The notes beneath the pieces are model-generated. The model was not told the origin of the DNA. It made no database searches and saw only the letters and a list, made by a program, of their open reading frames with translations. A stretch of DNA of 64,000 nt from Caenorhabditis elegans (lineage: Eukaryota; Nematoda; Chromadorea; Rhabditida; Rhabditidae), in NCBI RefSeq assembly GCF_000002985.6, contig NC_003284.9:17654943-17718942 (forward strand). The letters are read 5' to 3'. Position numbers and translations under genes: made by a program. Shown one piece after another: positions 1-64,000 of the stretch; within the stretch, counting starts at the first letter, position 1; each line of letters starts with the position of its first letter.

Positions 1-125
1 ATTGTTGTCATTAAAAAAATACATACTGTTTATAAATAGGGTCCCACAAAAATTTAGCTATAGAAAAATGTTTTGAAAAAAATACTTATTTTTAATAGTA
101 CTTAACCAAAAATCCAAGTCAGCTG

Positions 126-1220
126 CAGGGCTGACGGGGGAAGTGAAAACACGGGTCCCCGGACTTCGGCATGCCATAGTAATTTTTCGATAAAAGAGTG
201 AAAATAATGATTACTCCAAAAAATTTAGCTGCCCCGGTACAGGTTCAGCAAAGTTATGACGTTTTGGAAGTGGACACCTTTTTAAAATTTTTCCAAAATT
301 TTAACAAAAAAATTGTTTTCCTAAAAAGAGGAACAAATAATTGTTAAAGATTTAAAACAGTGAAAAACGTATGCCATGCAAGTTTCAACCGATAACTCTC
401 AAGAATACCCACAAATTTATCTACAAGAAAACGTACTTTTTGGAATTTTCCTCAAGATATGTAGATCAAGTAATGTGGTTTTTTACCGTGGAGAGAAAAA
501 AACATGTATGATATATGTTTTTCACTGTTTTGGATAAGTTACAATAGTTTTTATCAAATTTTTTGGAAACAATTTTTTTTTGAAAATTCGAAGTTTTTTT
601 TGCTAGGGTTTGGTCAAGGATTTTTTTCGGCACTTTCAAAACGTCATAACTTCATGTCATAACTGGACCGGGGCAGCTAAATTTTTCAGAGGGATCATTA
701 TTTTCACTCTTTTATCGAAAAATTACTATGGCATGCCAAAGTCCGGGGAACCGTTTTTTCACTTCCTTGTGAGCAGCGACCCAAAAAAATCGACGATCGG
801 TGATCGCCGATTGCCGAAATTCATTGTTTATTCGGCGATCGGCGATCACCAATTGCTGAAAAATTTCGGCGGTCGCCGATTGCCGATTGCTGATCGGCGT
901 TCGCAGTGCACCTTATTTTTTAAAAATTAAAATTGATGCAGTCATGAAACTTTAGCATAGCACTAACTATAAATATTAGGCAACGAAAGGCACTCTTTGA
1001 TATCTTAAAAATCGGAAAATTAGTAAAAAATAGTCGGAAAATATTCATTTTCCTTCTTCAGAGTTGTCTATTGTGGACTGCGTGAGAGATTTCCAATCGC
1101 CAAAGTTATGTAAAATTTCATCGGTGATCGCCGATCGCCGATCGCTGAGTTCTTTTTTTTCAATCGGCAATCGGCGATCGCCAATCGCCGAAAAACCGCG
1201 AAAATTGCCGCTCAGCCCTG
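126..1220. mobile_element. hAT-like non-autonomous element with inner palindrome
   Basis: The ends read CAGGGCTGA at 126 and TCAGCCCTG ending at 1220, an inverted pair of hAT type. They are flanked by GTCAGCTG (118-125) and GTCGGCTG (1221-1228), an 8-bp target duplication with one mismatch. The left 650 bp is a large imperfect palindrome: the block around 157-210 (CCCCGGACTTCGGCATGCC) returns inverted around 695-748, and the flanking GACGTTTTGG block does the same. The right part (790-900 and 1110-1200) is filled with iterated GATCGCCGATTGCCG-type motifs. No transposase frame is present, so it would need enzyme from elsewhere. Short open frames inside it show no protein family. Confidence 0.75.
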
Positions 1221-2444
1221 GTCGGCTGGCAGCACCAGCCTACAGGCGAAAAATTTAGGATTTTCGGCTTAAAAATTCGAAAAAATTTCCAAAGTGTTTG
1301 TTTACCCTAAAGATCTTAAAACGTTTAAATCTTCTCTCTGGCCAACTTTTTGAAAGTTTTAATTTTCTTGATAAATTTAAAAACCACATATATTTTAATG
1401 AAAAATAAAATTTCTCGAAAATCTCCCATGCTATCCTCAAGTTCACAAAACACCGTAAAATTGACATCTAATTTTAAAAAAACTGATAATTTTTCAAATT
1501 TTTGCTGTAATGAAAAATTGACTAAATATTCACTTGCCTTATTTAATTTTAAGTGGCTTTTGCAGATATTTTTTCGTTGGATTTTATCTACAAAAGAAAC
1601 ATTTCAAACGGTTTTATCAAAATCTAGTTAAGCACCATGAATAGTTCAAAATTGAAATCTTGGCTTCCCTCCACTATTCCAGTTTTCCCAGCAATTTATA
1701 ACTGGAGGCTTGCTAATTGTAATGATTAATATATTCTGCGAAAAAATTTCGAAAAAAAAAACGTTCCTTTCCTTATTACATATTTCCGGCTTGGTCCCCA
1801 TATTTTAAACTTGCCCCGTACACCGTCAAGCTACATAAAATGCATAATAAATCAGATGGACAAACTCGAGATTGCTTCTCTTCCTCCTTCCTTTCTTCCA
1901 ACTCTTTAGACTTCTAACCCCTGCGTCTGCCACCGCTGGCTCTCTTTAATCGTTCCGTTGTCCTTTTCTTCATCCCTATTTGCAATCTGTTCGTGCCCAC
2001 ACATGCATACACATTGCACAATTTGATGAGAGTCTGAAATGATTTTGAATGTGCTTGTAAACCCGCCATACAACAGAAAACGGGGATTTCTGGAGAAAAT
2101 GAGCGAATGTCTTCCCATATTGACTTTTCAGCCTCCTTATTGAGTATTGAGACTTGAAGAGGCGGAATATTACAAAATGCGTGGTCCATATCCATTTCGT
2201 CATTTCTGGGCAAACACTTGAAAATTTAATTCCACGGGTTTACGAACAGATATTGTTTTATTAGTCTTTTTGACGTAGCAGATTTTTTTCGACGTAACAA
2301 AATGTTTTTAAAACACTGAATAAAGGAAACCGACCGGGGTAACAAAGGCATGGTTTTTAAACTTTAGATTTTGAAAAATTTGGCATCATTTTTTTTTTGA
2401 AATTTTGAATCGCTATGGAAAATTTGCAATATTTTGATTTTAAA

Positions 2445-2474
2445 AAAACTAATGTTTCATGAAACATTAGTTTT
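2445..2474. repeat. Perfect 30-bp palindrome
   Basis: AAAACTAATGTTTCA is followed directly by its exact reverse complement, with no loop. It sits in noncoding AT-rich DNA. It could be a small fold-back relic or a dyad-symmetric binding site; nothing nearby tells which. Confidence 0.85.
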
Positions 2475-3202
2475 GATACACCTCTATCGGGTTTTTAATT
2501 TTTTTAAGTATCGCAAACTGAAATTGTTAAAAATCAATGTCGGTAACTCAAACGGTCCCCCTTTTGAAAATTATTTCTTGCGCTCAGAAAAAAGCAGGTA
2601 CCTTTGTAAATGTGATTTTTGGATATTGTGCTTTCGAACCGAATGTTGTTTTTATTCCTTTTTTACTCGTTCGTGGAAATTTGTTTTCCGCAGTGTGGCA
2701 ATAGATACGGATGAATAGGGGTGTACGTATATGAGTGTTCCAATTCAACATGCAACAGACAAAAGTCTCTTTTGTGAGACATGACGTTTCGGGATAGGGA
2801 GAAATAGGAGAAAGCAAAAAAAGGACGAGCAAGTAAAAATTGGTTATCGAATGGTTTTTTTTTGAGCCTCAAATGTTGCAACATTTTCAACATTTTCAGA
2901 AATGACTAGTTCGATCGAAGTACAAAAACATAATTTCTAGATTTTCATATGTTCCACATCGAAAAAGTGCTTCACTATCTACGTTCTTTCTAACTAAGAT
3001 GTCAGCTATCGCATATAACATGTTTACTTTTACCCGATTGTACCGTATGGTTAAAACACTCCATAGTTAGCAAATTTCCACTGTCAGATTTGAGTTTTAT
3101 AATCAGAATGAATACAATCACTGGAGTTCTCGCTAAGACCAGAAGGCAGGCGCGTAGGCATGAAACAGGTACGGATGCATGAGAAAGTACCTGCTCTTGG
3201 GA

Positions 3203-3468
3203 TTTGTCTACTCGGCAAATGGCCCCTCCTGGAGCGCGGACGGGTCGCGACTAAATTACGGGTTTGCGCTCCAGTCACACGTTTTTTCGCGCTCCTTCCG
3301 CGGCACGTTGGCGCTCTGATCGCGTTTCGTAAGAATTTTTCAAATTCGGCATGCGCGCGGAACAAACGCGATTAGAGCGCGGATGTGGCGCGTAAGTAGC
3401 GCGAACCCGTGATCTAGTCGCGCCTCGTCCGCGTTCCAGGAGCCATTTGCCGACAAAAAGTAGACAAA
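3203..3468. mobile_element. GC-rich fold-back (MITE-like) element
   Basis: TTTGTCTAC at the left end returns as GTAGACAAA at the right. The arms continue: CGGCAAATGGC with TCCTGGAGCGCGGACG on the left, and CGTCCGCG, TCCAGGAGCCATTTGCCG on the right. The inner arms carry GCGC-rich blocks. The 266-bp unit is much richer in G+C than its surroundings and has no coding capacity. No target duplication is clear. Confidence 0.7.
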
Positions 3469-4313
3469 GGCACTTTTATAATCCACAAAAATATACAATC
3501 TTAGAATTAATAAATCTTCTATAATTATAATTTCAGTCTTAATTGAAACCATAAGATAATTTTGAAAATGGCTGCCTACCATGTGCCAACGGTCAGAAAA
3601 TAGTTGCTATGCCTTACAATTAGTTAAATTGCACTTCGCTTTCCTCACGATAGATGGCGAGTAGGCGTACAGGCATACAGGCATGACACATATACTCTAT
3701 GTCTGAACTTATTTTTCTATGTACATCTATCCCGTACTTTTTCTGAATATGAAAAAATATGATTGTTTGAATCATAGAACAAAACAGGTCAGAGCATATT
3801 AGTCCGCTGACAATGCAATCACAAAATGATTCAGTTATGTATATGAAATAGAAATTATATTATGATGTAAAAAATTCTAAAATTGCCTGCATTTTATTTG
3901 ATGCGGAAAAAACTGTCACAGTTGTGTTTTGTTGAATATCTAAATTTGGGTGGTAGTAGACTGATTATTTCAATTTTTATCAATACACGGAACCGGGTCA
4001 GACACTTTTAGTTTTTATAAATTTATTTTTTTTGCCAATTTCTAAATGAAATTCCTACCCTGTTCTCCAGGTTTTTTTCAAACGCGCTTTACTGTATAAA
4101 ACTTTTATAAAAGTGTACGGGCTCGAAATAAATTTTGAGTGAAAAAAATAGTTTTTCAACAAATTGGTTTCATTTTCCAAACGAACTTCTCTTATTGACA
4201 CATCCATTTACACAAAATTTGTATGTAACTTCTTGTTTCAAAAATTCTGATCGTTGTATTTCTACTTGTTCACTTTCTTCTTTCAGTCAACTAACTTATT
4301 CTCACATTTTCAG

Positions 4314-4368
4314 AAAAACACTTGGAATTCGAGCTCCCGACTTTGACTACTACCTAATGTTCAAGTAA
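4314..4368 (+). CDS. Possible terminal exon of a gene lying to the left
   Basis: A good acceptor (CTCACATTTTCAG) precedes a short open stretch ending in the residues LGIRAPDFDYYLMFK and a TAA stop at 4366-4368. The composition looks more protein-like than the surrounding frames. No upstream exon with a matching donor was found in the window, so if real it is the last exon of a gene that begins before position 1 or has a very long intron. I do not recognise the peptide. Confidence 0.2.
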
Positions 4369-7300
4369 ATCAAATTCCACTCTCCTTTTTCCTACATTCC
4401 TCCCGTAAAAAAATTTCGCCACGTCACATCAGTCAGATTTTTTCCTAAAATGTCAAAACCGAGACGTACTGCAAAGAATAGGTTAAGGGAGGAGGAAAGA
4501 ATCTCGGATTACACCTCCTTGGTTACTCGCGTCCGAGTTAATTTGACTTAATTGTAGCATTTCAGTTTGCGATTCTTTTTGTTCTTATTTTATCGCCCAC
4601 GTTATATTTTTTTGACAAATAATGTTTTTGAAAAAGTAATTCGAATATTCTCTGCTGCCAGATTTTGTTTGATGTTGTAAAATCTGCTGAAAACTTAGAC
4701 AGTAGCCTCATTATTTTCAAATTTTAAAACTATTCCCACGGACCTAAAAAATGTACCAATAGTGTAACTTATTCAAACATTAGTTAATTTGTCTGGTTGA
4801 AGATCTACATAAATTGTTTTTTCTTCATCCTAATAAAAGTCTCAAGAAAGTAGAGCCGTGGTTATGAGGTTATGAAAGAAATCACTGAATTCCTAGCATT
4901 GTATTTGTCTCAAGTCTATTGGTTTCGTATTTGTGATTTGAATTTTCAGAAAAAAAAGAAGAAAAAAGTCGTATTTTTCGAATTTGGAAGGTCCTTCAAT
5001 CAGGCCTATCAAAACAACGTTTAGTGCATGGAATCATGGTTCGAATAAATTTTATTTGTTATTTTTTTCAGTTCTCGGAAATTTTATTTCCAGAAAGTAC
5101 TTCGCAAATTTTTATCTATCTTCCGTTTTTTTTCCGTTCGATTTTGTTTTGCAAAGAGTTATTAAGTTTGTTCGAGTTTTAGTTGTTTCTAAATTTTTTA
5201 AAGATATTTTTGGAATTTTATGTTGACACTTTTTGCTGTAGAAGACCATTTTGTATCACAAGCGCCCATATTAAAGTTTAATTCCTTCATTCAAACTTTT
5301 TACAACCTTTTTATTATAGTTCATAGAAACATAACTCACTAAAATTTGACAGAAGTGACATCAACTTGTGTATTCAGAATAATCAAGTGACAAATTACGA
5401 CCTGGAAAGTGGGAAGTCACTTTTGTTTCTGAGCTTTGATGTGCCAGAATACTCAACTGAAAATCTAGAATATAGACTTCTAAGGGTACATATTTAGTGG
5501 CTGTCGCCTGAAATGGTTTAATGGATTAAAGGTGATTATTTTATTTTCAATAATGATAAACAATAACTTTGTAATTTTTTAGGCTTAAAATTGAAGGAAT
5601 AATGTTTTTAAAGGAGAGTCCGGGTATTTTAAACGTATCGACCCAAATTGAGTTCAAATTAACAAATTTCGTAATGGAACTTTAAAAAAATACTTCTACA
5701 TTTCTTAATGACGGCTCAAAGCTTCGAAATAATAAACAAGTTTGCAAAAGTCTCAAATGTTGGCTACTTTTCCGCGTCAGGCGGTAGTTGACTTTTTTCA
5801 AGTACCCAAAACCGTATTGCACACCATTATTGTTATTTTTGAGAACTTACATCGCAAATTTTGTTTCTTCTATTTAAAACTTTTCAACTACCACATTTTT
5901 TCGTTTTCCTACGGTTTGCAAATTGATGACTTATTCATATCTTGAAAATTAGACGAGCTACATATAATGATAATAATAATAATAATTTATTACGTTCTTG
6001 AAGAAACGTGAAAAGAAAAGAAAGACGATACATACAAAGGTTCATGTCGCTACATATGTCTAACTTTCGAAGGTATCGTAGTTTTTTTTCGAGATCCGAT
6101 GCCATCCAGACCCGAATAAATAACAATTAATTGATTATTCGATTGCAATACATAGAAGAAATATAGTAGTTTTCAGCCATATTTCTTCATTAATTTATCA
6201 TATCCTCGCTCCTTTTTTTTACTACTTTGCATATCCTTTTAATCTAAAAGTATTAAGTACGATACTTTCAAATAAACTGGTACATTTTTTTCATGAACAT
6301 TGGTCTGAATCATGTTTCACTGAAGTTTTAAAATTGAGTTTTAAAATTAAAAAGAAAATTTTAAAAAACTCCATATCAAAGTAAATTTTCAGGTATCGGA
6401 AGGCTAAATGTAAATCCGAAGTTGGTCTTGACGTTTTCCCTTTTTATGGTATCATACAAATATCAAGTTTAAATTATTTCAAATAACTTCACGTTTTTCA
6501 AACCTGCGGCCCTTTTCAAAGAAAACATTATTGAGAAAACAAGAAAAAAGTTTTCTGAATTGTTAGGAATGTTTCAAACTTTTCAGTCAGACAATAAGGA
6601 GGTAGTTTCCTCAATGGAAGTAGGAAACAAAAGCTGTCTGAATGAAGTAAAGTTGAATTGACTGGGTCTAGCAGTACCAGAAAGAAATTCTAACAAAACA
6701 ATTTCAGTAAGTTAATGAGTAAGCACCTAAATGGAAGCCTAAAAATGTTAGCCAATGGTTTTCACGTATTTCTTTTATATGAGCGATGTTATTATCTTTA
6801 GAACACCAGTTGCCACGCGTTATCCGTAAACCATCCCTCTTGATTATTTAATGATGTTTTGAAAATTAGTTGCCAATTTTTGAACATTTTTATGTAATGA
6901 TTCTTCCAGATGACTAAATAAACTAAATTACAAAATTATGTAACCAAATTAGTAAAATGGATTTTTGAACTCACAACTGTCAGTAGTTTTTTCTTATGAA
7001 AAATTACGAGAGGCGACTGAAACTATCTCAGAAATCTTACTATTGTTACTCTGGCATGTCCTAAATGCCGTTTCTAATCCACAAACTGTCAAAAAAAATA
7101 ACTACTTATTCTTCTAAAACAAATCTTCTATACGTATAATTTCAGTACTTATTATTTGACGATTTACTGAAAAATATTTCAAATCCTTTGGCATTTTCTT
7201 CAGTCTTTGTACTATAGTCATCAAAATTTAAATGATTTCTTTCTTCCCACAATTTAGCTTTTCCTCGTCCTCTCATTCATTCAAGCACTCAGAAAAAATG

Positions 7301-7520
7301 AGAGCGTTGAAACGTCAAAATGGGCGTGGCTGAGAATACGTCCTTCTGAACTCCTCCCCTTTTTGAGAGAGGACTCGTTGTCATAAGGCTTTCTAAACAC
7401 ATCTCATTTTGTTTTTGACTCCGGGTTCCCGGTAGTCGGTCTCCAGATTTTAGTTTCCTTCTCCTTTTTCTGATTTTTTTCAGTCAAAAACTTAAAATGT
7501 ATGAGTTTTGTTTAGGTACA

Positions 7521-9217
7521 ATGCTCAGCTTTTCGCGACTCGCCTTCGTTCTTCTCGTCTCGGCGTGCGTCATGGCAATGGCTGCTCCAAAACAAATGGT
7601 GTTCGGATTTGGCAAGCGGTTAGTTTTTACTTTTTCGGCTTAAAATGAACTGTTGTGACTTTTAATTAAAAATATTAACAGTTCAAGTCTCAATGAAAAA
7701 ACATAAGTACGATTACCTGAGATTTATTCGCATTCACTAAAACTTACATTACTTCTGTATTTTACCACAAAATATTTAAAGTTTTATCTTGACTTGTAGC
7801 TTCCAATACTACCAAAGTGAAATTTATTAGAATTAAGTTAGTCACCTGCATCCGAGCTCAATAGAAATAGCCACCGCAATATACACAAAAATTGTAGCGT
7901 ACTACTCTGGTTGGAGTGAGTGTTTCAAGGGGTAATACTTGTTTTTGGTACAGCTAACCACAAATGTTGAAAATTTGATTTTTCAAACAAGCTTTCTGCA
8001 TTACAAATTAATTTTAGCGAATTTGAAAATTATAAAATGGCTTGATTTTCAAAATCTTGATCACTTGATGAGACTGCAAGCGTTTTGTTTTATAATAAAG
8101 TATACGGGCGCGGATCAATAATTCAGCTGTTTGAATTTGAATCAAACTGATCACCGTGGTTTTTTTCATGTGCGGTAAACGAAATATGGGTGACGTTGAT
8201 ACAACTCATGCAAGTTTAACAGCTATGACACCTTCCAAACTGATTTTGAAACAGACATTGGAGCTGGAGCAACTCAAATTTTGAGCCGTGCGTTTTGAAA
8301 AATAAACACGAACTAATAATGCGTTCAAAACGGAATAGAAATGGTTTCTGTTAGTAAAGTAGTCGTCTTAAATTCCAGATCAATGGCTGATATTAGTGAT
8401 ATGCCTGAAGACGTGCCAATGAAACGCTACAAGCCAAGAAGTTTCGCAATGGGATTCGGAAAGCGAGCTGCAATGAGAAGCTTCAACATGGGATTTGGCA
8501 AGCGATCCGCAGAGCCACAGATTGGTGAGATTTTTTGCTTGTGCTCATATCCCCGTACTCCCATGAAGCATCCTAACCTCTCTATCTAATTATGGCTTTT
8601 TGTGGTAGTCAAGTAGTGACAATGGAATATTTCGTATGCAATTTGTATATCATTTAGATGTCGATTCCTTCTAATCCCCACGATCACATCACAAGCACCA
8701 AAGGGGTTATTGACGCCAGCACAATACCAAAATATACAGTCTCTTTTCTTCTTCTTTTTCTTCTTCTTCTTCTTCTTCTTCTCCGTCTTCTTTTAAAAAA
8801 TCTTTTATATAGCCCCCACCTGTCTTGCCTCGAAAATTCAGAAATGTACTTCCACCCAAAGGTCTCTCCATCTCCCTGTGTGTATCATACAGCCCTACCA
8901 TTTTTTCGCACCTGCTGAACGTTTCCAAGTTTTCAGTTTGAATGTTCAAAAACTCAAACTGCAAATAAAATGTTTCTAGTTAAATATATACCTGTTGTGA
9001 AATGTTTCTTTCTTTTAACACTGCATTGCGTAATGATTTTAGCAAAAGTTCATCCAGTAGTGTCTGTGATTTTGCCCGGTTTCATTTTTAGTTCTTAGTG
9101 ATTTTAAGTTCTGGATTTCAGTAGTTTTCAGATTATGAAGACATGTCTGCTGATCTCGAGGAGATTCCAGTGTTCATCCAGAAACGCCGTTTGATCATGG
9201 GACTCGGAAGACGATAA
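7521..9217 (+). CDS. nlp-6: NLP-6 neuropeptide precursor (MGFGamide/MGLGamide type)
   Basis: Three exons join in phase: 7521-7618, 8379-8524 and 9132-9217 (introns GT...CAG), giving 109 residues. The first 20 or so residues (MLSFSRLAFVLLVSACVMAM) are a secretory signal. Four peptides follow, each ending in Gly plus a dibasic site: APKQMVFGFGKR, YKPRSFAMGFGKR, AAMRSFNMGFGKR and, at the C terminus, LIMGLGRR. Prohormone convertase cleavage at KR/RR and conversion of the Gly would give C-terminally amidated peptides; the spacers are acidic (DISDMPEDVP, EDMSADLEE). An in-frame ATG at 7497 would add eight residues, but the 7521 start places the hydrophobic core properly. The peptides match my recollection of C. 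elegans NLP-6. Function is secreted neuromodulator; the receptor cannot be read from this sequence. Confidence 0.92.
8743..8790. repeat. TTC microsatellite in nlp-6 intron 2
   Basis: A nearly uninterrupted run of CTT/TTC triplets in the second intron. The glutamate-rich frame on the opposite strand and the leucine-rich frame on this strand are by-products of it. Confidence 0.9.
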
Positions 9218-9285
9218 AACGTATGTGTCTTGATATAATAAGAAATTGGTTAAAGCTAAAAAACTCAAGCTTGTGGCTCAAACCT

Positions 9286-9790
9286 TTCAGGTTCACCACT
9301 GAGCATAGCCGAAGCTTTGACCTTAGCCAAACTCAACACCTAAACTTGAATCGAATAGCAAGCCTAGCACAAAGCTCACACTAAATCCTTAGCTCACGCT
9401 AAATCCTTATGCCTTGGACTGAACTTGGACCAAAGTTGAAGTCTTAGTCAAAATCTTAGCCTGAGAATTTACTTAAACATACACATAGGCCTGAGCTCGA
9501 GCCTGAGCGTAAAATTCGCTAAACCTGAGTTTACACTAGTTTAACCTCAGTCTAAGCCTTAACCTTAGCCAAACCCCAAGCTGAAGCATAGTTTAACCTC
9601 GGTCCAAACATAAAGCTAAGCCAAAACCCAAGCAAATCCTAAGCCTGAGCCTGAAACAAAGCGTACGCCTAAGCCTAAGCCTAAGCCTAAGTCTAAGTCT
9701 AAACCTTAGTTAAAGTCTAACCCTACGCCTAAGCCTGAACCTGAGCCTGATCCTAAGCCTAACTAAAAGTCCAAGCCTTAACCCAAGACT
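9286..9790. repeat. Degenerate interstitial telomere-like (GCCTAA)n tract
   Basis: Around 500 bp of drifted GCCTAA-like units (AGCCTAAGC, CCTGAGCCT, ACCTTAGCC) begin just after the nlp-6 stop codon. The best-preserved core is at 9666-9690, with four near-perfect tandem units. The orientation is the reverse of the terminal array at 63861-64000. Related units reappear at 11696-11745, on the far side of the hAT-like insertion. Confidence 0.8.
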
Positions 9791-10496
9791 AAATAAACAT
9801 CCAGAACTAAAACAATGTCTATGAGTGGATCCTATGAGCTCATCAAAAATGTACTTTCGTTTTGGGTAAATTCGGCTTAAACCAGCTTTTATGTGTTTTA
9901 CGAGTAGTGACGAGTTTGCCAAATGAATTATTCAAAAAATGCACCAGCACTGCGCGGAGACACAATTCAAATCCCAAAATTACAGAAGCATCACCGATTC
10001 TCTCCTCTAGGGACCCTCATCATTTTTCCGCCGACGCAACACCTTCAAATCCACTTGAGCCTCCAATCTCCAATCTTACTGTGAACCTCTTATGAGATGA
10101 ATAAACTGAACGCTTGCCCTCCTTGTATTCTTGTTATTTGTTCCTGCTTTTTGCTTGCAATAAATCGCGAGTTTTGAAAAAAAACATTTAAAAATGGGCA
10201 TTAAAAACTCAGAAAAAAAAATTAGAAGGAAAAAATGTGATGTCCGAGTTAGATTTTAAACAAGTGGTCCAATTTTTTAAAGTTTTTTCAAATTTTCAAA
10301 AAGACGATAGAGCATACGTGATTGTGATCTGCAGGAAATATTCAGAAGCCAAAAAATTCTGAAAATGTAAAGCTAAACTTATCAAATTTACCCCGCAGCT
10401 AGAAAACCTCGTAGCTAGAAAATTCGGAACTCAAACTCAAAATTGGAAACATGAAGATTGAAGACTACAATAGAAGTTCATCAATTACGTGTGAAC

Positions 10497-11687
10497 CAGG
10501 GGTGTGCGGATAATAGCCGATTTAGCCAATCGGCTAATTCGGCTAACTCGGCTAATATTACTTATGTACTCCCTATAATCGAATATTGCTCAGTCGTCTA
10601 CTCTCCCTCTCCTAACTCTAAACTCTCTGCTCATCTTGAAAAACCTCTTAGATCATTCTCTCGACAAGTATTACAAAGATGCAATATCTCATTTTCTTCT
10701 TATGAAAACCGTCTTCTAATTCTTAATATCTACTCGATTCGTCATCGAAGGCTTAAGGCAAAGCTTCTACTTCTTTATAAATTCATAAGCGGTACCTCTT
10801 ACTTCCCAAATCTAAACGATCTGATCAGAATAACCGAGTCTAAAAGAAGGCCTATGATTATTATATGTACAAAACCAAAAATTACTGATTTTTTCACCTC
10901 AACCGTCCCCGTCTGGAATGTTATTTTTCATAATACTCCCCATTTTTTTTCTCCCCGTGAATTTGTTAAAGTCATTGATTCCTCCATAACACGGTTTTGA
11001 ATAATTTTGTTTGTCGGTTATAATTAATTCTATGATCTCTAATTTCCCAAAAGTCTTTTTTTCCCTTTCTTCTCTCAATGCCGGTCTATTTTTTTTCCTC
11101 TTTGTCGAACTCGTGAGGGTCCCGACTTTTTTTATTGTTTTGATTAACTTTGATTAAACAATAAATTCACTTGTGGGTCATCCTCAAGGCAATTAAAAAA
11201 TATTAGCCGAACTATCCGTTAGCCGACCTTTTTACCGATTAGCCGAATTAGCCGTTAGCCGACTTTTTGGCAGTTCGGCTAATACGTAGTTATCCGTTAG
11301 CCGATTTTGGCCGATGTTAGCCGAATTCGCCGATCGGCTATTTCGGCTAATTCAACTAACAAATTTTTTGGAAAACAAAATGTGGTGAATTTGTATGATT
11401 TTTTCCTATTTGAACAGTCGTTCATCCCTGATTTTGCTCAATAACAGTGAAAAAATTAACCCAAAACCTGAATTAACAGAATGGAGCTTAACCAAATGAA
11501 TATTTTCCGAATTAGCCGAATTAGCCGAAAATTAGCCGATTTGAATGACTGAGATTAGCCGAATTAGCCGTTAGCCGAAAATGTTGAAATTAGCCGTTAG
11601 CCGAATTAGCCGTTAGCCGGTTCTCAAAAAATCGGCATTAGCCGATTAATCCGTTAGCCGAAAAAATCGGTTATCCGCACACCCCTG
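10497..11687. mobile_element. hAT-like element with TTAGCCGA iterated motif and 8-bp target duplication
   Basis: The terminal inverted repeat CAGGGGTGTGCGGATAA at 10497 returns exactly inverted ending at 11687. The 8-bp sequence GTGTGAAC flanks it on both sides (10489-10496 and 11688-11695) as a perfect duplication. CAGGGGTG ends plus an 8-bp duplication are the hallmark of hAT transposons. Many copies of TTAGCCGA/TCGGCTAA lie next to both ends, mostly at 11200-11670. No transposase is encoded; the centre holds a LINE fragment instead. Confidence 0.88.
10560..11000 (+). pseudogene. C-terminal fragment of a LINE reverse transcriptase inside the hAT-like element
   Basis: The frame contains the thumb/C-terminal signature of CR1/Jockey-like reverse transcriptases: YVLPIIEYCSVVYSP, then a leucine/arginine-rich helix (LEKPLRSFSRQVLQR) and RLKAKLLLLYKFISG. 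The catalytic core (the xxDD box) and the endonuclease are absent, so it is a fragment of about 145 residues with no expected activity. The upstream part of the same frame is translated hAT subterminal repeat. The family is clear; the clade is a guess. Confidence 0.6.
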
Positions 11688-11695
11688 GTGTGAAC

Positions 11696-14600
11696 CTAAA
11701 CCTGAGAGCCTAAGCACGAGCCCTGAGCCCTGAGATTAACGTTAATTTTTGAAAAAAAAAACTTAGAAATAATGAAGGAAACGACATAAAGTTGCGGAAA
11801 ACACACTTTTTGCAATGCTATGAAATTCTTCGGACTATTTTTGCAAAAAATGTCGTCAATGGATTTAAAATGGATTTAAAAAGTGTTTTGTTCAGTTTCA
11901 ACAGTTTTGATGGTTCCTAGGATTGGGCAAACATTCTAGAAGCATATTGGAAAATAAATAAATTGGAATTTTGAAAAATAATTATGTGTGATACTTTTTA
12001 GATGATTTAAAAAAACAGTATTTGAAAAATTTCAAAATTTTTGCCAATTTCTAAACTTTTTTTTACTAACAGCAAACAAAACTGAGCTTCTGCAGTAGCT
12101 CCACGGAAAAGGGAAAATGAGACAGGAAACATTTGAGATAGACTTTTCAGGTTTTTCACAATCTAGTTCTACATAAGCTTCGAATTGAGATTTCTCTTGT
12201 TTCAGATTCTGCAAATCTTTTGTTTAATTTTACAAGGTGAAGATGGCTTGAAATGGTGTTGTCAGAAACTTTTCAACTAGACTTTCGATTTTTCCCTCCG
12301 TACGTTTCCCCCTGACCTACGGATCTGGCAGTATGTAAGTCGAAACCACGTAAAAGATCACATCACACTTGCCTCCGCATGCCGATCAGAAATCGTGCCC
12401 GTTTTTCGCCATCTCCTGTTGCCAGCAGCGTTTTCCATTCACATTGCCTCCGGCTGATAGGACGCCTGTCAACTATCAGTGGCACAAAGAAAATGCCTTG
12501 TCTCAACACACTCTTGTGTTGTACATTGGCAAAACGAAGAAGAAGAAGAGCCAATTGGTTAGACACCTGCGGGCACCGCTCAAGCATCGAACTGATCAAA
12601 TGATGTTTCTGCTTCCTCATTTTCTTTTCTTTGCTTCTTTTTGTTTTCTTCGTTTGCTTCAGATGCTTCGTCTTCTTACACACTGGGAGGCTCGAGGATC
12701 AGAAACACTTTTTCCACAGACCTCAAAATGAGTGAGCAAGTTGGGAGAGGCGGTTGTGCGATGTTAACATGAGCGTTACTTGAAAAAATCTCAGAACTGA
12801 GTGGAAAAAATCATCCACTCATCAATTCTAGTTAACAACCATACTACACATAGCACCTGTTGGTGTAAAGCCTGACAAACTTTCTTTCGTGTTCCATGAT
12901 ATTATTATAATCTTTTGCAAACTTTGAAATTTATAAAGTTATTTAAAAATTTATCAATTTATCAATTCAACTTCTTCAACTAACCTTTAGCCGCATGTTC
13001 ATAGGTAACAAAAGTGTAACATGTTATCTCAGAAAACTGAGAACTATTAATTCAGAGCTTCTCGATCTTTAACTTAAAAACGAAGAATTTTGTGGTAACA
13101 AAATAAAGAAGATTGTAAAACTGGATAAGATACATTTATGATTGAAACCAAATTCGGTATTCTGGTTGAATGAATTTTTCTAACTTTTAAGATGGAGTAC
13201 AGTCCGTAAGGAAATAATATTGTCTAATTATACTCACAGTAGTTCAACATGCTGAAAGATTGTAATAAAATATTTCTACACGTTTTACAGTTCTCAGCGT
13301 TTTGGTAAACTGTCAATAAAAAATTAAAATTTAAAAACATTTTTAGAGCATTGCTTATTACACATTTTTGTTCCGTATGGATGATTTTATAAATTTTTAT
13401 TTGAAACATTTAAACATCATTGTCAAATAACTAGAACTTCAGAGCAACAAACAAAAACAATAACAGTTTTTAATGTTTTCAAATCGATAATTTGGATAAA
13501 ACTGAATCGGCTAAATTTTTTCTCCGATTTTTGTGTCTGCGAAAAAAAAAATCCCAATTTAATTCAAGTTAAGTCAAACGTTGTTTCCTTTATTATTGAA
13601 AAGTTTTGTTTAAAATTTTAATAATCTAGTAATAAACATTTGATTAAACTACCATCAAATCAAAAAGTTGCGTATCCCGTCGGAAAACTCTTCTTCTCGC
13701 TCATTGTAATATCAGCTCTCACACATATTCCCAATCACTTTTCGCGGACCGGGGGCACTGCTCGGAACACTTTGCGAGGACCACCCTCTCTTCCTCGCGG
13801 TCTCCCATCGAATTCAAATCGATGCCACATTGAATGACATTTCAGTGAAAGACTACTGGTCTTTCTTCTAAAATTTTTCAATTTTTCCCAGTGTAAAATG
13901 TGTATAAATCTTTTGATTTTTCTTGTCAAGGAAGAAAAATCGAAGAAAAAACTTTGATTTTCCACTCTGCAGATTGTCATCTGTTTTAGTGAGAACTAAA
14001 ACATTTTATTTGAGGTTTTCAAGTTTTTTGACTGCTCAAAATCAATATGTTCAGAAGCTCAATTGTTTTATAGCATGAAATTGTGTTTAGTATATAGTTC
14101 AGATCACTTTTTTCATTGAAATCAACTAATTTTCAAATGTTAAAAAACACAAAACTTCAAGTTCCTCACAAGAAGTTATTTCTTTCATTTCGAAATTGGT
14201 TGTTTATTTTTTTTTGCCGCCCCTTCAAATTATCTAATGATAGTTTGAAGCATCTGACATAGAAACAACTTGAAATCTTTCCCCACTCTTTTAAAACTGA
14301 TTCGGCTCACGTTTCCCCTCTCTCTTTTTTCAAGCCAACTCTGAAACCTGCTAAAACTCGCGCTTAAGCTCATAAGCGTTAAGTATGTATGTATTACCAC
14401 TATTACACACCTTTTCGCATTCTTCTCACACCACCACACTCAGATATGTGTTGTAATCATCATAATTTTAATAGCCATGGCAATTGGCAGGCTTTGGAGG
14501 TGGGCGGGTGCTTCCTGTTTTTTCTGTTTTCTTGTTCGGAGAAGATTTCATTTTTCATTAGCAAAACTTTTTGTTTCGTGAATTGTAGATACTATAAAGT

Positions 14601-16099
14601 CATGTACCAATTTTTCAAAATTCAACTTATGAGAAATTTGCTACAATTTGTCAATCTACAAGTAAATATAAAAATTAGCCATTTTCATTGGAGCAATTAA
14701 AAACATAAAACTTTACTGATTTGAATTAATAAAATATATTCGATAAGAATGTACCGAAATTATACTGTAACAAGGAAAAAAAACCTACCCGAGCAATTTA
14801 TATTTGCTGTGAAAATTTTAATATAATAGGAACCCACAAAAACTAAGCAGAGAAATTAAACTCCTACCTCCGAATTTTCTATTTAAAAAATTGCAGTCTT
14901 TTTTCCCGAGCACTCAAAAAACTCTAAACGATGTGTTGCAGTTTTTAAAATAAATTTCAGAATGTTTTTTCAAAGTGTCAAAATATTCTGAAAGTTACAG
15001 AAAATTTTAACGAAAATCTGAAATTTTTAGGTTAATTTTCATTTTTCAGCGCTAAAAAACTTTAAACTGAAAATTTGTCTAGTGTATTATTTTTTTTCAA
15101 ATTGTTGTAAAAACAAGGTTAAGCTCAAATGTTTTGCAGTAGAAGCGTAGTTAACACAAATATATACGTAGAAAATGTTTTCCTGGAAACTTTGATCTGC
15201 ATTGAAAAACAAATATTTTTCACTGATATGGAGGTTTTCGTTTTTTCAAACTTGAATTTTCGAAATGCGGACCAAATTCTTAAACTCAAACCAATAAATG
15301 TGGGATTTCAAAGCTATATTTTGGATTTCTAGCCGGATCATACTTAACAACCCATGTCACACAAACAATTACCTCAGCTAGTTAGTTAGTGTTGACGACT
15401 GAACTTTGCCCATTCTTCAATTTTTAACCCACCCAAATCCACCTCTCTAAATCACAATCAACAAGGATTTGTGCCCCCTCCTCCCTCTCTCCCCTACTGC
15501 TTTTCACCCGATGTCGTCTCTCATTTAAAAACAAGTGGCATCAGTGACTTTTTGTTCTACGAGATCCTTGATAGCTCCTGGTTTCCAAGCTCTTCTTCTT
15601 CTTCTTCTTCACCGGCAAACACACATACACAGATAGAAAGAGAGAAGTTGTTGTAGGGGTGGTTTGGCGGGGGATCTCCAACAATCCTCCCACTCATTTT
15701 CGCATCCTTCCGCCTCTTTGCTGCTTCCCATGCTTCTTTCCTCTCGGTCTGAGGTCACATTGACTGATGGATCTGTTCTGTGAGAGGAGAGAAAGAGCCA
15801 TTTTTCGGCACAAAATCACCAAAAATCGGGAGGGGTCCCGCCCATCCACGGGTAGGACGAAAACAAAACAAAACAAAACACGACGATGGAGGGCAAATCG
15901 CCATTGGTTTTGAACATGCCAACTGCACTTTTACTTCATTTCTAATCTTTTATCTTTTACGGTGTACCTATACATATATCTGTCTTCGATATTTAATTTC
16001 ATACATTACAATCGTATGCCATTTTTTTTGTCTCTCCCACTTGAAAAGAATATCTTACTGCTTTTTATATCTTATTGCATTTTTAGGGTCGTCGTCGAA
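11696..16099. other. Intergenic/upstream region of the 939-residue gene
   Basis: No gene is supported. Two blocks stand out by higher G+C: 12300-12740 and 13660-13840. Frames there on both strands have no family signature and no matching splice neighbours. A CTT run lies at 15588-15612. The stretch 15420-15900 has pyrimidine-rich blocks and a TCAGTCAATG-type block and may be the promoter of the gene beginning at 16100. All of this is inference from composition. Confidence 0.4.
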
Positions 16100-19000
16100 A
16101 TGTCTGAGGTGGATGCTCAAGAAGAGTTTCACGACGCTCCAGAGGAGGCAGTGATTGAGATCCAGAAGGATTTTGTCGCTGAGATTGAGCAGGACAACAG
16201 CAATGCTCAACTTGTTGGTGAGTTGAGCGGTCGGTTACTGTAATGCAAAATGTCGAGCTTCAGAAGAGGGTGATGATCAACTTGTAACTGCCGAAGCTGA
16301 CGACGAGAAGAGCGCTCAACAGGTTGATGAAGACCGCACCGAGGATCAGGTACTTTTTAGAATTTTGTTTTTATTTACGCATCATCTCGGCCTTTCTTGA
16401 AAGTTCTATCTTGCCTGTGGGCTAGAAATGAGGTCCGCGTGCAATACTTGATGTACCAGCTAAACTATTTAACTTTCAACATAATGTTTTCGTTAAAATG
16501 TTTGCTCGGAATATGATACAAAAAGTGTATGCTATCAAAAATGATATTATACAAGTAGAGCAACGTGTAAGTTATTTTTCTTAAATGATTCACATACATG
16601 ATTGGTGTAACCATCATGTTTTTCGAGGCTCTTACAGATTTAATCAGCAAATTGTTTGTTAAACTTGATGTAGTTGCTTATCAAACTTTTAAACTTGATG
16701 TGAAATAATTTTTGGATTTTTCGAATTATGTGAATAATTGAGAAAAAATTGTATTCATGTTTCAAATGCGTTTAATAATGACATATTTGTAAAACTGTAA
16801 AACAATGTACACTTTTTCAGTATATAGAATGTTAAGAGGTTAAGACCTTTGTATATGTATATCTTGCAATTTCCAAAAATCACATCCATTTAAATTCCGA
16901 GAGACACCCAAAAAACGTAACAATTAAAGTGGTATTCTTAAATATTTGTTCGATTTTTTCTTACTAATTCACAAAAAAAAGAAATTAAGTTGCAAATTAT
17001 TTTTTGTTAAAATAAACTTCTTTTTTTTTGAATTTTCTCATCTAATTTGAGTTTCAATATTCAGGACTTTTTGATGGCACTGGAGCTATGTATAAAATAA
17101 TAGAATAAATGCGGCAATTTTCATTGAAAGATTGGAAATCTGTTTTCAGATATTTTTTCAGGACAACTTTCAATTTTTTATTTTTTATTTTTCACAACGT
17201 AGATCTAGTTTCTACTCAGCTTTTCCAAAACGTTTTAACTAAGGAAAAACGTGTTGAATAATTTTTTTCCAAAACTATATACCACAAAATTGTAGAACGA
17301 TTACATAAGAAAACAAAAAACATCAAAAAAATTATTACTGTAATTAAAAAAATGCAAATATCAAAACCTAAAAGATAGTGAACAAACAACACAGTTTTTG
17401 TTGGTTTGTGTTCCAGTTTTTTCCTCAGTTATTTTTTTTCTGACTTGTTGCTTTTTGTATGCTTATCGCTCTTTTCATATCATCCGTTTCTCACAAACTA
17501 TCATGTAGACCTAACCTATGCCGTAAACAAGTTTTTTTGTTCTGTGCCACAGCAACCATCACTCGTCAGAGTGATATCGTGAAATAAGACAAGAGATTGC
17601 TCGATGCGTAGGTGTCCCTTTTTGCTTCTTTCTCGCAAAATCTTTTTGCGTCGAGACGAGCTTGCGAGACCAAACCTTATTTTTTTGGCTACCTAGATCC
17701 TAGATCCCCACCTTTTCTCTACGCGTTTGCAAAACGCAAACAACCAGTCATTCAACACCTTCCCAGCATTAACCGATGGTTTGATTTTATTTGCTAACTT
17801 AATTATGTTCATTTTTAACTGGTACTTAAACAGTTTTTGAATTTGTTCTTGAAAATTGTCACTTACTTTTTCTACCGGTATATATATATATTGTGAGAAA
17901 CAACCATATTACTACTGTTAATTTTATTCATTCATTTTAAAGAAACCAGAAAATTATCAAATACATAACCATGTAAATTTCTTTTAAACTCACAACCTGC
18001 TGTGAAATGTGAGCAAAAAGTGTAAATATTGAAAAAAAAATAAAACTACTATTTGAAAACTGTTAATTTGAACAATAGTTTTGAACGTGTTCCTGGTGCA
18101 CTTAAATTATTATCAGATCCGCTTATCTCATATTATTTTGTTATATGAGTATATAACCAAAATTTGTTCTGTTAAAAGGGCCTCCTGAAAAAGTACTTAT
18201 TTAATGCATGAATATTTTCTGGCTTTTCTCTCCACTCGTATGTATTGTTTTAATAGACATAACTTTCGAAGAACCAGATGGAGCTAGCCAGAGATTCTCA
18301 GTTGAGTTGGCTCAACGAGAGCCAGATCAAACAAATCACCATCTGAGTTGTTAGTGTGTCGCCCACAAGGTGTTCGCATCACTTTTGTTCCACTTCAAGT
18401 GCAACTTTTCCTCTCCCACTAGATCATTGTTATTTTCACGTTTTGCAGGTCCCCGATATCACTGGAACGGAGTACGTGGACCCAATGACGACTAGCATGG
18501 ATGGAATTGAGGATCTTCCAGCAAATGATGAAGCTCAGGTAAGACAACTTTCGATCTGCAAATTTAAAACCTAATACATATATGTAGTTTTAGAAAAAGT
18601 AATATCGACACTTACAGTTAATTTTTTTCTAAAATGAAAATAACAGTTTATGCATTCAACTTAACGTAACTGAAAAAATATAATCAGAACTTATTCGAAT
18701 TTTGTCGAGACACGCGTAATTGACAATTCAAAGACAAATTAATGCTGAATAGCTCTTCTTTCTCCCATATTTAGATTTTTCATCACAATTGTAAAACTCT
18801 CAAAATAGTAGGAAAAAACTCATGCATTTTTTTCCAGTCAAACAATTTTTGATAAGTTCAACATTCAAATTTAATACTATATGTGAATGTATCAATTTGA
18901 AAATACTATTTAATTGTTTAATTCCGGCAAAGTGCGCGGTATTTGAGCTTTTTTCAAAATTGTGAACGAAAAATGAATTCCACTTTTGCATTCACCAGAT

Positions 19001-22000
19001 ATTTTCTATGAATCTTTACGATAATTGTTGTTCTAAACAGTTAGCCTGAAATACCAAAATTGGTCACGAATTATAGTTAACAAAATGTTATAAAACAAAT
19101 AATTAAACTCTAGGAAAACCAGTCAACTTTTTCTTCTAATATTTTTATATCACTTTCCTAATCCCTACTAATCAGTTCGAAGACACGATTCTCGAAGAAG
19201 ACGAACTTCCCGATCAGCTCGAATCAGCGGAAAATCAGGAGCCGCGTTCAGAGTTGGTCTCCTCCGGTGTCGAGGAGGAGATTATTGAGGAGGAAGACAT
19301 TGAGGAGATTGAGGAGAGCGACTACGTAAGTTTTGCTAACCAACTCTACTTATCAACCAACCGCGAGCAATAAGTTTTATAATTTTTCAAGACACATTTT
19401 ATGAAACATTTTTCAGGTAGAAGAATCGGCACCAGCCGATGAGCCAGCTCCAGAAGAGGAAAAACCACAAGAAGAAGCCCCGGCAGAGGAACCAGCTCCA
19501 GCGGAGGAGGCACCACAAGAGGAAGTCCCAGCTGAAGAGCCAGTGGCCGAGGAGACCGCTCCAGCAGAGGAAGCTGCAGTTGAGGAGCCTGTTGTTGAAG
19601 AAGCAGCCCCAGTTGAAGAGGCTCCAGAAGCAGAGGAAACAGCTCCAGCTGAAGAGCCACTCATTGAGGTCGCTGTCGAAGAAGCTCCAGCAGAGGAGCC
19701 AGTCGCTGAGGAAGCTGAGCCAGAAGCCGAGAAGCAAGAGTTCGAGCTTCAGGCACCACCAGAGGGCAAGCGCCCACGTACGCCAAATGACTTGGATAAC
19801 CCAACAGCTGATGAGGAGCCGGCTGCAGAGCTAGAGGCTGATGCTGGATCCGAAGTTCCACCAACTCCAAAGACTGCCGCTTCAGGTATGACTGTGATCG
19901 AAAATTTTTTTTAAACTTCACTTCTTTACTTTGCAAGAGGTTTCGGTCAGCATCGAGGCTTTAAAAAAATTAAAGGTAAAATTCCCATAGCCGAATCTTC
20001 CAGAGAAGCAATCAGTCCCACCAACACCAAAATCAGCTGCTCCATCAGAGGTTCCACCAACCCCCAAATCAGCAGCACCATCAGAGGTCCCACCAACTCC
20101 AAAATCGGCCGCCCCATCTGAAGTCCCACTAACTCCAAAATCAGCAGCTCAATCATCAGTCCCACCAACACCAAAATCAGCTGTCCCATCTGAAGCCCCA
20201 CCAACTCCAAGATCCGCTGCTCCATCTGACGTTCCACCAACTCCAAAAAGCAATGGACATATTGCTAATGGAAGCATCCCAGGAACACCATCGGTTGCTC
20301 AAGAAAGGTATAGTGATGTTCATAAATTGTATCAACACCTGTCACTTTATCAGCATGTACACACTTATTCTATCCCCTTATGCACTGCTAACTTCTCCAC
20401 TTTCACCGTAATACCATTTCAGCGCTAAGGCTACACCAGCTGCTACGCCAGCAGCCACTGCCACACCTGCCGCTACAGCCACCCCAGCGGCTACTGGAAC
20501 TCCAAAAGCTGACACTGCATTCAACTTTGAGGAGACTCCAGCCACGCCAAGATCGAGTGTACCAGCCACACCAACTGAGTCGAATCTGACCACCCCAGCG
20601 CCAAAGACGCCAAAGACTCCGAAAACCCCACGCACGCCACGCACTCCAAAAACTCCCCGAACACCAAAAACTCCAGCAGTGTGAGTTTACTTCTAGACAC
20701 TTTCTGCACCCTTTATGTTCGATTTCACTTCTTATTCCTTCAAAGGTTTTTGAAAACAAACATTTTAATTGAAAAGTTACAGTAAATTTTTTTTAAACGA
20801 GCTAATGATTATTAATTAAAGAGTGGAGCCAGAACCAGAGCCTGTGGCCGAGGAGCCAGAACCAGTTGCCGAGCCAGAGCCAGAACCAGAGCCAGTTGCC
20901 GAGGCTGAGCCAGAAGCTGAACCAGCCGTTGAAGAGGAGCCAGCTGAAGAGCCTGAACCAGCCGCAGATGAAACTGCTACAGAGCCAACAGCCGAAGAAG
21001 CTGAGCCAGAAGCCGTCGAGGAATCAATTGAAAAAACCGAGGTTGTTGAGGAAGAGTCTGCTCCACCAGCAGCTCGCCAGTCCTCTCCATCTCCACCACC
21101 AGCCCGCCGTCGCCCACAATCTCCATCTCCGGAACGACAGCGCACTTCTCGTCACGCCGACCGTGACATCACAAGCTACGATGAGGACTCGTACAGAGCA
21201 GTTCCACCACCAAGAATGCCAACTGCCACGTCATTCTCCTCATGGAGCCCACCAGACAAGCAGAGCTATACTCCAATCAGGTATCAAATTTCAACAAACT
21301 AACAGAAACACGCGTTCTTTTCTTTCAGCCCGTTCGTGAGCACTGCCAACAAATACCGTAACGAGTACACCAGTGGAAGCAGCTACCGCCCAACCAACAT
21401 GTACACATCGCACTTTGACGATATTGTTGCCACCGGAGCATTCTCATCGGCTCTTTATTCCACAAACCGATTGATCGAAAGATCACGCAGCCGTACCCGT
21501 GAACGAAAGCAAGCAATGAGATCCCAAAGATCTGCATCTAACTATTACAGGTAAAATCGGTTAGGAAAATTTTACGGTCTTATAGAGAAAATTTCCAATC
21601 GGCAGTTAATCAGTCACTTGGCTCAACCACACCACATTGTCAACTATACACTTGGCTTAACAACTTATAAAGCCGGACCGGGTGGCAACCGACAAATAAT
21701 AATTGGCAGTTGTCGGTTGCGCCAACTATCCTTCTCTGTATGCACCATTTCCAAAAGGAATGAAACTATGACTTTTTGCCCAATAATATACTGATAACTA
21801 TCCGAATTTCATTACATCACCACATTTCAGATATTCTTCCCAAGCCCCAGCACCACTTCGCGCTCGTGAGTACTCGACACCACCAACCCGCGAGATCAGC
21901 CGTGCGCCTAGCCGCAACACGAGCTTCGTCTCCTTCCTCGACTACTCGAGTGCCAAGCAAGGAGAACTCTCCCGTGCCAACTCCCGCACTTCTATCTACG

Positions 22001-24456
22001 GAGATTCCCTCTCGAGAAGCTGTTCTCGCGCCAATGTCGATGCCTACTTGGGCGGTGGACGTCTTTCCCGTGTGGACAGCTACGTTCGTGATATCCATAC
22101 TCCATACGAGTACGAGGTAGGCAATTGAGAGTAAAGAAGCAATCGGGGGGGAGTGCGAAGTGCTAGGCAAACATTTATGTGGAAAATATTGTGGGATATC
22201 ATTAAAATCGCGCAATTCAATTCTGTTCAGGTTCCATCAACCTACGATAGATACCGCTCATCTTCCCGTGGACCATCATACTCCACTATTAACGGATACA
22301 CGGTGAGTTTTTGAATTTTTCTGTGTGGAACACTAGTGTCTTAAGTGACTTTTGAGTTACATTTCATTTATTTTTGGAATGGTTTTGTGATAATAATAAG
22401 TTTTAAAACATTATGATTTAAAGAATGCTATTTTGTTTTCAAACCAAAATTTGGCAAATTAAAAGAGATTAAGTTCCAAAGATGTTTGATGCATCAGTTC
22501 TTGGTGATAGTTTGTGGAAGCAAGAAGAATATATATTGTATCTATCATCCGGTGAAGTGGCGGAAGCAAACACAAACAGTTACAGTTAGGCGAAAAATAC
22601 ACGCACTTTGCGAGTCACAGAGCTAAGCACAAACACCTTGCCCACTCATCGAGCCAAGGCAAAATAGTCAAGCCGTTGCTCCGCTCATCCCCCCCCCCAC
22701 TGCTTCGCAAAAACCAAGCACCCTTTCCCAAACAAGCGCAGGCAATAGTTTCTTGTTGCGTTTGTTGCATCTGGGTTTTCAAAACGGAAAAGCCAGAGCG
22801 TTCTTCTTTCTGGGAGCCTCTTTTCCCCGGACACTTCACCTAAATCCCTTATATCCTCCCCTCAATTCCACCCTTTCCGCTAGTCTTGTCAGATAGTTTT
22901 CTATTGACTTGGTCTAGTCCAGCAGCAACCAGGAGCCAGCTCTCAATTGCCCCAAGATCTCATTCTTCGCCCCCCATTCATCCAAATATATCTATAACTA
23001 TGTATCTCTTCTCGAAAAAGCGTATATTCAGACAAAAATTCGACCTTGTAAGTGAAATTTGAACATTTTCGGCATCGCTTTTTTGAATGAAATGTAACAA
23101 AAAAATTCCGTATCAACCTAACAAACAAGCATCCTTTAAACATTAGAACACAACAATTTCAAGTGTTTTTTTTTTCAAACGAAGCGATGGAAATCTGACA
23201 TTGAATCTTGTAATTATATGAAATTTGTGTTACGTTTTTATAAATTTATATTTGGTCAGATTTACATTACATTACTCTCTCAGATCCATAATTTTATACA
23301 CTTCGGGGGACAAGAATAACTTCTACCCTTCTATCAATAGTTTCATATCAAATTTTGCTAGGCGACCACCTAAACCGAAGTCCTGATGTTTTCAAATCCG
23401 GAATGCATCAGTAATCAAATTAACTTAAATCCTCAAACCATTCCGGTCAAACATATTTCATAACAAAATCAGCTTACGTCCTCCAAACTGTAAATAATTT
23501 TTATTAATGCTGAAAAAGAACACCGATGCAATCATACAGAACATTTTTAAACAAATAAAAGAAATTGCAATTAGTTCCGCTAGTTATTATAGCTGCATTC
23601 AAAAATAGAACTTATTTAAACTTAAAAAAAAACTTACAAAAATGATATTGAAACTCAAAACTCCAAAAACCACCAGTATTTCCTACAGTAACAGCTCACG
23701 TTCAATCCCCCTTTACACACACTTCCAGGCCTATATCTCATCTCCATCTTACGTGGAAACCGAGTCGACGCGCAGAATGAAAAGATACCAGAGAGACACA
23801 AGCCCGGCAATGGTCCGCAGCATGTATGAGGTCAGAGACCTCATCTTTCATCTTCTCCCCAAACTGTCCCAAACACTCTTAACGTCCATTGTCTAACCAG
23901 TCCCGTTTGACGTACGACTAACCGGAATACGCATGTCTGAAATTCCGGAGAGGAGGAAAATGTGTACACGTCTCATCTGATTTTCAGGGACGCATCGGAC
24001 AACTCGAAAGATCGCTGTCTCGTGAGGTGATCCAGAAAGACAGAGTATGTTTGTTTGGCTTTTTTTTTCTTTTTTTTCTTGAAGAAATTGTCTGTATTGT
24101 TCTATGAGTTGATATACGTAGACTAAGGGCTCTTAGAAAAACTTCATATTTGGTGAACTTTTGTCCAGCCGTCGAGAACATAGGACACGTCCTATGTTCT
24201 CGTTCTTTGCGACAAGAAAGAGACTGTTCTGGTTTAACATATTTTACGGTCTTTTTGCATACACACATAATTTCCAATTTTAAATGTTAAATGTATTACG
24301 TCTATTCAGTTGCGCACCGAATACCAACAACTGTCGACAAAACTTGACCAGGCGTGCCGTCAAATGGAATTGCTCAGGTCTAACTCGTACAGCAGCTACC
24401 GTGGGCAGTCCCTCCCGCGCACTAGCGTCTACTCCCACTTCTACCCGCACTACTAA
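16100..24456 (+). CDS. Large low-complexity acidic/TPK-repeat protein, 14 exons, 939 aa
   Basis: Fourteen exons agree in phase: 16100-16217, 16264-16349, 18449-18538, 19176-19325, 19417-19885, 20004-20307, 20423-20680, 20822-21280, 21329-21550, 21831-22116, 22231-22302, 23729-23830, 23988-24044, 24310-24456. The start follows an acceptor (GCATTTTTAG) 13 bases upstream, as in spliced-leader trans-splicing. Residues 1-300 are very acidic (EEAPAEEPVAEE-type repeats). Residues about 305-400 hold some seven tandem VPPTPKSAAPSE units. Residues 406-491 are A/T/P-rich and then (K/R)TPKTP-rich. A second Glu-Pro tract covers about 492-570. Residues 570-840 are basic and Ser/Arg/Tyr-rich (SRSRTRERK, YRSSSRGPSYS). 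The C terminus (873-915) is a charged probable coiled coil (GRIGQLERSLSREVIQKDR). No enzyme motif or membrane segment is seen. The many SP/TP sites suggest phosphorylation; a cytoskeletal or scaffold role is possible but unproven. I do not recognise a named gene. The exon 8 acceptor (TTAAAG) and exon 12 donor (GTCAGA) are weak. Confidence 0.85.
18257..18354 (+). CDS. Candidate alternative terminal exon in intron 2 of the 939-aa gene
   Basis: Behind an acceptor (TTTTAATAG) lies a 98-base open stretch reading ITFEEPDGASQRFSVELAQR and on to a TAG stop at 18352-18354. It is in phase with the donor of exon 1 (one base carried over), which would skip exon 2 and give an acidic product of about 71 residues. 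The acidic composition resembles the neighbouring exons. No good donor follows, so a terminal exon is the simplest reading. It could also be conserved noncoding sequence. Confidence 0.35.
22560..22999 (+). promoter_or_regulatory. Probable internal promoter of the 939-aa gene
   Basis: Inside the 1.4-kb intron between exons 11 and 12 is a block markedly richer in G+C than other introns here, with C8-9 and CCTTTCCC-type tracts and no usable frame. It ends just before an ATG-containing exon that splices in phase to exon 12. Position and composition suggest a promoter for a short C-terminal isoform; nothing in the sequence proves it. Confidence 0.4.
23000..23047 (+). CDS. Alternative first exon (short isoform start)
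   Basis: ATG at 23000 opens 16 codons reading MYLFSKKRIFRQKFDL and ends at a consensus donor CTT|GTAAGT in phase 0. Exon 12 (23729) starts in phase 0, so the two join without frame loss. The product would be the basic 16-residue leader plus the last 101 residues of the long protein, that is the Tyr/Arg-rich segment and coiled coil only, without the acidic and TPK repeats. The donor quality and phase agreement favour it. Confidence 0.55.
24173..24202. repeat. Hairpin in the last intron
   Basis: CGAGAACATAGGAC is followed after two bases by its exact reverse complement, making a 14-bp stem within the intron between exons 13 and 14. It lies just upstream of the region where 3' exons appear to be used alternatively, so it could influence splice choice as RNA structure; this is inference. 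Confidence 0.8.
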
Positions 24457-24979
24457 ATTTGCATTCATTTTTCCCTCATAGAATTTGACTCATTTTCAAT
24501 ATCTTCAATTTTACCTTCCCGTTTTGCACATTCAACCGCTGCTAAGCTTCACCAAAACTTCCTGATTCTACAGGAGTTTTCTTCTCTATTATCCCAATGC
24601 CTTTTTTCTCAGAGCACACGCTCATTCTTATTAAAAATACATTTTATGTTCAATATTGCATCCCTTACTTCTTCTATTATCCTTTCTACCTGTATAACGT
24701 TTATACACTCTCTTTGATAACCAAAAGGTAAGAGAATGATGCTTAACTTTTTTCGTGTGCTTGCAGAAGAGAAAAGTCAACTAACAATTTTATGTTTTCC
24801 TCTTATATGTTTTCTCTTTGTAACTTTAAATTTACAGAAAAAAAAGAAAAATCAATTTGAAAATTAAACAACAAACTGACAATAGTCATACTACACTAAA
24901 CCACTTTAGACCCCATCTAATGTGTGTACTACTTGACACATCACGAACGATTTGCCACAAAAACGCCATATTTTTTTAG

Positions 24980-25090
24980 CCCGTATACACCTCCCAATAT
25001 GGAAGATCATCGACTGATAAATCGACCGGAAATTCGGCGCTCCATAGCTTATACTCTGGATTTGCGCGCGACTGGGCTGCCTTCAACTGA
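24980..25090 (+). CDS. Alternative last exon of the 939-aa gene
   Basis: An acceptor (TTTTTTTAG) at 24979 precedes a 36-codon frame ending in TGA at 25088-25090. Its phase (0) matches the donor of exon 13 at 24044, so it can replace exon 14. The residues (VYTSQYGRSSTDKSTGNSA) have the same Ser/Tyr/Arg/Gly flavour as the normal C terminus. The same bases are also open in another frame that continues through a further exon (see the entry at 24999-25454). Confidence 0.45.
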   Translation, partial: PVYTSQYGRSSTDKSTGNSALHSLYSGFARDWAAFN

Positions 25091-25454
25091 GAGGTAAACT
25101 TGAAAAAAAATCGTTAGACATTTAGAAAGAGCCGCTTTAGAAGTATAAAGAAAAAAATTAGGTAGAGTATTAGAAAGAGAATAATCTATTTTCTATATTT
25201 TATTGAAAGTTCTTTACTAAAAAGCTAGTAAACAAAAATAAAACCAAGATATGAACGAAAACAAAATGTGAGAAAATCCCGCTCATACTATGGTTTTCAA
25301 ATCTGATACCGCATTGATTACATTAGCTAAAATCAATTCCAGGTGGCGATTGGGCAACGTTGTGTATGGTGGTTTGTATCGCAAGAAATACGATGCTGAC
25401 TTAGAAAAAGCTGTTCAATACTATAGTTCGTGTGCCAAAAAAAGAAGATTCTGA
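24999..25454 (+). CDS. Overlapping two-exon ORF, 68 aa: small gene or second alternative 3' end
   Basis: Exons 24999-25093 and 25343-25454 join through a GTAAAC...TTCCAG intron with matching phase. The product is basic and Tyr/Arg-rich (IRRSIAYTLDLRATGLPSTER, then WRLGNVVYGGLYRKKY and a C-terminal CAKKRRF). The frame is open back to the acceptor at 24979. It could therefore be a trans-spliced small gene starting at ATG 24999. Alternatively it is joined from exon 14 through a weak internal donor (CTCAG|GTCTAA near 24377), which carries two bases and fits the phase. I recognise no family. The long open frame and good splice sites make coding likely; which transcript it belongs to is uncertain. 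Confidence 0.5.
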
Positions 25455-25968
25455 ATTCATAATCAAATACCACCCATTTTTTGTTTGTTCCTTCTTTTTT
25501 CCTGTTTTTATTCCTCCTCCTCCTCACCTTTAAGAGACCAGAGTCCGTGATGCCAAGTCATTGAAACCTATCCTTCCATTTACTAACAACGAAACGAACT
25601 TCTGAATTTACCTTTAAATAGTTATGTAGATTTTTGTCGTCATTTTTTCCGACTCTTTTTTTTCAAATTTTCCTACGTATCTTTCTTTCTTTCCAGCCCA
25701 GACCCTATACTGCCTTTTGTAATATGTTTTGTCAAATACCCCTGTATTAATTTTCATCTTGTAGATTTTATCATTTTCATTGTCATTTTCAAATTTCAAA
25801 TTTTCAATTTTTAAATTTCAAAACTTTTCAATAAATGAATTTATGATTTTATCATTTAAAAACGTGAAAAACAAAGAAAAAACACCCGCTGTTTTATAAA
25901 AACTGAATGAAAATGATTAACCAGAATAATAATCACACCGTAACACACTTAGTCATGAAGGAAAGAGC

Positions 25969-27352
25969 TTAAAGATCAGTGATTCCGCTCCATGGATCAT
26001 TAGAGCAAACGATGGCAGCTGGTACTTGCATTACTTTGAAGAATCCGGACCACATGAGGGGAAGGCCGAAGAAGCAGATGGACCTGGAAGTTGGAAGTTG
26101 TTGAATTTGGAAAATATGTGAGTTTCTTACAACAATACAGATAATTTCCCAATTCATTTTTTGTTTTGTTCAATTGAAAACTAGATTACTGTGTTTTTCT
26201 ACACTATTTGTTTCATATTGCTCACTGCAGTTACAAGACAAAGTTTTTACAATTATGGACATAATTTAAAAACTTTAATCGGTCGATTTTCAGATTCCAA
26301 AAAGTATTTGAAGTCCATAAAACTAAACATTACGTATTGGGGGATTTTCAACTTTTTGCTTAAAATTGAATTGAAAAAATATATTAATTTTTGTTGAAGC
26401 CCTTTCGAAGGTAAGTACCGTCCATTAAAATTTTTTACTTTCTAAACATGTGAAGTAAAATTTTTGAATATCAGTATTAAACACTTTTTTTTACCTATCA
26501 GTCAATATTCTGGTGAACTGTCAAATTTGTGATATATTAAAGCATTATATCTAACTTAGAAGCTAACTAGAAAAAAAGGTTTTACATTTTAATGATGTTC
26601 CGTAAGATAACGTATCAGCTGTTCAACATTACAATGATTTTGATATCATTTTCCCAAAGCAACAGTAACGCAAAACTACTCCACAAAGTCTATCAGTTAA
26701 CCAGAACACAAACTCTATCCTCTTTTAACTTTTGTTCTATTTAATCGCAAAATATGTGAAATTTAATTGCATCTGATGCGGAGTACTTTAAAAGTACGAA
26801 CCATTTTCTAATCTAATCAAGTATATCGGAAGACTAGTTGTCTAAGAACTCAAATAGTTAAACTGTGCTAAAATGATAAGAGTTTGAACTGTTGAACAAT
26901 TGGCAAAAAAATTGGGAAAGCATGAATTAGCAAGTTGTTGTTTAAACCTACCAAAAAGAAATTTCAAAGTAGTAGGCAAGCTGAACTGGGTTTCGAAAAT
27001 GGGAATGAATTTTGTAATTCAAAATGTGCAAACAAAAAACCCCATTATTTCAAATGTGTGCTAAAAGTTCTCATTTCCAAAAACTTAATCGAAATGTTCC
27101 AAAAATGGTTTCACAAGCTACAATAACTTCTTTTACAATTAGTAGTAAACTTTGACTAATTTTTAAAAATTGTTGAATATTAAATAGATGTCAAAATGTA
27201 TACTTTGAGTACAATTAAAACAACTGTAAAATATATACTTTTGAACTTTCCACTTACATAATGAATCCTGTAGCTGTTGAAGCAAGGGTAGCTGCTTTTC
27301 TCTGCTCATTATACACTCTCTCCAATTGCAGGCTCACATTTGACTGGCTCAT
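25969..27352 (-). CDS. Small single-pass membrane protein, 69 aa
   Basis: Two exons on the minus strand: 27352-27258 and 26083-25969, with intron donor AT|GTAAGT and acceptor AACTTCCAG; two carried bases plus one give the ATG codon at the junction. The start codon follows ATTTTCAG immediately, typical of a trans-spliced nematode mRNA. The N-terminal 25 residues are polar (SQSNVSLQLERVYNEQRKA). They are followed by a hydrophobic segment (GFIMSICFFGLPLMWSGFF) at about residues 29-47 and a short tail with one cysteine. No signal cleavage site is obvious, so a type II or tail-anchored arrangement in an internal membrane is likely. It is convergent with the large gene to its left. I do not recognise the family. 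The opposite-strand frame over exon 2 looks protein-like but lacks partners. Confidence 0.6.
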
Positions 27353-29182
27353 CTGAAAATTTGTAAAGGTTCTATCAAGTAATTTTTCAAACTACAGTAG
27401 AATTGTCATTGACCCTTTCGATCAAAGAAAAACATATGAATGGGTGATAAGACGGATTCAGGTAGGTCAGTGTCTAATAACTTTTTTCAGATGTTGGAAG
27501 AAGAGAAATTAAGAAAGGGAAAAGAAGAGTGAATGGGCAAGAACTGACTGATGGTCGGAACCCGACAAAGGGAACAAATAAACTACGGATAGTGGGGGCG
27601 AGAGAGAAGGTTGGTCGAATGGAAAGTTCAACGTGCTGGGAAGGAAGAGTGATTGCGCAGTGGATGCTTTGTGTTACAAAGTTCGAACTAATTTGGAAGC
27701 TATTTCGAGGAAGCATTCGGTGATTTGGGTGACTGCGTTCCAGTTGTTTGGAGAAGTATTGAAATTGAACAATAAAGTGATAAGAAATTGGTTGCAGTAA
27801 TTTTTTTGGGAGCCAAAGTATGGGGAATAAAACTATAGCACAATATCAGAAACAAGCATTAAAGTAAAAATAGTTTGACTAGAGAATAAGAACTCGCGAT
27901 TTTCATACTTTCATACCAAAAAAAAAAGCGCGAACTTTTCATTGGTGTGGAAAAACAATTGAGCTACTTAAAGTTTGTTAAAGAACCATGGTGCATCGAA
28001 AATTTTCTCGTTTTTTACCACGAAAATTTTCATCGCCATATTTTCTAAATCAATCTTGCAATAAATTTTTCACATTTGACGGCATTGTAGCTGGAATTCT
28101 TTGGTTTACTCTAAAGGTTAATAATTGACAAGTTGATTTTAATTTGTGCTCTAGTTGTTTTAAAGTCACACAGAAAGTATTAAAGTGTTTTGAGATAAAG
28201 CCTTCAAATATGTGAAACTCATTCAAATATGTGAAGAACTGGTTAGCAAATATTTTGGCGAATCAAAAAAACTGTTGGAGTAGCATTATCACATTACAAA
28301 AACATTTATTTGAAAATGTGCCAAAGAAACAGGTCAGTCCCAGCATTAAAAAAATAAAATTTAAAATAAAATTAAGAGCACGTATGTAGAAAAATGTTTG
28401 CAAGCATGCTTCCGTGTTCATTTCCTAAATTCACAAATATGTAAAATGAAACGGGTAAGGGTTCCTCGAAGTTAACTATCACGTATTTATAGAAAACCTC
28501 AATAATTTGGCGTTCTAACAAAGAAGTTAACCAATCGCTTGAGGCGATTGCATTTAAATATTGAAAGGATTACCCAGAACATTGACCTTCTTAAAATGGA
28601 TTACCACCTGACCCATCGTCATCTTTTTGTATAGTTCAATTCACATCACTCTGATTCACACGCCTCCAAACGGGTTTGATATATTGGAAACCTGTTTGGC
28701 AAATAAATAATATAGACTACATATAATTTCGCGTGCAAAAAAAAAGAGGAATTTCACAATCCTTAAAACCTAGCAAAGACATGACTTAAAAGCTTTTGAT
28801 ATCTAATATGTAGCTTGAACAAGTTTTTACCAGATGCACTCAAAGGTCTGAAACTCTGAAACTCTAGGACTAAAATAATAGGACACAGAAGATCTTGATC
28901 TGATTAGTTTACCGTCTTCTAAAATGGATTACCACCTGACCCAGCGGTCAAGCGTCATCCTTTAGTACGGTTGAGTGCTGAAGAAGGTTGTTCACACTCC
29001 TCTTTTAGATAGCGATGCACTTATTTTAAACTTGGCGCACAGGGGAGAGACATTCTAGGAGAAATACATTCCAGTATCGAAAACGAGAGATTTGAATTTC
29101 TTCAAGGTTGGTGTTCAGAAAAAATTGGCTCATAAAGTTTAGAGTTCTGAAGAAACTTTCTGTTAACACAACATTTCACAAC
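27353..29182. other. Intergenic, no gene seen
   Basis: The first 400 bp (27470-27730) are richer in G+C and lie upstream of the minus-strand membrane-protein gene, so they may hold its promoter. At 28597 and 28918 two copies of ATGGATTACCACCTGACCCA occur, each followed by a degenerate CGTCATC(C)TTT block; a third, diverged copy is at 29810. No other structure was found. Confidence 0.45.
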
Positions 29183-29705
29183 GGGGATGCCCCGATTACC
29201 AATAAGTCGTCAAAAGTATAGGAGTTGTTTTTTTTTCAAAATATGGCAACTCTGCGTTTATCAAATTTCAGTTTGGCAATTTGGGCAATTATGGAATTTT
29301 TTGGCAATTGTCGATGCTTAATTTGCCAAGTTGATTTAGCAAAGTATGTTTGTCAAATTTGGGCATTGGAAACATGGTCAATTTTAAATGTAAAAAATTT
29401 TAAAACATTGTGATTGTCAAAACCACCGAAATAGAATATCTAGACTGCCCACTTTTCAAACTCAAAGTCTTCAATATAAACGAAGTTTTGTCATGGAATT
29501 GCGATAAATGCCAAAATTGACTGTTGTTTAAAATTCAAGCTACCTGGAATTGCCAGGTTTTCATGGCTTGTAAATAATTACGGTAAAGTTAATTGTATTA
29601 CTTCTTACATATTACTAGAAAGGCTTCAAACAAGGGAAATTGAAGATATTCGAATACATAGTGACAATTGCCGCACTTTCCTAAAATTGGCAATTGCATA
29701 TCCCC
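29183..29705. mobile_element. Iterated-motif element with GGCAATT units (candidate hAT-like)
   Basis: The ends GGGGATGCC (29183) and GCATATCCCC (ending 29705) form a short imperfect inverted pair. Between them are many TTGGCAATT/AATTGCCAA units, for example at 29270-29320 and 29490-29700. The build resembles the two clear hAT-like elements of this window. The flanks (TTCACAAC and ATTCACTT) are only a weak match, so a target duplication is not demonstrated. Confidence 0.4.
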
Positions 29706-29836
29706 ATTCACTTGAGCTTAACAGCAGTTACCAGTAAAGATTCTTAGTTTAATAAAATATAGATTTACTAAAAACTTTGTTGACGTTTCAGAAATTCTAA
29801 AAAGATCACCTACCACATGGCCGTTCCGTCATCCTT

Positions 29837-30166
29837 TTATACAGGCCCGAGTTCACACTCCTCGAAAACCAGACCGTGTTTTACTAATTTTATATTTCTG
29901 AAACCAGTTTCAAAAGTAAAGTGGGAGGGATCATATGATGTTGCGAAATTGCATGGCCGGTCAGAACCGATCAGATGTTTCAAGGTGTGTGCGTCCTTGA
30001 CATACTGTATCGGATGTATATTGAGAAGTTGTACCAGGTGGGGTAGGTTGCTTATCTCATGTATCTTTTTTTGCAATCGGGCGCCCCGGCTGAAGATTAT
30101 CCATCTTCTGCATTTCGAAACGGTCATGTGCCAAATCAGAGGGGGGATGTTGGAGTCAATGATCAT
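29837..30166 (-). pseudogene. Candidate gene remnant, about 109 codons
   Basis: A minus-strand frame with more even composition than the surroundings contains IWHMTVSKCRRWIIFSRGAR, HTLKHLIGSDRPCNF and a stop after FEECELGP. It has no clear splice sites on either side, and no complete gene can be built. The 3' flank (29807-29836) resembles two further repeats at 28597 and 28918, as if the tail of a duplicated gene were left three times. I cannot name the family. It may be the last exon of a lost nematode-specific multigene family member. Confidence 0.35.
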
Positions 30167-30179
30167 GTTTTCAAATTAA

Positions 30180-31845
30180 AAGGGTCAAAGTCAAATAAAC
30201 ATAATCGGTCGGAAACAAAACAATGACGGGATCCTATAAGACGAACATCTGGTGTTCCATTAGATAAGGGAAAATGTGACTTTCTTTTTTATCTCTGTTT
30301 TTTTCTTCCAAATTTTCTTCTCACACTTATTCTCTGGCCTACCCCATCAATTTTAAGAAAGTGTCAGCAAATAGGCACATTAAAGAACATAAAGAAGAAC
30401 TTGAACACATAAACTTTGGTTGATGGAAAAGAATAGGAAAACTTTAGGGAGTTGGCGCTAATGTTCTGCTCGAAGCTGACGTGCATACAGAACCAAATAC
30501 GAAATACATTAAAACTTGAATATTCTACCTAAAAAGGGAATCTACAAAGATTTTTCAGTTTTTTATTGAACAAACTGAACCCTTTTCAATGAGAAATTAC
30601 AGGTTGTGTTCAACTAAATTGTTTTCAAACTAGAATTGATTTTTTTCTCAAATTTTCCGCTAAAAGGAGTACCGGCAGTTGAAAAATGAAAATTAAAATA
30701 ATGGGCAAGACTCGATACAAAGTTTTAGATGTTTATCAAACAACGAACACAATTTTCATTCGTTCAAATATTTTTATTTTTGAAACAATATAAACATTCA
30801 AACTTTCAGCAATGCTTGAAACTTCTCAGAAAAGGTCACATTCTTGGAAAAGTTGCAAATCACAAAAATCTTTTATGAAAACTGAATAATCACAAATCAA
30901 ATACAACAAACTAAACGATTTTAGTATGAAAGTTTTTGGAATACATTTTGAGAAGATCTAACATAAATTTAACAATTCCGATCAACGTTTTTCAACAGAT
31001 TAACAACAATTTTGAAGACTCAACCTTTGATGAATCACACTCTCAGCCTGAATAAAGAAGAACCCGACAAGAAAATCTCTCCGAAATTTCGATTTTCATA
31101 CAAAAAGCCGCATAAAAAGTGTGCTACTGGAGCGAACCGCCGGACAATTGGGGAGAATTCGGATCGACCTTGACTTAGTTTTCCCTCCCGCCGATAACAG
31201 ACTATCACTTTCACTGCCTTGATGTTCAAGCGCGCCTCTTTTTTGCACAGGTAATTGAAGAACAAATTGAAAAGAAAAGCGGAAGAAAATAAAAGAAACT
31301 GGAATGAAAAAAAGTGAATGTGAATTTATGTTATAGGAATTACCAGCCATAATAGTAGGTGAAAAAGAACAATCCTACTGGTATTGTGTTACACTGTTTA
31401 AAAATGAAGTTTGACAATTTTTGTTATTCAGATATTCAATAATCAGCTTGTGTTCAATTGTTGAAATTAAATTATTTTTCCCAATCATGGGATACATGAC
31501 GAATTCCTCATGTTTTTCTATTTATCAAAATGTTTACTTTCTTTATTTTTTGCCACTGCTTCAATTATATCCATGTTTTTTTTGTTTGTTTTTTCATGAA
31601 TTTCTTAAAATGAATTATAATCTTAATAATCCAAATAGGACCTCCCCCCTCCAAAAACAGGAGAAATAAACACTTTTCCGCCTTTTTATGGAAACCCAGA
31701 AATGTCCCTCACGTTCTTCCCAGGAGTCAGCAGTCAGGTCGCATTCCTCCCGTTCGTTCGTTTTGTTCCGTCTTCCCCTGGATTTTCTCGATATGGTCCC
31801 GTATTTTCCTCTTTTTCGGAAAAAAACTTTGACATCACTCTGGAC
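30180..31845. other. Intergenic, no gene seen
   Basis: Mostly AT-rich. The block 31030-31250 has higher G+C and open frames on both strands, but without recognisable motifs or consistent splice partners. I see nothing further. Confidence 0.4.
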
Positions 31846-32056
31846 TTGCCGGCATGCCGAATGCCGGCATAATGCCGGTTTTTGAAGCGCGGCATATGCC
31901 GAAATGCCGATTTTGAAATTCACGGCATATGCCGAAAATGCCGTTATGCCGAAAAGAAAAATGGACGGCATATCGGCATATGCCGATATGCCGAAAAAAA
32001 TTTTTGGCGGCATATGCCGTTATGCCGTTATGCCGAAAAATTCCGAATGCCGCACA
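31846..32056. repeat. GGCATATGCCG iterated-palindrome cluster
   Basis: About fifteen copies of ATGCCG/CGGCAT, many as the self-complementary GGCATATGCCG, are packed in 210 bp. The borders (TTGCCGGCAT and ATGCCGCACAG) are a poor inverted pair, and the flanks CACTCTGG and TGCTCTGG match in six of eight bases. It may be a further member of the iterated-motif hAT-like class. The translated frames are repeat artefacts. Confidence 0.55.
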
Positions 32057-32059
32057 GGT

Positions 32060-33484
32060 ATGCTCTGGAGGTCATCTAATCTAATCTTAATTAAATTAAA
32101 TAGAACGGCATGAAAAATGAAAATGTTTTTTAAAAATTTGAAATAACTTTTTTTCATTTTTTTTTCGTTTGTTGTGTTTATAAACTACAATTTCTTGAAG
32201 AAAAATGTGTGAACGTAAAAACAAGGAAAAATATTATATATTCAATGGACATACAAAAAAGTAGAAACAACCCCATGGCCGCCAAAGATGACAGAATTAT
32301 TACCTCTTTTTTGGATAAGAGCTAACACCGACTGCCCTTTTTGGTAGCACTGAGGGATTTTTAAAAGATTTGCATTTGAAATGAATATAATTTTTCCTGA
32401 ACGCTTTTTCCATCAGCAAATGTTGAGAATCCACGTTATGAAATTGGGTCTTCCGATAGTATTTGTCTCATTTTACCTGGTGTAGTTGAAATTGGGAAAA
32501 TGGAGTAAAATACATTTGTATCTTTTCTTTTCGTTCTCTTAGGTCATGTACTCCAATAAAGTCGTACAGCGCAAAAAGTTGTGCAAAAAGATTTTCCATA
32601 TTAACGATGGAACGGCAAAAATACTTTTTCATCAAATGATGATTCGTTATATTGATGGCAATCTACGCATTATTTTGATGTTCAGTGCGAGAAAGTGTTT
32701 AACCATGTTTGCAACTAACACGAGACTAACATGACACAGTTTCAATTAATAGAGACGCTGAGTAATTCGTTTAGCTTCCAAAACATCCAGTCTTATATTG
32801 TCAATTCCAGAACGGTTATTTCATTTTCTTACGGCAATGGTACTTATTGATCTGTTTCGACCTGGGATAGAACAGGTTGAAAGTTGTCCAACTAGAGATA
32901 TGCACTTTTTTCAAACTAGAAATGCCATAGTTTTCTTTTTAGTTTTATTCATTTGTCTAGAACGGAAAACGAATAGGCAAATTATTTAGATTTTTTCTTC
33001 TCCGCTAAGAGCAGCTTCAAAAACTAGCAGCCGTGGCAACATCATTGGTGTGACATTCTGCATCAGAGAAGTCGAGTTGTTAGTGGCAGATGTTAAAATT
33101 TTGTTCCACTCAGACATTCACAGTTCTACTTAATTGTTCCTCATTGTCGAGTTTTTCCTTGGGTTCTCGCTTAGTTTCCGACAAACCTCCTTTGTGTGTC
33201 GATTTTATGTGATGAGCTGAAAAATATTATAATTTGTTTTTTTTCTAAATAACAATTTGTTTTCAAGCAGCCAGGAAAAGTGAATCTAAAAATACCATTC
33301 GTGTTTTTTAAATTTTCTAATCATAAATTAAATATTTTAGTAAACGAAATAAATAGTGAAAAAAACAAAACATTATAAATTTATACAAGTATTAAAAGAA
33401 AACATAGAAAAAAGACAGAACCGTTAAAAATCATCAAACAAGAGTATTGGAAAAATCTGTGGAAATCAACTGAAGTCCGTAATT
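32060..33484. other. Intergenic, no gene seen
   Basis: AT-rich sequence with short chance frames only. Nothing with splice or family support was found. Confidence 0.4.
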
Positions 33485-34138
33485 GTGTGTACACCACACT
33501 ACACGACATCTTCCCCTTTAGAAATATGTATCGCGGTCAAGTGCACACCACACTTTACGACATCTTCCCCTTTAGCAATAGGCAATCTATCCCATGCTCA
33601 CATTTCCCATGCACACATTTCCCATGCTGACATTTTCTCCCGTGCATACAAAATATTCCCATGCTTACGCCCAGTAGTTCGAGTACTCCCATGCCTACAA
33701 CTCATTTTTTCCCTTTTTTCCGTTCCCATGCTGACATTCTCATACATACATTTTTTCCGGTGCATACAAAATTCCCATGCTTACATCCAGTAGTCGAAGT
33801 ACTCCTGTACATACACCTCATTTTTTCCTTTTTTTTTCGTTCCTATGCTGACATTCTCATACATACATTTGTACCGGAAAAAACCGGAAAAAATGTATGT
33901 ATGACCGGAAAAAATGTATGTATGAGAATGTCAGCATGGGAACGGAAAAAAGGGAAAAAATGAGTTGTAGGCATGGGAGTACTCGAACTACTGGGCGTAA
34001 GCATGGGAATATTTTGTATGCACGGGAGAAAGTGTCAGCATGGGAAATGTGTGCATGGGAAATGTGAGCATGGGATAGATTGCCTTAGCAATAAGTATCG
34101 CGGTCAAGTAAAAATGTCGTAAAGTGTGGTGTACACAC
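33485..34138. mobile_element. Long fold-back element (654 bp)
   Basis: GTGTGTACACCACAC at the left end returns inverted at 34124-34138. The arms are near-perfect over more than 200 bp: the order CCCATGCTCAC, CCCATGCACAC, CCCATGCTGAC, CCCATGCTTAC, CCCATGCCTAC on the left is mirrored exactly on the right (33900-34080). Within the arms CCCATGCnnAC recurs roughly every 20-50 bp. A second, partly duplicated left arm (33720-33880) makes the centre asymmetric. No transposase and no clear target duplication are seen. Confidence 0.8.
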
Positions 34139-34330
34139 TACAACCAATGTTGCGGGCTTTAATTATTTTGTATTTGATTTTTAACGAATCAATTTAACGA
34201 ACTTTGTTGTCATTTTATTTTGTTCTCATGTTCATTATTCAAACATACATTTCACTTTTGTTGTGATGTTTATGGAAGGTTACGGTAAAAATCCGGATTT
34301 GAGCAATAAGTTGAAGCTTGTTCAAATGGT

Positions 34331-34773
34331 GGCTAGAGAGGTTTTTGTGTCGAATTCCAATTTTCACAGGTACAGGCACAAAAAAACATTTTTCACATAT
34401 ACAGGCACAAAAAAACAAAAATAAAAATTATGGAATTCCATAAAAGTTTTGATAGATTTGGATTCTTGATTTTTTAAAAATATTATTGGTTCGTTTGTGG
34501 GACAGGAAAGTAAATTTAAGCCGCGCTAGAGAGGTTTTTGTGTCGAATTCCAATTTTCACAGATATATACAGGCACAAAAAAACAAAAATAAAATTTATG
34601 GTATTCCGGAAAAGTTTTGATAGATTTGGATTCTTGATTTTTTGAAAATATTATTGGTATGTTTGTGTGACAGGAAAGTAAATTTAAGCCGCGCCAGAGA
34701 GGTTTTTGTGTGTGCCTTGGAACATAAAAACCGAAAAACCAATTTCTCTAAATTTTGAATCAAAAAAATTCGA
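34331..34773. repeat. About 195-bp tandem repeat that hosts the LINE insertion
   Basis: GCTAGAGAGGTTTTTGTG begins units at 34332 and 34525, and a variant (GCCAGAGAGG) begins at 34694. Each unit contains AGGCACAAAAAAAC, a GATAGATTTGGATTC block and ACAGGAAAGTAAATTTAAG. The LINE inserted within the second or third unit and duplicated 186 bp of it. Confidence 0.8.
34588..34773. repeat. Left copy of 186-bp LINE target duplication
   Basis: Matches 38056-38241 over its full length with only isolated differences, for example TTTTTTGAAAA against TTTTTTAAAAA. Long target duplications are typical of RTE-type LINEs in nematodes. The near identity indicates a recent insertion. Confidence 0.88.
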
Positions 34774-37700
34774 TACTTACTTAGGATACTTAGACGATCC
34801 GTTCTTCAGGAATTTGTGGTATTCCTGCGGATCACAGCAAGCCATTCTTTTCGGTCCTTGGCTATAGTGGACCAGGGGGTGATGACTTCTCCGTCTGCGT
34901 CACGAGTGGTGATCTCCTTTCGCAGCGAATCAGTCCATCGCATCGGCGGCCTTCCAACAGGTCTTTTCCATCCATATGGGCGCCATTCTGTCATCAACGT
35001 GGTCCATCTTCCGTCTTTCCTTCTCGCAACGTGTCCAGCCCATCCTAGCTTCCTCTTTTTCACGAAATTGAGCGGATCCCTGACTAGAGACATCGTACGA
35101 ATGTCTTCTCGATGGAGATCTCGCTCCCGTTGTTGGGTGAGTGTTATCCCAACAAGCCGTCTTTCTAGGGAGGCATGTGTGATTCGTACTCGTTCGGATA
35201 GAGCTTTGGTGAATGTCCAGGCTTCTGAACCGTAGGTGAGCGCTGGAAGGATAATTGAGTCAAACAGATTCGCACGAATCTTCTTGTCGGTGATGGAGTC
35301 GGTAGTATTCTTGATTCCAATGAATGCAGCCCAGGCTGCTCGACGTCTTCGGTGGATTTCCGGCATCAAGTTGTTTTGGGCGTTGAGGTAGATGTACTCG
35401 TCGACGTCGTCGAGCTGGGTGGTGGGGGAAGGGCTACCGAAGTAGACTTTACTGGGGTCAGCGAATCGGTTTCGCAAGACTTTCGTCTTCCCAGTATTGA
35501 TCTCGAGACCTACTTCAGAGCATTTTTGTACGAGTTCTTGGAGCATTTTGCTGGCAGTATTCGGATGATTGGCGATGAGCACAATATCGTCAGCAAACCT
35601 AAGGTTCGTTAGATTTCTGCCATTCACTCTCATCCCAGGGATCGTATCGTAATCCTCAGCTTCTCCTTTCAATTCAATCCAGGAAAGCTTTCGGAAAACG
35701 TGTTCGAGGCAAGCGGAGAAGAGATTCGGAGAGATGGGGTCTCCTTGTCGAACTCCTTTGGTCACAGGTACTGCGACTGGCCTGTGGAATGGGGTAAAAT
35801 TTGTGGTACAATTTTTATAACACTCTTTCAGTAGATCAATATAGGCTCCATCTGCACCTTGCTCGTCGAGACTTTTCCAGATTGCCTGGTGTTCAACAGT
35901 GTCAAATGCCTTCTTGAAATCTATGAAGACAAGTGTCAGTGGGATCTGGTATTCCCTGCCGACTTCAAGAAGTCTTTGGAGCGAGTGGATGTGATCGATC
36001 GTAGAGAAAGATCGTCGGAATCCGGCCTGCTCGACAGGTTGAGCCTCATCAAGGGATCTTCGCATTCTATTCAGCAGACACTTAGTGAATACTTTGTAGA
36101 GTACGGGTAGTAGGCAGATGGGCCTATAGTTTTCCAAATTCTCACGGTCACCTTTCTTGAAGATGAGAGTGGTTTTGGAGGTTTTCCAGGGTTTCGGTAC
36201 ATTTCTGCTGTGGAGGTACCTGTTGAATCGATCCGTTATCAGGTCAATGACGTTATCGTGGCAAGATTTCAAGAAATCTGCACTGATTTTGTCTTGGCCT
36301 GCAGCTTTACCATTCGGGAAGGAACGGAGAGCATAACGAATTTTTTCCGGGAGAAACGGCGGTGGAGTTGCCGTGGTGGGTATTGAAGATGCTTGAGAGT
36401 TGCTCACAGCGCTTTTGAAGAACTCCGTGTAGAACTTCTCAATCTCCTGCTCCATTTTCACCCTGGAAGTGATTCTTTCACCAGTAGAGGTTGATTTGAG
36501 GCATGGGATAACTGACTTATATTCGTTGATGTCCCTAGCAACTCTTTTCAAACTCTTTTTCTGGTTCGCAGCAGATAGAAGGCGAGTACTGGCAAAAGCT
36601 TCATGGTCTTTCTGAACTGCTTCACGACATTTATCTGAAATAGATTTGAATTGGGGATCATTTCTATCCATAAAACGTCTTTTGTTCAGCAGTTTTCGGG
36701 TTTCCTCCGAAAGTCTGTTGGATGAGTGGTTCGCCGGTCGAACGATAGCTTGGTCTTGGAGTTCTTTTAGTGACTGAATCAGATTATCATAGTCGATCTC
36801 TAAATCAGGATCACTCTGAACCGTGACTGTCGCTGAGATTTCATAAGCAATCGCCGGGTCCAACACTCTTTTCGGAGGTTTTCTCCGTCTGACCTGCTCC
36901 AACTTTGCTAGGCAATTGTTGAAGTGGAGGTTACAGCGGAGTAACCTATGGTCGCTACCATTTGTGAAAGAGGGGAGTACAGTGGTATCTGTGACAAACT
37001 TTCCATTGGCCAAAATGTGGTCAATTTCGTGTCTGTGATTCCCGTCGGGACTGACGAAAGTCCACCGTTTGTGCATAGGCTTTTTGAACATAGAGTTCGT
37101 GTGCCACAGACGGTTGGTTTCACAAAATGTTGTGAGAAGCTCTCCAGTATCATTTCTTGGTTCCATGGCATGGGGGCCAATGTACCTTTCGTTGTTTTGT
37201 CTGCATCCCATTCGAGCGTTGAAGTCGCCGATAACAAGTTTATACTTGCTTCGGCACTCTCTGAAGACGTCTTCAACACTGTCGTAGAAGTCGCAGATTT
37301 CCTCAAGGTCTAAGTCCGCAGTTGGAGCATAGACTTGAATCACCGTGCAGTTGAATTTTCGGCTCACTTTGAAGGTGAGTAAGCCGATGCGGTGACTGAG
37401 AAATCGTACTTCTACGATTTTGGGAAGGAGGGTGCTTCGAACTACATATGAAGCCGACCCCTCCGGATACAGAACTTTCATTCCGTTTGCCTAAGAAGAC
37501 GCCGGTACCGTCCTGATGTATCAAGTGCGCTTCGGCTGCTCGTTTAGTTTCACACAATCCGATGACGTCGAATTGGATCCGCCTCGTCTCTTCTAGCAGC
37601 TCAGCAAGTCGATCATCCGAAAACAAGGACCTGCAGTTGAAGGTGCACACGCGATAGTCAGTTCTTCTTGTTTTGTCCCGCGGCTTCTTAATTTCCAAGT

Positions 37701-38055
37701 CCGATTGACAGATGGTTTGGACTCCGAGATTAGATCGCCTCTTCCGACGTGCTCCAGGAACTGTCTTTCCCTTTGCAGAGGCCGGATGCGGAGGACTGAG
37801 GCAGGATGGGTTGCTGTTTAGAGCAAAAGTTGTGTCTCTAGATACTCTATAATGACCTGCTAAGCCAATCTAGAGCCGCCCGGACAGAGAGTATTCGACA
37901 CTACCTCTGACCTGCGTGAGACGGTGTACTTCTTGGCCAGATAATTTGCACTTGGTTCCAAACCAAGCCACTCTCGATGTGACGAAATCATCGAGTTTGT
38001 TGAAGTGGTTATCTGTTGATCCCTTTCGCCACGAAGAGGCTTAGTACAGAAAGAG
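34774..38055 (-). mobile_element. RTE-1-like non-LTR retrotransposon, nearly full length
   Basis: A 3282-bp unit in minus orientation lies between 186-bp direct repeats. It encodes an endonuclease and a reverse transcriptase, has no LTRs, and ends at its 3' side (34774-34800) in short repeats related to TAAGTATCC rather than a poly-A tail. Length, protein and long target duplication agree with RTE-1 of C. elegans. The 5' end near 38055 lies a few hundred bases before the first recognisable protein sequence. Confidence 0.9.
34806..37698 (-). pseudogene. RTE ORF2: AP-like endonuclease plus reverse transcriptase, frameshifted
   Basis: Two overlapping frames carry one protein. The upstream frame (37698 down to about 37440) holds the endonuclease start with FNCRSL and GLCETKR. 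The downstream frame (from 37481 at the latest to the stop at 34806) holds [10 protein letters not shown] and SDHRLLRC of the endonuclease. It continues with the reverse transcriptase blocks [51 protein letters not shown], the [10 protein letters not shown] catalytic box and a C-terminal [14 protein letters not shown]. The switch lies at about 37430-37445 and looks like a one-base shift, so this copy should not make full-length enzyme unless the sequence is in error. The reverse transcriptase part (891 codons) is intact. Confidence 0.85.
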
Positions 38056-38241
38056 AATAAAATTTATGGTATTCCGGAAAAGTTTTGATAGATTTGGATT
38101 CTTGATTTTTTAAAAATATTATTGGTATGTTTGTGTGACAGGAAAGTAAATTTAAGCCGCGCCAGAGAGGTTTTTGTGTGTGCCTTGGAACATAAAAACC
38201 GAAAAACCAATTTCTCTAAATTTTGAATCAAAAAAATTCGA
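38056..38241. repeat. Right copy of 186-bp LINE target duplication
   Basis: Counterpart of 34588-34773. It ends with AAAAAAATTCGA, after which unrelated AT-rich sequence resumes. Confidence 0.88.
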
Positions 38242-41200
38242 GAAAATTTATTTTAAAGATAATTTCGTGAATTGCATGTTTTACAAAAATCACGTTTAAA
38301 CAAAAAGCGTAGTTTAAACAAAAAGCGTAGTTTTGAGGATCAATCAGTCTGGAAGTTGACGGAAATATATGACATCAATATATTTTGCACTACTAATAGG
38401 CCACTATGTACCACATACAAAATATTTGAGAAAGGATGAAAACTGAGAAAATACGAAAAAACTTATTGCTCACCCTAATAAAATAGTTCATCAGATATAT
38501 CGACTTTGAATATTGAGCAACTGCATTGTAGCAAAATTAATGAGCAGGTGGATGATGAAAAAAGATGGAACAGCTAAAAGTTGGAGAAGGAAACACTGGA
38601 TTAGCGATATAAAATTAACACAATGTTAACATAGAAAAAAGGCTTACTCAAGGAAAATAATGCCTTCAAAATTCACCATTATTGGAAAAAATTTCCCTGA
38701 TTGTATATTTGAGCTTGAAATCGTAAATTGCAATTGCGTTCTCGACTTTTTTTGTGCGCTCCAATGAGAAATTATTTGGGTGCGACTTTGAAAAAAGTCA
38801 TTGGGACGCAAATGGAATTTGCAATTTCAAGATCAAAAATAAAATGAGGGAAATTTTTTTCACATAGATATTCGAAGTCATGCACAAATTTGGAGTCATT
38901 TGAAGATAGTTCCTAGACTTCGGTTCTCCGCCTCTAATATGAAATATACTTGTTAGAATAAAAATAAATGATTTTACAAAAGCTAACATGCGCATCTTTT
39001 AACATTTATGTGAAAAAAATTGGAGTAAGTTTCAGTGTTTCACAACAATTGGAAACATGAATCACTCAGTGATAAATCAACTTGGTTCAGAGTGGTGTTT
39101 TCAAATGCAACATTTGCTTACGTAAAGGGTAGGCAACATTTTTGTACAAGAATCATGTCATACGACAATAATAAAAATTTTAGATTAGAAAATCTCATGA
39201 ACTCAAAATACAAAAAAAGATACTTAGAAAAGCGACATAAAAACCAGAAAAAAAAATTTATGCATGAATTATTCAAAAAATGAATGACGGAATTTCAGTC
39301 ATGCTATCAGCCATTTGGGTAACGTTTCCTTACAACAGATTGGAAAATCGGTGGACATCTCCATGTCTATTGTCTGCAATATGTGATTTGAAATAAAAAC
39401 ATATATGGGGCAATAGTAGTTATGTTTTTCAGCAGTTTAATATATATGTAAACTACCATGTTAGCAAATAACTTGAACCGAGAGAAAGAGAGAGGGATGG
39501 GAGGTTCATTACTGCAAAGACTGCACTGTTTATCAATCACTAGGAGTAAGCACCGAAATTGATCTCTAGCCCACAATGATTAAACAAAAAATTAGGACAG
39601 GATTTTCATGACAGCCTAAAAATAAAAAATGTAGGAAAAAGTTTAAAAACATTTTACAGATGGTTTCGGTTATTACGATTTAATTTCTATAATTGTAAAA
39701 TTTCACACAGACTTTGCTTCAACTTAGAATTGGAAACATGCAAAAAGAGCGGCTATAATTTCAATTTAAATCGAAGCTCCAACGTTTTATCAGCACCTTT
39801 GTATCACTCCGCGATGCCATGCAGTCATTTACTCGTATTCAAAATTTGATGATTGTCAGCATAATTATTTGATGAATTTTTTCAGTTTTCACTTGCGTGT
39901 TTTTGTTATCAAAGTAGAAAAGAAGGGTAAAACGCGTTACAGATGCAATATTAGTTTATAGTACATTGCGCTCACGCGTTTTATCAGTGCCTAAATGGCA
40001 AGTGCGTCTCCGAGAATTTATAGTTAACAGTTGTGTCTTTTGTCTTGGTACTTAGTTTTCAATATATTTCTAACTATGTTTTGTCTTAGGCCTAGATTGA
40101 CGATTTTTTTGTTTGCAACTTGAGATTAAGAAGAGAAAAAAGTTATGTTAAATTTCGTAAATAAATTTAAATAATGATAATCAAATTTTTGGTGAAGTGA
40201 TTTTAAAGCCATCAAGTTAACTATTAAGTTATGGAAGCTCTATATGATTAAGTTTCATTTAAATGTTTCAGTAACTATTCAAATTTCAGATTATAACGAC
40301 ATTTGTGCATCTCTAGTTGTTTACAGTTTAGTAATTGGTGACAAAGTATCCTCAGTCGGATTTCACACTAAACAACGGTTAGTTTGCCATTTAAAAAAGT
40401 AGGATTTTCAAAAATATTTGTGCGTTATGGCAAAATTGAGCTTTTACAATAAAAATAAAAATACAAAGATCAAAACTATATAAAGTTTAAAATTGCTAGC
40501 ATTTTTTATCAACCTGTAAAATAATAATAAATAGGCGAAAACATTTTTATTGAAACTGAATTACTTTTTTTTATTTTTTAAATTATTCCTCCATGCTTAT
40601 TGACCATGTTAGTACAGTAGGAATTATTTTATACAATTCTGCTATGGGCGCCACCCCACATTTATTTTATTTCTCCATAAGTTTTAAACACCAAATATAT
40701 GTTTAAAAACTGCCAAAACATTCAATTTCATTTGGTTGTTTGAATTGAGTTTTTTTTTCAATGTTGTCAGCTTTATCATTTTAGACTCAACAAAAAACTT
40801 TGAAAAAGAGGTTATCAGCGCTTGTTCTGATTGGCATAACACAATTAGCACAAACTGATTTTCATATTTTTTCAGTGTAGTTTTAATGTTCTGGGTTTGA
40901 ATACCAATCATTTTTTCGTTTCTTCTAAATATTAACTTTTTGCAACAGGATTTTTAGAAAATATTTAAAATTTGAAGAATTAGTTACATATGACAAGCAG
41001 AATTATCACTTTTTTTAAGTGAACACGTTTTTTTTTTCATTTTCAGGAAGTTAATTTGTTAAATTGTCAGACATTTTCTCGCTAAAAACTGAGAACTTTC
41101 AATTTTTAGGCAAACTCACTTTTCACTTTTTTGTGTACTTTTCTGACCAGGTTCAATTTTTGCTATGAAAATGAGAATACAGCATTTTTCATATATTGTT

Positions 41201-41532
41201 TTTAAAAATAATTGTTGAGTTTTTCAAATAGTCCCAAATCACCAGATATTTTTGCAAATGTTTTTTTGAACATTTTATATGATCAGTCAAAAAGGTATAA
41301 ATTTGGAAGTCGATAGAAAACCTTTTTCTATGCACTTATGGCACATTAATTTTTTGGATCTGAACATCAAAAAATGTTAAACCATTTTATGAGAAATTTT
41401 TGTCCAATTTTGGAGATCTTTTTTAAATTTAAAAACATCTCAATTTTGAAACATTGTTTTATTTCTTTTAGTTCTTTGTGTTTTTTTTTCAATTCGTATT
41501 TGACATTTTAAAAAATCCACAATATTGCAGTA
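38242..41532. other. Intergenic, no gene seen
   Basis: AT-rich sequence without splice-supported frames. The last few hundred bases precede the ceramide glucosyltransferase gene and must contain its promoter; no motif stands out. Confidence 0.4.
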
Positions 41533-44500
41533 ATGGGCGATAAAATAACCGGTTTGGAGGTTGAGATTATTCCGGAAATTTCAGAAGTTCAACCTGAATC
41601 TCTTCAAGAACAGAACGCCTCGTCGTTATATTACCCACTTTTCTCGCAATATATACCTCTTTTATTAACTGGAACAAAGAAAATATTAGAGGACATCGAT
41701 TATTGCACATGTTTTGCGGTTTTCGGTGTGGTTTTTGTGAGTGCATTGTACTTTTTGCACATTGTTGGTTTATGCTATGGGTGAGTTTTTTGAGTCTTCA
41801 AAATGAAAATCGAGCCAGACATTAAAAAGTTAATAAAAAATTTTCATAGAATTCTGTAACCAAAATAGAATCTCGCAGCTGCCTAATTATGAAAATATAC
41901 TTTCTGCAGCAATTTTTATAATTAGGCTTTTTGTAAAGTCTATGAAAAGATTTGGAAATAGTTTCCTACTGAACCTCACATGAGCTCATTTTTCATTTTT
42001 ATAAGTTTTTTTTTTAACTTTCAGAAAATAAATTGTTTCAAATTGAAAAAATTATAAGATTTTTAAAAAGTTGAGGGAAATTACATATCGTAATTTTCTA
42101 ATTCATTGTTGCTACAAAAAACTATTTAAAAAAAAACCATCACAAAAAATATGTTGACACTCGGGACCAGTAGAGGGGAGTCAGTCACCCTACCGAGTGA
42201 CAAACAGCGTATTACAGATACGCGCGGAGAGACACGGAGCAAGGTTCGAGCGGCATTGGTGATAAGCGGTGCGGAGAGAATAACAGTACACAGTTTCAGA
42301 TGAATTCCAGTTTATTCAGTGGATATAAATAGGAATTAAAGTGATTAACAGAATGGAAATGGTGCAGAAAGGTCCTGAATCACAGTGTCTGCGGATGGGT
42401 AGCCGCTGACTCGTCTGGAGAAAGTAGAACAGAATGAACGATTGGCCTAAAAGTAGGTTAGAATTATTGTGTGGATTTACGGAGCTATGACGCTTCGGAA
42501 TAACGGGAGTTATCGGAGGAGCGCGCTTGCATCGGGAAATACGCAAATGGCGGTAATTCAAATGGGATGTATTATTAATAGATAATAAACGGAAAAGGAC
42601 AACGGAGAGTGAATGTATTCGCGGATAATGAGTGGTGGCGAGTGGGTGAGCCTGACCGGTCATATATCTGCAAAGTTGGGACGCAGGGAAAGCGTTAGGC
42701 CCAAATCACAACAAAATACACTTTTGGCTTTTTTCGAATTATAAGCAAGTCGGACGACAACAAATATGAAACGATATTCACAAGATTTTGTGAGTCAAAA
42801 GTTTTTTTTTTAACTATGGAAACACGAAATATCGGCTTCAAAAAACCGATGCAATCCCCAATAAAATATACAGTTAAATTTTGTTAAATTTTTTAAACAA
42901 ATTTTCCAGGGTTATAGAATTGTTATCTTAAATAAATACTATTTTAAACATCTAACATTTTCTTTTCACAAGTTCTTGCTCGGATTTTCGAATACTGTTT
43001 ACACTAGCTGTTTTTTTCTAAAAGAACCTGTTCCAGAAAGTATCGACTCCACCGTCCAACCAAACCCAACCCTTCACTACCCGGAGTCTCAATTATCAAG
43101 CCAATTATAGGAGCCGACGCTAATTTATACACAAATTTAGAAACATTTTTTACAACGCAGTATCACAAATTTGAACTTCTATTTTGCTTTGACAGATCAG
43201 ATGATCCAGCAGTGAAGGTAGTGGAGAGCTTAGTCAAGAAATATCCCTCAGTTGATTCAACTATGTTTTTTGGTTAGTTCTATCCGAAAGAACGAAATTT
43301 TCAACAAATAATTCCAGGTGGCGAAAAAATTGGCCTGAACCCAAAAATCAACAACATGATGCCAGCTTATAGAATAGCCAAGTACCAACTTATAATGATT
43401 AGTGATAGTGGAATATTTATGAAATCTGACGCAGTTTTGGATATGGCAAGTACAATGATGAGCCATGAGACAATGGCGTTAGTGACGCAAACTCCGTATT
43501 GCAAGGACAGAAAAGGGTTTGCTTCGGTTTTTGAGCAAGTGAGTTGTATTGAATGGTCAAAACAAACAAAAACTCTAGCAAGTCAAAAAATTGCGCGCCA
43601 ATCCAAATTTTGAAGCGTCTTACGCTAATTTTTATCGTTGTTAACGTACTTGCCTGTTTTAATATCGCCTTGAGTATTTCAGTATGGGCTACACTTGTTA
43701 GTAATCTCCCCACATCGACTACTTCTTCTTTAACATTGATACATATAGACTAAATAGTTTTAGATATATTTCGGAACCTCTCATGCCAGAATTTATCTAG
43801 CCGGAAACTGCCTCCAATTCAACTGCCCAACCGGAATGTCATCGATGATGAAAAAGGAAGCATTGGATGAATGTGGCGGCTTTGCTGCGTTCAGTGGATA
43901 TCTTGCCGAGGATTACTTCTTCGGGAAGAAACTGGCGTCTCGAGGATACAAATCAGGAATTTCTACACATCCAGCGCTACAAAATTCTGCTGCGGTAACC
44001 ATGACGTCATTCACGGATAGAGTCTGTCGATGGGTGAAGCTTAGAATGGCAATGATGCCTCAAATTATTTTTGTGGAGCCGCTGCAAGTGAGTCTTCATA
44101 GTAAAAAGTATTATATTGGGGGAGGTGGAGAATAAGCTCCAGGAATCTTTGTTATCATTACGCTATTTTATGTGACAATAGATTAAAAAAATTTTCATAC
44201 CATCAAGGCCTTAACTCGGAGCCATTTTTTGAGGCATCTGTCCGATCGCGCTTCTTTTCCGCTGAGTTGAATAAATTGGTTTTGTTTAATTTAAAATGAA
44301 GTATGTGGATTTATTGAAAACTTAAAAAAAACCAGACTAGTTTAAAAACAACATTTTATTGATCGTTAAAAAAATATTAAATTGTTTTTATTTATAATAA
44401 ATTCAAATTTCGGAATGTCAAAAAAAAGTTCCTTACTATTACTATGACTCCTATCTATGACTCCTATCCTTACTATGACTGTTTTGCATTATTTCTGCAT

Positions 44501-46482
44501 GCAAAATCATATATTCATATATGAACATTTTTTAACAACCAACAAACAACTTTTAAAATTTTCACCTTTTTTAAGCTTCTGTCAAATGAAAGCACATAAA
44601 TGATACTATAGATTCCTACAATTTGAGAACAATCTACCTGGTGAAAAAAATTATGAATTTTGGCCCGGAACATATTAACCCTAATTGTTCTTGCAGCCGC
44701 AAATTTGAGAAAAGAAGTGTTCAAGTGAAAATATAACAGTTCAACAAATTTCAGGATTGCTTCCCTTCTGCACTCATAATTTCCTTCAGTCTCAACTACA
44801 TTGCTAATATTGATATGCTTACAACAATCATGCTTCACGTAGTGTTTTGGATTACTATGGATTGTATGGTCATGTGCAAAATGCAGGTATGAAAATGTTT
44901 ATTGAAAAAATTATTCACAACTGCAGTTGAATGTGATTCACCGGTAAAAGTATACATTTGTTGACAAGATAGAGATTTTTCCGTTACACTTTTCAATATG
45001 TGTGGAAAAGTGTATTTTTGAACTACAGCCATAAGATGCGTGGGCGGTTGCAAATGTTCAATTTGAGGGTAGAAGTGACATACACAGGTAATGCGGGAAC
45101 AGTCCAATGGCGGCTCAAAAACCGCGGACAGCTGTTTCGCTAAACGGCATATGAGTTACTTTTGTGTTGAGCTTGTTTTTGTTATTGTTTTACTCTGTTC
45201 TTAGCCTGAGAGTATTTTAAGAACTAACAATGACAAAAACTGTGTTCCAAACAAATAGGTCGTGAGCCGGCCGAAAAACAGTATTTGAAAGCCAATTTTT
45301 TGTCTTGAAATTTGGTATTTGGTTGACTTTTTTCTCAAACCATTTGACAAAACAAGAACATTGAAACTATTCTATTTGTGTATTTTCGTTTTGTAGTTAC
45401 TTTATTTTTTAATTGTTTGGTTTTTTTTCAGCCAATAAAAAAACGGTTATAGTTTTTCAAAGAAAGCCATACAACAGTTCAAAGTGAATTTCAATTTCAA
45501 GAAAATCAATCAATAAAAAATATAATGATTTTTTAAATAGAACTGTTCTGTTTAAAAACTTTCAATGTTTTTGGGTTAAACAATTTTCTGAAAAAAACTT
45601 TCGAGGTAATCCAAATATCAGACTTTGAGAAAAAGGTGGAAACACTTGAAATCTACAGTAAATAACTTGATTTTGAAAAACTAAATGAAAGTAGTAAGTT
45701 TACATAAATTCTCATAAAAATTTTCTAGAATAAACAAAAACTGAAAATGTCTCATTTTTTGTGGTCCACTTTTTTTGGAATAGCTCAATTGGGTTAAGAT
45801 TCGTTTTTTTTTGCTCTAAACATACAAAACGTGATTGCGTTAGATATTAACGTCACATCGATAACAGCTATTGTTAAAAATCAATAAAAAAAATCTCCAG
45901 AGTTTTTCGATTTTTTCAGAACAAATTAGCAAAAAAGCTGGCCGAAATAGTTGAAACTCATAGACTATATATATATACTACTGACTGTATATACTGACTG
46001 CCTACTATAAGTCTTCAAAATAAAATTTTGGAAAAAAAACATAAATTGACGATATACTTCAAAACTTATTTGCCGACCTAATAACACGTAACACTGCCGA
46101 ACAACCGCCATTGGACCGCATCGGGCTGTCGTCGGCTGAAAATAGCCCCCACCGGAGGCTCGGTTTTTGAAGTTTAGTTGGGCGCCAGATAGCCGCATCC
46201 GGCCCGCCGTTTGACCATTCCCGCTTTACATGTGTTCCTTTGTGATTAAAATATATTATTTTTTGTAGTTTCAGTGTTTTCTCAATAAAAAAAAACGGTA
46301 TTTCATTTCAGAACAAGAAAATGAGCTTCTCCCCTTTGAAATTTCTGTTGATTTGGTTGCTCCGCGAGCTATTTGCTCCATTGGTATTCATCAAAGCCGC
46401 ACTTGATCCATCGATCCGTTGGAGGGACAACGTTTTTCACCTGGCTTGGGGTGGGAAAATTCGCAGTCAAACTTCAATTTAG
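41533..46482 (+). CDS. cgt-2: Ceramide glucosyltransferase (GT21), probably CGT-2
   Basis: Six exons agree in phase: 41533-41780, 43037-43272, 43318-43538, 43764-44087, 44755-44886, 46312-46482, giving 443 residues. The enzyme transfers glucose from UDP-glucose to ceramide on the Golgi/ER membrane, the first step of glycosphingolipid synthesis. A hydrophobic segment at about 60-80 is the membrane anchor. The GT21 signature is complete: D110 in IIGADANL (D1), D191 in ISDSGI (D2), D285 in AEDYFF (D3) and R321-W325 as RVCRW, the (Q/R)xxRW box; H242 in GTSH matches the inhibitor-sensitive histidine of the mammalian enzyme. C-terminal hydrophobic segments and DPSIRWR follow the human order. The N-terminal extension of about 50 acidic/polar residues makes it longer than human UGCG (394). 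The start follows ATATTGCAG. The worm has three paralogues; choosing cgt-2 rests on my memory that it is X-linked near this end. Introns 1 and 5 carry transposon insertions. Confidence 0.85.
42152..42713 (-). mobile_element. Solo LTR (BEL/Pao-type) in cgt-2 intron 1
   Basis: A 562-bp unit begins TGTTGACAC and ends CACAACA, and is flanked by AAATA on both sides (42147-42151 and 42714-42718). Its internal order (GGAGTCAG, CACGGAG, AATAACAGTACACA, TTGTGTGGATTTACGG, GGGAAATACGCAAATGGCG, ATCTGCAAAGTTGGGAC) follows the LTRs at 48474 and 57932, but with considerable divergence. It is therefore an older, related family member reduced by LTR-LTR recombination. Orientation is opposite to the host gene. 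Confidence 0.88.
45082..46235. mobile_element. DNA-transposon relic with TIRs in cgt-2 intron 5
   Basis: ACACAGGTAATGCGGGAA at the left matches the reverse complement of the right end (ACACATGTAAAGCGGGAAT), and the similarity continues into a GTCCAATGGCGG block on the left. A second inverted copy (CCGCCATTGGACC) lies at about 46105. Between them are AT-rich bases without a transposase. No target duplication is evident. The unit accounts for most of the intron's length. Confidence 0.5.
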
Positions 46483-48473
46483 ATCACGCCCAAACATTTG
46501 CTCGATTTTTTAAATGAAATACTATGTAACACTTTGTCTGTAACATTTTGCCTTTTTTACACGTTCCACAAGTTCTCTTGCACTTTCCCTAAATCTCCAC
46601 AGTCATTATATCACTACTTTTGTTCCTGCATCATGCGACTTGGCGGCGGGCCGCTTCTTTTATCAGTATTTTGAGTTTTAAACTTCTAGGGACTTTTGAA
46701 CCATTTGAAAACTTGATACTTCTGTCTTATAGCCACGCAAGTTTTTGAATAATGATTTAGTTTTGTTCGTCTATATTTCCAATAAAAATTTCAATTTTTC
46801 AGGCCTTTTCCTGAATCAAGAATGTTTAAAAATTTGAGTTGGAATTTATTTTCTTTATTTTTCTACTGTGAAAGTTTTCAAGGCGTTGCCGGTAAAACAA
46901 TCAAAATCTGAAGTTTCAAAGACATTCAAATATAACAATTTCACGTCAGAAATAGAAAGCAAAACCTAGTTGTTGGGAAAAAAGAAGAAACAAAAAAAGT
47001 TTATATTTGGAAAACTTCCGTACTTATAATACACAAAAACCGTCTCAAAATATTCAAGGTATTTTTTATAATCTTAAAAGTATTTGAGAGGGCTGATTTT
47101 GTTGTTGGAATGTTCTAGGAAATATTCAGAATTTTTTTTGAAACGCTTAATAAGAAACCATGAGAATGCCTACCACTTTGGCGCGCGATTATCTCGTAGC
47201 GAAGACGCATAAATTTCTCGTCGTCGCATGTTCTCTCTGCTGCCGCCATTTTCGCACCAGACAGTAGGCATTCTCATGAACTCATGGTTTCTAAATAGAA
47301 GACTCGAGAAATTTTCGAGACACCGCGGCAATATTCTAGAAACATTTGGACACTATCTCGTTTTTATATAGGACTTGAGAAATTTTTTGAAAGAAAATAG
47401 CACCTTATCTGTAAAACACTCTTACAAGTAGTTACAGTAGACGATGAAGACATGGTGACAGATGAAGATTGGAGAGTGGCTGGGTTATAATCCCGTTTTT
47501 CTCGGCAAATGTTAATTGTTGAGCAACATTTGGACAATTTCAATGTGAAGCGACTTAATGTCCATCATTGCAGGGTGAACATGGCAGTGACAACGTCGCA
47601 CCTTTTATTCAAATGTCGTCATGTTTTGTTGGACTATTTTCAGATGTGGCGATTGTCGCTCTATTGACCATGTTTCAAATCCGCATTAACATACATCTAA
47701 ATCTCATGATTTCTCAGGTTAAAATCATTTTTTGTTTATTTGGTTGATTTTGTAAGCCGGAACATTGAGTTTCACAGTGGTATTTCAACAAAGTCGCACT
47801 AAAGTTGAAGGCACAAATGTAGAAATTTTAATTTCCTTATCAAAGTGACAGCGTGACGACAATCAATGTGTTGACAAGATACACGGTACAACACAGTTTT
47901 GTTAAACAGATCAGCAGAAATTGATAATTTTTCAAAGTGGTGCTCCAAGTTGAACTACATTTAAAACATTAAGCACATGCAAGATACTCTAAACCGTATA
48001 TGAAAACAACGCTTAAAGTTGTTGTGCAATCTTAAAGGTGGAGTAGCGCCAGTGGGGAAATTATTAAAAACCACTCCTTTGGTCCCAAAATAACCAAATA
48101 TCATGAAAAAAAAAACTTTTCAAATAATTTTTGATTTTTTTTTATTAACTTTCAAAAAGTGGCAATTACTCAGTTTTTGCCACTCATAATTTTGGAAGTC
48201 AACCAAAAAAATTTTTTTCGACATTTTTTATGTTTTAATTTTGTTTAAATTATTAAAACATTGTAGGGGTTGAAACATGCGACATTTCTTTAAATATCCT
48301 CAAAAGCCCGTATTTTTCAAAATTTTGGCAATTTGCCAAAATTTTTACCGGAAATTATGAAAAATCTAAAAATGTTGTTTTTTGTTTTGGTTTTTTGGAT
48401 CATGTGAATCATTATAAGTGCATTCAGACAAAATCCCCATTGGCGCTACTCCACTTTTAAAATAAAAAATTAG
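46483..48473. other. Intergenic between cgt-2 and the LTR element
   Basis: No gene is seen. It holds the fold-back element at 47153-47293, and the last five bases (ATTAG) are the target duplication of the LTR element. Confidence 0.5.
47153..47293. mobile_element. Small fold-back (MITE-like) element
   Basis: AGAAACCATGAGAATGCCTAC at the left is found inverted at the right with a short insertion (GTAGGCATTCTCATG, AACT, CATGGTTTCT). The loop is G+C-richer and reads CTTTGGCGCGCGATTA and GCCGCCATTTTCG. About 140 bp, noncoding. Confidence 0.7.
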
Positions 48474-49011
48474 TGTTGACACCCGCAGTCGCTGGGGAGT
48501 CAGACCCAACGGGTGAGAACGGCGAAATGTGTGTTCGCGCGGAGGACACGGAGCTTGGACGAGCGGCGGATGACGATGAGCGGTGCAGAGGGAATAGCAG
48601 TACACATTTAGATAAATCCAAGTTTATTATGAATAAATAAATGGAATTATCAACGGGAACAGACGGATGACGTGGGGACGGGTGGCATCCGTGGAGAAAC
48701 GTGTGAAGACTGAATGAGTTGGCCTAAAAAGGCATCTGAATATTTGTGTGGATTTACGGGAGTACGACGCTCCGCAATAACGCAAGTGTGCGGGGGGGGG
48801 GGGCGCACTTGCATTAGGAAATACGCAAATGGCGCTAATTCAAATAATAGTATTTAATTAGTTAAAGAATGGAATGTTTCTGAGTGAACGAATGGAACAG
48901 AGAGTGAGCGACTCATGCGGATGGTGATTGTGGGTTCGTGGGTGAACCTGACCAAGCGCCTATATCCGCAAAGTTGGGACGGACGGGCTCTGCGGAGCCC
49001 AAGTGACAACA
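48474..49011 (-). repeat. 3' LTR of the BEL/Pao element
   Basis: 538 bp. In the sense (minus) direction it begins TGTTGTCAC and ends GTGTCAACA; AATAAA lies in the sense strand near 48630 as a likely poly-A signal. It differs from the 5' LTR by, for example, GGTGGCATCC against GGTGACATCC, GCAGTACAC against ACAGTACAC, and the length of a G run. Confidence 0.93.
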
Positions 49012-50508
49012 CTCCGGGGGGGAGGGCAGAGGCTCGACCATGACTGACAGACTGTGTACATAATTGATATAGGGCGCCTTGGCCTTTCGAGGAATGTAAT
49101 CTCGGGTTCTACCTGGTGGAAGGTTGGCCGCGGCGTGATCTGATGATGAATCAGGAGTCGTCGTGTGAGGATCTCTGTATCCGAGTACATTGTCATGGAA
49201 GTCTGGATTAGGCATGTCGGAGTCGATGCCGTCAAATTCCAAAGCAAGAAGTCCAAGGGGTAAGTGGAGCATCTTGACGTTCATACGGGCTGATAGAGTA
49301 CGTGATTTTGCGATGAGTAGCATTGTCTCGTATTGTACGTTCGGGGTACTGCAGAACGCATCGACCGGGAATGTTGGCCGTCGTGTGCGATCTTCGCAGG
49401 TGTGCTTTTCTGCGGCCACTTTTTTGTCTCCTGGTGAGTTGAGAGAGTGGGATAATCCTTGGAAAGTAGGATTTTTAAGTGAGATAAGCTGGCATACGGA
49501 GTGTAGGTAGCACTTTTCGTTTGCTTTGAACCTAGCGGTGCGAAGTTCGTTCGCGTGATTGGTTCTATGAACTTTCGCAATGGAAGGCCTCTTGAGGTTA
49601 TTGGAGTCCTTCCAAGACTTGCCCGGGAACATTGAACACCTGATTGGTATCATTCTGTTTACGATTTTTGATATATTTAAGAGAGAGTGTGTGAAGGCTA
49701 TTTCTCTCTTGGGTTGGTGATCAATGTCCAAGATGGAATTATCTGTAGACAACGTATAGACGATGTCGCTAGAATCCCAGATGTAGCCCAAGAGTTTGAT
49801 TTCTCTGGACTCTGCTCTATCTTCGCAAAGAAGGTGAGCCATGATAGAGCTTATATTTGTAACAAACTCGCTCAGCTTCATGCTCTTGTCTTTGAAAGAA
49901 AACTTAGCTGGCATGACTGGAGGCATGATTTTGTGAAAATCATTTGCGTCGAGCAGATGTTCGTCAATGTAGAGATTGTCTCTGATGGCAGCGCTTAATA
50001 GTAGTGTTGTGCTTGACACTTTAAGCGGGATTCTTGTGGACCAGTAACGATTGTGGATTATCGATTCTTGGTAATTGACCACCTTATGATAATTTAGTGA
50101 TATTAAATTTAGTGATAGAATTTTAGATACAGCGGTCGACGCATCGTGGAAGCCTTGTGACACTGGCTTGAAAAAGCTGGTCGGGAAGAGACCGATTGCC
50201 TTGGGTATGACATGTTGAAAAAAGGAGTCCATTAGGGACAAAAAAACAACAACCGTAACGCGTTTTGAGACAGTGAAATGACTTGTATCTAATGGCGACA
50301 CATTCCGTAGTGTTGGGAAAGGTTGGCCATGAAGGTCGTTATGAGAGACCATGAAGTTAAATATTTGGAGAGAGGGAACGTTGACGCAACTTGCTGATTG
50401 CGAATCAGCTTTTGACAGGGGGCTCTGTGCGGTTGGCCCCGTGCCCGCCCACAATGAATTAGTGGGAGGTGTTGCGAGTTCCCCTCTCTCTGTGGAGAGG
50501 GAGATCAC
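48913..50508 (-). pseudogene. Deleted BEL/Pao pol remnant (531 codons)
   Basis: The frame contains a recognisable end of a Pao-type reverse transcriptase. NLYIDEHLLDA stands where the catalytic YVDD-like box belongs, and MKLSEFVTNISSIMAHL then IKLLGYIWDSSD follow in the family's order. The fingers and palm upstream of it, the protease and the integrase catalytic core are not seen. Thus one or more large deletions fused pol fragments; the stretch reading HLPLGLLALEFDG may be the conserved end of the integrase. The frame runs into the 3' LTR. Enzymatic activity is not expected. It overlaps the upstream Gag-like frame by 50 bases in another frame. Confidence 0.6.
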
Positions 50509-51898
50509 GAAATAACCGACTAGCCGGATCCTCGTGTATTGGTGAATCAGAAGCTTGTTCGGAGACTGATGACCAGGGTGTGGTGTGCATGGACGCCGCG
50601 ATCAAGCCATTTTCGAAGCTGTTAATGTGCTTGCGAATTCTCTCATAAAGAATATTTGCGGAAGGGGTTTCCAAATCAGTGTAAAACTCCGTGGCTTTAT
50701 CTCTGAGGGAGAGAGGGAGTTTTCCGATGAGACCCAAGGTGATCCGCTCGTCGGAGGCTGAGAGACCCGATGCGGTCAGTCTTTGCACCAAGAGCTGGTG
50801 GGAGATGAGATCTAGTTTCATTTGTTCCGGATTGGAATGATTGAACTTGAGCGTTCTGAATTGCTCGAGTAAACCTCTTTGAGTATCTCCTTTACCAAAT
50901 ACAGACTCTAACATGTCCATAGTTGTTTTGTAAGCTACCATGGAATCATCGTGATTTGAGATGCATGGCAAGGCTTTTCCGAGCAGGTGACTGCGTAACA
51001 TGTTGAACTTTGTCACTGCTGGAAGTCGAGGATTGGCAAGAACGACTGCATTGAATCTGTTCTTGAAGGCACGGAAGTTGCCAGTGCCGTCAAACTTTTG
51101 CAAGTGTTTGGCGTTGCTTTCGAAGTTGACGACTCCAAGGACTCGGCTAGAGACTGAAAGAGGAGGTGAAGTATCACCCTGATCGAGCTCGATCTCACTT
51201 TCCGCTTCTGCCTCAATATCACTACGATTTGAGGAGCGGTCAGCGAGGGCCTGTAGGCGGTTCGACAGTTCGATGTTGATTGCTGCCTGAGCTCTTCTCG
51301 CTTCCGACTGATTATTTTGAATGCTAGTGATGAGTCGACCCATGTCCTGAATGGCTTGCAGGATCACGTTGTCCGCTTGCGCGGGAGAAGGATGGCCATG
51401 AGCAGTCTGAGGTGAAGCAGACTGAAGAATCGGAGCCTCAGCCAATCCGGGTGGAATGGAAGTTTGTTGCGGTGTGAATCGCTGACGCTCTAGAATGGGA
51501 GAGGCCTCCGATTGACGTCGGTGCTCTTCCATCATGTGATTGTGAGCGGCTCTGATTTCTCCGAGATCGAGCACTGGGCTTCTGCCGAGCTCTTCGTTTT
51601 GTTCGGCCAATCTCTGCTGTTCCGCGAGCTTATCCTCTAAGGATCTGATTCTGATTTGGTCTAACTTGCGTTGGTGTTGTTCTTCAGCAAGTTCGTCGGC
51701 TAAGGTGGATTGATGAGACCACCTGTCGACATCAGAATCTCGGATTCGGGTCACTGTGCTGAATGGCGACGCTGTCCGATACATGTTAATCGGGGAATCC
51801 CGTGTTGGATGTGAAAGGATCGCTGATGTGATCGTCACTCTGGGCTCAGGAACTTTGATGTGCTCGTTCCCTGATATGACATTGTGATCTGAGCCCAT
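50459..51898 (-). CDS. Gag-like protein of the BEL/Pao element (DUF1759-like), 479 codons
   Basis: Residues about 50-130 are a charged probable coiled coil (LADELAEEQHQRKLDQIRIR). Residues about 260-400 contain the capsid-like region of BEL/Pao elements: LQKFDGTGNFRAFKNRFNAV, KFNMLRSHLLGKAL, LLEQFRTLKF and LISHQLLVQRL, with LGLIGKLPLSLRDKA after them. Open sequence continues upstream of the ATG (reading SQSESDDLSSINHALEDLNTN) and overlaps the end of the preceding frame, so the protein probably begins further upstream and this ATG need not be used. No zinc knuckle lies in this frame. Confidence 0.65.
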   Translation of the reverse strand: MGSDHNVISGNEHIKVPEPRVTITSAILSHPTRDSPINMYRTASPFSTVTRIRDSDVDRWSHQSTLADELAEEQHQRKLDQIRIRSLEDKLAEQQRLAEQNEELGRSPVLDLGEIRAAHNHMMEEHRRQSEASPILERQRFTPQQTSIPPGLAEAPILQSASPQTAHGHPSPAQADNVILQAIQDMGRLITSIQNNQSEARRAQAAINIELSNRLQALADRSSNRSDIEAEAESEIELDQGDTSPPLSVSSRVLGVVNFESNAKHLQKFDGTGNFRAFKNRFNAVVLANPRLPAVTKFNMLRSHLLGKALPCISNHDDSMVAYKTTMDMLESVFGKGDTQRGLLEQFRTLKFNHSNPEQMKLDLISHQLLVQRLTASGLSASDERITLGLIGKLPLSLRDKATEFYTDLETPSANILYERIRKHINSFENGLIAASMHTTPWSSVSEQASDSPIHEDPASRLFRDLPLHRERGTRNTSH

Positions 51899-51936
51899 GT
51901 TTGTATTGAGATCTTCGAGCGCGTGATTGATGCTGC

Positions 51937-52593
51937 TCAGATCGTCCGACTCGGATTGTGATGAGTCAGCACGTACGGAGTGAGTACGTTGTCATGACGA
52001 ACATGGGGGGTCACTGGTAAGCCGAGAGATGACAACTCTCTTTCCAACATGACGATGTCACGTTTTGCCTCGTTGAGGAGGGCTTGAGGTTGGAGTCCTG
52101 CAAGATGAGCTTCCACCTCTTTGTGATAGGTGTCCCTATTGGGGGAATCTCGCAGTGCCGGTTCTTGGAACTTGTCGTTCACGAATTGGCGTAGGTTCTC
52201 CAACTCCTCCGCGTAATGCCGAAGTTTGATGAGAACTTGATTCGCATTGCGGAGGATAGCGTTCTCGATGGGAGGAGAAACGTTCGGGTTGCAACCAAAA
52301 TGTTCCAGCATCGTTCTAGACGCTTCCTGATGAAACTGTCGCGTCTTATTGACGATGCGGGTGATGGTACCCTTGATAGTGGCGGCTGGCGATCTCAAGT
52401 GGTGTGGGCGACCACGTCTCGAGCGTCGGTTTGATTGCCTGCCTGAGGGGTTACCTTGAGCGGTAGCCGATGAGTCACCTTGAAGGGTGGCCTCGGGTGC
52501 CTCTGGGTTGTCAACATGCGGGGTGTCGACTTCCGGGAGACCTTTTGAAGATTTGGAGATTGCACTCATTTCCAGGGTGATTGCCAAAGACAA
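51937..52593 (-). CDS. N-terminal part of the Gag-like region, 218 codons
   Basis: An open frame with basic, Ser/Arg-rich residues (RQSNRRSRRGRPHHL), then a helical region (FHQEASRTMLEHFG, LIKLRHYAEELENLRQFV, LNEAKRDIVMLEREL). It ends 39 bases before the ATG of the next frame, which is offset by one. The two open stretches overlap near 51945-51965, so either a frameshift mutation or ribosomal frameshifting links them. Family similarity is not recognisable in this part; membership of Gag is inferred from order. Confidence 0.5.
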   Translation of the reverse strand: MSLAITLEMSAISKSSKGLPEVDTPHVDNPEAPEATLQGDSSATAQGNPSGRQSNRRSRRGRPHHLRSPAATIKGTITRIVNKTRQFHQEASRTMLEHFGCNPNVSPPIENAILRNANQVLIKLRHYAEELENLRQFVNDKFQEPALRDSPNRDTYHKEVEAHLAGLQPQALLNEAKRDIVMLERELSSLGLPVTPHVRHDNVLTPYVLTHHNPSRTI

Positions 52594-53396
52594 TAAATCC
52601 AGTTAACTGAAATGAGTGAATTTTGATTGAGTTGTTTTGAATACTCAATACTGTTGGAGTGTACACTTCAATCTCCGAGGTGGAGATGATGTGTGTATTT
52701 TTGAAAACCTTTCCCCCTCATTCTTTGATCATCTAACAAAATGCATCTGAACCGAGTGCTGTAGCTCCCGCCGGTATGATCACGGTGGGATCAGATGGGA
52801 ATGAGTGGATCCAGGGACGCATGGTTCAAGTGGACATTATGCTTTCCGAATAATGTAAACTCTACGTCGTTTGACATTATGTTTTTTGGATAATGTGTAC
52901 TCTGCGGCGAATGACATTACGTCGCTAGAGTTTTTGTGGTTTGTTGGATTTCTTTGTGGGAATGACTTAATGAAAATCCCTTCTCGAACCATTCAGAGAT
53001 GCAATCTGACCATGGCACCTACCAACTGGTTGAACCGACTTGTTGGCTTTTTCTTTTTGAGTGGAAATGTGGCATGTGGCTCGAGAAGTCTCCTAACAAT
53101 GTCTCAAAGAGAGTAGCGGAGCCGTAAAACCAAGTTCGGATCTGGATGACCGGTCAATTTCAAACATAGTTTACTTTTCTGAACCGAGTTTTTATTGCTC
53201 GTGAGAGTAATATTAAACTCTGTCTAATATCAAGTGACATTGTGTTTATCAGAACAGACCTGGACGTCAACTGAACGAATAACTTTTGATTTATGTGGTT
53301 TTGAATAATTTTGACATATTTTTGCCAATGTTGTGTACCAAGTGTGATAGAATTTTTGAATTGAAATTTTATATTTGATATTTGATATTTACGGAC

Positions 53397-53504
53397 TGAG
53401 ACAGTTTAGTTCATCAGGAGAACTTTATTTGACGGGAAATTACCCAAAAGCAAACGAAAATTACAATACGATAGGTGTGGATCGAGTAATTAACAGTGTC
53501 TCAG
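53397..53504. repeat. Small fold-back or LTR-like unit in the leader
   Basis: TGAGACA at 53397 is matched by TGTCTCA ending at 53504. The 108-bp unit contains AGGAGAACTTTATTTGACGG. It might be a short LTR or hairpin relic; there is no target duplication and no partner copy. Confidence 0.3.
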
Positions 53505-55247
53505 TCTTTTTATAATTTGCTCAAGCTCCCATTGTTCCTGGTTGAGTGGTGGAACTGGCTATGAATCATAAGAAGTTGGGGAAAGAACTTCTTGAGAATA
53601 ACTCACTTCTGGATTTTGTACTGTTTCAAATCCATGGAAGCCACGTGCGGGTTTCAATTGTCCGATCTTTTTCAGATCTTAGGGTCATGGGGGAAGAACC
53701 AGCTGAACTGACAGGTATGTAGAAAAGGGTGGCCAGGTCTACAAATGTAGGTGGTTCTCTACGTTGACGCACAGGGAGAGGAAATCTCGGAGCACTACCA
53801 CGTGTATTGGGATGACGTGGTGCTCTCCACATGTCTGAAAAGGAAGGGGTGTGAACTTGTTTCAGACAAATGAGCAATAAGCTAGTTAAGCTGTGAAGCT
53901 TTGGAAGCTGAATGATGCTTTTAAGGTGATGCTGTTTTACTGTAGGTTCAATTGGGTAGTTGAGCCGCAGAGATATTTGATTTGAAGCCTTGTGTTTTGA
54001 AATCAGGTAGGCGACACGTAGGAGACGTGTTTTGAAAAGGTCAAGAACGTGAGACGACGTTTTGAACTTTGTTTGATTTTGTGAATGAATACAGAGGCTT
54101 TATCCACTTTGTGACACGTTGTCAAGCTTGTTTTGACTTTTATGAAATATTACAGAGGCTTCATCCACTTTGTGACACGTGTCGAAGCTTGTTTTGATTT
54201 TATAATTGGACTTTGCGAGAGGGGATGCTCGTAGTCTATTATCAATGCTAAGGTCTGAATTGCTGAGTGATGCAGCACCTTATATTGATCTATTCGTATT
54301 AGTTGACTTATTTCCAGTTAACATGTGGAATTACTATCGAGGACTTATGAAAGCACCTTGCCATCTTACGGCTAGTAGACACCTCTGAATTTCCGGCAAT
54401 GTGTGGAGTCAATCCGAGGATTAAATTCAACAAGACACTCTGAACGTCTGCCAGACATCCGATTGCTAGAAGCTCCTAGGCCCGTCGACTTCGGAGAATC
54501 TAGTACAAGTCGTGACAAGAATGGGGAAGCTGCCACCTTGAGCACCCTTGAAACAGCCTGTGCATCAGAACTTTAGTACATTCTTCATGACTAAATACTA
54601 GGGGTGAATTCAAGACCTTTTCTTTCATCGCGTTCATCAATTAAGAACAACCCCTAGCTGCTCGAGGGCTTAGTACTTTCGTGTGGTATAGTACTTCACT
54701 ATGAAAAAGCAAGAGTTTCCAATTGCTTCTGTTCTGATTCGGAGCAACAAGAACGTCTTCGAATCTGTCGGACGCTTTTGGGGAAGCTCCGACTGACTGT
54801 CGACGTTTTCTGAACGATTGTCTGAGTGATTCGTGTGATAGAATCGCAATCGTAAACGATCGTTTGAGTGATTCGTTTGACAAATCACAATCGTTTTTTG
54901 GGAAGATTGTTTCTTTGGGAGACGAACCTTCTTTGAAATTTACGTGACTTACTACGTAGTTAGAAGCCCTTTGGGTGGGAACCTCATGATGTGTAGATCG
55001 TGTGAAGTCATAATATTTGATGTAGGTGGTGAAACCGAAGACTAATGAATTACCCACGGTTGTTCTGAAGGGTGGCCGCGAGCTTAGAGATCATTTGAAC
55101 AGTTTGGAATCTCTATGACTGTCGCTAGTGAATGTTGCGATGAGATCCGACTTCGAGTTGAAAGTTCGAAGCAATAAGATTTTGATGACCTAGGAGTCTC
55201 TAGTTTTGATGGTGAAGCCGAGAGACTATTAAGCCTATGATGCCAAC

Positions 55248-55488
55248 TGTTATATCTAGGTATGAATAGATCCAGTTGTTTTTGATAAGCTCAGGGAAGG
55301 GAGCTTATGATTAGCGTTGAGTTAACAACATTGTCACGGTAATAAAGTGTAAACACTTTTATTTTTGATACAACTGCACCCAGGGTGGGAGTGAGTGTAC
55401 AATCCAACAGGTTTTGAGGGCAATTGAGGGCAATGAAAGGAAAGTTGAGTGAGACAAGTAGAAACGAGAGGATGGGAACTCGATAACA
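55248..55488 (-). repeat. LTR-like fragment of a second element inside the leader
   Basis: The 241-bp unit has the inverted ends TGTTAT...ATAACA. In the sense (minus) direction it is followed after one base by TTGGCATCATAGG, which has the look of a tRNA primer site (TGG start). It also carries AATAAA-type sequence near its middle (ATAAAAGTGTTTACAC). No second copy and no flanking duplication are present, so it is either a truncated nested insertion or a segment acquired by template switching. Confidence 0.45.
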
Positions 55489-55543
55489 TACATTTAAGGA
55501 TGGCCTGAGGGGAGATAACAACGAGTTCATCACTTAAAAGGGG

Positions 55544-56732
55544 TTAAGGATGGCCGAATAACAACAACAATAAATGGTTACAATTTAACAATAGATATGG
55601 ATGGAGGTGATCACCACATATTATTGCTCCAGTGACATCATCCTTGTACGGAGCATAGCGACGCTTCCTGGATAATTTTTGATGGTTGGCCTTGCGGTTG
55701 ACATCGCGCTGTGGGGCCTGCTGCTTCTTGGCTTGAGCGCCTTGCAGCTGTTGTTGTTCCTAAAGAAATGAGGGTGGATGTTCATTAGGATGTTGGCTAT
55801 ATCTCACCTTGCGGCGCTGAGTGCCGGCCAGATTGTCGGTGACTCCGACTTCCAGGCGGTTTCCACAGAGCTTCACCTTGTCCTCTTCGGGCTCACCGTC
55901 CGACATAGTGGAAGCAGTCGGTTGTAGCGTGTCCTGATTGGATGCACAACTGGCAGATGCCCTGCAATTAAAAGCTCTGTTGGAGAGGATTTGTTTTACG
56001 CTGAAACCTCCCGAAGAAGAAATTAATTATTCCATGGGAAAATTTGAAGATAGATTCCCCTGTGATCAGCGAATTTTTTGATTTTTGAAATCGCTGTGGT
56101 ATTTTGAATTAAAATCTTACGTGGCTTTTGTATCCTGCATAAGGTTGGCCAGAAGTATCGGGAAGTTTGACAACTCGTGTTGGGACCTTCGTGCTCCTTG
56201 GCTTGAAGGGTGGCCATGAGCTGGAGCCTTGGATCCATGACGTTGATATCCTTGTGAAGGATGGACATGGCGCTCGTGAAGATCCTTATGAGCATTGCGG
56301 CCTCCGGACTGAGCAGAAGTTAAGTTCTGCAAAGGAGTTTTATTATTTTCAGGAAAAAAATTGGCGAGAGGTTCCCCTGCGACCAAGGTTTTCTTTTACG
56401 TGTTTTTGAGATACGAGATTTGAAAATAAAATCCTTACACGGCTCTGTGATCCGCTTGAAGGGTGGCCATGGATGTCCGAGCCAGACGATGCTCTTTGGG
56501 AATCCATTCTGCGCTCGTGAGGTGAAGGCTCAGCGGTGGAATCCTGTAAAAGAAGTTAATTATTTCGGAAAAAAAATTGGTCAGGGGTTCCCCTGCGACC
56601 AAGGTTTTTCTTTACGTTTTTTGACAATAACGAAATAAATAATTAAATTCTTACCAACTCGGAAGCGCCGCTTGAAGGATGGCCAGTTGGTTTGGACGGC
56701 TTGTGATTGCCGGAAGGTGGTCTTGAAGACAT
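55544..56732 (-). CDS. Spliced five-exon leader ORF of the LTR element, 252 aa
   Basis: Minus-strand exons 56732-56655, 56543-56439, 56326-56121, 55961-55808 and 55759-55544 join in phase with nematode-type introns of 111, 112, 159 and 48 bases. The first three exons each contain GHPSS (TGHPSSGAS, HGHPSSGSQSR, HGHPSSQGARR) and are Ser/His/Arg-rich. Introns 1 and 2 share a block reading CTTGGTCGCAGGGGAACC, so exon-intron units were tandemly duplicated. Exon 4 encodes an acidic then conserved-looking stretch (KVKLCGNRLEVGVTDNLAG). Exon 5 is Gln- then Arg/Lys-rich (NHQKLSRKRRYAPYKDD), resembling an RNA-binding or nuclear-targeting region. In another frame exon 4 encodes CQLCIQSGHATTDC, a perfect CX2CX4HX4C knuckle. 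I know no family for the 252-residue product. It could be an accessory protein from a spliced element RNA or a captured host gene. Confidence 0.5.
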
Positions 56733-57912
56733 TTTCCGCCGAGAGAGTGATTTTCTGGAAGAAAAAACGAATAATTACGAGTCTCAGGAGGGGGAGACGT
56801 AAATAATTGACGGAAAATGTTTAGATTTAAGTAAAAATCATTAGAATGCAATAGAAATGCGAAAAATATTCGAAAATCGACAAAAATCATGACGAAAGAT
56901 TTTGGGATTCGATTTCGAAATTGCGAGTGTGCGGTTGCGCGTCGCGGTGTACACAGAGTCTGTGCATACACCGTTGCGTACCGTACTCCTCGGAGAATCT
57001 AAATTCCAACTGTTGAAGGTTTTGAGAGGTGATTCAGTGGATTTTGTGATGGAATCGTTGGAAAAAAGATAAATTTGCGGAGATATCGAGGGAAAATTGA
57101 ATTTTCAGATCATTTTTATCGCAATTTTGTGCAAAACGAAGATTTTGGAGGAAATCTCTGCTGAAAAGAGATAAATCGACGAGGATGGACCCGCCACGCG
57201 GTTTTCTTGAGAAAACAAGTCCTTTGAACACGAAAATGACGACAAAAATGCGATAAATCGCAATTTGACTTCAGCTAATCCTAGAAATTGCGTCATCTGT
57301 CGACATAAAATTATCTAAACGCGGAAGGGAGGGCCGAGCAGAGACATTGAGCCTAGATTGCAGATTTTGGCTGAATTTTAGCACATTTTATGACGAAGCA
57401 AAGGGAATTGAGCTGAAAACGACGAAAATGGGTAGTTTCATCGAGATTCTTCAGAGAAGGATGCTCCGGGGGGGGAGATTCTCTTCAGAATCGAGTTTAC
57501 GCAAGATTACGTAAGATTTTTTTGACCAATTTTAGGTATTTTAGCGCGGAAAACTCGTGATTGAGAGCGATAAAAGGCTAATGAGACCAGTTTCGAGTGT
57601 GATAATCGAAAAGGAATCAGAATTACACGTAGAGAATTCAGATTCGTGTGTGAAAAAACGAAAAATGAATTGGAGACGAAAATATTCGACATTCGAGCGG
57701 GAGGGTCGAAAAACCAGATTTTGAGCATGATAGAGTCAAAATTTAGCTTTTCCTGACTGTTTCGATCCATTTTCGAATGGGATAGTCGAAAATGAACCTA
57801 GAAAAGGCGATAATTGACGAAAATCGACTTATCTCTGGCCGCTGAAAGCCGCGCCACGTGCCTCCTTGACTCTGGATCCGTTTCCGGCTCGGAACTTAGT
57901 GATTCACGAGCC

Positions 57913-57930
57913 GGTTAGGTCGATGCACCA
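57913..57930 (-). promoter_or_regulatory. Primer-binding site, tRNA-Gly type
   Basis: One base inside the 5' LTR the sense strand reads TGGTGCATCGACC. From memory, nematode tRNA-Gly(GCC) ends in GGCCGATGCA plus CCA, whose complement is TGGTGCATCGGCC. The match is 12 of 13. This fixes the element's orientation as minus. Confidence 0.6.
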
Positions 57931-57931
57931 A

Positions 57932-58471
57932 TGTTGACACCCGCAGTCGCTGGGGAGTCAGACCCAACGGGTGAGAACGGCGAAATGTGTGTTCGCGCGG
58001 AGGACACGGAGCTTGGACGAGCGGCGGATGACGATGAGCGGTGCAGAGGGAATAACAGTACACATTTAGATAAATCCAAGTTTATTATGAATAAATAAAT
58101 GGAATTATCAACGGGAACAGACGGATGACGTGTGGGACGGGTGACATCCGTGGAGAAACGTGTGAAGACTGAATGAGTTGGCCTAAAAAGGCATCTGAAT
58201 ATTTGTGTGGATTTACGGGAGTACGACGCTCCGCAATAACGCAAGTGTGCGGGGGGGGGGGGGCGCACTTGCATTAGGAAATACGCAAATGGCGCTAATT
58301 CAAATAATAGTATTTAATTAGTTAAAGAATGGAATGTTTCTGAGTGAACGAATGGAACAGAGAGTGAGCGACTCATGCGGATGGTGATTGTGGGTTCGTG
58401 GGTGAACCTGACCAAGCGCCTATATCCGCAAAGTTGGGACGGACGGGCTCTGCGGAGCCCAAGTGACAACA
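57932..58471 (-). repeat. 5' LTR of the BEL/Pao element
   Basis: 540 bp, about 99% identical to 48474-49011. In sense orientation it lies upstream of the primer-binding site and should carry the promoter. Confidence 0.93.
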
Positions 58472-58476
58472 ATTAG

Positions 58477-60025
58477 AAAGTTTGGCCAAGCCATTTCGGT
58501 TCTAATTTTGGCAATTTTAGCAGCTCTTCAAAAATTTCCTGTATACCAAATTGTAATTGTAATTTGTTTGCGCCATTTTTTAAAGTTTAAATTGGTATAA
58601 CAAATTTTCCAAAAATTTTCAACAAGTTCTTTTATCAAGGTATGTATAAGTCACAAATTGTAAGCCAGACATATGGAAATCTGGTTTGTAGTTTGTGCTT
58701 TCTTGCACATAGTTGCTGATTACTAACCCGTAGTTTTGTTTTGCTATCTATAGTTTTGAAAAATTCTGAACACACTTTGTAACATATTTCAAAAGACGAT
58801 AATACGTTTTTTCTTCGATTAAAAACAATAGTTTAACAAATTGTACTACTTCCAGCAATTTCTAGGTATAAATAGTGGTTAATAATCAATCAAATAGTTT
58901 TCTAAATTTGAGTTTCATTTTTACAGTCACTTTGTGTTTCTTTAAAAATTTGGGTTTTTATTTACAGCAAAAAATGGTCAACTACTTAGAATTTGCATAT
59001 TTGGAAGTCGGCCGAAAACGAATGTTGTTTCAATTTTTCCTACTGGTTCCCATTGCTGGTTGATAAAAATTGTTTTAAATGCTTGTTTGTCATTTTTCGT
59101 TTGCCAGACATTCACAAAACATTTAGTTTTCCAAAAAATTAATTTTTATTTGTGAGGTGGAAAAGTTCAAAAAAGATTTGTGAGGTTTTTTGTTCGGTTT
59201 CTAGTTATAAATTTAAAAAAAACTCTTTTTGTTGATTGCTCAAAATTATTTGTGTCTGCTCTAGTTCAAACATGAAGCATGAAGAATGTGTATAAATGTT
59301 GGCGTTTCGCCAAAAAATTGAATACAATATTCTGACATGATGAAAACAAAATTATCACTAGCATTACTCTATCTTACTGCGGAAACAATTTTTTGTTGTA
59401 AATTTTATAGATATTCAAAATTTGAAACAAAAAAACAGTTTGCGAATAATAAATTTTGGAAGCCACCTTGAATTAAATCAATGATTTTTTTTCAATTTTG
59501 AATTATATTTCAGCCATAACTCCCCAATCACATCTCACTTTCTCAAACGTGATGCCTACACTCTACCTCTCAACTGACTACACTGTAACCAATTGGAAGG
59601 GGGACGGCAGTCCACTGTCTTTCTCGCGAGTCGATAAAGAATACACATACACACACACACACACATTATCGCACACTACCTCACTCTCAATCTTTTTTTT
59701 GACGTTCAGTTCTGTTTCATGTGGTTTTGTTTTTTTTTTTGTTTTGAAAGAAAAAATGTAAATTTTCCGAGAAAAATTTAAAATTAAATTGTTAGTTACA
59801 GCATTCGTTCACTTTAGAAAAAAAATGTATGTAATTTTCATTGTTAGGCAAATTATATTGATTTCTTTTCACTTAATAAATAACTTATAGAAAGTTAAAA
59901 ATTTTTGTAATTGTGGAAATAAATTACGGTCTCATAAATTTCTATAGTGAAACTATATTTATGTTAATTTTTTAGTTTGTACCGTTTTTAATTTTATTTA
60001 ATTCCCTAAAATCAATAATTTGTAG
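58477..60025. other. Region upstream of the AIG1-like gene
   Basis: No gene is seen. A (CA)n microsatellite lies at about 59643-59665 within a G+C-richer block (59520-59700) that includes TTTCTCGCGAGTCG. The block follows an acceptor-like ATATTTCAG at 59512 and could be a noncoding first exon or the promoter of the downstream gene. Confidence 0.4.
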
Positions 60026-63000
60026 ATGATCAAGGTCATATTCCATCTAGTTTCCGCGGTTCTCTACGCAGCTGTTTGCTACCGAGACACCACCATTGTC
60101 ACTGGAGCACTCTTGCCAATCCCTTACCAGACATGGTCCCGATTTGTATGGCTGACTATTATTGACTTGGTGAGTTGTTGTTTGAAAATAAAAACCTAAA
60201 CTGGTAATAAAATATTGTAAAGAAAGTTGTATTGGAGATTTTATTCCAAATTTCTTAGATTTTAGAGGTAGAAAGGCAACATTTTTTAATTACTCGTGAA
60301 TGTAAAAAAAAAAGTGAAAAAAACTGAATTTCATGATGAAAATTCTTGTACACTAGAAATTGAACGTTCAATCAATTGAAATTTGTTAGTTTATTGCAAG
60401 AATTGGAAAGAAAAAAATATATACACATGGATAACCATAATCGAGTCCACGGTAAACTTTAAGGCAAAGCGAGTAAAAAACCCAGTAAAAATTATGAAAA
60501 TTATCGGGGTATTTTTGGCGAGCATTTTTACGAAGACCCTGCAAGTATTATGCTGAAAAGCTAGAATTTGGAGACGTCGGCTGCGCGCCAGCACACAGGC
60601 AGCCAATACGAAAACTGGCGACTTATCAACTATTGATACAGACGGATTTAAAAGAGTTTGTGGAGTGATAAAAAAGAGTAACAGGAAGAAATCCTGACAT
60701 TAATTATTCGGAAGCATATGATATTTTTCAAAGTTCGAATCGATTAAAACAAGTGAAAAATTCAAAAAAGGGTTTATAGATTTCGACAAAAACTTAAAGT
60801 GGATCACTTCTCAAATAAATATTTCGTTGAAACCAAATTAAAGACAGTGCATCTATGATAGATAGGCCTGTGTACATGTGCACAACCTTTTTTTGTAATT
60901 CTTGTTTATCTCGAATATCGTTCGTTCAAAAAAGATTCGGCTAGTTTTTCTGAAGACTAGAGTGTTTTCTCTATTTTATATTCTAAAATTAATGTCGATA
61001 TACTGAATCATGAAGTTTTGGCAGGATCTCAAACAACTCAATCATATTTAGCAAAACATCACTTTGGTGTCACAAACTTTTTGAGTTTCATTTGAATATA
61101 CCGGCGTTTTTTAAGTATGTTGATCGTTGAAATTGCATTTTTCTAGAAGATCGAATATTTTTCTATCATTATTAACAACGGAAATCATGTTCCATGTCAA
61201 TCCGTTAAAAGTAAGAGATATTTTTCAAATGTAGTCAAAACGGGTTTCTTGTGTATTTGTGAAAATTTCAGTGGAATTCATGTTCCACTGAAAATAAAAC
61301 TAACGAACATGATTCTCTCAACTTGTAGATAGTCATAAACAAATTGTAAAACAATTTTCGTTGAAGTTGTAAAACACCAAAATTCTACGTGCAAAATGCT
61401 CTTCACAAAATCGAATTATTGACAATCGACTTCATTTCTCCGACTTCACGAGCTTTATCACTAGGTATCCTAGACCTGATATAAATGTTTTGGAAAAATT
61501 TATATTTATCAGCAATAGCATGCTTCGGGTGGTTTCAAAAACTATGTTTTACAGTTACAGTCATACCAAATATTCTTGAAATAGCCCACTTTATGTTTTC
61601 TCGTCACTACTCGCGCACCAACCTCGGCCGTGTTCCCAGATTTGGGAAGGTGTGTGAAAGCGCAGAGAAAGATCAATTTAAATTTTAAACTGTTATTGTA
61701 TTTAAAAATACCTGAAAAGTCCAACTTATCAAGGTGGAAGTTTCTACCATTTTTGTCGCAATCGTTACGGTTCTGGATTTGTGTTACCATAATTGCGCCG
61801 CACCCTGCACATATAGTGCTCAACTAAATTAATGTGTTCAAAAATTTGTATAAAGTCGATTTATATAAAAATTCCTCGAAATTTATCAAAAAACGCAACT
61901 TTTATAATTATATTTTGATACAACTTGCACAAAATATTAAAACGTTTAAATTTTCAAAAAAACAAAAAGTGGAAAATCATCAAATTTTCCGAGACTGAAA
62001 ACTTTTAGCACATATATGTATATTTTTTCAGTACATGCAACTTCTCTACCACACCATTGGTTTCATCCTCGCCGTCGTTTCCCCGAACAAGAGACACATC
62101 ATCTTTGACTATTGGGCACGTGCTCTCACCGGACCCATTGGAGTTGTGAGTTTTTCAAAAATTTATTTAGTAAATAAAAACGAATTATTAGTTTGAAAAA
62201 CGGAAGATACTAAGTACTATTTTTCCAGGCGGTCACCGTTCTTTTCTGGGGACTCTTCCTCTTTGACCCGGCAACACTGGCTCGTGATGAAATGGCAATG
62301 AAGATCCTGACACTTTTCTGGTTCAATCACGGACTTGTAAGCACTTCATGTATACATATATTCGTTCAATATGAAGTATTTTTAGCACACCCTCCCCGCA
62401 ATCACTGCCCACTTGGACCTTGCCATCTACAATCATACTTCGTTTTCAACCAGCGCCATCCTCAAGGGAATCGCTGTTTTTGTGACGCTCTACTTGATTG
62501 AGTAAGGGCTATTTGGATTTAAATTTAGGATGAAGATATTGAATGTTTAAACCAGAAATAGGTGGAACTTGTCAATTACCAATTATTGGTGAGCCAATTG
62601 TGTTCTCAATCTATGCTTAAACATGATGACAATTTTCACTAAACTCAAAATTGAAAGTGTCGGAAAAATTATGGTCTGTAAAATTTCGCCGACTTTTTTT
62701 GATGTGAAAATATTACTTCAATATGGTTTAATCACTTATTTATTAATTTTATTTATTTAAACTAGTATGCTATTTTCAAAAAAGTTTATAGGAAAATGAA
62801 TAATAAGAATAGGAACATCAAAAAACATGTATTCAAAACGAAAACGCTCTGCTGAATCGACATTTTGCTAATTTTTTAAAATAACTTTTTGCACGAAAAA
62901 CCCAAGCTTTGCCACATTTTTCCAGTATATATAACCTTGTTGTTTTTCAAAGTATTAACATTTCAAGATACAATTTATTGATAAAATCATAACTTGTGTA

Positions 63001-63679
63001 TTACATGCCCTCATTTTAATGGTAATTTTTTAAGTTATGGAAAATAAAAACGTGAACCACACTTTTGTATTTTTAGGCTTAGGATATAACATTTTCTAAG
63101 CCTAAAAAGGAAAAATGCATATCACGTTTTGTTTAATTGGAGGAATTAGGGAAAATTTAATTTAATTTGAAAATGAGGGCATGTAATACACAAGTACCAT
63201 AACTTTTCATGATGAGGAGAAATTTTGTCAATCTAACCGAACTTATGCTAAATAGTCTCAAAAATTTTATATGACTTTTCGAGAGAATATATATTTTATA
63301 GTTCCGTTTTCCAATACCTTAAAAAATCACTTCTGAAGCTCAACAGTAAAGACAAATTGGAATTAGGAGCCATTACTATGAAAAAAAAACACTTAAACAT
63401 AAAACTAGAAACAACTAAACATTTGTTGGTAAATAAAATCTACTCAAGACTTTATTAATGCAAAATAAACTCTAAAAACCGTCAGTTTCCAGCCTCCATT
63501 ACGTCTTCTACACTTCTGGCTTCTGGGCGTACCCGATTCTCGGAGAACTTGCCGCACCATTCCGCCTTGTGTTCATTGCTGCCTGCATGTTCATTGTCTA
63601 CCTCGGCTACGTGTGGCTATCTTTCCTCGGTGCCCTCGTGCACGGAGTCGAGAAACCAAAGAACAAAAAAAGAAATTAA
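60026..63679 (+). CDS. AIG1/ADTRP-family multipass membrane hydrolase, 222 aa
   Basis: Five exons agree in phase: 60026-60169, 62032-62145, 62229-62336, 62386-62501, 63493-63679. The start codon follows an acceptor (AATTTGTAG). About six hydrophobic segments span the protein (for example IGFILAVVS, VTVLFWGLFLF, FRLVFIAACMFIVYLGYVWL), and the tail is lysine-rich (KPKNKKRN), as expected for an ER-resident protein. Human AIG1 and ADTRP hydrolyse fatty-acid esters of hydroxy fatty acids with a Thr/His pair. Here T44 in WLTIIDL and H123 in NHGLHTLPAI occupy those positions. Length (220-240) fits the family. The substrate in the worm is inferred. Intron 4 contains a fold-back repeat, and the stop codon is about 180 bp from the telomere array. 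Confidence 0.88.
62984..63209. mobile_element. Fold-back element with nested telomere-like hairpin in intron 4
   Basis: ACTTGTGTATTACATGCCC (62992 onward) returns exactly inverted at about 63177-63195, with some 25 bp of perfect arm and more with small gaps. At its centre a second stem, TTTTAGGCTTAG (63071-63082) and CTAAGCCTAAAA (63096-63107), consists of two telomere-like units facing each other. Noncoding. Confidence 0.75.
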
Positions 63680-63860
63680 AATATTTATTTTGCTGTGGTT
63701 TTTGATGTGTGTTTTTTATAATGATTTTTGATGTGACCAATTGTACTTTTCCTTTAAATGAAATGTAATCTTAAATGTATTTCCGACGAATTCGAGGCCT
63801 GAAAAGTGTGACGCCATTCGTATTTGATTTGGGTTTACTATCGAATAATGAGAATTTTCA

Positions 63861-64000
63861 GGCTTAGGCTTAGGCTTAGGCTTAGGCTTAGGCTTAGGCT
63901 TAGGCTTAGGCTTAGGCTTAGGCTTAGGCTTAGGCTTAGGCTTAGGCTTAGGCTTAGGCTTAGGCTTAGGCTTAGGCTTAGGCTTAGGCTTAGGCTTAGG
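63861..64000 (+). repeat. Telomere repeat array (TTAGGC)n
   Basis: About 23 uninterrupted TTAGGC units run to the right edge without a visible variant. TTAGGC is the nematode telomere repeat, and the G-rich strand running 5' to 3' toward the edge is the orientation of a right chromosome end. The window stops inside the array, so its full length and whether it is terminal cannot be seen. Confidence 0.95.

Follow-up and report, generated by a model that had tools for sequence, protein, structure and literature searches.

Additional genes are found repeatedly in the LTR elements of Caenorhabditis elegans, and several of them are spliced. In the Ty3/gypsy element Cer1, the spliced mRNA of the multi-exon gene cerv encodes a non-structural protein (CERV) that is reported to be needed for the export of unspliced Cer1 RNA (PMC10309623). 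Cer9 carries sdg-1, described as being under heritable RNA silencing, and its paralogue ZK262.8 also resides in a retrotransposon (PMC11793870), listed elsewhere as CER8 (PMC4714518). In the leader of Cer12, an element that has been clustered with Cer16 (PMC1858694), we found a four-exon gene of 403 amino acids in the copies on chromosome X (16.83 Mb) and chromosome V (20.30 Mb). This gene is F41G4.7, which is reported to be repressed by HRDE-1 (PMC4714518) and heat-inducible.

We analyzed a stretch of 64,000 nucleotides (the window) that forms the final 64 kb of C. elegans chromosome X, at its right end, and contains a Cer16 element (copy A, Table 1). Between the primer-binding site and gag of this element lies a gene of five minus-strand exons encoding 252 amino acids, here called the leader gene. 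Like cerv, it has several exons and sits within an LTR element that keeps the splice signals in its genomic RNA. However, Cer1 and Cer16 belong to different superfamilies, and exons 1 to 3 of cerv are described as lying in the frame of gag with exon 4 in a frame of its own, whereas the Cer16 gene lies wholly before gag (exons at 55544-56732, gag ATG at 52569) and shares no N-terminal exons with it. By description, CERV has 517 amino acids and a Cys-rich loop; the Cer16 product has 252 (233 in copy B) and no known domains. As with sdg-1, the Cer16 gene is an extra gene in a Cer element. F41G4.7 is also intron-containing and located in the element leader, but it has four exons and 403 amino acids, its leader contains repeats around CTTGGAAGACATGCC, a different repeated motif from that of Cer16, and no sequence relation between the two genes was detected. 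The Cer16 gene stands out by lying entirely between primer-binding site and gag, by how many introns it has and by how well these are conserved.

The Cer16 element and its leader gene

The two LTRs of copy A differ by 2 substitutions and 2 gap columns over the 538 sites compared, have TG..CA ends and are flanked by the 5-bp target duplication ATTAG; the LTR has 34 matches genome-wide, many of them partial. The tRNA 3' end that matches the primer-binding site occurs at 15 genomic sites, and the one examined was identified by ARAGORN as tRNA-Gly(gcc). The gag region contains DUF1759 (Pfam, E 4.6e-8), a domain typical of BEL/Pao gag. These features bear out the first-pass annotation, which had placed a leader gene in a BEL/Pao element, behind the primer-binding site and ahead of gag. 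The 562-codon frame at 48913-50601 gave no Pfam match and so contains no intact pol; pol is only a remnant in copy A, which looks non-autonomous. Because a related copy on chromosome I (copy B) corresponds in location and size to Cer16-2 (chrI:11438000-11449000 in WS190, 9.3 kb; PMC4367959), we call the family Cer16, by coordinates rather than by a match to a reference sequence. The gag splice acceptor and the 5' untranslated region behind it (52567-52609) are conserved among the distant Cer elements A, F and G.

Table 1. Features of the Cer16 element, its leader gene and related copies. Positions are those of the window unless a chromosome is named.
Feature	Position	Strand	Basis or remark
Element A (Cer16, BEL/Pao)	48474-58471	minus	flanking LTRs
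5' LTR of element A (sense = minus)	57932-58471	minus	LTR pair; target duplication ATTAG
3' LTR of element A	48474-49011	minus	comparison with 5' LTR
Primer-binding site TGGTGCATCGACC	57918-57930	minus	13 nt complementary to tRNA-Gly(GCC) 3' end plus CCA
Exon 1, 78 nt, ATG at 56732	56655-56732	minus	cross-copy comparison
Intron 1, 111 nt, contains GGTCGCAGGGGAACC, ends paired in predicted fold	56544-56654	minus	folding
Exon 2, 105 nt	56439-56543	minus	cross-copy comparison
Intron 2, 112 nt, paralogous to intron 1	56327-56438	minus	repeat D4
Exon 3, 206 nt, ends in phase 2	56121-56326	minus	cross-copy comparison
Intron 3, 159 nt, GC-AG in copy B	55962-56120	minus	cross-copy comparison
Exon 4, 154 nt, alternative frame with C-X2-C-X4-H-X4-C	55808-55961	minus	cross-copy comparison
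Intron 4, 48 nt, boundaries kept in D	55760-55807	minus	cross-copy comparison
Exon 5 and stop, 216 nt, tail altered by 13-bp deletion relative to B	55544-55759	minus	cross-copy comparison
AATAAA poly(A)-like signal 3' of leader gene	55358-55363	minus	kept in D
gag splice acceptor TTTCAG/TTAACTGG (ends 52607; slash marks the acceptor end) and gag ATG (52569)	52567-52607	minus	kept in F and G elements
gag of element A, two overlapping frames in copy A, DUF1759 in the second	50459-52569	minus	reading frames, Pfam
GGCCAYCCTT, nine exact sites (range 51388-56684)	starts 51388, 52483, 53725, 55068, 55496, 55546, 56206, 56459, 56675	minus	
Copy B	chrI 11437867-11447127		LTR 96% identical to A
Copy C, 4.2 kb	chrIII 10050303-10054502		LTRs, leader, leader gene and pol-like remnant
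Copy D, without 5' part of leader gene	chrIV 9548195 to about 9558.9 kb		
Locus E	chrIV 2894293-2914657		split by about 19 kb (19.1)
F, more distant element family	chrX 3.75-3.77 Mb		
G, more distant element family	chrV 0.79 Mb		
Cer12 leader, chrX copy	chrX 16834900-16838400	minus	F41G4.7, introns 103/48/48
Cer12 leader, chrV copy	chrV 20300200-20303200		F41G4.7 copy, stop in exon 4

All four introns of the leader gene in copy A have GT..AG ends, with phases 0, 0, 2 and 0. The 252-residue product is identical, letter for letter, to P0004 (NCBI/UniRef, C. elegans), so the exon structure, which the first-pass annotation had also derived, was already in public annotation and the model is not new. 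P0004 carries the automatic database name Telomerase-binding protein EST1A. Because no Pfam family matched at E<=1 and no sequence relative was present in the PDB, this name is unsupported. In a protein database search that reaches only relatives of similar length with shared exact words, P0004 was the sole return for the leader gene among 171 candidates. A literature search found no published description of the gene; it was made partly under cTel55X and cTel55X.1, which we take to be a gene name, perhaps that of another gene. A splice acceptor ending at 56755, upstream of the ATG, is possibly a trans-splice site, and a comparable acceptor precedes the ATG in B, C, E and F. In F and G, an AATAAA is likewise found after the leader region.

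The product is rich in Ser and His and has a basic C-terminal region (...KLSRKRRYAPYKDD...). The basic region described from copy A is real, but the final residues (approximately 25) of that copy are a frameshift product of the 13-bp deletion relative to copy B. An alternative frame across exon 4 (55961-55808, minus) reads GICQLCIQSGHATTDCFHYV, with a zinc-knuckle-like pattern, and is open over the whole exon in B and C and stopped in A. We rejected it as the main frame because of this stop and because it has no in-phase join to exon 3; moreover, all 3 site differences in exon 4 among A, B and C alter this frame, and 2 of the 3 are synonymous in the 252-amino-acid frame. The zinc-knuckle frame may be a relic.

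Conservation of the gene among element copies

To define the distribution of the leader gene, its DNA was searched in the C. elegans genome (100,286,401 bases in 7 contigs), with only the best candidates being scored, so that copy counts are lower bounds. At least 5 places were found (A-E). All four introns and their phases recur in B and C as in A, the three LTR-bearing copies, so the splice sites, whose loss in related copies had been named beforehand as a sign against the gene, are conserved. Intron 3 of copy B is GC-AG. Copy B encodes 233 amino acids and copy C, with a stop within exon 5, 193; a full-length frame without visible lesion is present in copy B only, the copy with the GC-AG intron. 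Copy B has lost the first 45 bases of its 5' LTR and no target duplication was found for it. In copy C (stretch chrIII 10050561-10054600) exon 5 is joined directly to the pol-like remnant, and a gag DNA search gave no match. D and E are 66-94% identical by segment and, judged by this divergence, are old. D keeps the boundaries and frame of intron 4. E has a complete three-exon frame of 107 amino acids, with introns of 112 and 103 nt that are in frame, and diverges from A within exon 3.

Comparison of exon 5 between B and D gave a pS of 0.70 (20.8/29.8 synonymous) and a pN of 0.19 (22.2/117.2 nonsynonymous), and the C-terminal end (...RRYAPY.D...GAHGFFN...) is kept. This indicates that exon 5 is under purifying selection. 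Together with the recurrence of introns and phases in B and C, the frame in E and the intron 4 edges in D, this comparison confirms at the sequence level that the leader gene is a real coding gene and more than chance. The opposite reading, that the gene is a product of chance or of faulty gene prediction in decaying repeats, could draw on the unsupported EST1A name and the missing Pfam match, but it is largely refuted by the exon 5 test and by the splice sites conserved across copies, and we regard it as highly improbable.

Among the LTR-bearing copies, exons 1 and 2 have diverged more than introns 1-3. Between A and B, introns 1-3 differ at 8/380 sites and exons 1 and 2 at 28/180 (Fisher 8e-9); the corresponding figures are 5/377 and 17/183 for A and C, and 11/376 and 15/180 for B and C. 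Exons 3 and 4 show no elevated divergence among the three copies, and exon 5 differs at 1/114 sites between A and B and at 4-5 of 69 against C. The older locus E gives the same picture, with 56% and 67% identity to A in exons 1 and 2 and 83% and 82% in introns 1 and 2. Positive selection on exons 1 and 2 was considered and rejected, as synonymous divergence is also high (A/B pS 0.27, pN 0.13). The contrast between these exons and the introns may stem from recombination involving a more divergent copy, or from constraint acting on the intron sequences.

Probable structured introns and a sense-strand motif in the element

The 15-base motif GGTCGCRGGGGAACC has 7 matches in the genome, each of them within the first or second intron of A, B, C or E; its reversed control has no match genome-wide. 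When nine introns were folded at 20 C, 15-20 of the initial 20 bases of each were paired with its final 35. In the five introns tested against shuffles with fixed ends, this end pairing had P values of 0.005-0.035; ends also paired in 2 of 60 intron-like decoy stretches of the window and in none of a stricter set of 16. Whole introns were more stable than shuffles for A intron 1 (z -3.6), E introns 1 and 2 (z -3.5 and -2.3) and F intron 1 (z -3.3), but not clearly so for A intron 2 (z -1.48; 18/200 as good), and an 87-nt part of intron 3 did not exceed its shuffles in fold stability (z -0.19). The evidence for end pairing comes from folds of individual sequences, from the shuffles and from decoys that were few in number. 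In the alignment of the nine introns RNAalifold recovered the central hairpin only, and covariation was weak, with 1 of 16 pairs showing changes in both partners. Because of this weak covariation and the lack of end pairing in the consensus, we consider introns 1 and 2 likely, and short of proof, to be structured.

A second repeated signal, GGCCAYCCTT, occurs nine times in the window against 0.09 expected, a number reached in none of 100 shuffles, and is absent from the other strand of the window. Three sites lie in exons 1-3, where they read G-H-P-S, two in gag, of which one is in the G-H-P-S frame and one in another (EATLQG), and four outside conserved coding sequence. The F and G elements have GGCTAYCC in place of GGCCAYCC, which they lack altogether: 5 sites in the F leader gene region, 1 in the F LTR, 2 in F gag and 3 in G, with 1 more in the LTR of a further element, H. 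No antisense GGCTAYCC was found in the F, G or H elements. The presence of GGCTAYCC in both the F leader and F gag means that the variant base is common to leader and gag within F.

These repeats could indicate that the leader is mainly a cis-acting RNA, made of GGCYAYCC repeats and structured introns, in which the reading frame is secondary or dispensable. Such a reading would explain why the motif occupies only the sense strand, falls in two reading frames and outside genes, and recurs in its variant form in the leader of F and in the gags of F and G, and it would fit the damaged C-termini of C and A. However, it does not account for the purifying selection on exon 5 or for splice phases and frame being kept in E and D. 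In addition, copy C keeps only one of the three exonic motif sites unchanged, B has one changed, and D has one GGCCAYCC site and otherwise few and mixed variants. We give this reading only a slim chance.

Possible RNA fates, origin and function

The target duplications of A (ATTAG) and C (ATAAA) are distinct and both insertions carry all four introns. Each copy therefore derives from its own integration of intron-bearing RNA, and unspliced RNA has been reverse transcribed repeatedly, in agreement with the proposal of the first-pass annotation that introns survived because the copied RNA was unspliced. Its premise, that spliced introns vanish on copying, finds an example in Cer12. The chromosome V copy lacks intron 1 of the leader gene exactly at the exon junction, and introns 2 and 3 are kept in both copies. 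Assuming that the intron-bearing state on chromosome X is ancestral and that intron 1 was lost on chromosome V, reverse transcription of a partly spliced RNA explains this most simply and would have left a fossil of splicing. This suggests that such leader genes are spliced and that partly spliced RNA can be copied; it supports leader-gene splicing equally under two of the rival explanations and leaves their weighing unchanged.

We read the leader gene as an element-borne accessory gene, which probably acts on the element's own unspliced RNA or on its silencing. Our leading reading, held tentatively and at somewhat less than even confidence, is that it is a genuine accessory gene, that element RNA has spliced and unspliced fates, and that the protein acts on the unspliced RNA in a CERV-like manner. 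Transcription from the upstream LTR is inferred for HRDE-1-target LTR elements in hrde-1 mutants, with copy B among those listed, and Table 1 of that study places Cer16-2 (copy B) in a cluster that becomes transcribed on loss of nuclear RNAi (PMC4367959). The LTR transcript would either be spliced into an mRNA for the Ser/His-rich protein, probably ending at the AATAAA behind exon 5, or stay unspliced as the genome and perhaps also as the source of gag mRNA. The conserved acceptors at 56755 and 52607 suggest separate spliced or trans-spliced mRNAs. The AATAAA, also present in D, suggests that the leader gene has an independent 3' end, in which case full-length RNA must avoid both splicing and early polyadenylation. 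Introns 1 and 2, with their paired ends, could slow splicing or mark the unspliced RNA, and by analogy with CERV the leader protein would act on this RNA in export, stability or packaging. The analogy with complex retroviruses, raised from the sequence of copy A, is plausible because Cer1 makes the spliced CERV for the export of unspliced RNA (PMC10309623). Several points speak against the leading reading: no Pfam or PDB relative came up, copy B alone has an unlesioned full-length frame, covariation in the introns is weak, and the sister family, with leader genes unrelated in sequence, could mean that any cargo will do.

The strongest rival, which we regard as rather unlikely, holds that gene and introns serve a contest with heritable RNA silencing: the introns would hinder the spread of 22G-RNAs, the protein would act on germ-granule RNAi like SDG-1, or both, and the element would thereby tune its own silencing. 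The presence of sdg-1 in Cer9 and of its paralogue in CER8 (PMC11793870, PMC4714518) speaks for this, as does the location of copy B within an HRDE-1-silenced cluster (PMC4367959), and the regulation of F41G4.7 in Cer12 points the same way. C27C7.1, a gene listed at the cluster of copy B and possibly another than the leader gene, is reported to be up in a sid-1 mutant, and in a sensor assay the one-intron version, compared with that carrying three, showed a 5- to 6-fold excess of 22G-RNAs and did not need EMB-4 (PMC5554785). However, a silencing shield alone requires neither a conserved reading frame nor conserved intron sequence, and the targets described in PMC4367959 are autosomal, with hardly any on X. 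Another explanation, that the element captured a host gene segment together with its introns, gains from locus E, a complete three-exon homologue in which neither of two stretches, of 6.0 and 7.5 kb, contained a recognised LTR, and from the unrelated gene at the same place in Cer12, as repeated capture would give. Locus E, though, has some 830 bases of upstream leader in common with the element, as expected of an old element remnant, and portions of intron 1 and the upstream region are also present in F, a second element family. Beyond the 5 places found with the gene DNA, a search with the DNA of E yielded no further host locus among the 40 of 521 candidates scored, the rest matching a repeat of ~75 bases at its end only. 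All 13 genome matches to the protein query at E<=1 lie in A, B, C or D; this search missed locus E, so the lack of other host relatives is weak evidence. With all these matches inside element copies, and D and E being old, the recent capture offered in the first-pass annotation is not supported; locus E is compatible with more than one origin of the gene, and no clear host donor was found. Capture at any time appears quite improbable to us.

The most far-reaching form of the CERV-like reading is that C. elegans BEL/Pao elements have a modular 5' accessory locus, separate from gag and pol, with family-specific intron-bearing genes, and that in Cer16 the conserved paired-end folds of the introns and the GGCYAYCC array mark full-length RNA, a mark that the leader protein reads for export, protection or packaging. 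We consider this broad form improbable. If true, it would describe a Rev-like system whose response element consists of introns that splicing destroys. How intron-bearing retroelements maintain full-length RNA despite efficient splicing by the cell has been established for some retroviruses and, among C. elegans elements, for Cer1; a further intron-bearing gene in another superfamily and position, with introns more conserved than the exons beside them, would suggest a common solution in worms. As the genome has no match to the intron motif outside these introns, simple deletions would suffice to test the idea. The idea also touches on the reason for the presence of extra genes in Cer elements. 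The case is also a warning that a database 'EST1A' protein is retroelement cargo.

Several minor features were recorded. The two leader matches of locus E overlap by 6 query bases, and no direct repeat was found between the two stretches (chrIV 2.894-2.915 Mb) flanking its split. A match to the SAM-III riboswitch, on the opposite strand and under the family gathering score, was taken as chance. The F leader (chrX 3769599-3770859, minus) contains exon-like blocks, GYP modules, an AATAAA and a stretch that presumably resembles a ubiquitin-interacting motif; we rejected it as an intact gene because exons 1 and 2, in blocks read by eye, are out of phase. The window also contains a second, more distant LTR at 42152-42683 (minus), 67% identical to that of element A. 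Between the leader gene and gag (54077-54198) lie two 61-bp tandem units that are 84% alike.
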